This document shows, piece by piece, positions 1-45,514 of a DNA stretch of 45,514 nt. How positions within the stretch are numbered: the stretch's first letter is position 1; each line of letters opens with the position of its first letter. This DNA comes from Gracilibacter sp. BRH_c7a (GTDB lineage Bacteria > Bacillota > Desulfitobacteriia > Desulfitobacteriales > Syntrophobotulaceae). The notes beneath the pieces are model-generated. The model did not search any database, was not told the origin of the DNA, and worked only from the letters and a program-made list of their open reading frames with translations. The DNA lies in assembly GCA_001516055.1 (NCBI GenBank), contig LOEZ01000097.1:1-45514 (forward strand), given 5' to 3'. A program made the position numbers and the translations under genes.

Positions 1-69
1 GGAGTAGCTATCAGAATGGCACTTATTTATCTGCTTATTGGAGGAGGGACAGGCAATGTTGTGGATTAA
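1..69 (+). CDS. pyrB: Aspartate carbamoyltransferase, C-terminal end only
   Basis: Only the last 22 codons are present, entering from the left edge in frame 1 and stopping at TAA 67-69. The peptide begins GVAIRMALIYLLIGGG, which resembles the C-terminal helix of bacterial PyrB as I recall it (a residue pattern of the type NGVAxRMAxLYLLLGG). PyrB condenses carbamoyl phosphate with aspartate, the step before dihydroorotase. Its stop codon lies 14 nt inside pyrC, so the two genes are probably translationally coupled. The assignment rests on a short peptide plus the operon context. Confidence 0.7.
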   Translation, partial: GVAIRMALIYLLIGGGTGNVVD

Positions 70-1396
70 GAATGTTACTGTGATAGATCCCAGTCAAGGG
101 ATGTCAGGGATAAATGATGTCCTTGTCCAATCGGGCAGGATTGTAGAAGTAGGTCCTAAGTTTAAAACACAGGAAGTGATAGCCAAGTTAGGATTAATGG
201 ATATCAAGGAAGTCAATCAAATAGATGGTGAAGGGAAGTATCTGTTTCCTGGTCTGATAGATGTTCACGTTCATCTACGCGAACCGGGACAAGAAGATAA
301 AGAAGATATCGCCAGTGGGTCGAGAGCTGCTATTAGAGGAGGTTTCACCTCAATCATGGCCATGGCCAATACTTCTCCTATAATAGACCAGAGAGCGTTA
401 GCTGAATTTGTCAAGCTCCAAGCACAAAGGGCAGGTATGGCTAAGGTATATCCGGTCTCAGCCGTGACAAAAGGGTTTAAAGGCCAAGAATTAGTAGAGA
501 TGATGGATATCAGAGACGGGGGAGCAGTAAGTTTTTCCGATGATGGCAAAGGGATTCAGAACCCTGAGATAATGCGTCTGGCTTTAGAATATGCTAAACT
601 TACCGGCTGCCCCATCATCAGTCACTGTGAAGATGAAGCTTTAGCGGGCAAAGGTGTTATGCGCAGAGGTCAAGCCAGTGCCAGACTAGGTCTCCCAGGG
701 ATACCGGCGAGTGCTGAAAGTGTGATGGTGGCAAGAGATGTTATCTTAGCGGCGGAAACCGGAGGAAAACTGCATATCGCGCACGTCTCTACCAAAGAGA
801 GTGTGGAACTGATTCGATGGGCCAAGGGAGAAGGAGTAGATGTCTCAGCTGAAGTGAATCCACATCACCTGCTCTTCACAGATGAAGATATCAAACTGAC
901 GGATACTTCCTATAAGGTTAATCCTCCTCTCCCTTCCAGAGAGGACCAGCAAGCATTGTTAGAGGGGATACTAGATGGGACCATCGATATGCTAGCCACT
1001 GATCATGCACCTCATACCTGGGAAGAGAAAGCTAGACCTTTTCAGGAAGCTCCTTTCGGGATTAACGGCCTGGAGACCTCCTTGGCTGCTGTTTGGCAAG
1101 GACTGGTGAAACCCGGCAAAATAACTATTGAAAAACTAGTAGAGTTATGGTCCGTGAATCCTAGTAGACGATTTGGAATCCCGGGTGGAACCCTTAACCC
1201 TGGTGCTCAGGCAGATATGATTATGTTTGATCCGTTGTATAAAGAAGTAATCACTACGGACATTATGGAATCCAAAGCGGACAACACCCCTTTCTTAAAG
1301 AAAGAGTTACAAGGATTCCCTGTCATCACCTGGGTAGAAGGAAGAATGCTGATGAAGGACAGGAAGATATTTAAAGATAATCAATCTCTAATTTAA
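56..1396 (+). CDS. pyrC: Dihydroorotase (PyrC, type I)
   Basis: 446-residue zinc amidohydrolase that closes carbamoyl-aspartate to dihydroorotate, step 3 of UMP synthesis in the cytoplasm. Visible family motifs are the metal-binding DVHVHLREPG near residue 70, a long barrel with SDDGKGI, an ISHCEDE histidine, HIAHVST, and the active-site ATDHAPH. I chose ATG 56 because a strong GGAGGAGGG lies at 40-48. An in-frame TTG at 38 is upstream of that site and would add six residues. The start overlaps the end of pyrB; carA follows after 117 nt. The length matches the Bacillus-type enzyme, and no key residue is missing. Confidence 0.96.
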   Translation: MLWIKNVTVIDPSQGMSGINDVLVQSGRIVEVGPKFKTQEVIAKLGLMDIKEVNQIDGEGKYLFPGLIDVHVHLREPGQEDKEDIASGSRAAIRGGFTSIMAMANTSPIIDQRALAEFVKLQAQRAGMAKVYPVSAVTKGFKGQELVEMMDIRDGGAVSFSDDGKGIQNPEIMRLALEYAKLTGCPIISHCEDEALAGKGVMRRGQASARLGLPGIPASAESVMVARDVILAAETGGKLHIAHVSTKESVELIRWAKGEGVDVSAEVNPHHLLFTDEDIKLTDTSYKVNPPLPSREDQQALLEGILDGTIDMLATDHAPHTWEEKARPFQEAPFGINGLETSLAAVWQGLVKPGKITIEKLVELWSVNPSRRFGIPGGTLNPGAQADMIMFDPLYKEVITTDIMESKADNTPFLKKELQGFPVITWVEGRMLMKDRKIFKDNQSLI

Positions 1397-1513
1397 AAAA
1401 AGTATTGTAGGATAATACCTAAATAGAGAAAAAGTCATTTAGATTGTAGAAGCTGATTTTAAAGGCTAGGTAGTAATTATGTTAGCAATTAAGAAGATAA
1501 GGAGGAGAAGAAA

Positions 1514-2590
1514 ATGGCATGGCTTGTCTTAAAAGATGGGAAAGGGTTCGAAGGAGAAAAATTTGGATCTTGGCCTGCGGAGGATAAAGAGGTTTACGGA
1601 GAGGTCGTTTTCAACACTTCCATGACTGGCTATCAAGAGATGATAACTGATTTGTCTTATGCAGGTCAGATTCTGACATTTACTCAGCCTCAGATAGGAA
1701 ACTATGGCTGGCATAATGAAGAGAGCGAAGCAAGTAAGAATCTTTTAAAAGGATTGGTTGTCAGGGAACTTGCTGCAGGAGAAGGAAGTTTCCATGCTGA
1801 TAGAACATTGGAAAGTTATTGTCTTAAACAAAGTATCCCTGGCTTGAAAGGGATAGATACCAGAGAGTTAACCAGACATATCCGCAAGAACGGAACTCTG
1901 CCGGGGGTAATGGTTTCTCAATTAGAAGAGGGTATTGGATACTGGCAGAACCATGGTTCTACAGCTATTCGACCCGATAGGCACTGGGTTTATCAAACCA
2001 CAGTCTCTGAAGAATATGTTATTCCGGGTAATGGACCTATTCTGGCGGTCTTGGATTTTGGAGCTAAACGCAACATTCTGCGATGCCTGCAGAGCAGAGG
2101 ATTCAAACTGCATGTATTTCCTGCCGGAACTTCTGCAGATGAAATAATGGATATCAATCCTGTAGGATTGGTATTAAGTAACGGCCCGGGGGACCCTAGT
2201 GGTTTGCCGGAGATTGCTGAGAATGTAAGTAATCTTATTTCCAAGATACCCATTCTAGGTATCTGCATGGGGCATCAGATTATGGCAATCTCCTCAGGTG
2301 CCCAAACCTATAAACTGCCTTTCGGTCACAGAGGGGGGAATCATCCTGTGCAAAACAGGGAAACTTTGAAAGTGACCATGACCTCTCAGAATCATGGTTA
2401 CGCTGTAGATGAGAGCTCTCTTAAAGGAACAGGATTTAAAGTACTGTATTCCAATTTGAATGATGGAACGGTAGAAGGAATGAAACATGAAAATTTTCAT
2501 GTTCTTACTGTGCAATACCATCCTGAAGCTGCGCCGGGACCGGAAGAAAATGAAGAGATATTTGATCAATTTGTTGAGATGTTGAAGTAA
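1514..2590 (+). CDS. carA: Carbamoyl phosphate synthase, small (glutaminase) subunit
   Basis: 358 residues. It hydrolyses glutamine and channels ammonia to CarB to make carbamoyl phosphate for pyrimidines and possibly arginine. The N-terminal CarA domain (residues 1-150, with FNTSMTGYQE) is followed by a class I glutamine amidotransferase domain. The nucleophile is Cys251 in GICMGHQ, with His336 and Glu338 in YHPEAAPG completing the triad. The start ATG has AAGGAGGAG about 8 nt upstream. carB begins 18 nt after the stop. The 117-nt gap before it (1397-1513) is AT-rich, and I see no clear PyrR-binding loop or terminator there. Confidence 0.97.
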   Translation: MAWLVLKDGKGFEGEKFGSWPAEDKEVYGEVVFNTSMTGYQEMITDLSYAGQILTFTQPQIGNYGWHNEESEASKNLLKGLVVRELAAGEGSFHADRTLESYCLKQSIPGLKGIDTRELTRHIRKNGTLPGVMVSQLEEGIGYWQNHGSTAIRPDRHWVYQTTVSEEYVIPGNGPILAVLDFGAKRNILRCLQSRGFKLHVFPAGTSADEIMDINPVGLVLSNGPGDPSGLPEIAENVSNLISKIPILGICMGHQIMAISSGAQTYKLPFGHRGGNHPVQNRETLKVTMTSQNHGYAVDESSLKGTGFKVLYSNLNDGTVEGMKHENFHVLTVQYHPEAAPGPEENEEIFDQFVEMLK

Positions 2591-2608
2591 GAAAGGAGGT
2601 AAAAATAG

Positions 2609-5600
2609 ATGCCAAAGGGTAATTGGAAAAAAGTGATGGTAATAGGCTCGGGGCCTATTGTGATAGGACAAGCTGCGGAATTTGATTATGCAGGGACACA
2701 GGCTTGCCGCGCTTTAAGGGAAGAAGGAATTGAGACAGTTCTTGTTAACTCCAATCCCGCTACCATAATGACAGATAAAGAAGTAGCCGATAAAGTTTAT
2801 ATCGAGCCTCTGACTCTGGAGTTTTTAGAAAGAATCATAGAAAAAGAAAGACCGGATGGTCTCCTTCCTACCATGGGCGGACAGACAGGACTTAATCTTG
2901 CTTTTCAACTATCCAAGGCCGGAATCCTGAAAAGATGTGGTGTCACTTTATTAGGCACTCCTTTAGATAGTATTAGTAAAGCTGAAGATAGAGAACATTT
3001 CCGTAATCTGATGCAAGAGATAAACCAACCTATCCCTCAGAGTACAATCGTATCAGATGTTGAAGGGGCCCTCAGATTTGCTGAGGAAATAGGGTTTCCC
3101 GTCATTGTCCGTCCTGCTTTTACCTTAGGAGGTACAGGTGGAGGGATAGCAAACGATGCGGAAACTCTAAAAACCATAGCCACTAGCGGGATTAAAGCCA
3201 GTATGATAGGACAGATTTTAATCGAAAGAAGTGTTGCTGGGTGGAAAGAGATCGAGTATGAGGTCTTAAGAGATAACTGTGGCAACAGTATCACAGTCTG
3301 TCATATGGAAAATATGGACCCTGTAGGAGTTCATACCGGGGACAGTATTGTCGTAGCACCATGTCAGACTTTGACAGATAAGGAGATCCAAACCTTAAGA
3401 ACAGCATCCTTGAAGATAGTAGATGCCTTAGGTATTGAGGGAGGGTGTAATGTTCAATTGGCTCTTCATCCGGAAAGACTGGAATATTGTGTTATCGAAG
3501 TCAATCCTCGTCTTAGCCGTTCCAGTGCTTTGGCATCCAAAGCCACAGGCTATCCGATAGCGAAGATAGCTGCTAAAATTGCGATTGGTTATTCCCTCGC
3601 TGAACTACCCAACGCTGTGACGGGTAAGACATCAGCTTGTTTCGAACCGGCTCTGGATTATGTAGTGGTGAAGATTCCTCGTTGGCCTTTTGATAAGTTT
3701 TCCGATGCCGATCGTACCTTAGGCACTCAGATGAAAGCAACCGGTGAAGTCATGGGTCTGGGTCGTAATCTGGAGACAGCACTATTAAAAGCTGTTCGTT
3801 CTTTGGAGAATAAGTCTTTTGGATTACGTTCAGAAGAAATGAAAAGGTTCAGTGACCAAGAGATACAAGCAAAATGCCAAATACCAGAGGATAATATCCT
3901 TTTTGTAATAGCTGAGGGATTCAGACGGGGATGGACAGTTGAAAGGATTAATTCGCTCAATGAATGGAATCCTTATTTTTTAAAAAAGATTAAAGGAATA
4001 GTTGAATTCGCGGAATTCATTCAAAATAGCCCCTGGAATTTGGATATTCTTCTCAAAGCTAAACGCCTGGGATTCTCCGACAAGGAAATTGCAGGATTGT
4101 GGCAAACATCAGAAAAAAAAGTATACGATTTCAGAATTAATAACAACCTCAAACCTGTTTATAAAATGGTAGATACTTGTGCAGGTGAGTTTGAAGCCAC
4201 CACTCCTTACTTCTACTCCAGCTATGATGTCGAAGATGAAGTAGAGATAACAGACAGAAGGAAGATAGCCGTACTTGGTTCAGGGCCTATTAGGATTGGG
4301 CAGGGGATTGAGTTCGATTATTGTTCAGTGCATGCGGTCAAGGCTCTGAAAAAAGCAGGGGTAGAAAGCATTATCATAAATAACAACCCTGAAACAGTTT
4401 CCACCGATTTTGATACAGCCGATAGACTTTATTTTGAACCATTAACAATCGAAGATGTCTCAGCAGTTTTGGATAAGGAACAACCTGAAGGGGTCGTAGT
4501 TCAGTTCGGGGGCCAGACAGCTATCGGTTTATGTAAGGATCTGGTTGAACGGGGATATAAGATACTAGGGACTATGGTTGAAGATATCGATAGAGCAGAG
4601 GAAAGAAGCATTTTCGATGATGTCCTACAGGAGATTGGAGCACAAAGGCCTCGTGGGGGATGTGTCTCCAGTATGAAGGAAGCAGAAGCTCTGGCAGAGG
4701 ACATAGGATTTCCGTTAATCGTACGGCCATCCTACGTCTTAGGTGGAAGGGCAATGCAGATAGTCTATGATGGCCAAGAGTTAAAAAGAGTTTTCGCTCA
4801 AGCCCTTCTGGAGTTTCCAGGACAGCAGATATGGATGGATCAGTACCTTCTTGGTAGAGAAGTAGAAGTTGATGCGATTTCCGATGGAGAAACGGTATGT
4901 ATCCCAGGAATCATGGAACATTTAGAAAGAGCAGGAGTTCACTCTGGTGATTCTATCGCAGTTTATCCTCCTCAGAAGGTAAATAAGGTCACAGAGCAAA
5001 TCATCGCAGACCTAACCATCTCTATAGCCCGCAGTCTGAATATCAAAGGTCTATTGAATATTCAATATGTCATCCACAAAGATCAAGTCTATGTTATCGA
5101 AGTGAATCCTCGCTCCAGCCGTACTGTTCCTTTCCTGAGTAAGGTTACTGGGGTGCCCATTGTTGAACTGGCTACAAGGGTTATCCTAGGAGAGACCCTG
5201 AAAAGTATGGGGATCGAATCAGGAACCTGGCCGGTAGGAGACCATGTTGCCGTTAAAGCACCAGTGTTCTCTTTCTCCAAGTTACTCTTAGTGGAGCCTT
5301 CACTTGGTCCTGAGATGAAGTCGACCGGTGAAGTAATGGGAATCGACAGAACTTATGAGAAAGCCCTGTACAAAGCCCTTTTGGCTTCTGGGATGCATAT
5401 GTTGGCTCATGGCACAGTCCTGGCAACTTTATCAGATAGAGATAAAGAAGAAGGCATCAAGCTTGTCCAAAGATTTTATAAACTCGGATTCCGTATCTTA
5501 GCAACTAAAGGAACTGCTCAGGCTTTGGCAGCTACCGGGATAGAAGTTGAGACAGTAGGGAAGCTGCATACCGGATCGGATGAAATAACAGAGAAGATTA

Positions 5601-5785
5601 AAAAAGGCCAGGTTCAATGTGTGTTGAATACTACAACCCATGGCAAAATAATTGCCAGCGATGGTTTCTCCATCCGCAGAGCTGCAGTGGAACAGGGGAT
5701 ACCTTGCTTTACCAGCATGGATACCGCTGAAGCTTGGCTTCATGTTCTGGAAACCAACTCACCGAGCATAATTCCACTCAGTTAA
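2609..5785 (+). CDS. carB: Carbamoyl phosphate synthase, large subunit
   Basis: 1058 residues, the normal bacterial length. It uses bicarbonate, ammonia from CarA and two ATP to form carbamoyl phosphate. Two homologous ATP-grasp halves are visible: the first opens with VMVIGSGPIVIGQAAEFDYAG, the second near residue 551 with IAVLGSGPIRIGQGIEFDY. Both carry the paired VIEVNPR metal-binding motif (VIEVNPRLSRSSAL and VIEVNPRSSRTVPF). The C-terminal 120 residues form the MGS-like allosteric domain (LATKGTAQAL), which binds effectors such as UMP in homologues. A GAAAGGAGG lies 10 nt before the ATG. The gene is intact, and pyrK follows 26 nt downstream. Confidence 0.98.
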   Translation: MPKGNWKKVMVIGSGPIVIGQAAEFDYAGTQACRALREEGIETVLVNSNPATIMTDKEVADKVYIEPLTLEFLERIIEKERPDGLLPTMGGQTGLNLAFQLSKAGILKRCGVTLLGTPLDSISKAEDREHFRNLMQEINQPIPQSTIVSDVEGALRFAEEIGFPVIVRPAFTLGGTGGGIANDAETLKTIATSGIKASMIGQILIERSVAGWKEIEYEVLRDNCGNSITVCHMENMDPVGVHTGDSIVVAPCQTLTDKEIQTLRTASLKIVDALGIEGGCNVQLALHPERLEYCVIEVNPRLSRSSALASKATGYPIAKIAAKIAIGYSLAELPNAVTGKTSACFEPALDYVVVKIPRWPFDKFSDADRTLGTQMKATGEVMGLGRNLETALLKAVRSLENKSFGLRSEEMKRFSDQEIQAKCQIPEDNILFVIAEGFRRGWTVERINSLNEWNPYFLKKIKGIVEFAEFIQNSPWNLDILLKAKRLGFSDKEIAGLWQTSEKKVYDFRINNNLKPVYKMVDTCAGEFEATTPYFYSSYDVEDEVEITDRRKIAVLGSGPIRIGQGIEFDYCSVHAVKALKKAGVESIIINNNPETVSTDFDTADRLYFEPLTIEDVSAVLDKEQPEGVVVQFGGQTAIGLCKDLVERGYKILGTMVEDIDRAEERSIFDDVLQEIGAQRPRGGCVSSMKEAEALAEDIGFPLIVRPSYVLGGRAMQIVYDGQELKRVFAQALLEFPGQQIWMDQYLLGREVEVDAISDGETVCIPGIMEHLERAGVHSGDSIAVYPPQKVNKVTEQIIADLTISIARSLNIKGLLNIQYVIHKDQVYVIEVNPRSSRTVPFLSKVTGVPIVELATRVILGETLKSMGIESGTWPVGDHVAVKAPVFSFSKLLLVEPSLGPEMKSTGEVMGIDRTYEKALYKALLASGMHMLAHGTVLATLSDRDKEEGIKLVQRFYKLGFRILATKGTAQALAATGIEVETVGKLHTGSDEITEKIKKGQVQCVLNTTTHGKIIASDGFSIRRAAVEQGIPCFTSMDTAEAWLHVLETNSPSIIPLS

Positions 5786-5811
5786 GAGATGCTACGCGCA
5801 AGGAGTGATAT

Positions 5812-6651
5812 ATGGTGATGATTCTCAAGGAAAGAGTAATAGAGAACAGAATTATGGGTGACCCTATCCAAATGTTATATAAGATGGTAATAAGCGGTCA
5901 AGCAGCACAAACTGCTACCCCTGGTCAGTTTGTCCATCTCCAAGTAGCCGACAGCAATGAGCCTCTCTTGCGAAGACCTTTAAGTATAGCAGGAATTGAT
6001 AAGAATACAGAAGAGGTTACGATCTATTACAAGGTGATAGGCAAGGGAACCGAGCTTCTTACCCGAATAAAAGAGAATGAATATATAAGTGTACTTGGGC
6101 CTTTAGGGACGGGATTCACTGTCCCTGACTCAGGAGAGTTATTACTGGTTGCCGGAGGGATAGGCATATTCCCCCTGCTTTCTCTTATCCAAGCAGTCGA
6201 TAAGGAAAAGGTTAAGCTTAAGCTCCTTTGGGGTGGAGAGAATAAACAGTTTATTGAAAGTGCCGGTTTAATCGATATTGAGAAAATGGGAGTCAATCTG
6301 GATATGTCCACCCTGGATGGGAGTCTGGGGACCAAAGGACTGGTGACAGACCTCCTGGAATCCTATCTGGGTGATAATACAGATACAATCGCCAAGCCTA
6401 AAGATAATGGGAAACAGAATCTCAGGGTTGCAACTTGCGGACCTAAGGGTATGTTGCAAGCCGTCACCAAGATATGTCTTGGACACAACGTTCCTGTGGA
6501 AGTCTCTTTGGAGGAACGTATGGCTTGCGGTATAGGAGCATGTTTAGGATGTGTCTGTACAGTGAAAGACTTGGAAGGAAACCTTAAAAGGAAGAGGGTC
6601 TGCAAGGAAGGTCCGGTTATGGATGGGAAGGAGGTTGTCTGGGATGAGTAA
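5812..6651 (+). CDS. pyrK: Dihydroorotate dehydrogenase B, electron transfer subunit
   Basis: 279-residue FAD/[2Fe-2S] subunit that passes electrons from PyrD to NAD. The N-terminal ferredoxin-reductase fold has the flavin motif RRPLSIAG. The nucleotide-binding part has GGIGIFPLL. The C-terminal cluster motif is CGIGACLGCVC followed by a fourth Cys in KRVCKEGP. It is slightly longer than the roughly 256-residue Bacillus protein because of a polar insertion around residues 183-203. ATG 5812 and ATG 5818 are both possible; AGGAGTG at 5801-5807 suits either. It overlaps pyrD by 8 nt, consistent with the fixed pairing of the two subunits. Confidence 0.95.
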   Translation: MVMILKERVIENRIMGDPIQMLYKMVISGQAAQTATPGQFVHLQVADSNEPLLRRPLSIAGIDKNTEEVTIYYKVIGKGTELLTRIKENEYISVLGPLGTGFTVPDSGELLLVAGGIGIFPLLSLIQAVDKEKVKLKLLWGGENKQFIESAGLIDIEKMGVNLDMSTLDGSLGTKGLVTDLLESYLGDNTDTIAKPKDNGKQNLRVATCGPKGMLQAVTKICLGHNVPVEVSLEERMACGIGACLGCVCTVKDLEGNLKRKRVCKEGPVMDGKEVVWDE

Positions 6652-7564
6652 GGTAAGCATGGCAATACAAATGTCTGGATTAAGTCTCAGAAATCCCATC
6701 ATAACATCATCTGGAACCTATGGCTTCGGTGAAGAATATTCTCCGTTCTGTTCACCATCTTTGCTTGGGGGCATAACAGTTAAAGGGATAACGCCTTTAC
6801 CCCGCCTGGGGAATCCGGTTCCCCGTCTTGCAGAGACACCTGCCGGTTTATTAAATTCTGTAGGTTTGGAGAATCCCGGATTGGAAGGGTTCATAAGATC
6901 TTATCTTCCTAAACTAGTTGAGTTGGATACGTCAGTGATTGTAAATATCTCGGGGTTCTCCATAGAGGATTATGCTCACCTAGCTTCTGCTTTTCAAAAT
7001 GATTCCGGCATAGCTGCTTTGGAGGTCAATATCTCCTGTCCTAACATCAAACATGGCGGGATGGCTTTCGGTACTCATCCTGAGAGTGCCCAGGAAGTAA
7101 TAGCCATTGTGAGGAAGAATACAGATTTGCCTATTATAGCTAAGCTCTCTCCGAACGTCACCGACATAGTGGAGATGGCTAGAGCGGTAGAACGTGGTGG
7201 GGCAGATATAATCTCTCTTATCAATACTCTGCTGGGTATGAGTATAGATGTTAAATCCCAAAAGCCAATTCTGGCTAATAAGATGGGCGGACTATCCGGA
7301 CCTGCTGTCCGCCCGATAGCGGTCAGGATGGTGTACCAAGTGTACGAAGCTGTAGATATTCCGATTGTCGGAATGGGAGGGATATCTACTTGGCAGGATG
7401 CAGTTGAATTCATGCTGGCCGGGGCCAGTGCCGTCAGTATAGGAACTGCTAATTTTATTAATCCTATAGCTCCTGTGGATATTCTTACAGGTCTGGAAAA
7501 TTATTGTCAGCAAAGAGGATATGGTTCGGTTCAGGAGATTGTGGGGTTGGCGCATCAGAGATAG
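6644..7564 (+). CDS. pyrD: Dihydroorotate dehydrogenase B, catalytic subunit (class 1B)
   Basis: 306-residue FMN barrel that oxidises dihydroorotate to orotate and works with PyrK, so it is NAD-linked. Motifs seen are the substrate loop TVKGITPLPRLGNP, the catalytic-cysteine segment NISCPNIKHGG, the FMN-phosphate region VGMGGISTWQDA, and GASAVSIGTA. I place the start at ATG 6644, just after GGAAGGAGG at 6625-6633. An in-frame ATG at 6623 lies before that site. The gene ends 7 nt before a 151-bp palindromic element that separates it from pyrF. Confidence 0.96.
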   Translation: MSKVSMAIQMSGLSLRNPIITSSGTYGFGEEYSPFCSPSLLGGITVKGITPLPRLGNPVPRLAETPAGLLNSVGLENPGLEGFIRSYLPKLVELDTSVIVNISGFSIEDYAHLASAFQNDSGIAALEVNISCPNIKHGGMAFGTHPESAQEVIAIVRKNTDLPIIAKLSPNVTDIVEMARAVERGGADIISLINTLLGMSIDVKSQKPILANKMGGLSGPAVRPIAVRMVYQVYEAVDIPIVGMGGISTWQDAVEFMLAGASAVSIGTANFINPIAPVDILTGLENYCQQRGYGSVQEIVGLAHQR

Positions 7565-7570
7565 TTAGAG

Positions 7571-7721
7571 GATACAGTGCAGCAAGTGCTCTTCGGCAGT
7601 AATGACCTCCTGTCATAACGGCCACGGATGGCCTAATACCGCAGTGCCATGGAGGGCATGGAGCGGTAAACTGCCGCGCTCCGCCTCCATGCTCCGCTTG
7701 CCGCACTTACTGCACTGTATC
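7571..7721. repeat. 151-bp palindromic, MITE-like repeat element
   Basis: The ends are inverted copies: 18 nt at 7571-7588 (GATACAGTGCAGCAAGTG) match the reverse complement of 7704-7721 with one mismatch. Inner segments are also self-complementary: GGCC-N6-GGCC near 7620-7633, and a GC-rich CATGGAG...CTCCATG arm pair in the second half. The element is much richer in G+C than its surroundings and has no convincing ORF. A TTAGA flanks each side (7565-7569 and 7723-7727), possibly a target duplication. It probably folds into a long hairpin in the pyrD-pyrF transcript. Whether it is dispersed in the genome cannot be seen here. Confidence 0.7.
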
Positions 7722-7757
7722 TTTAGACTTATCCTGATTAAAGAGAGGATGATTTGA

Positions 7758-8450
7758 ATGGAAGATACCGTGAAACTAAATGAAAGAATAATAGTTGCTT
7801 TGGATGTTGATTCTAGGGAGAAAGCTGTCCAACTTGCTAGAGAGCTAGCTGGTAGTGGTTGCTGGCTGAAATTGGGATTGGAACTGTATGCTCTTTCAGG
7901 GCTTAGTCTAATAGATGAGTTTAAAAAGCTGGGGTTCAATATCTTTTTGGATCTCAAACTGCATGACATACCTACTACGGTGGAAAAAACTTTAAGAGTT
8001 CTTGTTTCTTCCGGAGTGGATATGGTGAATGTCCACTGCAGCGGTGGATATGAAATGATGGCTAGAGCTGCTGAGGTCTGTCACAGAGCAGATAAGACTA
8101 TTATCGGGGTTACCGTACTTACAAGCATGGGGCAACAGGAGATAGCTTCTCTAGGTGTTCAGGGAAGTACTGAACAGCAAGTCTTAAAACTGGGTAAACT
8201 AGCTCAGAAAGCTTCGCTCGACGGAGTGGTAGCATCAGCCCAAGAAGCACCCATCCTCCGCCAGGAATGCGGATCAGAGTTTCTGCTGGTAACACCAGGT
8301 ATCCGCCCGGCCTGGAGTGAGAAGAACGATCAGGTAAGGGTGCTTACACCTAAAAAAGCTCTGGAATCAGGAAGCTCCTATCTGGTGGTTGGAAGACCAA
8401 TCACCATGGCTGAGAATCCGAGGGAAGCGTTGAATATGTTGTGGGATTAG
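7758..8450 (+). CDS. pyrF: Orotidine 5'-phosphate decarboxylase
   Basis: 230-residue barrel that converts OMP to UMP, the last step of the pathway. It is recognised by RIIVALDVDSREKA at the N-terminus, the catalytic DLKLHDIP (Lys67 and Asp70), VTVLTSM, and the phosphate-binding TPGIRP and VVGRPI motifs. The ATG is preceded by a moderate AGAGAGGATG. It lies 193 nt after pyrD because of the palindromic element. The partner pyrE, which usually follows directly, is 2.6 kb downstream beyond genes on the other strand. Confidence 0.96.
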   Translation: MEDTVKLNERIIVALDVDSREKAVQLARELAGSGCWLKLGLELYALSGLSLIDEFKKLGFNIFLDLKLHDIPTTVEKTLRVLVSSGVDMVNVHCSGGYEMMARAAEVCHRADKTIIGVTVLTSMGQQEIASLGVQGSTEQQVLKLGKLAQKASLDGVVASAQEAPILRQECGSEFLLVTPGIRPAWSEKNDQVRVLTPKKALESGSSYLVVGRPITMAENPREALNMLWD

Positions 8451-8475
8451 GATGTGAGAGGTATATCCTAGCTAT

Positions 8476-8841
8476 TTATGCATTCTTTTTTGTATTCTTT
8501 GTTATGACTTTGGTTGAATATTTTATCACTTCAATATCTTCGATTGTAATAAGACCTTCGTTTACTACCTCGTCCAGATAAGGCATTAGTCTGTCCAGAT
8601 ATTCGATACTATCTACAATATCAATTACAATAGGAAGGTCGTGGGATAGTTCAAGAATTCTCACAGTTTTAATTCTTGAATTTGCCCCAAACCCTTCAAT
8701 ACCTCTAAAAACCGTAACGCCCGCAAGCCCCAGTTCCTTGGCTTTCAAAACGATGGCGTGATATAGAGTTGTACCTTTATGCCTGCTCGCCTCATTTATG
8801 TAGATTCGAATTCTACGGGCTTGACCGGTTATTTTGGCCAT
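8476..8841 (-). CDS. DUF190 family protein (copy A)
   Basis: 121-residue soluble protein of the DUF190 family, which has a small PII-like ferredoxin fold and unknown biochemical role. Signature segments are RIRIYINEASRHKG, a GVTVFRGIEGFG stretch and RILELSHDLPIVIDIVD. DUF190 genes commonly accompany crcB fluoride exporters, and a second copy sits next to crcB at 9903-10253 here. The start has AAGGAGG nine nt upstream. It follows the truncated antiporter by 131 nt and was probably the distal gene of the operon headed by the riboswitch at 9630-9684. It converges on pyrF. Confidence 0.88.
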   Translation of the reverse strand: MAKITGQARRIRIYINEASRHKGTTLYHAIVLKAKELGLAGVTVFRGIEGFGANSRIKTVRILELSHDLPIVIDIVDSIEYLDRLMPYLDEVVNEGLITIEDIEVIKYSTKVITKNTKKNA

Positions 8842-8972
8842 AGTTAAATTCCTCCTTAAAGAAATTTTATTTATGTCCGATAAAATTCTGACGAGTCCTA
8901 ATTCGTATTTTCATTATGAAGTTTATTCCAGACCTTTCAAGCTGTGGCGGAGCATTAGAGCCTAGAAAAATT

Positions 8973-9632
8973 TTATTGTTCTTCATCACTTTCCCCCTCT
9001 TTGACTTTCATGGATAATATACTAGAAGGAAAGAAGCATTTCTGTGCGATTAGGGTCGGTATAACAGCACTGAGTATTACGACTGTTACAATGATACTGT
9101 ATTGCGAATTATCAACATATTGGTTAGTCAAACCGTATAAAGCAGAGATCGTCCCAAAAGTAAGACCGGTGCTCATGAGTAGGGTGATATATATCCCGTT
9201 ACGTCTATCATACTTAAAGATTTTGGTTGCAGGCAGTACCCCAACAAACTTGGCCACAACTTTCGTTATCAGAAGAATGACTATTAAAGAGAAAGCAACG
9301 ATAAGAGCCTTTACAGATACTAAGGAGCCTGCCTTAATAAAGTAAAAGGGAGTAAAAGCAACGAACGCTATAGCTCTCATTTTATGGAGAGTTTCTTTAT
9401 ATTGTATGAAGAAACCTGCCATAGATAGACCGATAATGTAGGCCGGAAGTACGGCTTCACTACCAGAATAAACAGCAAGGTATGCAAGAATGAGTAGTAT
9501 AAAGAAAACGAATTTAATTTCAGGTTCGCTCACTTTGCCGTTATAAGCTTCAAATACTTGTTTTGCCAACGGCGTACTGGTAAATATCGCGACAATAAGT
9601 ACTACTGTAAAAATTAATAACTTGTAAGACTC
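8973..9632 (-). pseudogene. CPA2-type Na+/H+ antiporter, C-terminal half only
   Basis: The open frame covers about 219 codons, running from just after an in-frame TAG (9633-9635) to a stop at 8973. It encodes six or so hydrophobic helices resembling the second half of Kef/NapA-type CPA2 exchangers: FTSTPLAKQVFEAY, SGSEAVLPAYIIGLSMAGF, TPFYFIKAGSLV and MSTGLTFGTISALYGL. Full-length exchangers have about 380 residues, so roughly the first 170 are absent. No ATG or GTG precedes the conserved region; the first usable codon is TTG 9569. The coding frame abuts the terminator stem of a fluoride riboswitch, implying a deletion that removed the ribosome binding site and the 5' half. It could be a remnant of a riboswitch-controlled fluoride-related antiporter. 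Confidence 0.8.
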
Positions 9633-9684
9633 CTACCTTATGGTAGGAGCCATTAGCTTTTAGCTTTATGCGAGCCCCATCGCA
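9630..9684 (-). promoter_or_regulatory. Fluoride riboswitch (crcB motif), copy 2, with hairpin
   Basis: Read on the minus strand, the aptamer starts at 9684 with TGCGATGGGGCTCGCA (TGCGA/TCGCA stem). A short AGCT-AAA-AGCT stem follows, then TAATGGCTCCTAC, as in the crcB-motif consensus. The CTCCTAC segment (9643-9649) also pairs with GTAGGAG (9630-9636) to make a perfect 7-bp terminator-type stem with a 6-nt loop. The following bases are not a clean U-tract. This suggests the expression platform was clipped when the downstream antiporter lost its 5' half. The 200 nt upstream (9690-9900) are AT-rich with no gene and no convincing promoter. Confidence 0.88.
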
Positions 9685-9902
9685 GTTAATAAGATTCGGG
9701 TCACTATATTTTATACTATATAAAAGTGGTACTTATTTTAATAATCTCAACTTATACTTCAAAGGTTTTAGAAGCTATTTCTAACCCTATTAATATATTA
9801 CCTAGGCTCGAAGAAATGCTTTATTTTATGTAAGTTTTTGCATACGTTATTGATTTTCAGCAGATTGCAGTAAAATCATATTCTTTCGAATGAACAACTA
9901 TT

Positions 9903-10253
9903 TTAAAATGATTTATCACAATTGATTTCAATACTCCCGTATTTGTGAATATCAACATCTACAGTGAATACCAATCCTTTAGGGACAATCTTAGATAGTT
10001 CAGGTATAATAGCTTCGATTTTAGATGAACAGTCAATAGTTTCTATAATCATTGGCAGGTCTGAAGATAACTCCAATATTCTTGCACTTCTTAGCATTCG
10101 ATCATGCCCATATCCTAAGATTCCCCGTGATACGGTAACCCCACCAATGTCTTTTTCTCGTAACCAGTGCACAAGATATAGGTATAGTGGTTTTTTCTGG
10201 AACTTTTCATTTTCACTCACATATATTTTCAAAAGCTTTCCTTTTTCCAACAT
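9903..10253 (-). CDS. DUF190 family protein (copy B)
   Basis: 116-residue DUF190 protein with LLKIYVSENEKF at the N-terminus, then GGVTVSRGILGYGHD and RILELSSDLPMIIETIDC, the same signature as copy A with clear divergence. I take ATG 10253, seven nt after a TTAGGAGG. An in-frame TTG at 10271 precedes that site. It follows crcB by 19 nt and is evidently co-transcribed with it under the riboswitch at 10689-10773. Its function is unknown; the recurring crcB linkage suggests an accessory or sensing role in fluoride resistance (inference). Confidence 0.88.
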   Translation of the reverse strand: MLEKGKLLKIYVSENEKFQKKPLYLYLVHWLREKDIGGVTVSRGILGYGHDRMLRSARILELSSDLPMIIETIDCSSKIEAIIPELSKIVPKGLVFTVDVDIHKYGSIEINCDKSF

Positions 10254-10272
10254 CACGAAACCTCCTAACAAT

Positions 10273-10653
10273 CTACACGAATCGAGCTAATGACATACCA
10301 ATAAATACCCCGAAAAATCCGATAATGATACTTAACATTGTATAAGCTCCCGCGGTTATTATATTACCATCTTTAATGAGAGTAATTACTTCATACCCAA
10401 AGGTTGAAAATGTAGTAAATGCCCCTAGAAAACCTACCGTTAAGGCAATTCTGATTTCGGGGCTTAAAGTAAGTTTATCCAATAATACCGTATTTAAGAA
10501 TCCGAGGGTTAATGCACCGAGAATGTTAATAAGAAATGTATGCAAGGGAAAACTATGAACCCACTTGTTTGATATCCAAATCCCCAAACCGTAACGAGCA
10601 ACTGCACCGAGAGCACCACCAATAGCAACTGAAAGATAAGTAATCATAGACAT
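10273..10653 (-). CDS. crcB: Fluoride ion channel Fluc/CrcB
   Basis: 126-residue protein with four hydrophobic helices, the normal size for a Fluc subunit, which works as an antiparallel dimer in the cell membrane and exports fluoride. Family motifs seen are GGALGAVARYGLG, FLINILGALTLGF (the Asn region of the pore) and VGFLGAFTTFSTFGYE (the TFSTF phenylalanine-box segment). The start is ATG 10653 with GAGGAG seven nt upstream. The gene is intact, and a fluoride riboswitch lies immediately upstream, which supports the function strongly. DUF190 copy B follows. Confidence 0.95.
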   Translation of the reverse strand: MSMITYLSVAIGGALGAVARYGLGIWISNKWVHSFPLHTFLINILGALTLGFLNTVLLDKLTLSPEIRIALTVGFLGAFTTFSTFGYEVITLIKDGNIITAGAYTMLSIIIGFFGVFIGMSLARFV

Positions 10654-10688
10654 CTTTGCTCCTCTTAAATCAATAATCTTCTATTACC

Positions 10689-10773
10689 AAAAAAGAAAAC
10701 TCCTACCAGACTATACCTATATACAGTCAAGTAGGAGCCATTAACCTTATGGTAAAAAGCGAGCTCCATCGCT
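10689..10773 (-). promoter_or_regulatory. Fluoride riboswitch (crcB motif), copy 1, with intrinsic terminator
   Basis: On the minus strand the aptamer begins at 10773 with AGCGATGGAGCTCGCT (AGCGA/TCGCT stem). A short stem (ACC-N4-GGT) follows, then TAATGGCTCCTAC, matching the fluoride aptamer consensus. CTCCTAC (10731-10737) also pairs with GTAGGAG (10700-10706), with an inner GACT/AGTC stem. The hairpin is followed by TTTTCTTTTTT (10689-10699), a textbook terminator. Ligand binding should hold CTCCTAC in the pseudoknot and let transcription into crcB proceed. It lies about 36 nt before the crcB start. Confidence 0.95.
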
Positions 10774-10791
10774 ATATTCTAAACAAGTGTT

Positions 10792-10820
10792 ATTTTAATA
10801 CCATAAATGAAATACTGCAA
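10792..10820 (-). promoter_or_regulatory. SigA-type promoter of the crcB-DUF190 operon
   Basis: On the minus strand TTGCAG (10815-10820) and TAAAAT (10792-10797) are separated by exactly 17 nt. Transcription would start near 10785, just before the riboswitch aptamer, which is the expected layout. The rest of the gap (10821-11052) up to pyrE is AT-rich. I see no gene there and no confident promoter for pyrE. Confidence 0.7.
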
Positions 10821-11070
10821 GCATCAAATTCTTGAACACATAGTTATTTTGCTCAATGTTTAGTATAATAAAGCAAATTATTCTTGGAAGTGAACATAAG
10901 GTTCATATGATCTAGGAATTTTAATACATAAGAAGTAAAAATAAAGGTAGAATAAATTGATTGGGTGCTAGTCCTGTATTTATTCCAATAACGAGAGAAA
11001 AATGATAAAATGATTCAAGCTAAGAATGAATTATCGATAGGTTAGACCATATATGGAAGGTGGAATACAA

Positions 11071-11682
11071 GTGGGTTGTAATTGCGATTGTAATTGTAAT
11101 TCTAAAAATTTAAGTCAGGATGAAATTCTGCAGATTTTCAAGGATACTGGAGCACTTCTCCAAGGACATTTTCTGCTTACTTCGGGGAAACATAGTGCCC
11201 AGTATATGCAATGTGCTCAAGTGTTGCAATATCCTATAAAAGCAGAAGCACTTTGCAAGGAGTTAGCCGTTAAATTTGAAAACTTTGAGATAGACACAGT
11301 CATAGCACCAGCTGTGGGGGGAATTGTCGTAGCCTATGAGGTCGGAAGAGCCCTAGGAGTCAAAGCAATCTTTACCGAGAGACAAAATGGTGAGATGACG
11401 TTGAGACGTGGGTTTGAACTTGCACCTGGGGAGAAAGTCCTGGTTGTCGAAGATGTCATCACAACCGGCGGATCAGTGAAAGAAGTTATAAAAGTAGTGA
11501 AGGAAGTCGGTGCTATCCCTGTAGGGGTGGGAGTACTTGTCGACCGTAGCGGCGGTAAAGCCGAATTCGAGGGTTTGAGGCTCAATAGCCTGATTCAGAT
11601 GAATATCGAGGTCTTTGAACCGGATAACTGTCCCCTCTGTGCCAAAGGACTCCCTGCAGAGAAACCCGGAAGCAGGAAGTAA
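11071..11682 (+). CDS. pyrE: Orotate phosphoribosyltransferase with Cys-rich N-terminus
   Basis: 203 residues. It joins orotate to PRPP to give OMP, the substrate of PyrF. The PRPP-binding motif VLVVEDVITTGGS and the loop TERQNGEMTLRRGF are intact. The C-terminus carries CPLC (Cys187, Cys190), which I recall as common in this PyrE subgroup. The N-terminus is unusual: GCNCDCNCN puts four cysteines at alternate positions 3, 5, 7 and 9. I prefer GTG 11071 because GGAAGGTGG lies eight nt upstream; an in-frame ATG at 11053 has no ribosome binding site. It is cut off from pyrF by the fluoride island. Confidence 0.94.
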   Translation: MGCNCDCNCNSKNLSQDEILQIFKDTGALLQGHFLLTSGKHSAQYMQCAQVLQYPIKAEALCKELAVKFENFEIDTVIAPAVGGIVVAYEVGRALGVKAIFTERQNGEMTLRRGFELAPGEKVLVVEDVITTGGSVKEVIKVVKEVGAIPVGVGVLVDRSGGKAEFEGLRLNSLIQMNIEVFEPDNCPLCAKGLPAEKPGSRK

Positions 11683-11704
11683 GAACCTCTAGGGAGAACT
11701 ACCC

Positions 11705-13705
11705 ATGAACATATTAGTGGATCTTTTATATAACCTTAGTCTTTTAGTATCCTTAAGCATTATCTCTGGATTTATACTTAGAAGGAAGGGCAAGGGCTGG
11801 AGTAATTCGATTTTACAAGGAATACTAATGGGAAGCACGGCTGTTATTGGAATGATATTTCCGCTAACAGTATCACCGGGTTTGATTTTTGATGGGCGTT
11901 CAGTAATTTTAAGTTTATCAGGGCTCTTCTTTGGCCCACTTGCTTCAGCTATATCAGGTTTAATGGCTTTAGTGTTTCGTGTTTATCAAGGTGGTACGGG
12001 CGTAATAATGGGCACTTTTGTAATAATTATGTCTGCTGCTGTTGGCACCATATTCAACCTAAGAAATAAACGAAAAAAAACTGGAATAACAAGCAAATTG
12101 TTATTCCAGATGGGACTAATTGTTCATGTAGCTATGATATTATTAATGTTTACGCTTCCAAATGAGATAGCCGGTCATATCCTTAGACTTATTGCTCTGC
12201 CAGTTTTGTTGACTTATCCAATAACCACAGTATTAATCGGTCGAATTATCGCTGAAGCGATTGAACATTTGCGGATAGAAGCCGAACTAAAAACCAGTGA
12301 GGAAAAATATAGGCTTTTAACGGAGAATGCGTCTGACGTAATTTCGGTATTTAATGTAACGAAAAACAAATTTACCTACTTTAGCCCATCAATATTCTAT
12401 TTAAGAGGAATTACAGAAGCAGAAGCATTAAATGAAAGATTAGAAGAAGCTTTAACTCCAGAATCATTTGAAGAATTTAGGGATGCTATTGCAAGAGATA
12501 TAATTGATATCAAGGAAAATTCAAACGCGCCTAAATGTTATATTAATGAAATTCAACAACCCTGTAAAAATGGAGAAATTATTTGGGTTGAAGTATCAAC
12601 AAGATATCGTTATAACTCTATAGGGGATATAGAAGCTGTCTGTGTAAGCCGCAATATTACCCAGAGAAAAAGAGCAGAAGAAAATCTTGTTTATCTAAGT
12701 TATCGCGATTATCTTACGGGGCTATATAATCGTAGATTTTTTGAAGAAGAGTTGAAACGGCTTGATACTGTTAGAAATCTCCCGATGACTATTGTTATGG
12801 CAGATATAAACGGCTTAAAGCTGATCAACGATTCTTTTGGACATGCCAAGGGTGACGAGCTTCTTAAGAAAGCAGCAGAAAAGATAAAGAAGGGTTGTCG
12901 AGTTGACGACATTATTGCCAGACTCGGAGGCGATGAGTTTGTAATTCTATTGCCTAGAACAGATTCTATTGCAGCTGAGCAAGTCATTAAAAGAATCAAG
13001 GAACTGTCATTAAAGGAACAAGTAGAAACCATTGATATTTCCATTTCATTTGGTTATGAGACAAAATGTATTGAGGAAGAAAATATTCAAGAGATCTTAA
13101 AAAAAGCGGAAGATCATATGTATAGACATAAGCTTTACGAAAGTTCGAGCATGAGGAACAAAACAATAGACCTGATTATGAATACGCTATTTGAAAAAAG
13201 TAACAGAGAGATGGCGCATTCCAAACGGGTAAGCGAAATATGTGAAGCGATAGCAATTAAGATGAACTTTGATACGGAGAACATCAATCAAGTGAGAACA
13301 GCTGGCCTTATGCATGATATTGGTAAAATGGGAATTGACGAGAAGATTCTTAACAAATCTCAAAGACTAAATGATGATGAATGGAAAGAAATCAAGAGAC
13401 ACCCTGAAGTAGGATATCGAATAATAAACTCGGTAAATGAATTCTCGGAATTAGCTAATTCTATTCTTGAACATCATGAAAGATGGGATGGGAAAGGCTA
13501 TCCTAAGAGACTTAAAGGTGAAGAAATCTCAATTCAAGCAAGAATAATTGCTGTTTCTGATGCTTACGATGCAATGACCAGCGAAAGACCATATCGAAAG
13601 GGATTAAGTGAAGAAGAAGCTATAGCAGAAATAAGAAAAAATGCTGGCAGCCAGTTTGATCCTGATATTGCAAAGATTTTTATTGAGAAGGTTTTAGAAA
13701 GATAG
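11705..13705 (+). CDS. Membrane GGDEF/HD-GYP cyclic-di-GMP enzyme with LytS-type 5TM and PAS domains
   Basis: 666 residues. Residues 1-185 contain five or six helices of the 5TMR-LYT sensor type (LIFDGRSVILSLSGLFFGP, FRVYQGGTGVIMGTF). A PAS domain spans about 199-325. A GGDEF domain follows (DYLTGLYNRRFFEE, with an intact GGDEF at 408-412). The C-terminal HD-GYP domain has HDIGK at 537-541 and HHERWDGKGYP. Both catalytic motifs look complete, so the protein could make and break c-di-GMP. The domain order suggests the PAS or membrane part selects the activity (inference). It starts 22 nt after pyrE and ends 20 nt before the convergent rqcH. Confidence 0.93.
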   Translation: MNILVDLLYNLSLLVSLSIISGFILRRKGKGWSNSILQGILMGSTAVIGMIFPLTVSPGLIFDGRSVILSLSGLFFGPLASAISGLMALVFRVYQGGTGVIMGTFVIIMSAAVGTIFNLRNKRKKTGITSKLLFQMGLIVHVAMILLMFTLPNEIAGHILRLIALPVLLTYPITTVLIGRIIAEAIEHLRIEAELKTSEEKYRLLTENASDVISVFNVTKNKFTYFSPSIFYLRGITEAEALNERLEEALTPESFEEFRDAIARDIIDIKENSNAPKCYINEIQQPCKNGEIIWVEVSTRYRYNSIGDIEAVCVSRNITQRKRAEENLVYLSYRDYLTGLYNRRFFEEELKRLDTVRNLPMTIVMADINGLKLINDSFGHAKGDELLKKAAEKIKKGCRVDDIIARLGGDEFVILLPRTDSIAAEQVIKRIKELSLKEQVETIDISISFGYETKCIEEENIQEILKKAEDHMYRHKLYESSSMRNKTIDLIMNTLFEKSNREMAHSKRVSEICEAIAIKMNFDTENINQVRTAGLMHDIGKMGIDEKILNKSQRLNDDEWKEIKRHPEVGYRIINSVNEFSELANSILEHHERWDGKGYPKRLKGEEISIQARIIAVSDAYDAMTSERPYRKGLSEEEAIAEIRKNAGSQFDPDIAKIFIEKVLER

Positions 13706-13725
13706 TGGAACAAGTTTTAGGCATA

Positions 13726-15582
13726 TCAGACTATAGGCTTACTTTCCACTGCTTCTGTTGCCAACAAACGATTGATATCCTCCTCTTTCGGAGTAATAAG
13801 CAAAGACCAATTCTGCTCGTAGACCACCATCCCCGGCTTAGCACCTTTAGGCTTCTTAATCTGCTTAACGTGAGTATAATCCACTGAGACCTGAGAGGAA
13901 CCTCTGGCTTGGCTGAAGTAGACGGCTAGGGCAGCGGCATCGAGCAGGGTGGCGTCATCGGGGAACTCTTCGTTTTCTTCCAGAGGAACGATGACATGAG
14001 ATCCGGGAATCTTCTTGACATGGAGCCACATATCGGATGGCTTGGCTTCCCGCCAGGTCATTTTGTCATTTTGACGATTATTACGACCGACAATAATGGT
14101 CTTGCCAGCTTGAGATAAATAAACATGAGGGAAAGATTCGGAGTCTGGTTCTTTCTTTTTCTGCGAAGTCTTCTTCTTTGAAGAAATACTCTTAGAATAA
14201 CTGCTCTTATTAGCAGGTTTGCTAGAGATATATCCTTGATCAATAAGTTCTTGATGAATTTCGGCGAGTTCTTCATTAGTTTCTGCTTGTTCAATGCTCA
14301 AAGCTAATGATTGCAGATATTCCATCTCCTCCTGCGCTGCATGGAGTAATGGCTGGGTTTTTTGAATAGTCACTTTCGACTTATTGTACAGCTTATAATA
14401 ACGCTGGGCATTGTCTATACCGCTAAGAGCAGGATCTAGGCTGATACTCATAGGCTTATATTCTGGATCGGTATAGTCATCAACAGTAATCTCACTCATG
14501 CCTGGAGAGAGCATATAAAGATTAGCTGTCAGAAGTTCCCCGAGTTTTTGGTAACGGAGACCTTTTTCCGATTTGGAGATGGTATTTTCATGGATGCCCA
14601 GTTTTTTATTCAAATGGCTATAGAGACTCTGGACAACCTTGCGAAGTGAGCCCCTTTTGGCTTCAGTGATATTAGAATTTATTTTTTTGGTGTAATAAAG
14701 GCTTACTGCTCCATTTAAAGTTGAGACCTTTTGTTCGCTTAAATCAGAATACTGCAGATATGGAATAAATGAGAAAGCCGAAGGGATATCTCTTTTCAGG
14801 TCGGATTGAAAATAAACACATGGATCCAGCAAGGCGTTTTTCCTCTCCAAGATGAAAGATGAATAAGCTTGATAGAGTCTGCTAAAATCTATTTCCCCAC
14901 AATTGTCAAGGATGGTATCTTGATCAAGCCCAGCGCGAAGTATTAATTCTTTAGCTAATTCAGGGCTGATACCATTGATTATCTCTACTAAAGCATCACT
15001 TACCTTTGTATCCAGTTTATGGTGGAGGAATAGAGTCATCCAGTTCTCTTCATCAGTTACCAAATCAGATTTATTTTGGTTTGGGGGAGCGAGGTATTGT
15101 CTTCCCGGCAGTACTTCCCGATATCTGCTGAGTAGATGAGAATACCGTCTTAGACCATCGAGAATCGTATTAGTTTGGGGATCGACGAGTATAAGATTAC
15201 TATGTTTACCCATGATCTCCAGATGAAGATAGTAATACTGAAGGTCACCTCGGTCATTGTAGTTTTCCACATAAATGGTGACTATCCGTTCCAGTCCTTC
15301 TTGTTGGATATCGAGAATCTTACCGCTCTCTAAATGTTTGCGTAGAATCATGCAAAACATCGGAGCAGTGGTGGGATTCTTTTTGTGTTCATCTGTAAAA
15401 TGGATTCTGGCTGAAGTACTCCCTGCATTTAAAAGCAGGCGTAACAAAGAACGTTTTTTACTGCGTAATATAAGATGAATTTCCTCTTTCTCCGGTTGGA
15501 CTATTCTATCTATACGTGTCCCTATAAGTTCAGGGCGCAGCTCATTTAGCAAATGATATAGAGTAATACTGTCAAGGGCCAT
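13726..15582 (-). CDS. rqcH: RqcH (NFACT/Rqc2 family), ribosome quality control factor
   Basis: 618 residues. RqcH binds stalled 50S subunits carrying peptidyl-tRNA and recruits alanyl-tRNA to add C-terminal poly-Ala tails. Visible parts are the NFACT-N domain (MALDSITLYHLLNELRPEL), a helix-hairpin-helix and coiled-coil middle (about 240-430), and the C-terminal NFACT-R domain with SDMWLHVKKIPGSHVIV and VKQIKKPKGAKPGMVVY. A lysine/serine-rich linker lies near residues 470-495. The start is ATG 15582 after AAAGGAG; an in-frame TTG 51 nt further upstream lacks a site. It corresponds to B. subtilis yloA, next to the Ca-ATPase gene as in Bacillus. Confidence 0.94.
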   Translation of the reverse strand: MALDSITLYHLLNELRPELIGTRIDRIVQPEKEEIHLILRSKKRSLLRLLLNAGSTSARIHFTDEHKKNPTTAPMFCMILRKHLESGKILDIQQEGLERIVTIYVENYNDRGDLQYYYLHLEIMGKHSNLILVDPQTNTILDGLRRYSHLLSRYREVLPGRQYLAPPNQNKSDLVTDEENWMTLFLHHKLDTKVSDALVEIINGISPELAKELILRAGLDQDTILDNCGEIDFSRLYQAYSSFILERKNALLDPCVYFQSDLKRDIPSAFSFIPYLQYSDLSEQKVSTLNGAVSLYYTKKINSNITEAKRGSLRKVVQSLYSHLNKKLGIHENTISKSEKGLRYQKLGELLTANLYMLSPGMSEITVDDYTDPEYKPMSISLDPALSGIDNAQRYYKLYNKSKVTIQKTQPLLHAAQEEMEYLQSLALSIEQAETNEELAEIHQELIDQGYISSKPANKSSYSKSISSKKKTSQKKKEPDSESFPHVYLSQAGKTIIVGRNNRQNDKMTWREAKPSDMWLHVKKIPGSHVIVPLEENEEFPDDATLLDAAALAVYFSQARGSSQVSVDYTHVKQIKKPKGAKPGMVVYEQNWSLLITPKEEDINRLLATEAVESKPIV

Positions 15583-15621
15583 GGTTAACTCCTTTCGTTG
15601 TCGGGTAAAAATATCAGCCTT

Positions 15622-15630
15622 AGTATAGCA
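15622..15630 (-). promoter_or_regulatory. Extended -10 promoter element for rqcH
   Basis: On the minus strand TGCTATACT forms a TG-N-TATACT extended -10, about 40 nt upstream of the rqcH start. No good -35 box stands at the standard distance, which extended -10 promoters tolerate. The divergent Ca-ATPase gene starts 127 nt from rqcH. Confidence 0.5.
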
Positions 15631-15708
15631 CATTTTTGGGAATTTTTTGAGGACAGGCTGAATAGCATGTACTAAGACAAGTCTTCAGAGGAAAAAGGAG
15701 GAACCGGC

Positions 15709-18438
15709 ATGCAGCGGCAAGGATGGCATATTCTAGGCGGCGGGGAAATATGCGATAAACTAAGAGTCAATCCAGAAAAGGGCCTGAGTGATAAAGAGGT
15801 AAACCGTCGGCTGGTGGAGTTTGGACATAACTCGCTAGCAGTAAAAAAAGGGGTTAACCCGGTTTTCTTATTTTTAGGTCAATTTAAGGATTTTATGGTT
15901 ATGGTACTTATGGTGGCTACCCTGATATCGGGTTTGCTTGGGGAAATAGCTGATGCCGTGACCATTTTAGCCATAATTCTAATTAATGCTATTCTAGGTT
16001 TTGTTCAGGAGTATAAAGCTGAGAAATCTATGGAGTCACTTCGGTCACTGGCTGCGCCTGAAGCTACGGTTCTAAGAAATGGAATAGGAATAAAAATTCC
16101 AGCCGCAGAGCTTGTACCCGGAGATATAATCATGATAGAGGCTGGTGACCGAATTCCTGCAGATATACGGTGGCTAAAAACAACCAATATTAGAGTAGAA
16201 GAATCCGCCTTGACCGGAGAGTCGCAAGCTGTTGCTAAAATTAGTGAACCAATGCTAGATGAGTATACTGCGATTGCTGATAGAAAAAACATGAGTTATA
16301 TGGGTACTGTAGTAGTAAATGGGCGGGGTATAGGGGTAGTAACGGCAACAGGTATGACAACCGAGATGGGGATTATAGCGGATATGATGCAAGAGGTCGT
16401 AGAGGAAATGACCCCACTCCAGAAAAGACTAGCTGAACTAGGAAAATGGTTAGTTACTATTAGCATGGCACTTTGTATGGTAGTAGTCATAACCGGTATT
16501 TTGCAGGGTGAAAGCTTTTATAAAATGTTCCTTACCGGTGTTTCTCTAGCAGTTGCAGCCATCCCGGAAGGACTGCCGGCTATCGTTACAGTAGCTTTAG
16601 CTGTAGGGGTTCAAAGGATGGTCAAGCGAAATGGTGTAATCCGCAAACTTCCTGCAGTCGAAACTCTAGGGTGTGCTACAGTTATCTGTTCTGATAAAAC
16701 TGGAACCCTGACTCAAAATGAGATGACGGTTCGTCGAATTTACTGTGATAATCAGATAATCACGGTTAGCGGTCAAGGATATGATCCAAAAGGTGATTTC
16801 CATGGGGCCGACCCTTATAAGGATAAAGGTGTTCTTAAAGAAATACTAAAATGTGCTACACTGTGTAATAATGCAGTTCTGACCAAAAAAGGGCTAAGAG
16901 TATCGGGTCTCTTTCGATCAAAAGGTAAGGATAGTATTTGGGGTATTGATGGTGATCCTACTGAAGGGGCACTTTTAGTGGTAGCTGCTAAAGCAGGAGT
17001 CTGGCGAGAAGATTTCGAACGCAAAGAAAAAAGAGTAGCTGAGCTTCCGTTTGAGTCCGAGCGTAAAAGAATGACGGTTATTTATAAAGATAAAGAGGGT
17101 TATAAAGCTTATTCTAAAGGGGCTCCTGATGTTATGTTAGGTTTATGTGCCCAGGAATTGACTAAAGAAGGAATCATAGAGCTTACACCCGAAAGAAGAA
17201 AAGAAATTTTAGAGATAAATGACGAGATGGCTTCTCATGCTTTAAGGGTTTTGGCATTAGGAATCAAAAAAGTTCAAGAAAATGGTGAAGCAGGTGAGAC
17301 AGAGAATAACCTTATCTTCGTAGGTCTGATGGGGATGATAGATCCTCCCAGGGCCAGTGCCATTAAAGCAATAAGAATCTGTCAGGCTGCGGGCATCAAA
17401 CCTGTGATGATAACAGGTGACCATAAACTGACTGCTCAGGCTGTAGCCAGAGAGCTGGGGATACTTAGAGGATCAAATAATGTTGTTCTTGCCGGAGCAG
17501 AACTTGATCAGATGACGGATGAAGATCTGGAAAGATATGTTATGGATATTTCCGTGTTTGCTCGGGTTGCTCCTAGAGATAAGTTGAGAATAGTTCGAGC
17601 ATATAAGAAGAATGGTCAGATAGTTGCTATGACTGGAGATGGAGTAAATGATGCCCCAGCTGTAAAGGAAGCTGATATCGGGGTAGCTATGGGGCAGACG
17701 GGTACTGATGTTACCAAAGAAGCTTCATCCATGATTATAGTTGATGATAATTTTGCAACCATTGTAGCAGCCATAGAGGAGGGGAGAGGAATATATGATA
17801 ATATTAGGAAATTTATCCGTTATCTCCTTTCTTGTAATCTCGGAGAAGTGCTTACAATGTTCATAGCCGCTTTGGTGGCTTTACCTTTGCCTTTACTTCC
17901 GATTCAAATACTTTGGGTGAACTTAGTTACGGATGGATTACCGGCCATGGCTTTAGGAGTGGACAAATCAGAACCTGATATTATGAAAAGGTCTCCTCGT
18001 AAACCGGACGAAAGTATTTTTGCAGGCGGGCTAGCAAGAAAGATTTTAATTAGGGGTTCTATCATAGGTCTGGGAACTCTGTTAGTGTTTATCATTGGTC
18101 TCTGGTATGGTGTGGGATTATTAGCAGCCAGGACCATGGCGTTTGCAACTTTAGTATTCTCTCAATTATTCCATGTATTCGATTGCAAATCAGAAAGAAG
18201 AGGTATCTTTGAAGTTGGAATATTTTCTAATCCATTCTTAGTTATTGCAGTTATAATTTCAGCTCTTATGCAGATTAGTGTTATCTACCTGCCATTTTTT
18301 CAGGCTATATTTAAGACGACAGGGTTAAATATTTGGCAATGGGGAGTAATTCTAGTTGTGGCGGGTGGTCCCAGTGTTATTATGGGTGTGGTAAGACTTT
18401 ACAGAAATAAGATTAAGAAAAACCCGAATTTCTCATAG
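15709..18438 (+). CDS. yloB: Calcium-transporting P-type ATPase (SERCA-like)
   Basis: 909 residues, P2A-type pump expected to export Ca2+ across the cell membrane. Landmarks are the actuator motif TGES (169-172), the phosphorylated Asp in DKTGT (329-333), and the hinge [10 protein letters not shown] (642-651). Calcium-site residues equivalent to SERCA Glu309, Asn768/Glu771 and Asn796/Asp800 appear as Glu287 in IPEGLP, Asn710/Glu713 in NLGE, and Asn738/Asp742 in NLVTD, so both Ca2+ sites look present. AAAGGAGG precedes the ATG. It is divergent from rqcH, as in the B. subtilis yloA-yloB pair. Mn2+ as an additional substrate cannot be excluded. Confidence 0.93.
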
Positions 18439-18485
18439 AAAAATACATAATGTATACTTCTTAGCAAAAGGTTGACCCTTTTCCC

Positions 18486-18516
18486 TTGACATAGTATTCT
18501 TTAAAGAAGGTAATAA
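18486..18516 (+). promoter_or_regulatory. Possible promoter for dapF
   Basis: TTGACA at 18486-18491 and TAATAA at 18511-18516 with a 19-nt spacer, ending 27 nt before dapF. The -35 box is perfect; the spacing is longer than ideal. Confidence 0.45.
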
Positions 18517-18543
18517 TAGGATAATGGGAAGGGGGAAAACTAT

Positions 18544-19377
18544 ATGGATATTATTAAAATGCATGGTCTGGGAAATGATTTTATCTGCCTGGATCATTTT
18601 CTTTTTCCACCTAACATGGACTATTCAGAGATAGCTCTTAAACTTTGTCACAGGCAACTTGGGGTTGGAGGAGATGGCCTTATTGCTGTGCTTCCTTCCA
18701 CTAAAGCTGATGCTAGGATGAGAATATTTAATTCAGATGGTTCGGAAGCGGAGATGTGTGGTAATGGAATAAGATGTTTTGCCAAATATGTGTATGATGT
18801 TGGTTATGTTCGAAAAGATATTATGGAGATTGAGACCTTGGCAGGTGTCTTATCGATAAAACTGGAGATAATAGAAAATGAAGTTCATCAAATTACTGTA
18901 GATATGGGAGAGCCTTACTTGGATCCTGCTAAAATACCGGTTCTAGCAGGAGGAGATATGGCTGTTCAACAGAAACTCGAGGTTGGCGGTAAAAAGTTAA
19001 ATTTCACCGCTGTATCGATGGGGAATCCGCACTGTGTTATATTTGTAAATGATCTTGATTCACTTAGATGGCAGAACCTGGGCCCAGAGATTGAGGTTTT
19101 ACCTCTCTTCCCTAAAAAGACTAATGTCGAATTTGTCAAGGTAGAGGGTAATCATGAGTTAACCATGAAAGTTTGGGAGCGGGGTGTTGGTCCCACGTTA
19201 GCTTGTGGTACAGGAGCTTGTGCCTCGGTTGTCGCGGGAGTACTTGAAGGACGTATTAACCGTGAAGTGACTGTGCATCTTCCAGGAGGAGACCTTAAAA
19301 TAGAATGGCGAGAAGATAACCATGTATATATGAGTGGTCCTGCTACATACGTGTTTCGTGCTCAACTGCTTTTGTAA
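18544..19377 (+). CDS. dapF: Diaminopimelate epimerase
   Basis: 277 residues. It interconverts LL- and meso-diaminopimelate for lysine and peptidoglycan synthesis. The two catalytic cysteines are Cys72 in EMCGNGIRC and Cys221 in ACGTGAC. The N-terminal MHGLGNDF and the GNPHCV motif are also present. The start has GGGAAGGGGG before it. The neighbour dapL, 105 nt downstream, makes its LL-DAP substrate, so the two form the DapL-variant end of the pathway. The length is normal and nothing is missing. Confidence 0.97.
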   Translation: MDIIKMHGLGNDFICLDHFLFPPNMDYSEIALKLCHRQLGVGGDGLIAVLPSTKADARMRIFNSDGSEAEMCGNGIRCFAKYVYDVGYVRKDIMEIETLAGVLSIKLEIIENEVHQITVDMGEPYLDPAKIPVLAGGDMAVQQKLEVGGKKLNFTAVSMGNPHCVIFVNDLDSLRWQNLGPEIEVLPLFPKKTNVEFVKVEGNHELTMKVWERGVGPTLACGTGACASVVAGVLEGRINREVTVHLPGGDLKIEWREDNHVYMSGPATYVFRAQLLL

Positions 19378-19407
19378 GATGGATTTTACTACTAATGTGT
19401 AATTATC

Positions 19408-19448
19408 CTAGTTATATTTTTAATCCATAGTTGCCATGATATAACTAG
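19408..19448 (+). promoter_or_regulatory. Perfect 10-bp inverted repeat in the dapF-dapL gap
   Basis: CTAGTTATAT (19408-19417) and ATATAACTAG (19439-19448) are exact inverted copies around a 21-nt loop, ending 34 nt before dapL. There is no T-run after it, so it is not a standard terminator. It could be an operator or an RNA hairpin in the dapL leader. Confidence 0.5.
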
Positions 19449-19482
19449 TTAAATTAAATTTACCTATCAAGGAGGAGTAATA

Positions 19483-20715
19483 ATGGCATTTATTAACGAG
19501 AATTATCTTAAATTACCTGGGAGTTATCTTTTTTCAGAGATAGCTCGAAGGATTGCCCAATTTAAGACAGATAATCCCGATGCGGATATCATTAAAATGG
19601 GAATTGGAGACGTAACCCGTCCTCTGCCGCCAGCTGTTATTAAGGCTATGTCCAAGGCTGTAGAAGAGATGGCTCGACCAGAGAGTTTTAGAGGGTATGG
19701 ACCGGAGCAGGGTTATAATTTTTTGGTTGAGAAAATTATTGAGAACGATTTTACACCTAGAGGAGTAGAACTATCCTCAGATGAAGTATTTGTTAGTGAT
19801 GGTGCCAAGTGTGATACAGCCAATTTTCAAGAGCTTTTCGGGATAGATAATATCTTTGCAGTGACAGACCCTGTCTACCCCGTTTATGTAGATAGTAATG
19901 TTATGGCTGGCCGCACCGGAAAGTTTAACGAAAAGGGACAATTCGATAAGATTGTATATCTTCCTTGTACAGAAGAAAACGGGATGAAACCGTCTCTTCC
20001 CACCACCAGAGTAGATATGATTTATCTGTGTTATCCTAATAATCCTACAGGCATGACTCTTTCGGTAGCTGAACTCAAGCAATGGGTGGATTATGCCAGA
20101 GAGAATAAATCAGTAATTTTATTTGATGCTGCTTATGAAGCATTTATCCGTGAAGAAGGAGTTCCAAAGAGTATTTTTGAGATTGAAGGAGCTCGTGAAG
20201 TAGCTGTCGAATTCAGAAGCTTTTCCAAAACTGCTGGGTTTACCGGTACCAGATGTGCCTATACGATCATACCTAAAGAAGTCATGGTTTATGATTCTAA
20301 GGGAGAAGCGCACAGTCTTAACAAGTTATGGCTAAGAAGGCAGACTACGAAGTTCAATGGAGTTTCTTATCCTGTGCAGGCAGCGGCTGTGGCTACGTTT
20401 TCTCCAGAGGGAAAAGCACAGATTAAAGAAACGATAGACTACTATATGGAAAATGCTAGAATTATAAGAGAGGGATTGGAAAAGGTCGGTTACAAAGTTT
20501 TTGGAGGAGTTAATGCTCCTTATATTTGGATGAAAACTCCTAATAATATGGCGTCTTGGGACTTTTTTGATAAACTGATGAATGAAGCACATGTAATAGG
20601 AACACCAGGAGCTGGATTTGGAACCAGTGGTGAAGGATATTTCAGGTTGACAGCTTTCAATACGCGAGAAAATACAGAGAAGGCTATTGAAAGAATTAAT
20701 AATAAATTGAAATAA
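19483..20715 (+). CDS. dapL: LL-diaminopimelate aminotransferase
   Basis: 410-residue class I/II PLP aminotransferase that converts tetrahydrodipicolinate directly to LL-DAP, bypassing the acyl-intermediate routes. Typical features are the N-terminal [10 protein letters not shown] and [13 protein letters not shown], the substrate loop [18 protein letters not shown], and the PLP lysine (Lys249) in [22 protein letters not shown] stands before ATG 19483. This pathway variant is known from Desulfitobacterium-like clostridia, some other anaerobes, chlamydiae and plants, which fits the organism suggested by the rest of the window. Confidence 0.96.
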
Positions 20716-20733
20716 AATTACTTTGATATATGG

Positions 20734-20766
20734 AATGCGCGACAGCAATAAGTTGTTGCGCATTTC
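20734..20766 (+). terminator. Stem-loop after dapL
   Basis: AATGCGC (20734-20740) pairs with GCGCATT (20758-20764), with further ACA/TGT pairing inside, followed by TCTTAT. The U-tract is weak, so termination may be partial. Confidence 0.6.
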
Positions 20767-20894
20767 TTATAAGTATTCATATTAATCAATTAAATATTAG
20801 TACAGTTTAGTGAATAAAATATTTGTACAGCACTCATTTTTAGCGATTTCTCTGTTCAAATAGTTCACTACATGCACAAATATTAATAATCAAG

Positions 20895-20900
20895 TATAAT
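20895..20900 (+). promoter_or_regulatory. -10 box upstream of the yicC-remA-gmk cluster
   Basis: A consensus TATAAT at 20895-20900, 89 nt before yicC; the -35 region (TGCACA, 16-nt spacer) is poor. The rest of the 225-nt gap from the dapL terminator to yicC is AT-rich without an ORF. Confidence 0.45.
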
Positions 20901-20989
20901 AGAGTCAGAATTAAAATCCTCTTAAAAAACAGTAATTTCTTACATAAAGGATAGGTTTAGGAAAGAGAATATTGAAGGAGTCGATTTTA

Positions 20990-21868
20990 TTGGTAAAAAG
21001 CATGACCGGGTTTGGCCGAGGAGAAACAAAGGGATTGGGGTATAGCTTTACATTAGAAATGAAGTCTGTTAATCACCGCTACTTGGAAATCATGGTTAAG
21101 ACTCCAAGGAATCTCAATATTTTTGAAGATCGCATTCGAAAAGTAATCCAAAATACTGTCCAGAGGGGACGCTTGGAAGTATACATAAATGTTAAGGAAA
21201 CAGAAGAAAAAAAGAGATTGGTTAAGGTTGACAAAGATTTAGCACTGTCGTATGATAATTCTCTGAAGGAACTGGCACAAGCCCTTGATTCAGTTTATAG
21301 AACAGATATTTATCGCTTAGCTTCGCTACCCGATGTTTTGATTGTAGAGGAAGAAGAGATAGATATTGAGGCTTTGTGGTCTATCCTTGAGAAAGCATTG
21401 AATGATGCTCTTGAAACCCTTCTTCAGATGAGGAAAGATGAAGGTATAAGACTAACCAGAGATTTAAATAAAAGAGTAGAAGTACTACAAAAACAGATTC
21501 AGGAGGTCGGAGAGAGGACCTCACAGACGGTAATAGAATATCGTGAGAGATTAGAAGAAAAATTAGCTCTATTACTAGCTGACTCTTCGATTGATGAAAA
21601 CAGGCTTGGGATGGAAGTTATGCTCTTTGCTGATCGTGCTTCAATAGATGAAGAACTTGTGAGGATGGAAAGCCATTTAGCACAGTTTGAACAAACATTG
21701 TTAGCTTCAGAACCAATTGGAAGGAAACTTGATTTCCTTGTCCAAGAAATGAATAGGGAGATTAATACCATCGGTTCCAAAGCAAATGATATAGTTATTT
21801 CTCGGATAGTCGTTGAAGGTAAAAGTGAGTTAGAAAAAATTAGGGAGCAGATTCAAAATATTGAATAG
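20990..21868 (+). CDS. yicC: YicC family endoribonuclease
   Basis: 292 residues, family of E. coli YicC and B. subtilis YloC, reported to act as an RNA endonuclease. The N-terminal signature [11 protein letters not shown] and SVNHRYLEI are present. The C-terminal DUF1732 segment has [15 protein letters not shown] and [16 protein letters not shown] chose TTG 20990 because GAAGGAG lies ten nt upstream and this gives the family's usual start; an in-frame TTG at 20972 lies before the site. It heads a tight cluster with remA, gmk, rpoZ and coaBC, in the same order as in Bacillus. Confidence 0.93.
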
Positions 21869-21882
21869 CAGGAGGTATTGAT

Positions 21883-22152
21883 TTGGATATCAAGCTTATC
21901 AACATTGGATTTGGTAATATTGTTTCGGCTAACAGGATTATCGCTATCGTTAGTCCAGAATCAGCACCAATTAAACGTATTATACAAGAAGCCCGGGATG
22001 CAGGAATGCTTATCGATGCTACATATGGCAGAAGGACAAGAGCTGTTGTAATCTGTGACAGTCATCACGTCATTCTATCAGCTGTTCAGCCTGAAACGGT
22101 TGCTCATCGCCTTACAGCTAAAGAATCGAGCAATGAGGATCCGGCTGAATAA
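21883..22152 (+). CDS. remA: RemA family extracellular-matrix regulator (DUF370)
   Basis: 89-residue DNA-binding protein. In Bacillus, RemA activates matrix and osmoprotection genes; in other firmicutes the role is less clear. The core [32 protein letters not shown] and the arginine-rich [11 protein letters not shown] are fully conserved. A short polar tail ([10 protein letters not shown]) follows. The start is TTG with GCAGGAGG upstream. It lies between yicC and gmk, its standard place. Confidence 0.93.
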
Positions 22153-22166
22153 CTAGGAGGATGAAC

Positions 22167-22769
22167 GTGCAAAAAAAAGGGATGCTGGTAGTGATTTCTG
22201 GTCCTGCCGGAGTAGGGAAAGGGACGCTTTGTCGCGCACTCCTTGCTCAATCAACTAACTTAGACTATTCTGTTTCAGTAACAACCAGAGCTTCCAGGCC
22301 AGGGGAAACAGATGGTAAGGAATACTTTTTTCGATCAAAAGAAGAGTTTCAAAAGATGATAGAGAATGGTGAATTATTAGAGTGGGCTGAATTTCTCGGA
22401 AATTTTTATGGGACTCCTCGCTTTCATGTGGAAGCTATGCTCAATCAAGGGAAAACTATTATCTTAGAAATTGACATTCAAGGAGGCAAACAGGTTAAAA
22501 ATTTGTATTCAGAAGGAGGAGTTTTCATATTTATCGTACCTCCTTCCTTCACAGTCTTATCTAATAGGTTGCGTGGCAGGGGGACTGAAAGCGAAGAAGT
22601 AATACAGAATAGGCTTGCCCGAGCTCATGAGGAACTTGAGAATGTCAAAGATTATGATTATGTTGTGGAAAACAATGATCTTAAAGAAGCAGTTGAAAAA
22701 CTTAAAAGTATAATAGTTGCGGAGAACTGTAGCACGAAACGTGTGGTATTCTTTTCAAAGGAGGAATAG
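22167..22769 (+). CDS. gmk: Guanylate kinase
   Basis: 200 residues. It phosphorylates GMP to GDP. The P-loop GPAGVGKGT, the GMP-binding VSVTTRASRPGETDGKEYFF and the lid RLRGRGTE are intact. The start GTG 22167 sits seven nt after AGGAGG; the in-frame ATG at 22161 touches the Shine-Dalgarno sequence and is unlikely. rpoZ begins two nt after the stop. In Bacillus and relatives Gmk is inhibited by (p)ppGpp, but the residues for that cannot be judged here. Confidence 0.96.
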   Translation: MQKKGMLVVISGPAGVGKGTLCRALLAQSTNLDYSVSVTTRASRPGETDGKEYFFRSKEEFQKMIENGELLEWAEFLGNFYGTPRFHVEAMLNQGKTIILEIDIQGGKQVKNLYSEGGVFIFIVPPSFTVLSNRLRGRGTESEEVIQNRLARAHEELENVKDYDYVVENNDLKEAVEKLKSIIVAENCSTKRVVFFSKEE

Positions 22770-22771
22770 GT

Positions 22772-22975
22772 GTGAGACAACCATCTTTAGACGTATTGAT
22801 GAAATATGTGGATTGTAAATACACTCTGGTTATCGCGGCAGCAAAAAGAGCTCGTATACTTATGGCAAATTCTGATTCTGAAGAATTTAAAGATATTAAA
22901 CCTGTAAGCCGTGCTCTAGCGGAAATTGGTGATGGCAAGATAAATCTCGACTTTTTACGTGAAGGTAATAAATAA
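22772..22975 (+). CDS. rpoZ: RNA polymerase omega subunit
   Basis: 67 residues, helps assemble the beta' subunit into RNA polymerase. The family core PSLDVLMKYVDCKYTLVIAA and KRARIL is visible, with the later PVSRALAEIGDGKI. The GTG start is seven nt after AAAGGAGG inside the end of gmk. The TAA overlaps the ATG of coaBC by one base, so translation of the two is probably coupled. Confidence 0.93.
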   Translation: MRQPSLDVLMKYVDCKYTLVIAAAKRARILMANSDSEEFKDIKPVSRALAEIGDGKINLDFLREGNK

Positions 22976-24189
22976 TGCTTTCAGGGAAGACAATCCTTCT
23001 TGGGGTCACAGGAGGAATAGCAGCTTATAAGTCGGTAGAAATCGTAAGCAGGTTAAGAAAACAGGGTGCAGAGGTCTATGTTGTAATGACTAAAGCAGCT
23101 ACTGAATTTGTAACCCCTCTTACGTTTAGAAGCATGTCCGCTAATCCTGTTTATACTTCTTTGTTTGAAGAACCGAAAACCTGGAATATTGAACATATTT
23201 CGCTCGCTGAACAAGTGGATGCTAGTTTAATAGCACCTGCAACAGCAAATATTTTAGCCAAAATGGTTACAGGAATCTCCGATGATTTCCTTTCAACTGT
23301 ACTTTTGGCAGTCAGAACACCAATATTTGTAGCTCCAGCCATGAATCATGCTATGTATCATCATCCAGCGACCCAGAAGAATTTAGAAATACTTCGAGAA
23401 CGAGATATTCGTATTATCGGCCCGGCCCAAGGTTTCCAAGCTTGTGGCAGTGAGGGTGATGGGCGGATGAGTGAACCCCAAGATATAATCAATGTCCTTG
23501 AGGATTATTTTAGTCAGAGTAGACAAAATAGATATATGTCAGGAAAGAAGGTTCTGGTTACCGCAGGTGGAACAAGGGAACCTATCGATCCTGTTCGATA
23601 TATAGGTAATTTCAGCACTGGGAAGATGGGTTATGCCGTTGCCCAAGCTTTTGCAGAAGCTGGTGCACAAGTAACGCTGGTTAGTGCTCCTTCTGAGATA
23701 GCAGTACCATCTGGCGTTGAAGTTGTTTCGATATCCACAGCAGAAGAGATGTATACAGAAGTTTTGCGGCGTTTTCCTGAGCAAGATATCGTTATCAAAG
23801 CAGCAGCAGTTGCTGATTATAGACCGGTTGTCAGGGAAACACAAAAGATGAAGAAAAGTAATCAGAGTGTTAGATTAGAGTTAGTACCTAATCCCGATAT
23901 CCTAACTACATTAGGGCAAAAGAAACAAGAACAGTTCCTTGTGGGTTTTGCGGCCGAAACACAAAACCCTTTAGATAATGGTTGGGAAAAGATGAAAAGA
24001 AAAAAAGCCGATATTTTGATAGTTAATGATGTAACCTTGCCAGGTGCAGGATTTGGGACAGATACAAATATAGTAACTTTTTTATTCGCAGATGGCAGAA
24101 GAAGAGATTTGCCTCAGATGAGTAAACTTGAAATAGCTAGGCAACTAGTTGAAGAAATAGCTCATTTGAAGTCTAAAACAAAGGAGTGA
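22975..24189 (+). CDS. coaBC: Bifunctional CoaBC (PPC synthetase/decarboxylase)
   Basis: 404 residues. It makes 4'-phosphopantothenoylcysteine and decarboxylates it for coenzyme A synthesis. The N-terminal flavoprotein half (1-185) has GVTGGIAAYKS, the active-site NIEHISLAE, APAMNHAMYHHPA and the cysteine loop QACGSEGDGRM. The C-terminal synthetase half has VTAGGTREPIDPVRYIGN, FSTGKMGYA and KAAAVADYRP. The gene is full length. metK follows six nt after the stop. Confidence 0.96.
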   Translation: MLSGKTILLGVTGGIAAYKSVEIVSRLRKQGAEVYVVMTKAATEFVTPLTFRSMSANPVYTSLFEEPKTWNIEHISLAEQVDASLIAPATANILAKMVTGISDDFLSTVLLAVRTPIFVAPAMNHAMYHHPATQKNLEILRERDIRIIGPAQGFQACGSEGDGRMSEPQDIINVLEDYFSQSRQNRYMSGKKVLVTAGGTREPIDPVRYIGNFSTGKMGYAVAQAFAEAGAQVTLVSAPSEIAVPSGVEVVSISTAEEMYTEVLRRFPEQDIVIKAAAVADYRPVVRETQKMKKSNQSVRLELVPNPDILTTLGQKKQEQFLVGFAAETQNPLDNGWEKMKRKKADILIVNDVTLPGAGFGTDTNIVTFLFADGRRRDLPQMSKLEIARQLVEEIAHLKSKTKE

Positions 24190-24195
24190 TAACTT

Positions 24196-25383
24196 ATGGT
24201 GTATAAAAAACTATTTACCTCGGAATCCGTTACGGAAGGACATCCAGACAAAATATGCGATCAAATATCTGATGCTATTTTAGATGCCGTACTTAAGCAA
24301 GACAAGGAAGCCAGAGTTGCTTGTGAAACCTTGGTCACTACGGGTTTGGTTCTTGTCAGTGGTGAAATTACTACAAACTGTTATGTGGATATTCCACGTA
24401 TCGTTAGAGAGACCATAAGGCATATAGGGTATACAAGAGCAAAATATGGGTTCGATGCCGATACCTGTTCCGTGCTTACCTCTATAGGAGAACAGTCTAC
24501 AGATATAGCTTTAGGGGTTGATAGAGCACTCGAAATTAGAGGCTCAATGGATGAGGAAGTCGAAGAAATTGGTGCTGGTGACCAAGGAATGATGTTTGGC
24601 TATGCAACCAATGAGACGGAATCATATATGCCGGTTCCTGTTGACTTAGCACACAGGTTGGCCAGGAGGTTGGCAGAGGTACGTAAATCAGATTTATTGG
24701 AATACTTAAGACCTGACGGTAAAACACAGGTAACCGTTGAGTATAAGAACGGTAAGCCGGTCAGAGTGGATACAATTGTTATCTCTTCTCAACATCATCC
24801 AGAAGTTGCCCAAGAACAGATTAGAGGGGACATCCTGGAGAACGTTGTAATGCCTGTTGTTCCATCTGAAATGCTGGATGATAAAACACGTTATTTCATC
24901 AATCCTACCGGCAGATTCGTAATCGGAGGCCCTCAAGGTGATGCCGGTCTCACTGGCAGAAAGATTATTGTTGATACCTACGGCGGCATGGCCAGGCATG
25001 GAGGAGGAGCTTTTTCGGGAAAAGATCCTACCAAAGTAGACCGGTCAGCAGCTTATGCAGCCCGCTATGTAGCTAAAAATGTTGTTGGGGCGGGTTTAGC
25101 TGATCGTTGTGAGATTCAGTTGGCTTATGCTATTGGTGTTGCTCATCCTGTTTCCATAGCAGTTGAAACTTTTGGAACTTCTAAGATAAGTGAGGATAAG
25201 ATAGTTCAACTGATCCAAGATAATTTTGATCTTCGTCCGGCTTCCATTATTAAGACTCTAGATTTGCGCAGACCTATTTATCAACAGGTTGCTGCCTATG
25301 GGCATTTTGGCCGAATTGACTTGGATCTTCCTTGGGAGAGATTGGATAGAGTTGATGATCTAAGAAAGCAATCAGGCTTATAG
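24196..25383 (+). CDS. metK: S-adenosylmethionine synthetase
   Basis: 395 residues. It forms SAM from methionine and ATP. Conserved motifs are [36 protein letters not shown], the P-loop-like [19 protein letters not shown], and [11 protein letters not shown] near the end. The start ATG follows AAAGGAGTG. It is the last gene of the yicC-coaBC run and ends at a good terminator. I looked for a SAM riboswitch upstream, but there is only a six-nt gap after coaBC. Confidence 0.97.
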
Positions 25384-25416
25384 AAAGTCTAAACGTAATA
25401 TAAGAGAATGAGAAAC

Positions 25417-25448
25417 AAAGAAACTGCAAAGTAAAGCAGTTTCTTTTC
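25417..25448 (+). terminator. Intrinsic terminator after metK
   Basis: AAAGAAACTGC (25417-25427) and GCAGTTTCTTT (25436-25446) form an 11-bp perfect stem with an 8-nt loop; the stem's own T-run provides the U-tract. Confidence 0.85.
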
Positions 25449-25453
25449 ATATA

Positions 25454-25483
25454 TTGTTTGTTAATCATTATTTGTTATATAAT
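25454..25483 (+). promoter_or_regulatory. Promoter for paaK
   Basis: TTGTTT (25454-25459) and TATAAT (25478-25483) with an 18-nt spacer, directly after the metK terminator and 63 nt before paaK. Confidence 0.6.
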
Positions 25484-25546
25484 AAGTATTATTAGTTGCA
25501 TGGTAGAGGTATGTAAGTGAAAAGTAATTTAGGAGGATGGTAGAGT

Positions 25547-26809
25547 ATGTCGCACGAAGAACTGCTTAAAGGATTAAGGAAAACAGTTGAACAAGTTCTC
25601 AAAGCTCCATATTATAAGAAGAAGTTGGCAGATGTAGGTATTGATTATCCGCAAGATATTAGAAGCCTTGACGATTTCTGGAAGATCCCGTTAACCGAGA
25701 AGGAAGACTTACGTCAGAATTATCCTTTTGGCTTATTTGCAGAACCGATGGAGAGGATTGTAAGAGTTCATGCCTCTTCAGGGACAACAGGCAAGCCAAC
25801 AGTTGTTGGTTATACCCGAGATGATATTCAGTTATGGGCTAAAATAGTTGCTAATGGTCTCAGAAGAATAGGAGTAACCTCCAACGATGTTGTTCAAGTT
25901 GCTTATGGATATGGGCTTTTTACTGGAGGAATGGGACTACATTATGGTTGTGAGGAACTTGGTGCTCTGGCGATTCCAATTTCCGGTGGAAATACACAAA
26001 GACAGTTAATGATTATGCGTGACTTCGGTAGTACGGTTTTATGTTGTACTCCATCCTATGCTCTTTACTTGGCAGAAAGTTTGGAGGAGGCAGGAATCTC
26101 TAGAGATGAACTCAAGCTCAGGGTAGGTATTTTCGGAGCTGAACCATGGACGGACCAGATGAGGGAAGAAATTGAGTCTAGATTAGGGATAAGAGCAGTC
26201 GATATCTATGGTCTTAGTGAGATTATGGGACCAGGAGTATCCATGGAATGTCTTAAAGGTGAAGGCTTGCATATTGACGAACATTTTTACCCTGAAATTC
26301 TAGATAAGGAAGGTAATCCAGTTCCAGAAGGAACAGTGGGAGAGCTTGTTTTAACCAGTCTGGATAAGAAAGGGTTCCCCGTTCTGCGTTATAGAACGAA
26401 AGATCTGACAAGCATTTCTTATGGTCAATGCGTATGTGGACATCATGGTTGGACAATGAAAAGAGTTTCGGCACGGGTAGATGATATGCTTATCATACGC
26501 GGTGTCAACGTATTCCCCAGTCAGGTCGAGGAAGCTATTCTCTCTGTTGGCGGGATAGAGCCTCACTATCTTATTATAGTTGATAGGGAAGGAACTCTTG
26601 ATACATTGGAAGTTCTTGTAGAAGTAAACACAGATAGTTTTACTGATGAAATCCGCCAATTGGAGCAACTTCAGGAAAGTTTAGAAGTGAAAATAGAAGA
26701 TATCCTAGGCCTTAGCGTTAAAGTCCGGTTGGTAGAACCTAAAAGCATAACCCGTAGTGAAGGCAAGGCTAAAAGAGTTATAGATAAGAGGCAAGAAAAA
26801 TTACTATAA
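25547..26809 (+). CDS. paaK: Phenylacetate-CoA ligase family enzyme
   Basis: 420 residues, ANL-superfamily AMP-forming ligase expected to activate phenylacetate or another aryl acid with CoA. Seen are the ATP-binding HASSGTTGKPTVVGYTRDD, YGYGLFTGG, DIYGLSEIMGPG, the hinge YRTKDLT, and a C-terminal AMP-binding domain with IIRGVNVFPSQVEEAIL ending in a lysine-bearing ITRSEGKAKRV. AGGAGG lies 12 nt before the ATG. No ring-cleavage or paa epoxidase genes are near, and no indolepyruvate ferredoxin oxidoreductase follows. An ACT-domain protein downstream is the only partner. The exact substrate is not set by sequence. Confidence 0.92.
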   Translation: MSHEELLKGLRKTVEQVLKAPYYKKKLADVGIDYPQDIRSLDDFWKIPLTEKEDLRQNYPFGLFAEPMERIVRVHASSGTTGKPTVVGYTRDDIQLWAKIVANGLRRIGVTSNDVVQVAYGYGLFTGGMGLHYGCEELGALAIPISGGNTQRQLMIMRDFGSTVLCCTPSYALYLAESLEEAGISRDELKLRVGIFGAEPWTDQMREEIESRLGIRAVDIYGLSEIMGPGVSMECLKGEGLHIDEHFYPEILDKEGNPVPEGTVGELVLTSLDKKGFPVLRYRTKDLTSISYGQCVCGHHGWTMKRVSARVDDMLIIRGVNVFPSQVEEAILSVGGIEPHYLIIVDREGTLDTLEVLVEVNTDSFTDEIRQLEQLQESLEVKIEDILGLSVKVRLVEPKSITRSEGKAKRVIDKRQEKLL

Positions 26810-26910
26810 ACTAAAACATTGCAGGAAAAAGTATCTGAGATAGAGTATATGTTGTTTAGAAGAATTATTAGGCTTTTCAGAAATGAAGAATATTAAAGGA
26901 GGAATTGATA

Positions 26911-27303
26911 ATGCTACAGTTGTCTATTTTCCTGGAAAATGCCAAGGGTCGTTTAGCGCAAGTATTAAACATTCTTGCTGAGCTTGGCGTAAACATCAGA
27001 GCTCTTTCCCTGGCTGATACGAAAGATTATGGTGTACTTAGAATTATAGTTGAAGATGCTGAGAAAGTAGCATCTGAATTAAAAGAACGTAATTGCGTAG
27101 TTAAACTAACTCCCGTTTGGGTTCTCAAAGTGGCAGATGCTACAGGCGGGCTGGCTGATGTATTGAACAAGCTGGTTGACCAAGGGGTAATAGTTGAATA
27201 TATGTATGCCTTTGTGGAAAAAGCGAACGAACAGGCTCAGGTTGTATTGAGAGTTAGAGATGAAGAGATCATGAAAATAGCAATGGAGAAGCTAGGATTA
27301 TAA
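26911..27303 (+). CDS. Tandem ACT-domain protein
   Basis: 130 residues made of two ACT domains (about 1-66 and 70-130), e.g. QLSIFLENAKGRLAQVLNIL and WVLKVADATGGLADVLNKL. There is no attached enzyme or DNA-binding domain. ACT domains bind amino acids; such stand-alone proteins often sit next to paaK or indolepyruvate oxidoreductase genes in anaerobes, so a role in sensing an aromatic amino acid for aryl-acid metabolism is plausible (inference). I chose ATG 26911 after AAAGGAGG rather than the TTG at 26905. It lies 101 nt after paaK. Confidence 0.88.
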   Translation: MLQLSIFLENAKGRLAQVLNILAELGVNIRALSLADTKDYGVLRIIVEDAEKVASELKERNCVVKLTPVWVLKVADATGGLADVLNKLVDQGVIVEYMYAFVEKANEQAQVVLRVRDEEIMKIAMEKLGL

Positions 27304-27455
27304 TAAATGTTCTGACAATCTTTTTTACGTATTAAAAAAAATATAAAATATTTAACTTAGATTTTTTAGTAGAAAATATAAGAAGAACGATTGGATTCTA
27401 TATAAGTCTTACTAATAAATAGGTCAATAGTACTATAAAAAATCAAAGAAATTAT

Positions 27456-27484
27456 TTGACATATCCCATTTTTGTTTATAACAT
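27456..27484 (+). promoter_or_regulatory. SigA promoter for the histidine kinase, in a 313-nt AT-rich gap
   Basis: TTGACA (27456-27461) and TAACAT (27479-27484) with a 17-nt spacer, about 130 nt before the kinase start. The rest of the gap 27304-27616 is very AT-rich and shows no ORF, hairpin terminator or repeat that I can support. Confidence 0.65.
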
Positions 27485-27616
27485 AAATAATACCTATTCT
27501 TATATTTTCCATATTATACTAATTAACAATCAATTACATTAATTAGCAAAGAAAGAAGAATATAAACTAAATAACCACATAGTATTAGAGAAAAAAGAGA
27601 AATGGGGTAAAGAGGT

Positions 27617-28717
27617 TTGTTTAGTCATTCTTTGCCAACGGATACACGTTCAAGAACGGGAACTTTGACTGATATTGTAGGACTTGGTTATTTTTACTTG
27701 CGTGATGATGGAAGTTGTGACTGTGTTAATAATTGTGCTCTTGAGTTTCTCCGCAACTTAATGAAAAGCAGCTGTGATTTAGTACAGGATGGTGAGGGAG
27801 GAATAATAAATCTTAAGGAATATATTATTCCCGAAGAGAAACAATTATTTGACCAACATTTAAAGAGCTGTTCGCAGGCGGAAGAAGACATAGTTACAAG
27901 TCTTGGTATCCAACTGCCTGATGGTAATAAACAACAAATACAATTAAACTCTTTACCAGGTTGTATTCGGGAGTATTATGGACAAAGAGGTTATTTGACC
28001 GTAATACTTAACCTTAAAGATTTTCAGGGGCTTAGTGATGTTTTTCAACGACTTGAAGAATTAAATCTAGTTGGGAAAATAGCTGGGAGCGTAGCGCATG
28101 AGGTTCGTAATCCTCTTACAGTGGTCAGAGGCCATCTTCAGTTATTAAGTTGGGATAAGACCTTAAAAAAACACAATGAAAAGCTGGAGACTATGATTCT
28201 CGAGATAGATCGGGCTGTGGAGATTCTTACTGAACTTTTATATATGAGCAAGCCTACTCAGTCCAAGCTAGAACGTAATAATATTAACACGGTTTTAAAT
28301 AGTCTCTTTCAACTATTAAATGCTGAGGCTTTGGTCAACTTACATGAAGTTGTCTACGAGTTGAGTCCTGTTCCAGATGTAATGCTAGATAAGAAAAGAT
28401 TTCGGCAAGTAGTATTAAATCTTGTGAATAATGGTTTTCAAGCTATGGAAAACCACAGTTCCATAATAATCCGTACATATTCTAAGGATAGTAAAGTTTA
28501 TTTCTCAGTCAAGGACCATGGCAACGGTATTCCACCTGAAGTATTGAAGAGAATGGGAACCCCGTTCTTAACGACGAAAACCAATGGCACGGGGTTAGGA
28601 CTGGCTTCTTGTTATAATATAGTTGCGCAACATGGGGCAAGTATGGAAATTGACACGGGCCCCGAAGGCACAACATTTACGATTGCTTTTGATGAAGTGA
28701 TTGAAGCGGAAAAGTGA
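27617..28717 (+). CDS. Soluble sensor histidine kinase (orphan)
   Basis: 366 residues without membrane helices. Residues 1-140 are a PAS-like sensor region containing seven cysteines (Cys34, 36, 40, 53, 85, 116 among them). The HisKA H-box is AGSVAHEVRNPLTVVRGH, with phosphoacceptor His161. The HATPase domain shows NLVNNGFQAM, DHGNGIPPEVLKRMGTPF and GTGLGLA. The overall type resembles sporulation or NtrB-like kinases, where an orphan kinase feeds a phosphorelay (inference). No response regulator is adjacent. The TTG start has only a weak AAAGAGG very close before it, so the true start may differ. Confidence 0.88.
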   Translation: MFSHSLPTDTRSRTGTLTDIVGLGYFYLRDDGSCDCVNNCALEFLRNLMKSSCDLVQDGEGGIINLKEYIIPEEKQLFDQHLKSCSQAEEDIVTSLGIQLPDGNKQQIQLNSLPGCIREYYGQRGYLTVILNLKDFQGLSDVFQRLEELNLVGKIAGSVAHEVRNPLTVVRGHLQLLSWDKTLKKHNEKLETMILEIDRAVEILTELLYMSKPTQSKLERNNINTVLNSLFQLLNAEALVNLHEVVYELSPVPDVMLDKKRFRQVVLNLVNNGFQAMENHSSIIIRTYSKDSKVYFSVKDHGNGIPPEVLKRMGTPFLTTKTNGTGLGLASCYNIVAQHGASMEIDTGPEGTTFTIAFDEVIEAEK

Positions 28718-28728
28718 ATTACACTAGT

Positions 28729-28762
28729 AAGATGACAGTTGATTAAACTGTCATCTTTTTTT
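28729..28762 (+). terminator. Intrinsic terminator after the histidine kinase
   Basis: AAGATGACAGTT (28729-28740) pairs with AACTGTCATCTT (28746-28757) around a 5-nt loop, followed by a run of T to 28762. Confidence 0.9.
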
Positions 28763-28869
28763 CTTTGTCGTCTTTTTGTGACCGATAAGGAGGGACATAA
28801 ATATAATAAATCTAGAATCAGTTCAGATAGAGGGCATTTCTGTCCCTTACTGCATAAGGAGGAATATGG

Positions 28870-29418
28870 TTGTTCAGTTACCAAAAGCGATTATTGTTTC
28901 CTGTATATATAGAATACCCTGATAAAGAACTTGCCCACTTACTCCAGAAACATTACGCTGGGGAGGACAGTGAATTTGTTCAATTTACTCAACTTATGTC
29001 CCAACATCTCCATATCAATACCCCTCACATAAGAGATCTCTTAGGGATGATTGCTGCTGAAGAACTAGGTCATCTGGAGTTGATTGGAGCAGCGATTAAA
29101 AAACTAGGAGGGCAAGCACCTTTAGTCAAGAATTACTTTCCAAGACAAAGTCTAGAAATTGCCTCCGCAGTTGATATCTCGAGTATAATGAAAGATAACG
29201 AAAAAGCAGAGGAAAAAGCTATAAAACTTTATACAAAGCATATAGCTAAGACCAATGATACTCATATCAAACGACTGCTCCAATTTTTAATTAACCGTGA
29301 AGAAGTGCATCAAAAAATATTCAATAGAAGTGCCTTGCTGATCGATCAGGAAGCTGGCAGTGAACAGTTTTCCACCCTGATTCATGATTATAAGATGAGT
29401 TTAAGGGTTATAACGTAA
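28870..29418 (+). CDS. CotJC/manganese-catalase-like ferritin-fold protein
   Basis: 182 residues, the size of the spore-coat protein CotJC and shorter than full Mn catalases. Candidate dimetal ligands follow the family layout: Glu32 or Glu35 in GEDSEF, Glu65 and His68 in AAEELGHLE, Glu115 in the third helix, and Glu144 with His147 in NREEVHQKI. A di-manganese peroxide-removing role is therefore possible. CotJC is normally encoded with cotJA and cotJB, which are absent here. The TTG start lies six nt after AAGGAGG. An ATG at 28866 is out of frame. Confidence 0.82.
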   Translation: MFSYQKRLLFPVYIEYPDKELAHLLQKHYAGEDSEFVQFTQLMSQHLHINTPHIRDLLGMIAAEELGHLELIGAAIKKLGGQAPLVKNYFPRQSLEIASAVDISSIMKDNEKAEEKAIKLYTKHIAKTNDTHIKRLLQFLINREEVHQKIFNRSALLIDQEAGSEQFSTLIHDYKMSLRVIT

Positions 29419-29507
29419 ACGCAACTTGGTAATAAAAAATATGTAACAAACAATGCTCTCCCTCAATAGACTATGGTGGGATAAAATCTGTCTTTGGAGG
29501 AGAAAAA

Positions 29508-30860
29508 ATGCGTTTATTAATTTCTAAAGTTAATTATCAAGAACTTGTGGAAGGAGTTGATACGCCGGTAAGTTTAAGAAACGGCAAAAAGGTAACAGGA
29601 ATTAATTTTGATAATGCAGCTACCACTCCCCCCTTAAAAGCGGTGATTAAGGAGATAACTGATTTTGCACCGCTATACTCCTCTATCCACAGGGGGGCAG
29701 GCTATAAGTCGAAAATATCTTCAGAGAAATATGAGGATGCCAGGGAAAAAGTCTTGCAGTTCGTGGGAGCCGATAATAAACAAGATGTTGTAATCTTTGT
29801 CAAGAATGCGACTGAGGCTATAAACAAGGTTGCTTATAGATTAAGCCAAGAAAACCAACCATACATAAAAGGCCAAGTAAACGAAAAAAATGTGATACTT
29901 TCAACGAGCATGGAACATCATTCCAACGATCTTCCTTGGAGAGGAAAGTATGAAGTTGATTACATAGACATCGATGAATGCGGAAGACTAATTTTTGATG
30001 ACCTGATTGCTAAGTTAGAAAAATATAAAGGAAGAGTCAAACTGGTTGCAGTAACAGGTGCTTCTAATGTCACAGGTTATATCAACCCTGTTCATAGAAT
30101 TGCTGAATGGACACATAAATACGGAGCCAAGATATTGGTTGATGGATCTCAACTTATTCCTCATGTACCTTTTTCCATGAAACCATCTGGATCGAGTAAG
30201 CATATTGACTTTTTAGTCTTTTCTGCTCATAAAATGTATGCACCATTCGGAGTAGGAGTACTAATTGGTCCTAAGGAAGTCTTTGAACAAGGAAGCCCAG
30301 ATTATGCCGGTGGTGGTACTGTTCGGGCAGTTACTCCTGACTTGGTTATCTGGAACGACCCTCCCTCTAAAGATGAGGCAGGTACTCCTAACCTTATGGG
30401 AGTGATCGCCTTATCTGCCTCAATCAGGTCTTTAAACTCCATAGGTATGAAGAATATCGACAAACATGAGAGAGCATTAACGCACCAATTGATTCAAGGA
30501 TTAAAAACGATTGATTGTATAGAAGTGTATTGTGCTGACGAAGAAAATTTAGAACGGGTAGGAATAGTACCTTTTAATATGAAAGGAATTTATCATGAAA
30601 GACTTGCGGAGATTTTAGCAGGAGAAGCAGGAATTGCAGTAAGGAGTGGATGTTTTTGTGCTCATCCTTATGTCGTAAGATTAATGAAAGTAACTCCAGC
30701 TAAAATCAATAGTGTGCTTGATAATCCTCAGGAACCTAAACCAGGGATGGTACGGATTAGTTTTGGTATGTATAACAATCACCAGGAAGTTGACAGACTT
30801 CTAGAAGTATTACAAGAAATTGCTAAGGATAGAAGACGATACACGAAGAATTATAGCTAA
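29508..30860 (+). CDS. Cysteine desulfurase-like class V aminotransferase
   Basis: 450 residues, PLP enzyme of the SufS/CsdA-like group. The N-terminal INFDNAATTPP, STSMEHHSNDLPW, the aspartate motif ILVDGSQLIPH, the PLP lysine Lys242 in FSAHKMYAPFG, and the cysteine loop RSGCFCAHPYV (Cys382, Cys384) are visible. The RSGCFCAHPY loop differs from the RSGHHCA of classic SufS, so the sulfur acceptor may differ. No sufBCD, iscU or tRNA-thiolation gene is adjacent. A DsrE-family protein follows 70 nt downstream. ATG 29508 has GGAGGAG before it. Confidence 0.85.
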   Translation: MRLLISKVNYQELVEGVDTPVSLRNGKKVTGINFDNAATTPPLKAVIKEITDFAPLYSSIHRGAGYKSKISSEKYEDAREKVLQFVGADNKQDVVIFVKNATEAINKVAYRLSQENQPYIKGQVNEKNVILSTSMEHHSNDLPWRGKYEVDYIDIDECGRLIFDDLIAKLEKYKGRVKLVAVTGASNVTGYINPVHRIAEWTHKYGAKILVDGSQLIPHVPFSMKPSGSSKHIDFLVFSAHKMYAPFGVGVLIGPKEVFEQGSPDYAGGGTVRAVTPDLVIWNDPPSKDEAGTPNLMGVIALSASIRSLNSIGMKNIDKHERALTHQLIQGLKTIDCIEVYCADEENLERVGIVPFNMKGIYHERLAEILAGEAGIAVRSGCFCAHPYVVRLMKVTPAKINSVLDNPQEPKPGMVRISFGMYNNHQEVDRLLEVLQEIAKDRRRYTKNYS

Positions 30861-30870
30861 AAAAGAATAA

Positions 30871-30921
30871 ACCACCATAAGATAACCGAAAATATAATTA
30901 AATAATATTCGGTAGGGTGGT
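30871..30921 (+). promoter_or_regulatory. Two-tier hairpin that covers the ribosome binding site of the DsrE-family gene
   Basis: ACCGAA (30885-30890) pairs with TTCGGT (30908-30913), with an ATAT/ATAT inner stem. The outer ACCACC (30871-30876) can pair with GGTGGT (30916-30921), which is the only Shine-Dalgarno-like sequence before the TTG at 30931. Folding would block translation, or the structure may act as a processing site. No U-tract follows. Confidence 0.5.
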
Positions 30922-30930
30922 GTTAGAATA

Positions 30931-31410
30931 TTGGATGATAAAAAACTCAGTATTATACTTTTCAGTGGAGAGTATGATAAAGCTATGGCTGCTTTAATTC
31001 TAGCTAATTCAGCTAGAGAGATGAACATTACTGTCAATATTTTCTTTGCTTTTTGGGGTCTTAGCCTTATAAGAGACCCTGCAAGAATGTCGATGGATGA
31101 TAAAAGTGCTTTCGAAAAAATGTTCGGCCTTGTCGCTCCTAAAGGCCCGGAAGATTTACCACTTTCCAAGATGAACTTTGCGGGACTGGGCAAGGTCATG
31201 CTGAAGGAAATGATGGAGGATCATGATACCCCTGATTTAACAGCTTTTCTAAAAGGAGCTCAGAAAAAAGGGGTAAACTTCTATGCCTGCAAGCTTTCTG
31301 TTGAGGTAATGGGGTATAAGCTTGAGGAGTTTTTACCCGATGTTAAAGAGCAAACTGCAAATGAATATTTAGCTGATGCTCTCGAAGCAGATATTCAGTT
31401 ATTTATTTAA
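30931..31410 (+). CDS. DsrE/DsrF-like family protein
   Basis: 159 residues of the DsrE2-like group (peroxiredoxin-family/sulfur-relay fold). The N-terminus reads KKLSIILFSGEYDKAMAALI, followed by VNIFFAFWGL. A single cysteine, Cys120 in FYACKLSVEVMG, is at the position used for persulfide carriage in sulfur-relay relatives. It follows the cysteine-desulfurase-like gene, so the pair may form a sulfur donor and carrier (inference). The TTG start is the only good start near the conserved N-terminus. The stop overlaps the convergent gene on the other strand by 8 nt. Confidence 0.85.
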   Translation: MDDKKLSIILFSGEYDKAMAALILANSAREMNITVNIFFAFWGLSLIRDPARMSMDDKSAFEKMFGLVAPKGPEDLPLSKMNFAGLGKVMLKEMMEDHDTPDLTAFLKGAQKKGVNFYACKLSVEVMGYKLEEFLPDVKEQTANEYLADALEADIQLFI

Positions 31411-31714
31411 GCTTTGGAATCTTGTATTCCTTTTCTTGGTCATCAGCATCGATTACAGTGGTAAAATCTTGTTCTTCGTTAGGGTTGATATTTGGGTTGA
31501 TTTTTTGGTTATTCGGAGGTTTTCCGTTATACATGGTATAACTGTAAAAGGTCATAGACTTTCCAGGATTTTTATTGAACAGCTTCATATAAATTAATCT
31601 GCCAAAGATTATTACACCTAGTATAACTAGAAAAACCCAAAAAAACATTATAGCTATAAATATCATACCTGCTGACAATATTGTCAATAGAATATACCTA
31701 ATTGCATTAGACAA
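31403..31714 (-). CDS. Small membrane protein of unknown function
   Basis: 103 residues. I do not recognise the family. The first 45 residues form two close hydrophobic stretches (YILLTILSAGMIFIAIMFF and WVFLVILGVIIFGRLIY). The remainder is a polar, Asn/Pro-rich tail (PPNNQKINPNINPNEEQ) likely facing the cytoplasm. The TTG start has AGAGGTGAT upstream and lies 4 nt after the stop of the preceding membrane gene, so the two are an operon. It is convergent with the DsrE-family gene. Confidence 0.65.
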   Translation of the reverse strand: MSNAIRYILLTILSAGMIFIAIMFFWVFLVILGVIIFGRLIYMKLFNKNPGKSMTFYSYTMYNGKPPNNQKINPNINPNEEQDFTTVIDADDQEKEYKIPKLK

Positions 31715-31718
31715 ATCA

Positions 31719-32327
31719 TCACCTCTTACGGTTTGAAACTAATTTTTTGTTTTCCTTAAGTTGCCCTGCTTTTTTGGGTGACAACTCTTTATGCATTTTG
31801 TACATACCACTTGCTACAAGTAAGAGAGCAACAAGATACGTAAGATAAGCTAAAACGAATAAAGCTTGCATAGTGGGACTTACATCTGTAAACGGGAAGA
31901 GAGATACTACGCTGAGTATAAGGAAAACAGCAGCAACTCCAAGGAAAACATAAAGTCTTTGGCGGATAGTAGTTTCCAGATAGTCGTCAATATCTTCAGC
32001 GACTACAATTGTTCCTCGACATAAGTTATAAACCAAATACATGTTTAAGGCAAAAACGATAGTTTTTAAAGTATCTAGAGTCGACACCAAAGAAATGAGA
32101 AGATCTTGATGATATTGGAAATTATAGAAGTTTACCAAAGATAATAATATCAACGGTAGAGTTATCTTACTCGCTATTGCAAAATACTTATTCTGGGCTG
32201 CAAGTGCGTTAAGACCTTTATAAATGAGAATGTAACCAATAAAATCAGGAAGGATATCGAAACCTTTAATCACAATGTTATATTGTAAAAGTAAACCCCA
32301 GAAAAAGAGATAAAAGCCAGAATGCAT
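31719..32327 (-). CDS. Polytopic membrane protein of unknown function
   Basis: 202 residues with about six predicted helices. The first is HSGFYLFFWGLLLQYNIVI, followed by a short loop GFDILPDFIGYILIYKGL that recurs in small uncharacterised clostridial membrane proteins. It has a charged C-terminus (KKAGQLKENKK). I start it at ATG 32327, seven nt after GAGAGGAG; the in-frame ATG at 32351 has no site. The next gene begins within four nt. No enzymatic motif is visible. Confidence 0.7.
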   Translation of the reverse strand: MHSGFYLFFWGLLLQYNIVIKGFDILPDFIGYILIYKGLNALAAQNKYFAIASKITLPLILLSLVNFYNFQYHQDLLISLVSTLDTLKTIVFALNMYLVYNLCRGTIVVAEDIDDYLETTIRQRLYVFLGVAAVFLILSVVSLFPFTDVSPTMQALFVLAYLTYLVALLLVASGMYKMHKELSPKKAGQLKENKKLVSNRKR

Positions 32328-32552
32328 TCGTAGTCTCCTCTCGCTTTTCATTTATTAATAGTTACTCGTCTAATTAGGATGGTATACTTACTAATTCAAT
32401 TATAATGTTTATTATTATAAATATTATATCTATTTTCAAGGACTTTGTAAAAATATTTGTTAGTTCGCATAAAAATATAGTACAAAGTAACTAAACAGTT
32501 AGTAGGTTGAGGAAAATTATGATAGAATAAGCAAAGAAAGGGGGAATTGGAT

Positions 32553-33038
32553 TTGTTTATCGGAATTTATGTTTCCCTAATAATTGTTGGGGTCCTGCTT
32601 GTAGCTGTGGAAGTATTTCTAATCCCTGGTTTCGGATTTGCAGGATTAGCAGGTTTAATCTTAATGTTAAGCGGAGTATACCTAGCTGCTGATACTTTCG
32701 CTCAAGGTGCCCTGTACTTAATCATTACTTTCCTGGCCACAGGACTTCTTATTTACGTCGGAGTTAAAACAGGCCGGGTTAAGCGTCTCTGGGGGAAGAT
32801 TTTTTTGGGAGAAAAACAAAACGTAAATGCCGGCTTTGTTGCTCCCAAAGCAGATTACATTAAGTTCCTAGGTAAGACAGGTTCCGCCCTCACCCTTATG
32901 AGACCTGCCGGGTCTGCGATTATAGATGGAGAACGGGTGGACGTGGTCTCTGAAGGCAGCTATATTGAAAAAGGTGCGAGCATTAAGGTTATAGCTGTTG
33001 AGGGAACAAGGATTATTGTGAGGAAAGAAGAAATCTAA
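32553..33038 (+). CDS. NfeD family membrane protein
   Basis: 161 residues, short NfeD form. The first 75 residues carry three hydrophobic segments (YVSLIIVGVLLVAVEVFLIPG, FGFAGLAGLILMLSGVYLA, LYLIITFLATGLLIYVGV). A C-terminal OB-fold follows, with GKTGSALTLMRPAGSAIIDG and VDVVSEGSYIEKG. NfeD proteins partner with SPFH/flotillin proteins, and floA is next (37 nt). Start choice: TTG 32553 is eight nt from AAAGGGGG, while TTG 32547 is only two nt from it. The 200-nt gap upstream (32352-32552) is AT-rich without clear features. Confidence 0.9.
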   Translation: MFIGIYVSLIIVGVLLVAVEVFLIPGFGFAGLAGLILMLSGVYLAADTFAQGALYLIITFLATGLLIYVGVKTGRVKRLWGKIFLGEKQNVNAGFVAPKADYIKFLGKTGSALTLMRPAGSAIIDGERVDVVSEGSYIEKGASIKVIAVEGTRIIVRKEEI

Positions 33039-33075
33039 ATTTTGGAGGTGAAGCCCGGAAAACGGGCGAACTGTT

Positions 33076-34074
33076 ATGACTACACTGATTACATCAGCGA
33101 TTTTTTTGGTTCTGGCTCTCATACTATTTATGGTGATATTTACTTTTATTCCTGTAGGGCTCTGGATATCTGCTCTAGCAGCCGGTGTCAATATTGGGAT
33201 ATTCACTCTAATCGGGATGAGATTACGTAGAGTTGCCCCTGTTAGAATTGTCAGTCCTATGATTAAAGCTCATAAAGCTGGACTAGGGCTTACAGTTACT
33301 CAACTTGAGGCCCATTACCTCGCCGGAGGAAATGTGGACAGGGTTGTCAATGCTTTAATCGCCGCTGAGAGAGCGGCAATTCCACTTAAATTTGAGAGAG
33401 CTGCTGCTATAGACCTGGCAGGTAGAGATGTTCTCCAAGCTGTTCAAATGTCTGTTAATCCTAAAGTGATAGAGACTCCTGTAGTTTCTGCTGTTGCTGC
33501 TAATGGAATTGAACTTAGAGTAAAAGCCAGAGTCACAGTTAGAGCAAATATCGACCGTTTGGTAGGTGGAGCCGGTGAAGAAACCATCATCGCTCGTGTA
33601 GGTGAAGGTATTGTAACTAGTATTGGTAGTTCAGATTCTCATAAAGCTGTCTTGGAGAATCCGGACGTTGTGTCTCAAACCGTTCTTAATAAGGGCCTTG
33701 ATGCAGGAACTGCTTTTGAGATTCTCTCTATCGATATAGCTGATGTTGATGTCGGCAAGAATATCGGTGCGGAATTACAGACTGACCAGGCTGAAGCTGA
33801 TAAGAGGATTGCCCAGGCTAAAGCGGAAGAGCGCAGAGCTATGGCTGTTGCTCGCGAGCAAGAGATGAAAGCTGCAGTCGTAGAAATGAGAGCAAAAGTG
33901 GTTGAAGCAGAAGCCGATGTACCGAAAGCGATGGCAGATGCCTTAAGACAAGGAAACCTTGGTGTTATGGATTACTATAACATGAAAAACATCATGGCCG
34001 ATACCCAGATGAGGGATAACATCGCGATCCAAGCCAAGGGTGACGAGCAGGAAGGTTTACCAACCAAAAAGTAG
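33076..34074 (+). CDS. floA: Flotillin-like protein FloA
   Basis: 332 residues, the usual FloA length. It has an N-terminal membrane segment ([21 protein letters not shown]) and a hairpin region. The SPFH core carries [41 protein letters not shown] and [22 protein letters not shown] Glu/Ala-rich coiled coil (about 225-290, [21 protein letters not shown]) is followed by [18 protein letters not shown]. FloA forms membrane microdomains and affects membrane fluidity and protein clustering. The operon order nfeD-floA matches B. subtilis yqeZ-floA. No residue is missing. Confidence 0.96.
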
Positions 34075-34084
34075 GTGATTGGTA

Positions 34085-34699
34085 GTGGATTTCTTTACAT
34101 TTATTGTAATAGGGATATTTATATATTCTTTCTTCTCAAAAAAAGATAAGGCACCTCAACGTACCCGTAGACCGGCAGAGAATACATCCAGACAGCCGGT
34201 ACCACAAGAGTCTGCCAGGCCGATGAGAAAGAAAGAAGGATTCTTCGAAAGTATCGAAAGGCAGATTAGGGAATCTGCTGAATCATTAGAAAAAGAGCTT
34301 CAGACTGGGAGAAACGAGAAGGCAGGTAAGAGAACTCCTGAAAAAATTCCCGAAAAAGCCAAAGGAGGTCATGCTCCTAAGCCGGTCAGAGAGTCCTACG
34401 AAGGCATCGAAGGAGCTTGGGGAACCGAAGGCCGCATGGGAACCGAAGGACGTCCGGGAGTTGAAGGTAGTTCGGACTATGGAAAATATCAAAGCAAACA
34501 AGGTAAAGTTATACAGGAGAAAACAACCGATAACATCATAGAACAAACCTCAATAGAAAGAGGAGCGTATGTAATCGGTTCCCGGTCTGAAGGATTAAAG
34601 GAAGCTGTTGGTTTCTCTTCGGCGGAAATCGTCCAGGGTACTATCTGGTCAGAAATCCTTAAGGAACCGCGAGGGAAGAGGCCGTTTTTCAGACGATAA
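34085..34699 (+). CDS. FloA-operon membrane-anchored, disordered protein
   Basis: 204 residues, family not recognised by name. One N-terminal helix (DFFTFIVIGIFIYSFF) is followed by a long, charged, probably disordered cytoplasmic part with a Pro/Arg-rich section. A short repeat at about 107-128 shows EG-x-x-G-x-EG units (EGIEGAWGTEGRMGTEG). The C-terminal segment YVIGSRSEGLKEAVGFSSAE-like to PFFRR looks folded (AEIVQGTIWSEILKEPRGKR). The GTG start at 34085 has AGGTGA six nt upstream. It lies ten nt after floA and ends at the operon terminator, so it is likely a microdomain partner (inference). Confidence 0.7.
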   Translation: MDFFTFIVIGIFIYSFFSKKDKAPQRTRRPAENTSRQPVPQESARPMRKKEGFFESIERQIRESAESLEKELQTGRNEKAGKRTPEKIPEKAKGGHAPKPVRESYEGIEGAWGTEGRMGTEGRPGVEGSSDYGKYQSKQGKVIQEKTTDNIIEQTSIERGAYVIGSRSEGLKEAVGFSSAEIVQGTIWSEILKEPRGKRPFFRR

Positions 34700-34722
34700 A
34701 CTGAAAAAAAGAAATAATAAAT

Positions 34723-34770
34723 AGCTGTCTCCGAAAGCATTGAAAAGCTTACGAAGGCAGCTGTTTTTTT
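34723..34770 (+). terminator. Terminator of the nfeD-floA operon
   Basis: A 16-position stem, AGCTGTCT...AAAGC (34723-34738) with GCTT...GGCAGCT (34747-34762), has two mismatches and is followed by TTTTTTT at 34764-34770. The stop codon of the converging sigma-54 activator lies in its U-tract; the hairpin may serve both strands. Confidence 0.85.
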
Positions 34771-36493
34771 ATGTATTATCTAAATCATACGTTTCTAACT
34801 TGCGATAAAGGGTTGGACGAGAAATTCCTAGAATTTTTGCTGCTTTACTGATGTTGTTATCGCATTGAGTCATAGTTTTTTTAATGCTCTCTATCTCTAA
34901 TTCTTGGATCATTCTCTGTTTTAGGTTTAACATATGGATATAAGAATCTTCGTTGCCAGGTTTTATATCTGGTTTTAATATTTCGTCAGGAAGGTTACGT
35001 AAACAAATGTTTCTATCAGCTAGAGTAACGGCCCACAGCATATAGTTTTTTAGTTCCCTGATATTTCCGGGCCAATCGTGACATAAAAGGCACTCTATAA
35101 CATCTGGTTCCATCTCAAGTAGCGGGATGTTCAATTGGTCACAACTTTGTTTTATATAAAATTGGGCTAAGTCGATAATATCTCTCCCTCTATTTCTTAG
35201 CGGGGGGATTTGAAGTTTCAGTGCCGCTAAACGAAAATACAAATCTTCACGGAATTCTTTGCGCTTAACCATCTCATAGAGATCCTTGTTAGTAGCTGAG
35301 ATAATTCTGAAGTTTGTGGGTAAATATTTATTGCCGCCTACCCTCATTACTTTCCTGTCATCAATTACCCTCAATAACACAGGTTGTAACGACAAAGGCA
35401 TATCTCCGATTTCGTCCAAGAAAAGAGTACCACCGTTAGCCATTTCCATTTTACCCATACGGCCTTTCCGTTCTGCTCCAGAAAAGCTGCCACCCTCGTA
35501 ACCGAACAATTCACTTTCTATTAAGTTTTCTGGAATAGCTGCACAGTTAATAGCGACAAAAGGACCAGGAGAACAGCATTCGTTGTGGATAGCATGAGCA
35601 AAAAGTTCTTTTCCTGTCCCACTTTCTCCTGCTAAAAGAATATCTCCTGGACTGTGTGCTATTTTATAAGCAATTTCTTTAGCTTTTAACATGGATGGAC
35701 TATTACCAATAATGTCTTGAAATGAATAAACTGCTTCTAACCCATCACCTATTTTCACCCTGTTATTTGGGTCAAGAACATATTGCTTAGGACGATTATT
35801 ATGAATAGCTTGCTGTATCTTTTCAGCCGTAGAAAACTGCCAGGTAACTAAGAAGGATAAAAGCTGTTTTTCTTCTTCAGTGTACTGTAATTTTTGAAAA
35901 TAAGGAGCGACGAAAAATCCTGCTACCCTACCTGCTAGATCATGAAACGGAATAGAGACAATGAATTTACTGAAACGCAACACTTCATTGTATACTTCTG
36001 ATCCGAATAAATAGGCGGGTTTATTCTGGGCGAGACTGATAGATACAGCTGAAGTGCCAATTTTATCTTCAGAAAAATCTAACCCTGGCTGTATTTGCTT
36101 TAGAGGAAAATTATGTACAGATAGAAGGATAGCATTACGATCTACAAGCCCAATTCCGAAAGAATTCATTCTGGAAAAATCTGAGGCTACTTCTCTCAAA
36201 ATAGGCTGGGTTGTTTGGAGCAAGGTCCTATTATCTCTAAGTACTTTATCAAATAAATAAGGTTGTAATAGCGTTTTACTGGATATCTCCCTCTGAGGGA
36301 AGATACCTTTATTCTTAGAGCGAGCCCAGGATTCAGCGATTTCATTGCGTACAATAGGTAACCCACGGGAATCTTCATTATAATCCAAAAAGTCAGACCG
36401 CTTCTGGTCTATTAGCGGCCACTGATTAAACCAAGAATCTAACGAAGATAAGATTTCGTTGAGTTGGCTTGATTTGGTATTATCTAGAGTCAT
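34769..36493 (-). CDS. Sigma-54-dependent activator, AcoR/GAF type
   Basis: 574 residues. A GAF-type sensor region (about 40-225, with SFGIGLVDRNAI and GTSAVSISLAQNKPAYLFGSE) precedes the AAA+ domain: Walker A GESGTGKE (289-296), sigma-54 contact loop GSFSGA (335-340, where GAFTGA is usual), and Walker B GGTLFLDEIGDMP. A Fis-type helix-turn-helix closes the protein (NISKAAKILGISRPTLYRKL). ATG 36493 is preceded by GGGAGGG; an in-frame upstream start lacks a site. It is divergent from the torD-molybdoenzyme operon, which has a sigma-54 promoter and palindromic sites in between, so it is almost certainly that operon's activator. The signal it senses is unknown. Confidence 0.93.
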   Translation of the reverse strand: MTLDNTKSSQLNEILSSLDSWFNQWPLIDQKRSDFLDYNEDSRGLPIVRNEIAESWARSKNKGIFPQREISSKTLLQPYLFDKVLRDNRTLLQTTQPILREVASDFSRMNSFGIGLVDRNAILLSVHNFPLKQIQPGLDFSEDKIGTSAVSISLAQNKPAYLFGSEVYNEVLRFSKFIVSIPFHDLAGRVAGFFVAPYFQKLQYTEEEKQLLSFLVTWQFSTAEKIQQAIHNNRPKQYVLDPNNRVKIGDGLEAVYSFQDIIGNSPSMLKAKEIAYKIAHSPGDILLAGESGTGKELFAHAIHNECCSPGPFVAINCAAIPENLIESELFGYEGGSFSGAERKGRMGKMEMANGGTLFLDEIGDMPLSLQPVLLRVIDDRKVMRVGGNKYLPTNFRIISATNKDLYEMVKRKEFREDLYFRLAALKLQIPPLRNRGRDIIDLAQFYIKQSCDQLNIPLLEMEPDVIECLLCHDWPGNIRELKNYMLWAVTLADRNICLRNLPDEILKPDIKPGNEDSYIHMLNLKQRMIQELEIESIKKTMTQCDNNISKAAKILGISRPTLYRKLETYDLDNT

Positions 36494-36604
36494 AAGCGAC
36501 CCTCCCATGTCAACCATTTAGTTAATTATATCACAAGGAATTTAATTAGGTACAGGTATATTTGGATGCTAAATATTTATATGAGGACAATTTTAATGTC
36601 ATAG

Positions 36605-36652
36605 TGTAAAGATGGTTTACAGTACTGTAATGATGACATTACGATATTTACA
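36605..36652. promoter_or_regulatory. Clustered palindromes, likely activator upstream sites
   Basis: Three overlapping inverted repeats: TGTAAA-N5-TTTACA (36605-36621), the exact palindrome TTACAGTACTGTAA (36617-36630), and GTAATG-N4-CATTAC (36627-36642). One more TTTACA half-site lies at 36647-36652. They lie 100-145 nt before the -24 box at 36751, the usual distance for enhancer sites of sigma-54 activators. The 334-nt intergenic region otherwise holds only the sigma-54 promoter and AT-rich sequence. Confidence 0.7.
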
Positions 36653-36750
36653 AGGTAACAAAAATAGCTTAAAGGCAAAGCTATAGGATTACCATGATTC
36701 TATCTGGGGATTATCGGTGTTCTTCTTGGAGTTAGTTTGTACAATCAGAC

Positions 36751-36766
36751 TGGCATGAAAATTGCT
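36751..36766 (+). promoter_or_regulatory. Sigma-54 (-24/-12) promoter
   Basis: TGGCATGAAAATTGCT matches the TGGCAC-N5-TTGCW consensus with one change. GG (36752-36753) and GC (36764-36765) are separated by exactly ten nt, as required. The expected transcription start is near 36777, about 80 nt before torD. Confidence 0.88.
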
Positions 36767-36857
36767 TTATATTTGTAATAAATGATATTCAGAAAATAAA
36801 GGGGTGAGAACGGTTTTTTGATTTTTAATGGTAGAGAAAGGAGGGAGAAATATAATC

Positions 36858-37592
36858 TTGATTACTAAACAAAAAGATTTTTCAGCTAGTCAAACTCAGA
36901 TATCTTGCGAATTAGCCCAGGCACGCCTTGTCGTTTATCAGTTATTGAGTTCTGGGTATTGTCAGAGCCCTGATATTGATACGGTTAGAAAGCTACTCTC
37001 CAATCAGATGATTAATTTAATGATGCATTTATCAACGAAGAAACAGACAAATAATCAAGTTTCAGAGGGTCTTAAATTAATTAACGAGTTTGTCCAGCAA
37101 TCTTTAAAGCTAGAGCTAAACGAAGTCCAAACATTACTAGCAGTAGAGTATACCAAGCTATTAAGAGGACTTAAGCCAGGCTACGGCCCTCAGCCACCTT
37201 ATGAATCTATTTATCGCAGTATCAATAAGCAACCTTCTCAAAAAATTCTTAGAGAAATACGCAGCTTTTATACTCAGTTAGGTGTGTCACTGACCTTAAA
37301 AGACCAGCCGGATTTTATTGGCTTAGAGTTTGATCTTATGCGTTATCTAATCGAAAAAGAAGTTGAGGCTTGGGAGAAAAACCAAGTAGATGAAGCTGTA
37401 AGAAGCCTTCAAACACAATGGGAATTCTTAAATAAGCATCTTGCTTGTTGGGTTCCTGAATTTTGCAAGATTATGTATGACCATACTTGTGAAAAATATT
37501 ATAAAGGATTAGCCTTGATAACTATTGGTTATATAGCTGATGACCTTCTGCAACTGAAGAATGAATTGGAATCAGCAAAGTTTAGTTTTTGA
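36858..37592 (+). CDS. TorD/DmsD-like molybdoenzyme chaperone
   Basis: 244 residues, all-helical TorD family (redox enzyme maturation protein). These bind the TAT signal peptide of the partner and help molybdenum cofactor insertion. Segments seen are LLAVEYTKLLRG, YGPQPPYESIYR, LKDQPDFIGLEFDLMRYLIE and WEFLNKHLACWVPEF. It directly precedes the TAT-tagged catalytic subunit (18 nt). An AAAGGAGGG at 36837-36845 points to TTG 36858. The in-frame ATG 36828 lies upstream of that site and has none of its own. Confidence 0.88.
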   Translation: MITKQKDFSASQTQISCELAQARLVVYQLLSSGYCQSPDIDTVRKLLSNQMINLMMHLSTKKQTNNQVSEGLKLINEFVQQSLKLELNEVQTLLAVEYTKLLRGLKPGYGPQPPYESIYRSINKQPSQKILREIRSFYTQLGVSLTLKDQPDFIGLEFDLMRYLIEKEVEAWEKNQVDEAVRSLQTQWEFLNKHLACWVPEFCKIMYDHTCEKYYKGLALITIGYIADDLLQLKNELESAKFSF

Positions 37593-37610
37593 TAAGGAGG
37601 GAAACAAGAC

Positions 37611-40313
37611 ATGTCACGAAATATCAGTAGAAGATCCATGATTAAAGGTTCTGTGGCAACCGTCACATTAGCGGCTTTTGGTGCTAACTTCTTTGATGGT
37701 CCCAAACATATTGTGAAAGCAAGTGCTGTAAATCCTAGCACTATTCCAGATGAGACAGTATACAGTATGTGTCGCCAATGCGTTCTGCCAGCATGTGGTA
37801 TCAAACTAGACGTAAAAGATGGAGTGGCTGTAAACATTGAGGGTAATCCGGAGGCTCCGAGTAATAACGGTGCTCTTTGTTCCAGGGGGAACGCAACCTT
37901 AGCAAGTGTTTATAACCCTTATCGGGTCAAGAAACCTCTTAAGAGAACAAATCCTAAAAAGGGTATAGATGAAGATCCCGGTTGGGAAGAAATCTCCTGG
38001 GAAGAGGCTTTAGGGACAATCGCCGAAGAGTTGAAGAGAGTGCGTGCAGATGATCCCAGAAAATTTGTTTGGAATAATGGTTTTGCACGCTCTGGAAGCA
38101 TGCTGGAAGGGATGGAATTCTGTGAAGCGTTCGGTACTCCGAACTATGTTGAAGTCGATGGGCCCACATGTTCTGTTCATTTTGGGTGTTCACTGCTCAT
38201 GGGAAATTTCACAGGACCGTCTTATGATGCCGGTTATACAAAATATTTTATAGCTGTTGGTGAAGGCTCGAATGCAACATGTGGTTATGCACCTAACACC
38301 CAAGGTTTTGCTGACGCAGTTGCCAATGGGATGAAAGTAGTGTGTATCGACCCCAAATGTAATGTAGAGGCTTCTAAAGGGGAATGGATTCCAATCAGAC
38401 CTGGTACAGACCTTGCTTTCGTTTTGGCCATGCAGCATGTAATTGTTCATGAACTCAAACGTTTTGATGTTGAATTCATTAAAAGACGTACCAATGCACC
38501 TTACTTAGTAGGACCAGATGGCCACTACGTACGCGATAAGGATACAGATAAACCTTTGGTCTGGGATGAGATAGCAAATGCTGCTAAAACTTTTGATGAT
38601 AAAACAGTTGCAGATTATGCGTTGAACGGTAAGTTTGATGTCAATGGAGTGGAATGTCAACCTGGTTTCCAGATATATGTCAGTTCTATCGTTGATTACA
38701 CTCCTGAGTGGGCTGAAGAAAAAACGACTATTAAGGCAGATACTATCAGAAGAATTGCCCGTGAGTTTGTAGAAAATGCTCAGATTGGAAGTACCATCAC
38801 AATTAATGGAACTGTGTTTCCTTACCGTCCAGTTTGTTTTGAAGTAGGCAGAGGTGCGGTTACTCAATTCTATGGAGGTAACTTCCATTGTTCCAGCATT
38901 ATAGTTAACATGCTTGTTGGTGCCTTGGATGTACCAGGTGGCGGAATTGGAGCTTTAGGCCCCAATCACAAATGTACTCCGGTACCTTTAGCACTCAAGC
39001 CTGATAAAGATGGGATTGTAGCACCTAAAGTAGAAGCTGTACCGCGAGAATTTGAATGGCCGCCTAATAGATTAGACGCAAAAACATTCTTTCCTTATTC
39101 TCATGATAACCCTCATATCGTATTTGATGCCATCCTTGATCCTGAAAAATACTATTTGGATTATACACCAGAGGTTATGCTGGTTTGGGGAGGCAACGCA
39201 GTAGTGCGTTTATATCAACCAGAAAAAGTACTGGAGGCTATGCAGAAGCTGAAATTTATCTTTGCAATTTCTTATTCCTTAGATGAACCAACTCAAATGG
39301 CTGATATCGTACTACCGGAAGCAGTAGGTCTTGAGAGATGGTCGGCAGCTACCCGGCCGGGAATGGTCAATACTCCCAATGGTACGATGAAAGCCATTTT
39401 CTCTATGGCTGCTCAACAGGTAATCGATAGAGTCTATGACTCCAGACAACCTGATGAAATCTTCGTGGATCTTGCTGAAAGAGTCGGAATCCTCTACGGA
39501 AAAGGCGGAGTAAATGATCTTTTGAATACTGGAAGATTCGCGCCCGTTCCGTTCACAGGGGCATTTCAGTTAGACCTGAATACCAAATATACAGCAAAAG
39601 AACTTGCCAACCGTGTATTGAAGTCTGCCCGAGGCGGAGAGGTCGATATCGATAAGATGCGTCATGAAGCGAAATTACCTGCCCAGCTGTTGCCGGAAAA
39701 AGCTAACTATCCTTCTTTGGCTTGGCCGGTTGGAACAACCAGATATGCATTATACCTTGAGAACTTACTTTTCAAAGGAGAAGATTTAAAGACAAACCTA
39801 GAACGGGTTAAAGCCCAAGTTCCTGGTTGGGAGATGGATAATCTTATGGAGCATTATCAACCAGTTGTTAGATGGATGGAAAAGAAAAGGCAAATTCCAA
39901 GTGAATATGACATGTATGCTATAAACTGGAAAACAGCTCAATACTCCTTTGGCAATGGTGGTTCGGCAGAAAATCCATGGTTGGATGAAGTAGCTCAATT
40001 GGATCCCCATCTCCATGTTATCTGTATGAATAGATCTACCGGGGAAGAGAGAGGATTCAAAGATGGAGATACAGTATGGGTGGAATCTTTTGAAGGGGGT
40101 TCCAAGTTCGAAGGCCGATTAAAGCTCTCTGAAGCTTTTCACCATGAAGTCGTGGGTATTGCCGGTCTATTCGGTCATACCAGTAAACAAATGAACCCGA
40201 TAGCCCGCAAAGGATTGCATTTCAATAAGGTGATGGCCAATGGTCCTGGAGACATTGATCCCATCGGTGGTGGTTTTGATGGATCCCATAAAGTAAAAGT
40301 ATATAAAGCCTAA
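37611..40313 (+). CDS. TAT-exported molybdopterin oxidoreductase, catalytic subunit
   Basis: 900 residues, DMSO-reductase superfamily. The N-terminus has a twin-arginine signal (SRRSMIKGS, Arg7-Arg8) and a hydrophobic stretch. A [4Fe-4S] motif CX2CX4CX27C uses Cys54, 57, 62 and 90. Cys187 in GPTCSVHFG is the probable molybdenum ligand, which points to polysulfide/thiosulfate/arsenate-type reductases rather than serine-ligand DMSO reductases. The C-terminal domain has MNRSTGEERGFKDGDTVW. With the ferredoxin and DmsC-like subunits it would form a quinol-linked complex on the outer face of the membrane. The substrate cannot be named from sequence. Confidence 0.93.
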   Translation: MSRNISRRSMIKGSVATVTLAAFGANFFDGPKHIVKASAVNPSTIPDETVYSMCRQCVLPACGIKLDVKDGVAVNIEGNPEAPSNNGALCSRGNATLASVYNPYRVKKPLKRTNPKKGIDEDPGWEEISWEEALGTIAEELKRVRADDPRKFVWNNGFARSGSMLEGMEFCEAFGTPNYVEVDGPTCSVHFGCSLLMGNFTGPSYDAGYTKYFIAVGEGSNATCGYAPNTQGFADAVANGMKVVCIDPKCNVEASKGEWIPIRPGTDLAFVLAMQHVIVHELKRFDVEFIKRRTNAPYLVGPDGHYVRDKDTDKPLVWDEIANAAKTFDDKTVADYALNGKFDVNGVECQPGFQIYVSSIVDYTPEWAEEKTTIKADTIRRIAREFVENAQIGSTITINGTVFPYRPVCFEVGRGAVTQFYGGNFHCSSIIVNMLVGALDVPGGGIGALGPNHKCTPVPLALKPDKDGIVAPKVEAVPREFEWPPNRLDAKTFFPYSHDNPHIVFDAILDPEKYYLDYTPEVMLVWGGNAVVRLYQPEKVLEAMQKLKFIFAISYSLDEPTQMADIVLPEAVGLERWSAATRPGMVNTPNGTMKAIFSMAAQQVIDRVYDSRQPDEIFVDLAERVGILYGKGGVNDLLNTGRFAPVPFTGAFQLDLNTKYTAKELANRVLKSARGGEVDIDKMRHEAKLPAQLLPEKANYPSLAWPVGTTRYALYLENLLFKGEDLKTNLERVKAQVPGWEMDNLMEHYQPVVRWMEKKRQIPSEYDMYAINWKTAQYSFGNGGSAENPWLDEVAQLDPHLHVICMNRSTGEERGFKDGDTVWVESFEGGSKFEGRLKLSEAFHHEVVGIAGLFGHTSKQMNPIARKGLHFNKVMANGPGDIDPIGGGFDGSHKVKVYKA

Positions 40314-40330
40314 CGAAAGGAGGAGATAAA

Positions 40331-40933
40331 ATGAGATATGGAATGGTAATAGATTTAAGAAGATGTGTAGGTTGTAACAGTTGTTCTGTAGCATGTAAGC
40401 AGACGAATGCAACACCTGCAGGGGTACTCCGGACCAAAGTTCAAATTGATGAAGAGGGCAAATATCCAAATACTCGTTTGAGTTTTACACCTTTTCTGTG
40501 TATGCACTGTGAGAATCCTGAGTGTGCAAGAGTTTGCCCAACCGGCGCAACCCAAAAACTTGATAATGGTATTGTAACTATAGATAAGGATAAATGTATT
40601 GGATGTCAGTATTGTGTAATGGCCTGCCCCTATTATGCTAGAACTTTTGTTAAGAAAGTTGAGCAGTATTTTCCGGGACAAGAGATTACTGCTTTTGAGG
40701 AGGCTAATTCGACCAGACACCAAGACGGAGTAGTGGATAAATGTGATTTCTGTATTGATCGAATCAATACAGAGAAACAACCTTCCTGCGTAGGCGTTTG
40801 TGCAGCCAAGGCAAGAATTTTTGGCGATTTAGACGATCCTAATAGTGAAGTATCCAAGCTCATAGTCCAAAGAGGAGGGTTCCAATTACTTGAAGCTTTG
40901 GGCTTTAGCCCAGCAGTATATTATATAAGATAA
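40331..40933 (+). CDS. Four-cluster ferredoxin subunit (DmsB/PsrB type)
   Basis: 200 residues. Sixteen cysteines form four [4Fe-4S] motifs: Cys12/15/18/22, Cys57/60/65/69, Cys89/92/95/99 and Cys138/141/153/157. The start GMVIDLRRCVGCNSC is typical of the electron-transfer subunit of molybdoenzyme complexes. There is no signal peptide, so it would be carried across the membrane with the catalytic subunit. It starts 17 nt after that gene and 13 nt before the anchor gene, with GAAAGGAGG before the ATG. Confidence 0.95.
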   Translation: MRYGMVIDLRRCVGCNSCSVACKQTNATPAGVLRTKVQIDEEGKYPNTRLSFTPFLCMHCENPECARVCPTGATQKLDNGIVTIDKDKCIGCQYCVMACPYYARTFVKKVEQYFPGQEITAFEEANSTRHQDGVVDKCDFCIDRINTEKQPSCVGVCAAKARIFGDLDDPNSEVSKLIVQRGGFQLLEALGFSPAVYYIR

Positions 40934-40946
40934 GGAGGAAAACTCA

Positions 40947-41786
40947 ATGGAAATTCAATGGACTTTAGTATTATTTACATTGTTGACCGGTATGGGAGCA
41001 GGAATCTTCGCTTTTGTTTCAGTTGCCGAAATTTTGGGTAAGATGGAAAAAATTCGGCCGACAGGAGCATTATTTGCACTGGGGCTAATTATTGTCGGTG
41101 GCCTAGCAAGTGTTTTCCACTTATCTCATCCGACAAGAGCAATAAATGTATTAGGCAACTTGAATACTGCTTTTGGTAGAGAATTTGTCTTACTGGGGAT
41201 AGTGGTTGTACTAATAGCTTCGTACATCATGGTAATAAAACGCGATGCTTCACCCTCCATAAAGAAAGCTGTTTCTATAGCAGGGCTACTTTCCTCAGTA
41301 ATCTTGGCGTTTGAAATTGGTGCGACTTATGTACTTCCTGCCCAGCCTGCGTGGAACACCTATCTTTTACCTTTAGTTTATCTGGCTTCAGCTGGAGTAC
41401 TAGGAATTTTTGGCATATATGTAATTGTCTCAAGGAAAGAATCTGAACATGAGCAGGAGCAAGGACTTATTGGAGGAATCAACACAATAGCATTAGGTGC
41501 TATTGTTACTCAAGCAGTCTTAGTATTCACCTATATCTCACACTTAGGGACTTCAATGTATACTGACATTTCTGTTCTAACAACTAGTACCGGATTGATG
41601 ATGTTTTGGTTGGGAGTCTTTGCAGTAGGATTATTGATACCATTTATCTTAACTTTGTGGTTTAAGAAGAGTGGAAAAAATGCCTTGAATATTGCTGCTA
41701 TTTCTCTGGCCTGCTCTCTTATTGGAGGTATAGCCTTTAGGGCAATGATGTATACGCTTGGCAGCGGTTATAACTTGAATATTTAG
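40947..41786 (+). CDS. DmsC-like membrane anchor subunit
   Basis: 279 residues, eight hydrophobic helices. It resembles the DMSO reductase anchor DmsC, with the N-terminal WTLVLFTLLTGMGAGIFAF and the loop SVFHLSHPTRAINVLGN ending in GREF (SREI in typical DmsC). The subunit holds the complex in the membrane and passes electrons from menaquinol. No heme-binding pattern is evident. It is the last gene of the operon, which ends in a strong terminator. NrfD/PsrC is the alternative family, but the HLSHP region fits DmsC better. Confidence 0.88.
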   Translation: MEIQWTLVLFTLLTGMGAGIFAFVSVAEILGKMEKIRPTGALFALGLIIVGGLASVFHLSHPTRAINVLGNLNTAFGREFVLLGIVVVLIASYIMVIKRDASPSIKKAVSIAGLLSSVILAFEIGATYVLPAQPAWNTYLLPLVYLASAGVLGIFGIYVIVSRKESEHEQEQGLIGGINTIALGAIVTQAVLVFTYISHLGTSMYTDISVLTTSTGLMMFWLGVFAVGLLIPFILTLWFKKSGKNALNIAAISLACSLIGGIAFRAMMYTLGSGYNLNI

Positions 41787-41833
41787 AAGTTAAATTAAAG
41801 TCGCTCCTTAAGGTAAAATTAAACAAAATGATA

Positions 41834-41875
41834 AAAGATACTGCTTGCATCAATGAGGCGAAGCAGTATCTTTTT
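41834..41875 (+). terminator. Intrinsic terminator of the molybdoenzyme operon
   Basis: AAAGATACTGCTT (41834-41846) and AAGCAGTATCTTT (41861-41873) form a perfect 13-bp stem, followed by T to 41875. Confidence 0.92.
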
Positions 41876-41910
41876 GATTATACGAGATTGTCTTTTATGG
41901 TTGTACCTTC

Positions 41911-41947
41911 TTGCTATACCTAGATAATATATGTATAATAAATACAT
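41911..41947 (+). promoter_or_regulatory. Promoter with overlapping PadR-type operator
   Basis: TTGCTA (41911-41916) and TATAAT (41934-41939) are 17 nt apart. The -10 is embedded in the inverted repeat ATGTAT-N5-ATACAT (41931-41947), which carries the ATGT...ACAT arms typical of PadR-family operators. Binding by the downstream PadR would block the promoter, that is, autorepression. Confidence 0.75.
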
Positions 41948-41977
41948 CGGGAATATAGGTATTGGAGGAGGGCAATT

Positions 41978-42322
41978 ATGCAGATCGATAAAAGTTTAAT
42001 ATCTGGAAGTACCACGTTGTTGGTATTATCTCTTTTAGAAGACCGTGATCAATATGGCTATGAAATGATTAAAGAGCTAGAAATAAAATCAGAAAAAGTG
42101 TTTGTTTTAAAAGAAGGCACGTTGTATCCTATTTTACACAGACTGGAGAACGATGGACTGATAAAATCTTATGAGCAGGAAAGTATAGCAGGCAAAAAAA
42201 GAAAGTATTATTCCCTGACAAAGGAGGGCAGAAAAGAACTCGCCGCCAAGAAAGAAGAATGGTTTACATTCTCCAAACAAGTAAACCAGGTTATCGGAGG
42301 TGAGTTAAATGCCTTCGCCTAA
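41978..42322 (+). CDS. PadR family transcriptional regulator
   Basis: 114 residues, winged-helix regulator of the short PadR-s2 type. Seen are LVLSLLEDRDQYGYEMIKEL, the wing-turn VFVLKEGTLYPILHRLENDGLI, and GKKRKYYSLTKEGRKEL. It has GGAGGAGGG before ATG 41978. Its last 14 nt overlap the next gene, so the PadR and HAAS-domain proteins are coupled. PadR plus HAAS-domain membrane protein is a recurrent firmicute pairing in which the operon is derepressed by cell-envelope stress or drugs (family knowledge). Confidence 0.94.
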   Translation: MQIDKSLISGSTTLLVLSLLEDRDQYGYEMIKELEIKSEKVFVLKEGTLYPILHRLENDGLIKSYEQESIAGKKRKYYSLTKEGRKELAAKKEEWFTFSKQVNQVIGGELNAFA

Positions 42323-43016
42323 CATAAGTCAGGAATTCTGCCGACAGGTATGTTCCTATATAAAATATAAAAGAGTACATTACGAAATCACACAAGAACT
42401 GAAAAATCATATAGAAGACCATCAGGAAGGTTTGGTCGAGGCTGGACTGAATCAAGATGAGGCTGAAAAACGGGCAGTAGAGGCTATGGGTGATCCTGAG
42501 GAGATTGGCAAGGAGTTGGACAAACAACATCGCCCTTTGGTGGAATGGATGTTGAGCATCACCAACCTTGTAACAGCCATTGGGCTGCTTTACTTCATCG
42601 GGGTTATTATGTATGTCGGTTTTATGGGATTACTCTCCCTAGGCTCCCTGAATTATTCTGTAGAGAAGGAAGATATCCTGTATACTCAAAAACTCTCAGA
42701 AAAGCAAAAGGTTGGGGGACTCACCTATCAGCTCAAAAAAATGACAGTGACAGAGGATAATACTATCCTTATCGAATACAGTACTTATGGAGACAACTTA
42801 GATATTATCCTCAGAGGCTGGTCGGCTTTTTCCCTTAGGGCACATGACGAGGATGGTAATATGTATGACCAAAAAGGATCTGGCAACGCCGGGATTTATA
42901 GACGAAGCCAGATTGTAATAGAAGATTTTGATCGGGGCGAAAAAAGTATATTCTTAAAGGCTTTCAGTTATTACGGTGATGTTGAGTTTCACATCCCGCT
43001 CCAAGAGGTGAAATAA
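42309..43016 (+). CDS. HAAS/DUF1700-domain membrane protein
   Basis: 235 residues. The first 75 carry the HAAS (permease-prefix) domain: EITQELKNHIEDHQEGLVEAG and AEKRAVEAMGDPEEIGKELD. One membrane segment follows at about 83-112 (ITNLVTAIGLLYFIGVIMYV). The outer 120 residues look like a beta-sandwich (LKKMTVTEDNTILIEYSTYG, RGEKSIFLKAFSYYGDVEF), similar in pattern to DUF4179/DUF5643 domains of anti-sigma-like proteins. It overlaps padR by 14 nt and the next gene by one nt. It is probably a membrane sensor (inference). Confidence 0.85.
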   Translation: MPSPNISQEFCRQVCSYIKYKRVHYEITQELKNHIEDHQEGLVEAGLNQDEAEKRAVEAMGDPEEIGKELDKQHRPLVEWMLSITNLVTAIGLLYFIGVIMYVGFMGLLSLGSLNYSVEKEDILYTQKLSEKQKVGGLTYQLKKMTVTEDNTILIEYSTYGDNLDIILRGWSAFSLRAHDEDGNMYDQKGSGNAGIYRRSQIVIEDFDRGEKSIFLKAFSYYGDVEFHIPLQEVK

Positions 43017-43672
43017 TGAAAAAGAAAAGAGCGATAGGAATCAACCTTCTGGTAATCTTTATCGTCCTGACAGTCTTCATGACGGTTCACGGTGCAGCCT
43101 TCACCCCCGCATCCGCTTACCAAAAACAGGAACGGACTATGAATTATGGACCCTCTGAGACTATAGCAACTGTTCAACGAGGAGGAGATAGATTTTTTTT
43201 GAGCAAATTCAGAGACTATTATTCCTGCGGAGCGGTTAAGCGAGGCTTTTTGGGATTATGGTACGGCAGCAAAGTGGGACATGCATGGGGAAAGGAAAAT
43301 GATAGAGATAAAGCAGTGAATTATACCATAGTGAGCGAACGCGAAGATGATAACGGTCCAGACTATATATATGGTGTCATCAATGTTTCAGAGGTAACTT
43401 CACTGGAGATAGAAGTACTGGTGATAGATGCGGATGGAGAATTAGGTATCAGGACAATCGAAGCACATGTCGCGGACAAAGCAGAGCAGATAGATGAAAT
43501 CAGAGAAGTCGGAGTAATTTATGAGGATATGTTTATTGCCTTTATCGAGGAAGAAGGATTGCGGAATTTTCACCAGAAAAAGATCTCAGCCTATAGCAAA
43601 GATAATCAATTAGTTTTTGAGGAAGTTGACCCAAATGCAGTTATATTTGAAGAAAATGAAGTTAATAGGTAA
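43016..43672 (+). CDS. Exported protein of unknown function
   Basis: 218 residues; I do not recognise the family. The N-terminus (KKKRAIGINLLVIFIVLTVF) is a signal peptide or anchor with a possible ASA cleavage site near residue 34. The body is acidic, with beta-rich stretches (GVINVSEVTSLEIEVLVIDA) and a tail EEVDPNAVIFEENE. It overlaps the HAAS gene by one base (TAATGA), has AAGAGGTG upstream, and ends before a strong terminator at 43760-43782. It is likely the extracytoplasmic partner of the HAAS protein. Confidence 0.75.
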   Translation: MKKKRAIGINLLVIFIVLTVFMTVHGAAFTPASAYQKQERTMNYGPSETIATVQRGGDRFFLSKFRDYYSCGAVKRGFLGLWYGSKVGHAWGKENDRDKAVNYTIVSEREDDNGPDYIYGVINVSEVTSLEIEVLVIDADGELGIRTIEAHVADKAEQIDEIREVGVIYEDMFIAFIEEEGLRNFHQKKISAYSKDNQLVFEEVDPNAVIFEENEVNR

Positions 43673-43759
43673 GGATAATGGTTTAAACAACGATTGCTTG
43701 GGCGTGATGTTATTAATTAAGAGTTTGATCCATATTTTGACCTGGTATCTCTAAATACA

Positions 43760-43782
43760 GGGGGCAATTGCCCCCTTTTTTA
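43760..43782 (+). terminator. Intrinsic terminator of the PadR-HAAS operon
   Basis: GGGGGCAATTGCCCCC (43760-43775) is a perfect palindrome followed by seven T. Confidence 0.9.
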
Positions 43783-43805
43783 ACCGATGGGAGGGTTAGG
43801 GTGAT

Positions 43806-44131
43806 ATGAGGAAATTAGCATTTATGTATATTATCTTATTATTTGCTTTAGTATCATGTTCAGTTAACATGGAACCTAATTCTAATAGTCAAGATACAAG
43901 CCCCGAGGATTCTTTAGAAGAAAACAACATTAGCCCTGTTATAATGGAAACAGAAAAGTATACAACCGAAAAAGTAGAATTTTCCATATTCGGTTTCAAA
44001 CGATGTATGTCTTTGGGCTTGATGATGAAAATATTGCCGTTGTTATGTTTGATAAGCAGTTACCAGATTTAAGAAGGGTATATATTTATAACTTATCGCA
44101 CAAATATTCGTTGTTCCATTTGGTTTTATGA
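43806..44131 (+). pseudogene. Frameshifted lipoprotein
   Basis: The 5' frame encodes a lipoprotein signal (FMYIILLFALVSC, lipobox LVSC), a Ser/Asn/Glu-rich spacer, and then KYTTEKVEFS near 43980. From about 43983 the plausible sequence continues in the -1 frame (FQTMYVFGLDDENIAVVMFD, then LPDLRRVYIYNLS) to a stop at 44129-44131. The unshifted frame gives a short Cys/Leu-rich tail ending at 44072. So a single-base change broke the gene, or the read has an error. AGGGTGAT precedes the ATG. No family is recognised. Confidence 0.65.
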
Positions 44132-44132
44132 G

Positions 44133-44164
44133 ATGCCCTTTTATTTGTGGAGGGTGTTTTTTGT
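44133..44164 (+). terminator. Probable terminator after the frameshifted lipoprotein
   Basis: ATGCCCT (44133-44139) pairs with AGGGTGT (44151-44157), including two G-U pairs, followed by T to 44164. The vapC stop codon on the other strand is next. Confidence 0.55.
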
Positions 44165-44165
44165 T

Positions 44166-44633
44166 TCAGACAAGAACTAATTCGGGAAAATACCGGTGAT
44201 AATAACCCCTGTCACGTGTCAACAAAGTTCCGGAGTGAAACAGAGCATGTCCTCCGATTAGGAAATCGGAAATGATATGTTGCTTTCCAATGATTAAGGA
44301 GTCACACTTTTCACATTGAAGGAACTGTTTATTACCGCAGGTATTGCATTGAAATTCTTGAGAACGGTTTTTGGTATATGCTTTCCAGGCGCGTGACGCC
44401 ATCCACAACGCCTCCGGATCAGAATTTACCAATCTTATATCGGTGTCGGATAGAAATGCCAGTAGTTTCTTTTTATCCGGAAATTGCGTCGCCAATTCTC
44501 CGTAGACCACTTCAGAAATAATGAGTAAATGTTTTTCTCCGTATGAAGTTAACAGAGACAAAGAACTTTCCAAATATTTTGGGTCAGGAAGAAGGATATC
44601 CAAGAGAATATTGGTATCTATTGCAACAGTCAT
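44166..44633 (-). CDS. vapC: VapC-type PIN-domain toxin with zinc-ribbon insertion
   Basis: 155 residues. A PIN ribonuclease fold with acidic residues Asp6 (VAIDTNILLDI), Glu41 or Glu46, Asp123 (ISDFLIGGHAL) and Asp141 (LLTRDRGYY), so it looks catalytically complete. Between the core halves is a CX2C-N7-CX2C module (Cys96, 99, 107, 110), probably zinc-binding. VapC toxins cut tRNA or rRNA; the target here is unknown. It overlaps the antitoxin by four bases (ATGA) and is transcribed from the promoter before vapB. Confidence 0.9.
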   Translation of the reverse strand: MTVAIDTNILLDILLPDPKYLESSLSLLTSYGEKHLLIISEVVYGELATQFPDKKKLLAFLSDTDIRLVNSDPEALWMASRAWKAYTKNRSQEFQCNTCGNKQFLQCEKCDSLIIGKQHIISDFLIGGHALFHSGTLLTRDRGYYHRYFPELVLV

Positions 44634-44851
44634 TCTCCCCGTAACTCCTTAATAATTTCATTACTTTCACCTTCACGGCTTAACAGACCGGTATATTTTT
44701 GAAATCTTTGTTTGTCCAGTTCTTTCTTTATAATGTAGCCTTCTTTTGTTTCTTTTACTTGGAGATAGTCACCGGTCTTTAAACCCAATTTTGTCCGTAA
44801 ATCCTTGGGAAGAGTTACTTGTCCTTTTGCAGTCATTTTCGTACGGTACAT
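44630..44851 (-). CDS. vapB: AbrB/VapB-type antitoxin
   Basis: 73 residues. The N-terminal swapped-hairpin DNA-binding domain is RTKMTAKGQVTLPKDLRTKLGLKTGD-like, with the typical KGQVTLPKDLR. The C-terminal part (about 45-73) would wrap the toxin. ATG 44851 has GGAGGTAAT upstream and gives the standard N-terminus. A longer in-frame reading from 44989 would run through the promoter and operator and is rejected. It overlaps vapC and probably represses its own promoter together with the toxin. Confidence 0.92.
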   Translation of the reverse strand: MYRTKMTAKGQVTLPKDLRTKLGLKTGDYLQVKETKEGYIIKKELDKQRFQKYTGLLSREGESNEIIKELRGE

Positions 44852-44864
44852 TTTATTACCTCCA

Positions 44865-44916
44865 GTAAGGAATTTATTCCTTACTTCATTGTAAGAAAAA
44901 TTCCTTTTATTGTCAA
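44865..44916 (-). promoter_or_regulatory. vapBC promoter and palindromic operator
   Basis: On the minus strand TTGACA (44911-44916) and TACAAT (44888-44893) are exactly 17 nt apart. A palindrome with 9-bp arms, GTAAGGAAT-TT-ATTCCTTAC (44865-44884), covers the start of the transcript. An imperfect copy (GTAAGAAAAATTCCTT, 44891-44906) lies in the spacer. This layout fits VapBC autoregulation. Confidence 0.8.
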
Positions 44917-45004
44917 TGCTTGGATAAAGTTTCTCTTTTTGGATGATACTTCCTTTAACATATGATATGATATTTCCTGTAATAACCAAATAAGGATGAA
45001 TTTA

Positions 45005-45514
45005 ATGAACATTGGCGCGAGAACATTAAAGACGGGGTTGCTGTAGCCATAAGTGTCTACATGTATAATTCTTAAGATAGAACCTCCTTTATTTGCGGCT
45101 ACCTCAGCTGTAGTTTGCATGCAGCAATCTCTGGGCAAAGGGCTTCGAAATTCTTTGGAACAGATTATTGTTAACCTTGCGGCTATTGCTGTAGGAATCG
45201 TATTAGGATTAACCGTTCCCATCTTATTCCTTAGTATGGCCATTGCAACTATTATAGTGATTCTATTTTGTACTAAAGTATTCCAAGCAAAGAATCAAAT
45301 TGTTTTAGCTATCATTTCTGCAATATTTATTATAGCTTCACCTCAAGAACAATTTGTAGAACATGCCTTGATGAGATCGGTAGCCATTCTGATTGGGATT
45401 GTAACAGCAAATATCATCAATTTTGTGATTGCTCCACCCCATTATCGGAACACATTAACAAAAAAAATGATTGAATTAAATAACATGGCAGTACATGGAT
45501 TTACTGATTCTGTA
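45005..45514 (+). pseudogene. FUSC/aromatic acid exporter family protein, frame-disrupted and partial
   Basis: ATG 45005, after AAGGATG, begins MNIGARTLKTG, then hits TAG at 45044-45046. The expected helix VAVAISVYMYN continues in another frame (one base missing in the GGGG at 45033-45036). After an extra T near 45069-45070, the first frame resumes as LKIEPPLFAATSAVVCMQQS and stays open to the window edge, with further helices (LAAIAVGIVLGLTVPILFL, FIIASPQEQFVEHALMR, NIINFVIAPPHY). This matches the N-terminal membrane half of DUF939/FUSC exporters. The two shifts cancel, so either the gene is decayed or there are two read errors. The 3' end is outside the window. Confidence 0.75.

Follow-up and report, generated by a model that had tools for sequence, protein, structure and literature searches.

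PadB, of the phenylacetyl-CoA oxidoreductase PadBCD, carries out an alpha-oxidation at the alpha-CH2 of phenylacetyl-CoA (PMC5109826), and the gut corticoid 21-dehydroxylase catalyzes the reductive loss of a hydroxyl group alpha to a ketone (PMC11574389). The catechol dehydroxylases of Eggerthella lenta are TAT-exported complexes that include a ferredoxin and an anchor in the membrane; catechols act as alternative electron acceptors (PMC7028382, PMC11574389). Genomes of Desulfitobacterium hafniense encode 53–57 molybdopterin oxidoreductases, few of which have a predictable function (PMC3306737). Here we analyzed a molybdoenzyme module of an anaerobic bacterium in the window, by which we mean the whole 45,514-nt stretch of DNA under study, and found it to be a real, complete and mosaic form of a type of respiratory complex that is already known. 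What is new is the combination of its parts and a narrowed substrate hypothesis; the pairing of a Cys metal ligand with a DmsC-type anchor, which a preliminary description of this DNA had regarded as an odd mix, is not new, as PadBCD and SoeABC show the same pairing.

The module consists of four structural genes arranged head to tail on the forward strand (36828–41786), with a divergent activator gene before them and an intrinsic terminator after them (41836–41875, forward strand; 11-bp perfect stem plus a T run; fold −20.2 kcal/mol, z −5.3). The first gene encodes a TorD-family chaperone (36828–37592, forward strand, 254 aa as called; PF02613, 1.1e-21), and the second encodes the catalytic Mo/W-bisPGD subunit (37611–40313, forward strand, 900 aa; Pfam Molybdopterin, Fe4S4 and Molydop_binding), which bears the TAT motif SRRSMIK at residues 6–12 and Fe4S4 cysteines starting at residue 54. 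These are followed by a four-cluster ferredoxin subunit (40331–40933, forward strand, 200 aa; identified by Pfam) with exactly 16 Cys, and by an anchor of the NrfD/DmsC superfamily (40947–41786, forward strand, 279 aa) with eight predicted TM segments. A bisPGD subunit with Fe4S4, a four-cluster ferredoxin and an anchor of this superfamily identify a complex iron-sulfur molybdoenzyme of the DMSO reductase superfamily, while an AAA+ activator, a −24/−12 promoter and the RpoN (sigma-54) encoded in the genome identify a sigma-54-activated operon. The preliminary description had proposed a complete, separately controlled respiratory unit with a divergent activator, palindromic sites, a near-perfect −24/−12 promoter, a TorD chaperone, a TAT-exported catalytic subunit with a probable Cys ligand and a 16-Cys ferredoxin; the parts, promoter, activator and terminator bear this out, except that the activator gene lies outside the span 36605–41875 given for the unit. 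No substrate-linked gene was found in the operon or adjoining it. As to the start of TorD, a Shine-Dalgarno-like AAAGGAGGG lies after the called start, and the real start may be a TTG at 36858.

The activator (34769–36517, reverse strand, 582 aa) comprises an N-terminal sensor region of ~250 aa, an AAA+ domain and a Fis-type HTH (Pfam PF00158, Sigma54_activat, 5e-63; PF25601; PF02954). It had been described as a GAF activator; the Sigma54_activat match and the Fis HTH uphold a sigma-54 activator, whereas the GAF domain found no Pfam match in the sensor region even at E ≤ 1. Searching the PDB with the sensor region returned nothing useful; another sigma-54 activator has an N-terminus homologous to this one (31%). 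The spacer between activator and operon is 310 bp long and holds a −24/−12 site and three overlapping dyads. The site, TGGCATGAAAATTGCT (36751–36766, forward strand), is the sole match to TGGCAY-N5-TTGCW on both strands of the 45.5 kb (0.12 expected), and it has one mismatch to TGGCACG-N4-TTGCW. The dyads (36605–36642), 110–145 bp upstream of the −24 element, are TGTAAA-N5-TTTACA (36605–36621), TTACAGTACTGTAA (36617–36630) and GTAATG-N4-CATTAC (36627–36642). Six perfect dyads with 6-bp arms occur in the spacer against 1.5 expected, a count reached in 13 of 500 shuffles; this enrichment is moderate, suggestive rather than overwhelming, and the region 36605–36642 is probably where the activator binds.

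When the catalytic subunit was aligned with reference enzymes, Cys187 fell at the metal-ligand position, where it pairs with the Cys of PhsA, an ArrA-like protein, SoeA and PadB and with the Ser of DmsA; this position is Cys in 103 of 107 aligned sequences. Such a ligand would suit an enzyme that, like Psr, Phs or Arr, reduces an inorganic terminal acceptor, for example polysulfide, thiosulfate, Fe(III) or an oxyanion of arsenic or selenium, and structure comparison points the same way. An AlphaFold2 model of the subunit (pLDDT 85.3) matched PsrA (Z 30.7, 673 aligned, rmsd 2.7) and ArrA (Z 30.6, 702 aligned, rmsd 3.0) in a tie, so that among solved structures polysulfide and arsenate reductases come nearest, no closer enzyme having been solved. 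Also in line with an inorganic acceptor, a D. hafniense operon for a Mo-oxidoreductase, which includes polysulfide-reductase-type as well as TorD-like genes, is ~40-fold up with Fe(III) (PMC3306737). However, although PhsA and ArrA were the top NCBIfam profiles, the subunit reached no NCBIfam cut-off and stayed far under those two (PhsA, 227 against 694; ArrA, 151 against 1600), with QrcB at 139 against 440 and TtrA at 40 against 1750. Furthermore, PhsA and the ArrA-like protein lie outside the family to which the subunit belongs, both known members of that family act on carbon, and the genome already has an ArrA-like protein and a PhsA that passes the cut-off. Reduction of an inorganic acceptor is thus an unlikely function, if one that deserves a place among the candidates. 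Membership of Phs, Arr, Ttr, Qrc or Dms is ruled out by the NCBIfam cut-offs together with the tree described below. Elsewhere in the window's genome (G000:C19:116435–117157), a Mo-enzyme match with one in-frame TGA may encode a selenocysteine-containing formate dehydrogenase.

The two known family members, PadB and Elen_2453, were placed by operon context or gene order, not by accession. The PadB reference comes from a genome (G169) whose PadI gene scores 832 bits against an NCBIfam cut-off of 700; upstream of that gene lie POR-type and pyridine-nucleotide oxidoreductase genes, and downstream lie a catalytic homologue (E 8e-139), a ferredoxin gene, an 8-TM-type anchor (Pfam DmsC) and fdhD. 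In a second padI-bearing genome (G120), no padB adjoined padI. The Elen_2451–2454 cluster encodes FdhD, a ferredoxin, a Mo-oxidoreductase and an SPFH/Band 7 protein (PMC11835702), and an Eggerthella locus (L178 3841–9323, genome G036) carries FdhD, Fer4, Molybdopterin and Band_7 in the same order; we matched its Mo subunit by this gene order to the corticoid 21-dehydroxylase and refer to it as the Elen_2453 candidate. The SoeA reference is from an Azospirillum record that also has xsc and whose anchor carries the annotation DmsC/YnfH, and Dadh was located in Eggerthella genomes with the published dadh primer (PMC7028382), its N-terminus being consistent with the published forward primer ATGGGTAACCTGACCATG. 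The gene fdhD adjoins both the PadBCD genes (L177 5961–6950) and the 21-dehydroxylase-type cluster (L178 3841–4719), and may indicate that the family's metal centre is sulfurated; there is no fdhD beside the window's operon.

Placement of the catalytic subunit in a tree of Mo enzymes, which the preliminary description had proposed, identified its family. In a 49-row tree, 36 rows formed a family with 100/100 support that includes the window, PadB and the Elen_2453 candidate and leaves out SoeA, PhsA, the ArrA-like protein, Dadh and DmsA; the SoeA pair fell outside at 98/92, Dadh grouped with the protein of another genome, G239, and with L030_2 outside the family node, and a 107-row quick tree agreed. 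The nearest relative of the subunit, at 63% identity, comes from a Chloroflexi MAG, and in the 49-row tree both sit inside a 13-row clade (100/100) of which we know of no characterized member. Identity of the subunit is 35% over 877 residues to PadB and 29% to the Elen_2453 candidate; this low identity to the two known members (29–35%) counts against the organic-acceptor reading proposed below. Nesting of the window and its 63% relative in a characterized clade was rejected both for the Elen_2453 clade (AU p 2.4e-96) and for the PadB clade (AU p 2.6e-4), the latter from 23 rows run without a mixture model, with a long-branch warning that concerned L087 with SoeA and none of the tested rows. 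The preliminary description had held the acceptor to be unpredictable, which stands insofar as neither cut-offs nor nesting fixes the exact substrate, but was too strong, because the family gives a testable chemical direction. No close relative was found by tblastn against plasmids and phages (best, a Sporomusa plasmid at 35%), and no further close homologue among 298 genomes of the 63% relative's class.

In the window's clade, 12 of 14 rows have a TAT motif; so do the Eggerthella rows and an Aquificaceae/Scalindua group, and none of the other PadB-like rows, PadB included, has one. Neighbouring TorD genes accompany TAT-bearing rows only, except on the Sporomusa plasmid, whose operon has TorD and no recognizable motif. 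Among the genes next to relatives that are not exported are those for 2-oxoacid oxidoreductases, xanthine-oxidase-type enzymes, CoA ligases and UbiD, each in small numbers (2–4 of 114 ORFs), and the window's clade forms stand-alone modules whose neighbours are mostly varied regulators and unrelated genes. Since CoA thioesters should be out of reach of an exported enzyme, the TAT motif argues against PadB function. Although the identity to PadB and the shared three-subunit plan might suggest a phenylacetyl-CoA oxidoreductase proper, its nesting in the PadB clade was rejected and the module contains no padEFGHI, 2-oxoacid oxidoreductase or CoA ligase genes, so that we consider this function highly improbable. 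Export bears likewise on the idea of a quinone-reducing dehydrogenase that, like PadBCD or SoeABC, would work oxidatively and pass electrons from an external donor to the quinone pool. PadB, which oxidizes its substrate, belongs to one family with the window, and PadD and SoeC are DmsC-type anchors; however, PadB and SoeA have no TAT motif, whereas the window's subunit has both TAT motif and TorD, no catabolic genes were found with the operon, and the exported Eggerthella relative matched to Elen_2453 works reductively (PMC11574389). An oxidative role therefore strikes us as improbable.

Two further features of the window's clade concern its TorD genes. In one genome (G006:C95; L149 and L151) two operon copies are separated by 23 kb; their catalytic and ferredoxin matches score equally, but their TorD genes and flanks differ. 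In the 63% relative TorD is part of a 358-aa ORF (L150 437–1513) whose first ~140 residues resemble, by eye, a response-regulator receiver domain.

The window's ferredoxin and TorD have their nearest matches in their own clade, unlike the anchor and the activator. The anchor had been described as DmsC rather than NrfD, and this assignment is favoured by seeded HMMs (DmsC/PadD/SoeC-seeded, 79 bits; NrfD-seeded, 50 bits), whereas Pfam ranks NrfD (2e-16) above DmsC (1e-11). Most anchors in the window's clade are NrfD (mostly 10-TM), that of the 63% relative included; 8-TM DmsC-like anchors occur there in the window and in one Actinomycetota row (L025). Among 82 genomes of its class, the window's anchor passed E 1e-18 only in G239 (1.3e-46, 40%), the next anchors in a family-level search reaching ~5e-15. 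The best match of the sensor region in the 82 class genomes was the activator of the G239 operon (3e-29; next 3e-19), which sits ~4 kb from the G239 anchor in the same operon. That operon (L189 3209–10643), from a Desulfitobacterium-like genome, has the same layout as the window's module, with a divergent sigma-54 activator, the site TGGCATGCAATTTGCA, a TAT catalytic subunit, a ferredoxin, an anchor and TorD. Its catalytic subunit aligns to Dadh over the full length (29%, E 2e-89) and groups with it at 100/99, and the anchor of the E. lenta Dadh operon is 25% identical to the window's over 288 aa. By sequence comparison, then, the window's anchor and activator are closest to those of a catechol-dehydroxylase-family operon, a mosaic that was absent from the preliminary description. 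The simplest reading is that anchor and switch were exchanged between Mo-enzyme lineages, and a mosaic of this kind suggests more generally that such lineages swap their anchors and switches.

We propose, with moderate confidence, that the module is switched on by its substrate and uses quinol to reduce an organic terminal acceptor outside the cell, possibly one with a hydroxyl beside a carbonyl. The activator would sense the acceptor or its metabolite, bind the upstream dyads and open the −24/−12 promoter with sigma-54. TorD would keep the catalytic subunit until the cofactor is loaded, after which TAT export would follow. Quinol would be oxidized at the 8-TM anchor, and outside the membrane electrons would travel by way of the four-cluster ferredoxin and then the Fe4S4 cluster to the Cys-ligated Mo/W centre, which would reduce the organic acceptor. 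Family membership, together with the kinship of anchor and activator to those of Dadh-like operons, suggests that an oxygen function is removed from carbon, possibly a hydroxyl beside a carbonyl or on an activated ring; kinship of anchor and regulator does not itself determine the substrate. By analogy with PadB, which works oxidatively, electron flow could be reversed. Because PadB and the 21-dehydroxylase both act at a carbon beside a carbonyl, we also hypothesize that the common reaction of the PadB-like family is the addition or removal of oxygen at such a carbon, and that the window's exported clade respires alpha-hydroxy-carbonyls as terminal acceptors, a conjecture that we offer as speculative and rather doubtful. 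To our knowledge, respiration of alpha-hydroxy-carbonyls has not been described for such environmental bacteria. With an exported clade placed next to PadB and the 21-dehydroxylase, the search for a substrate, otherwise open-ended, can concentrate on one class of carbon compounds that can be tested.

Compared with known systems, the module resembles PadBCD in family (100/100), in the Cys at the ligand position, in the four-cluster ferredoxin and in the 8-TM DmsC-type anchor, but PadB lacks a TAT motif, has its own 100/100 clade and has padI and 2-oxoacid oxidoreductase genes close by, and no TorD was seen adjoining it. With the Elen_2453 candidate the module shares the family, the TAT motif and a ferredoxin partner; that candidate, however, is only 29% identical, falls in a separate 100/100 clade, adjoins fdhD and an SPFH gene, and has GntR-type and NrfD genes upstream where the module has a sigma-54 switch and a DmsC-like anchor. 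SoeABC has the Cys ligand, the ferredoxin and a DmsC-type anchor, yet its catalytic subunit (26%) lies outside the family and no TAT motif was found in it. DmsABC follows the three-subunit plan, with TAT export and an anchor of the 8-TM superfamily, but differs in the Ser ligand that marks DmsABC/YnfEFGH (Cys187 in the module) and in its distant catalytic subunit (22%). The catalytic subunits of Dadh and G239 are of another lineage, outside the PadB-like family, whereas their complexes resemble the module in TAT export, ferredoxin and a related 8-TM anchor (25% for the Dadh operon, 37–40% for G239), and the G239 operon has in common with it the divergent sigma-54 activator, the promoter and TorD.
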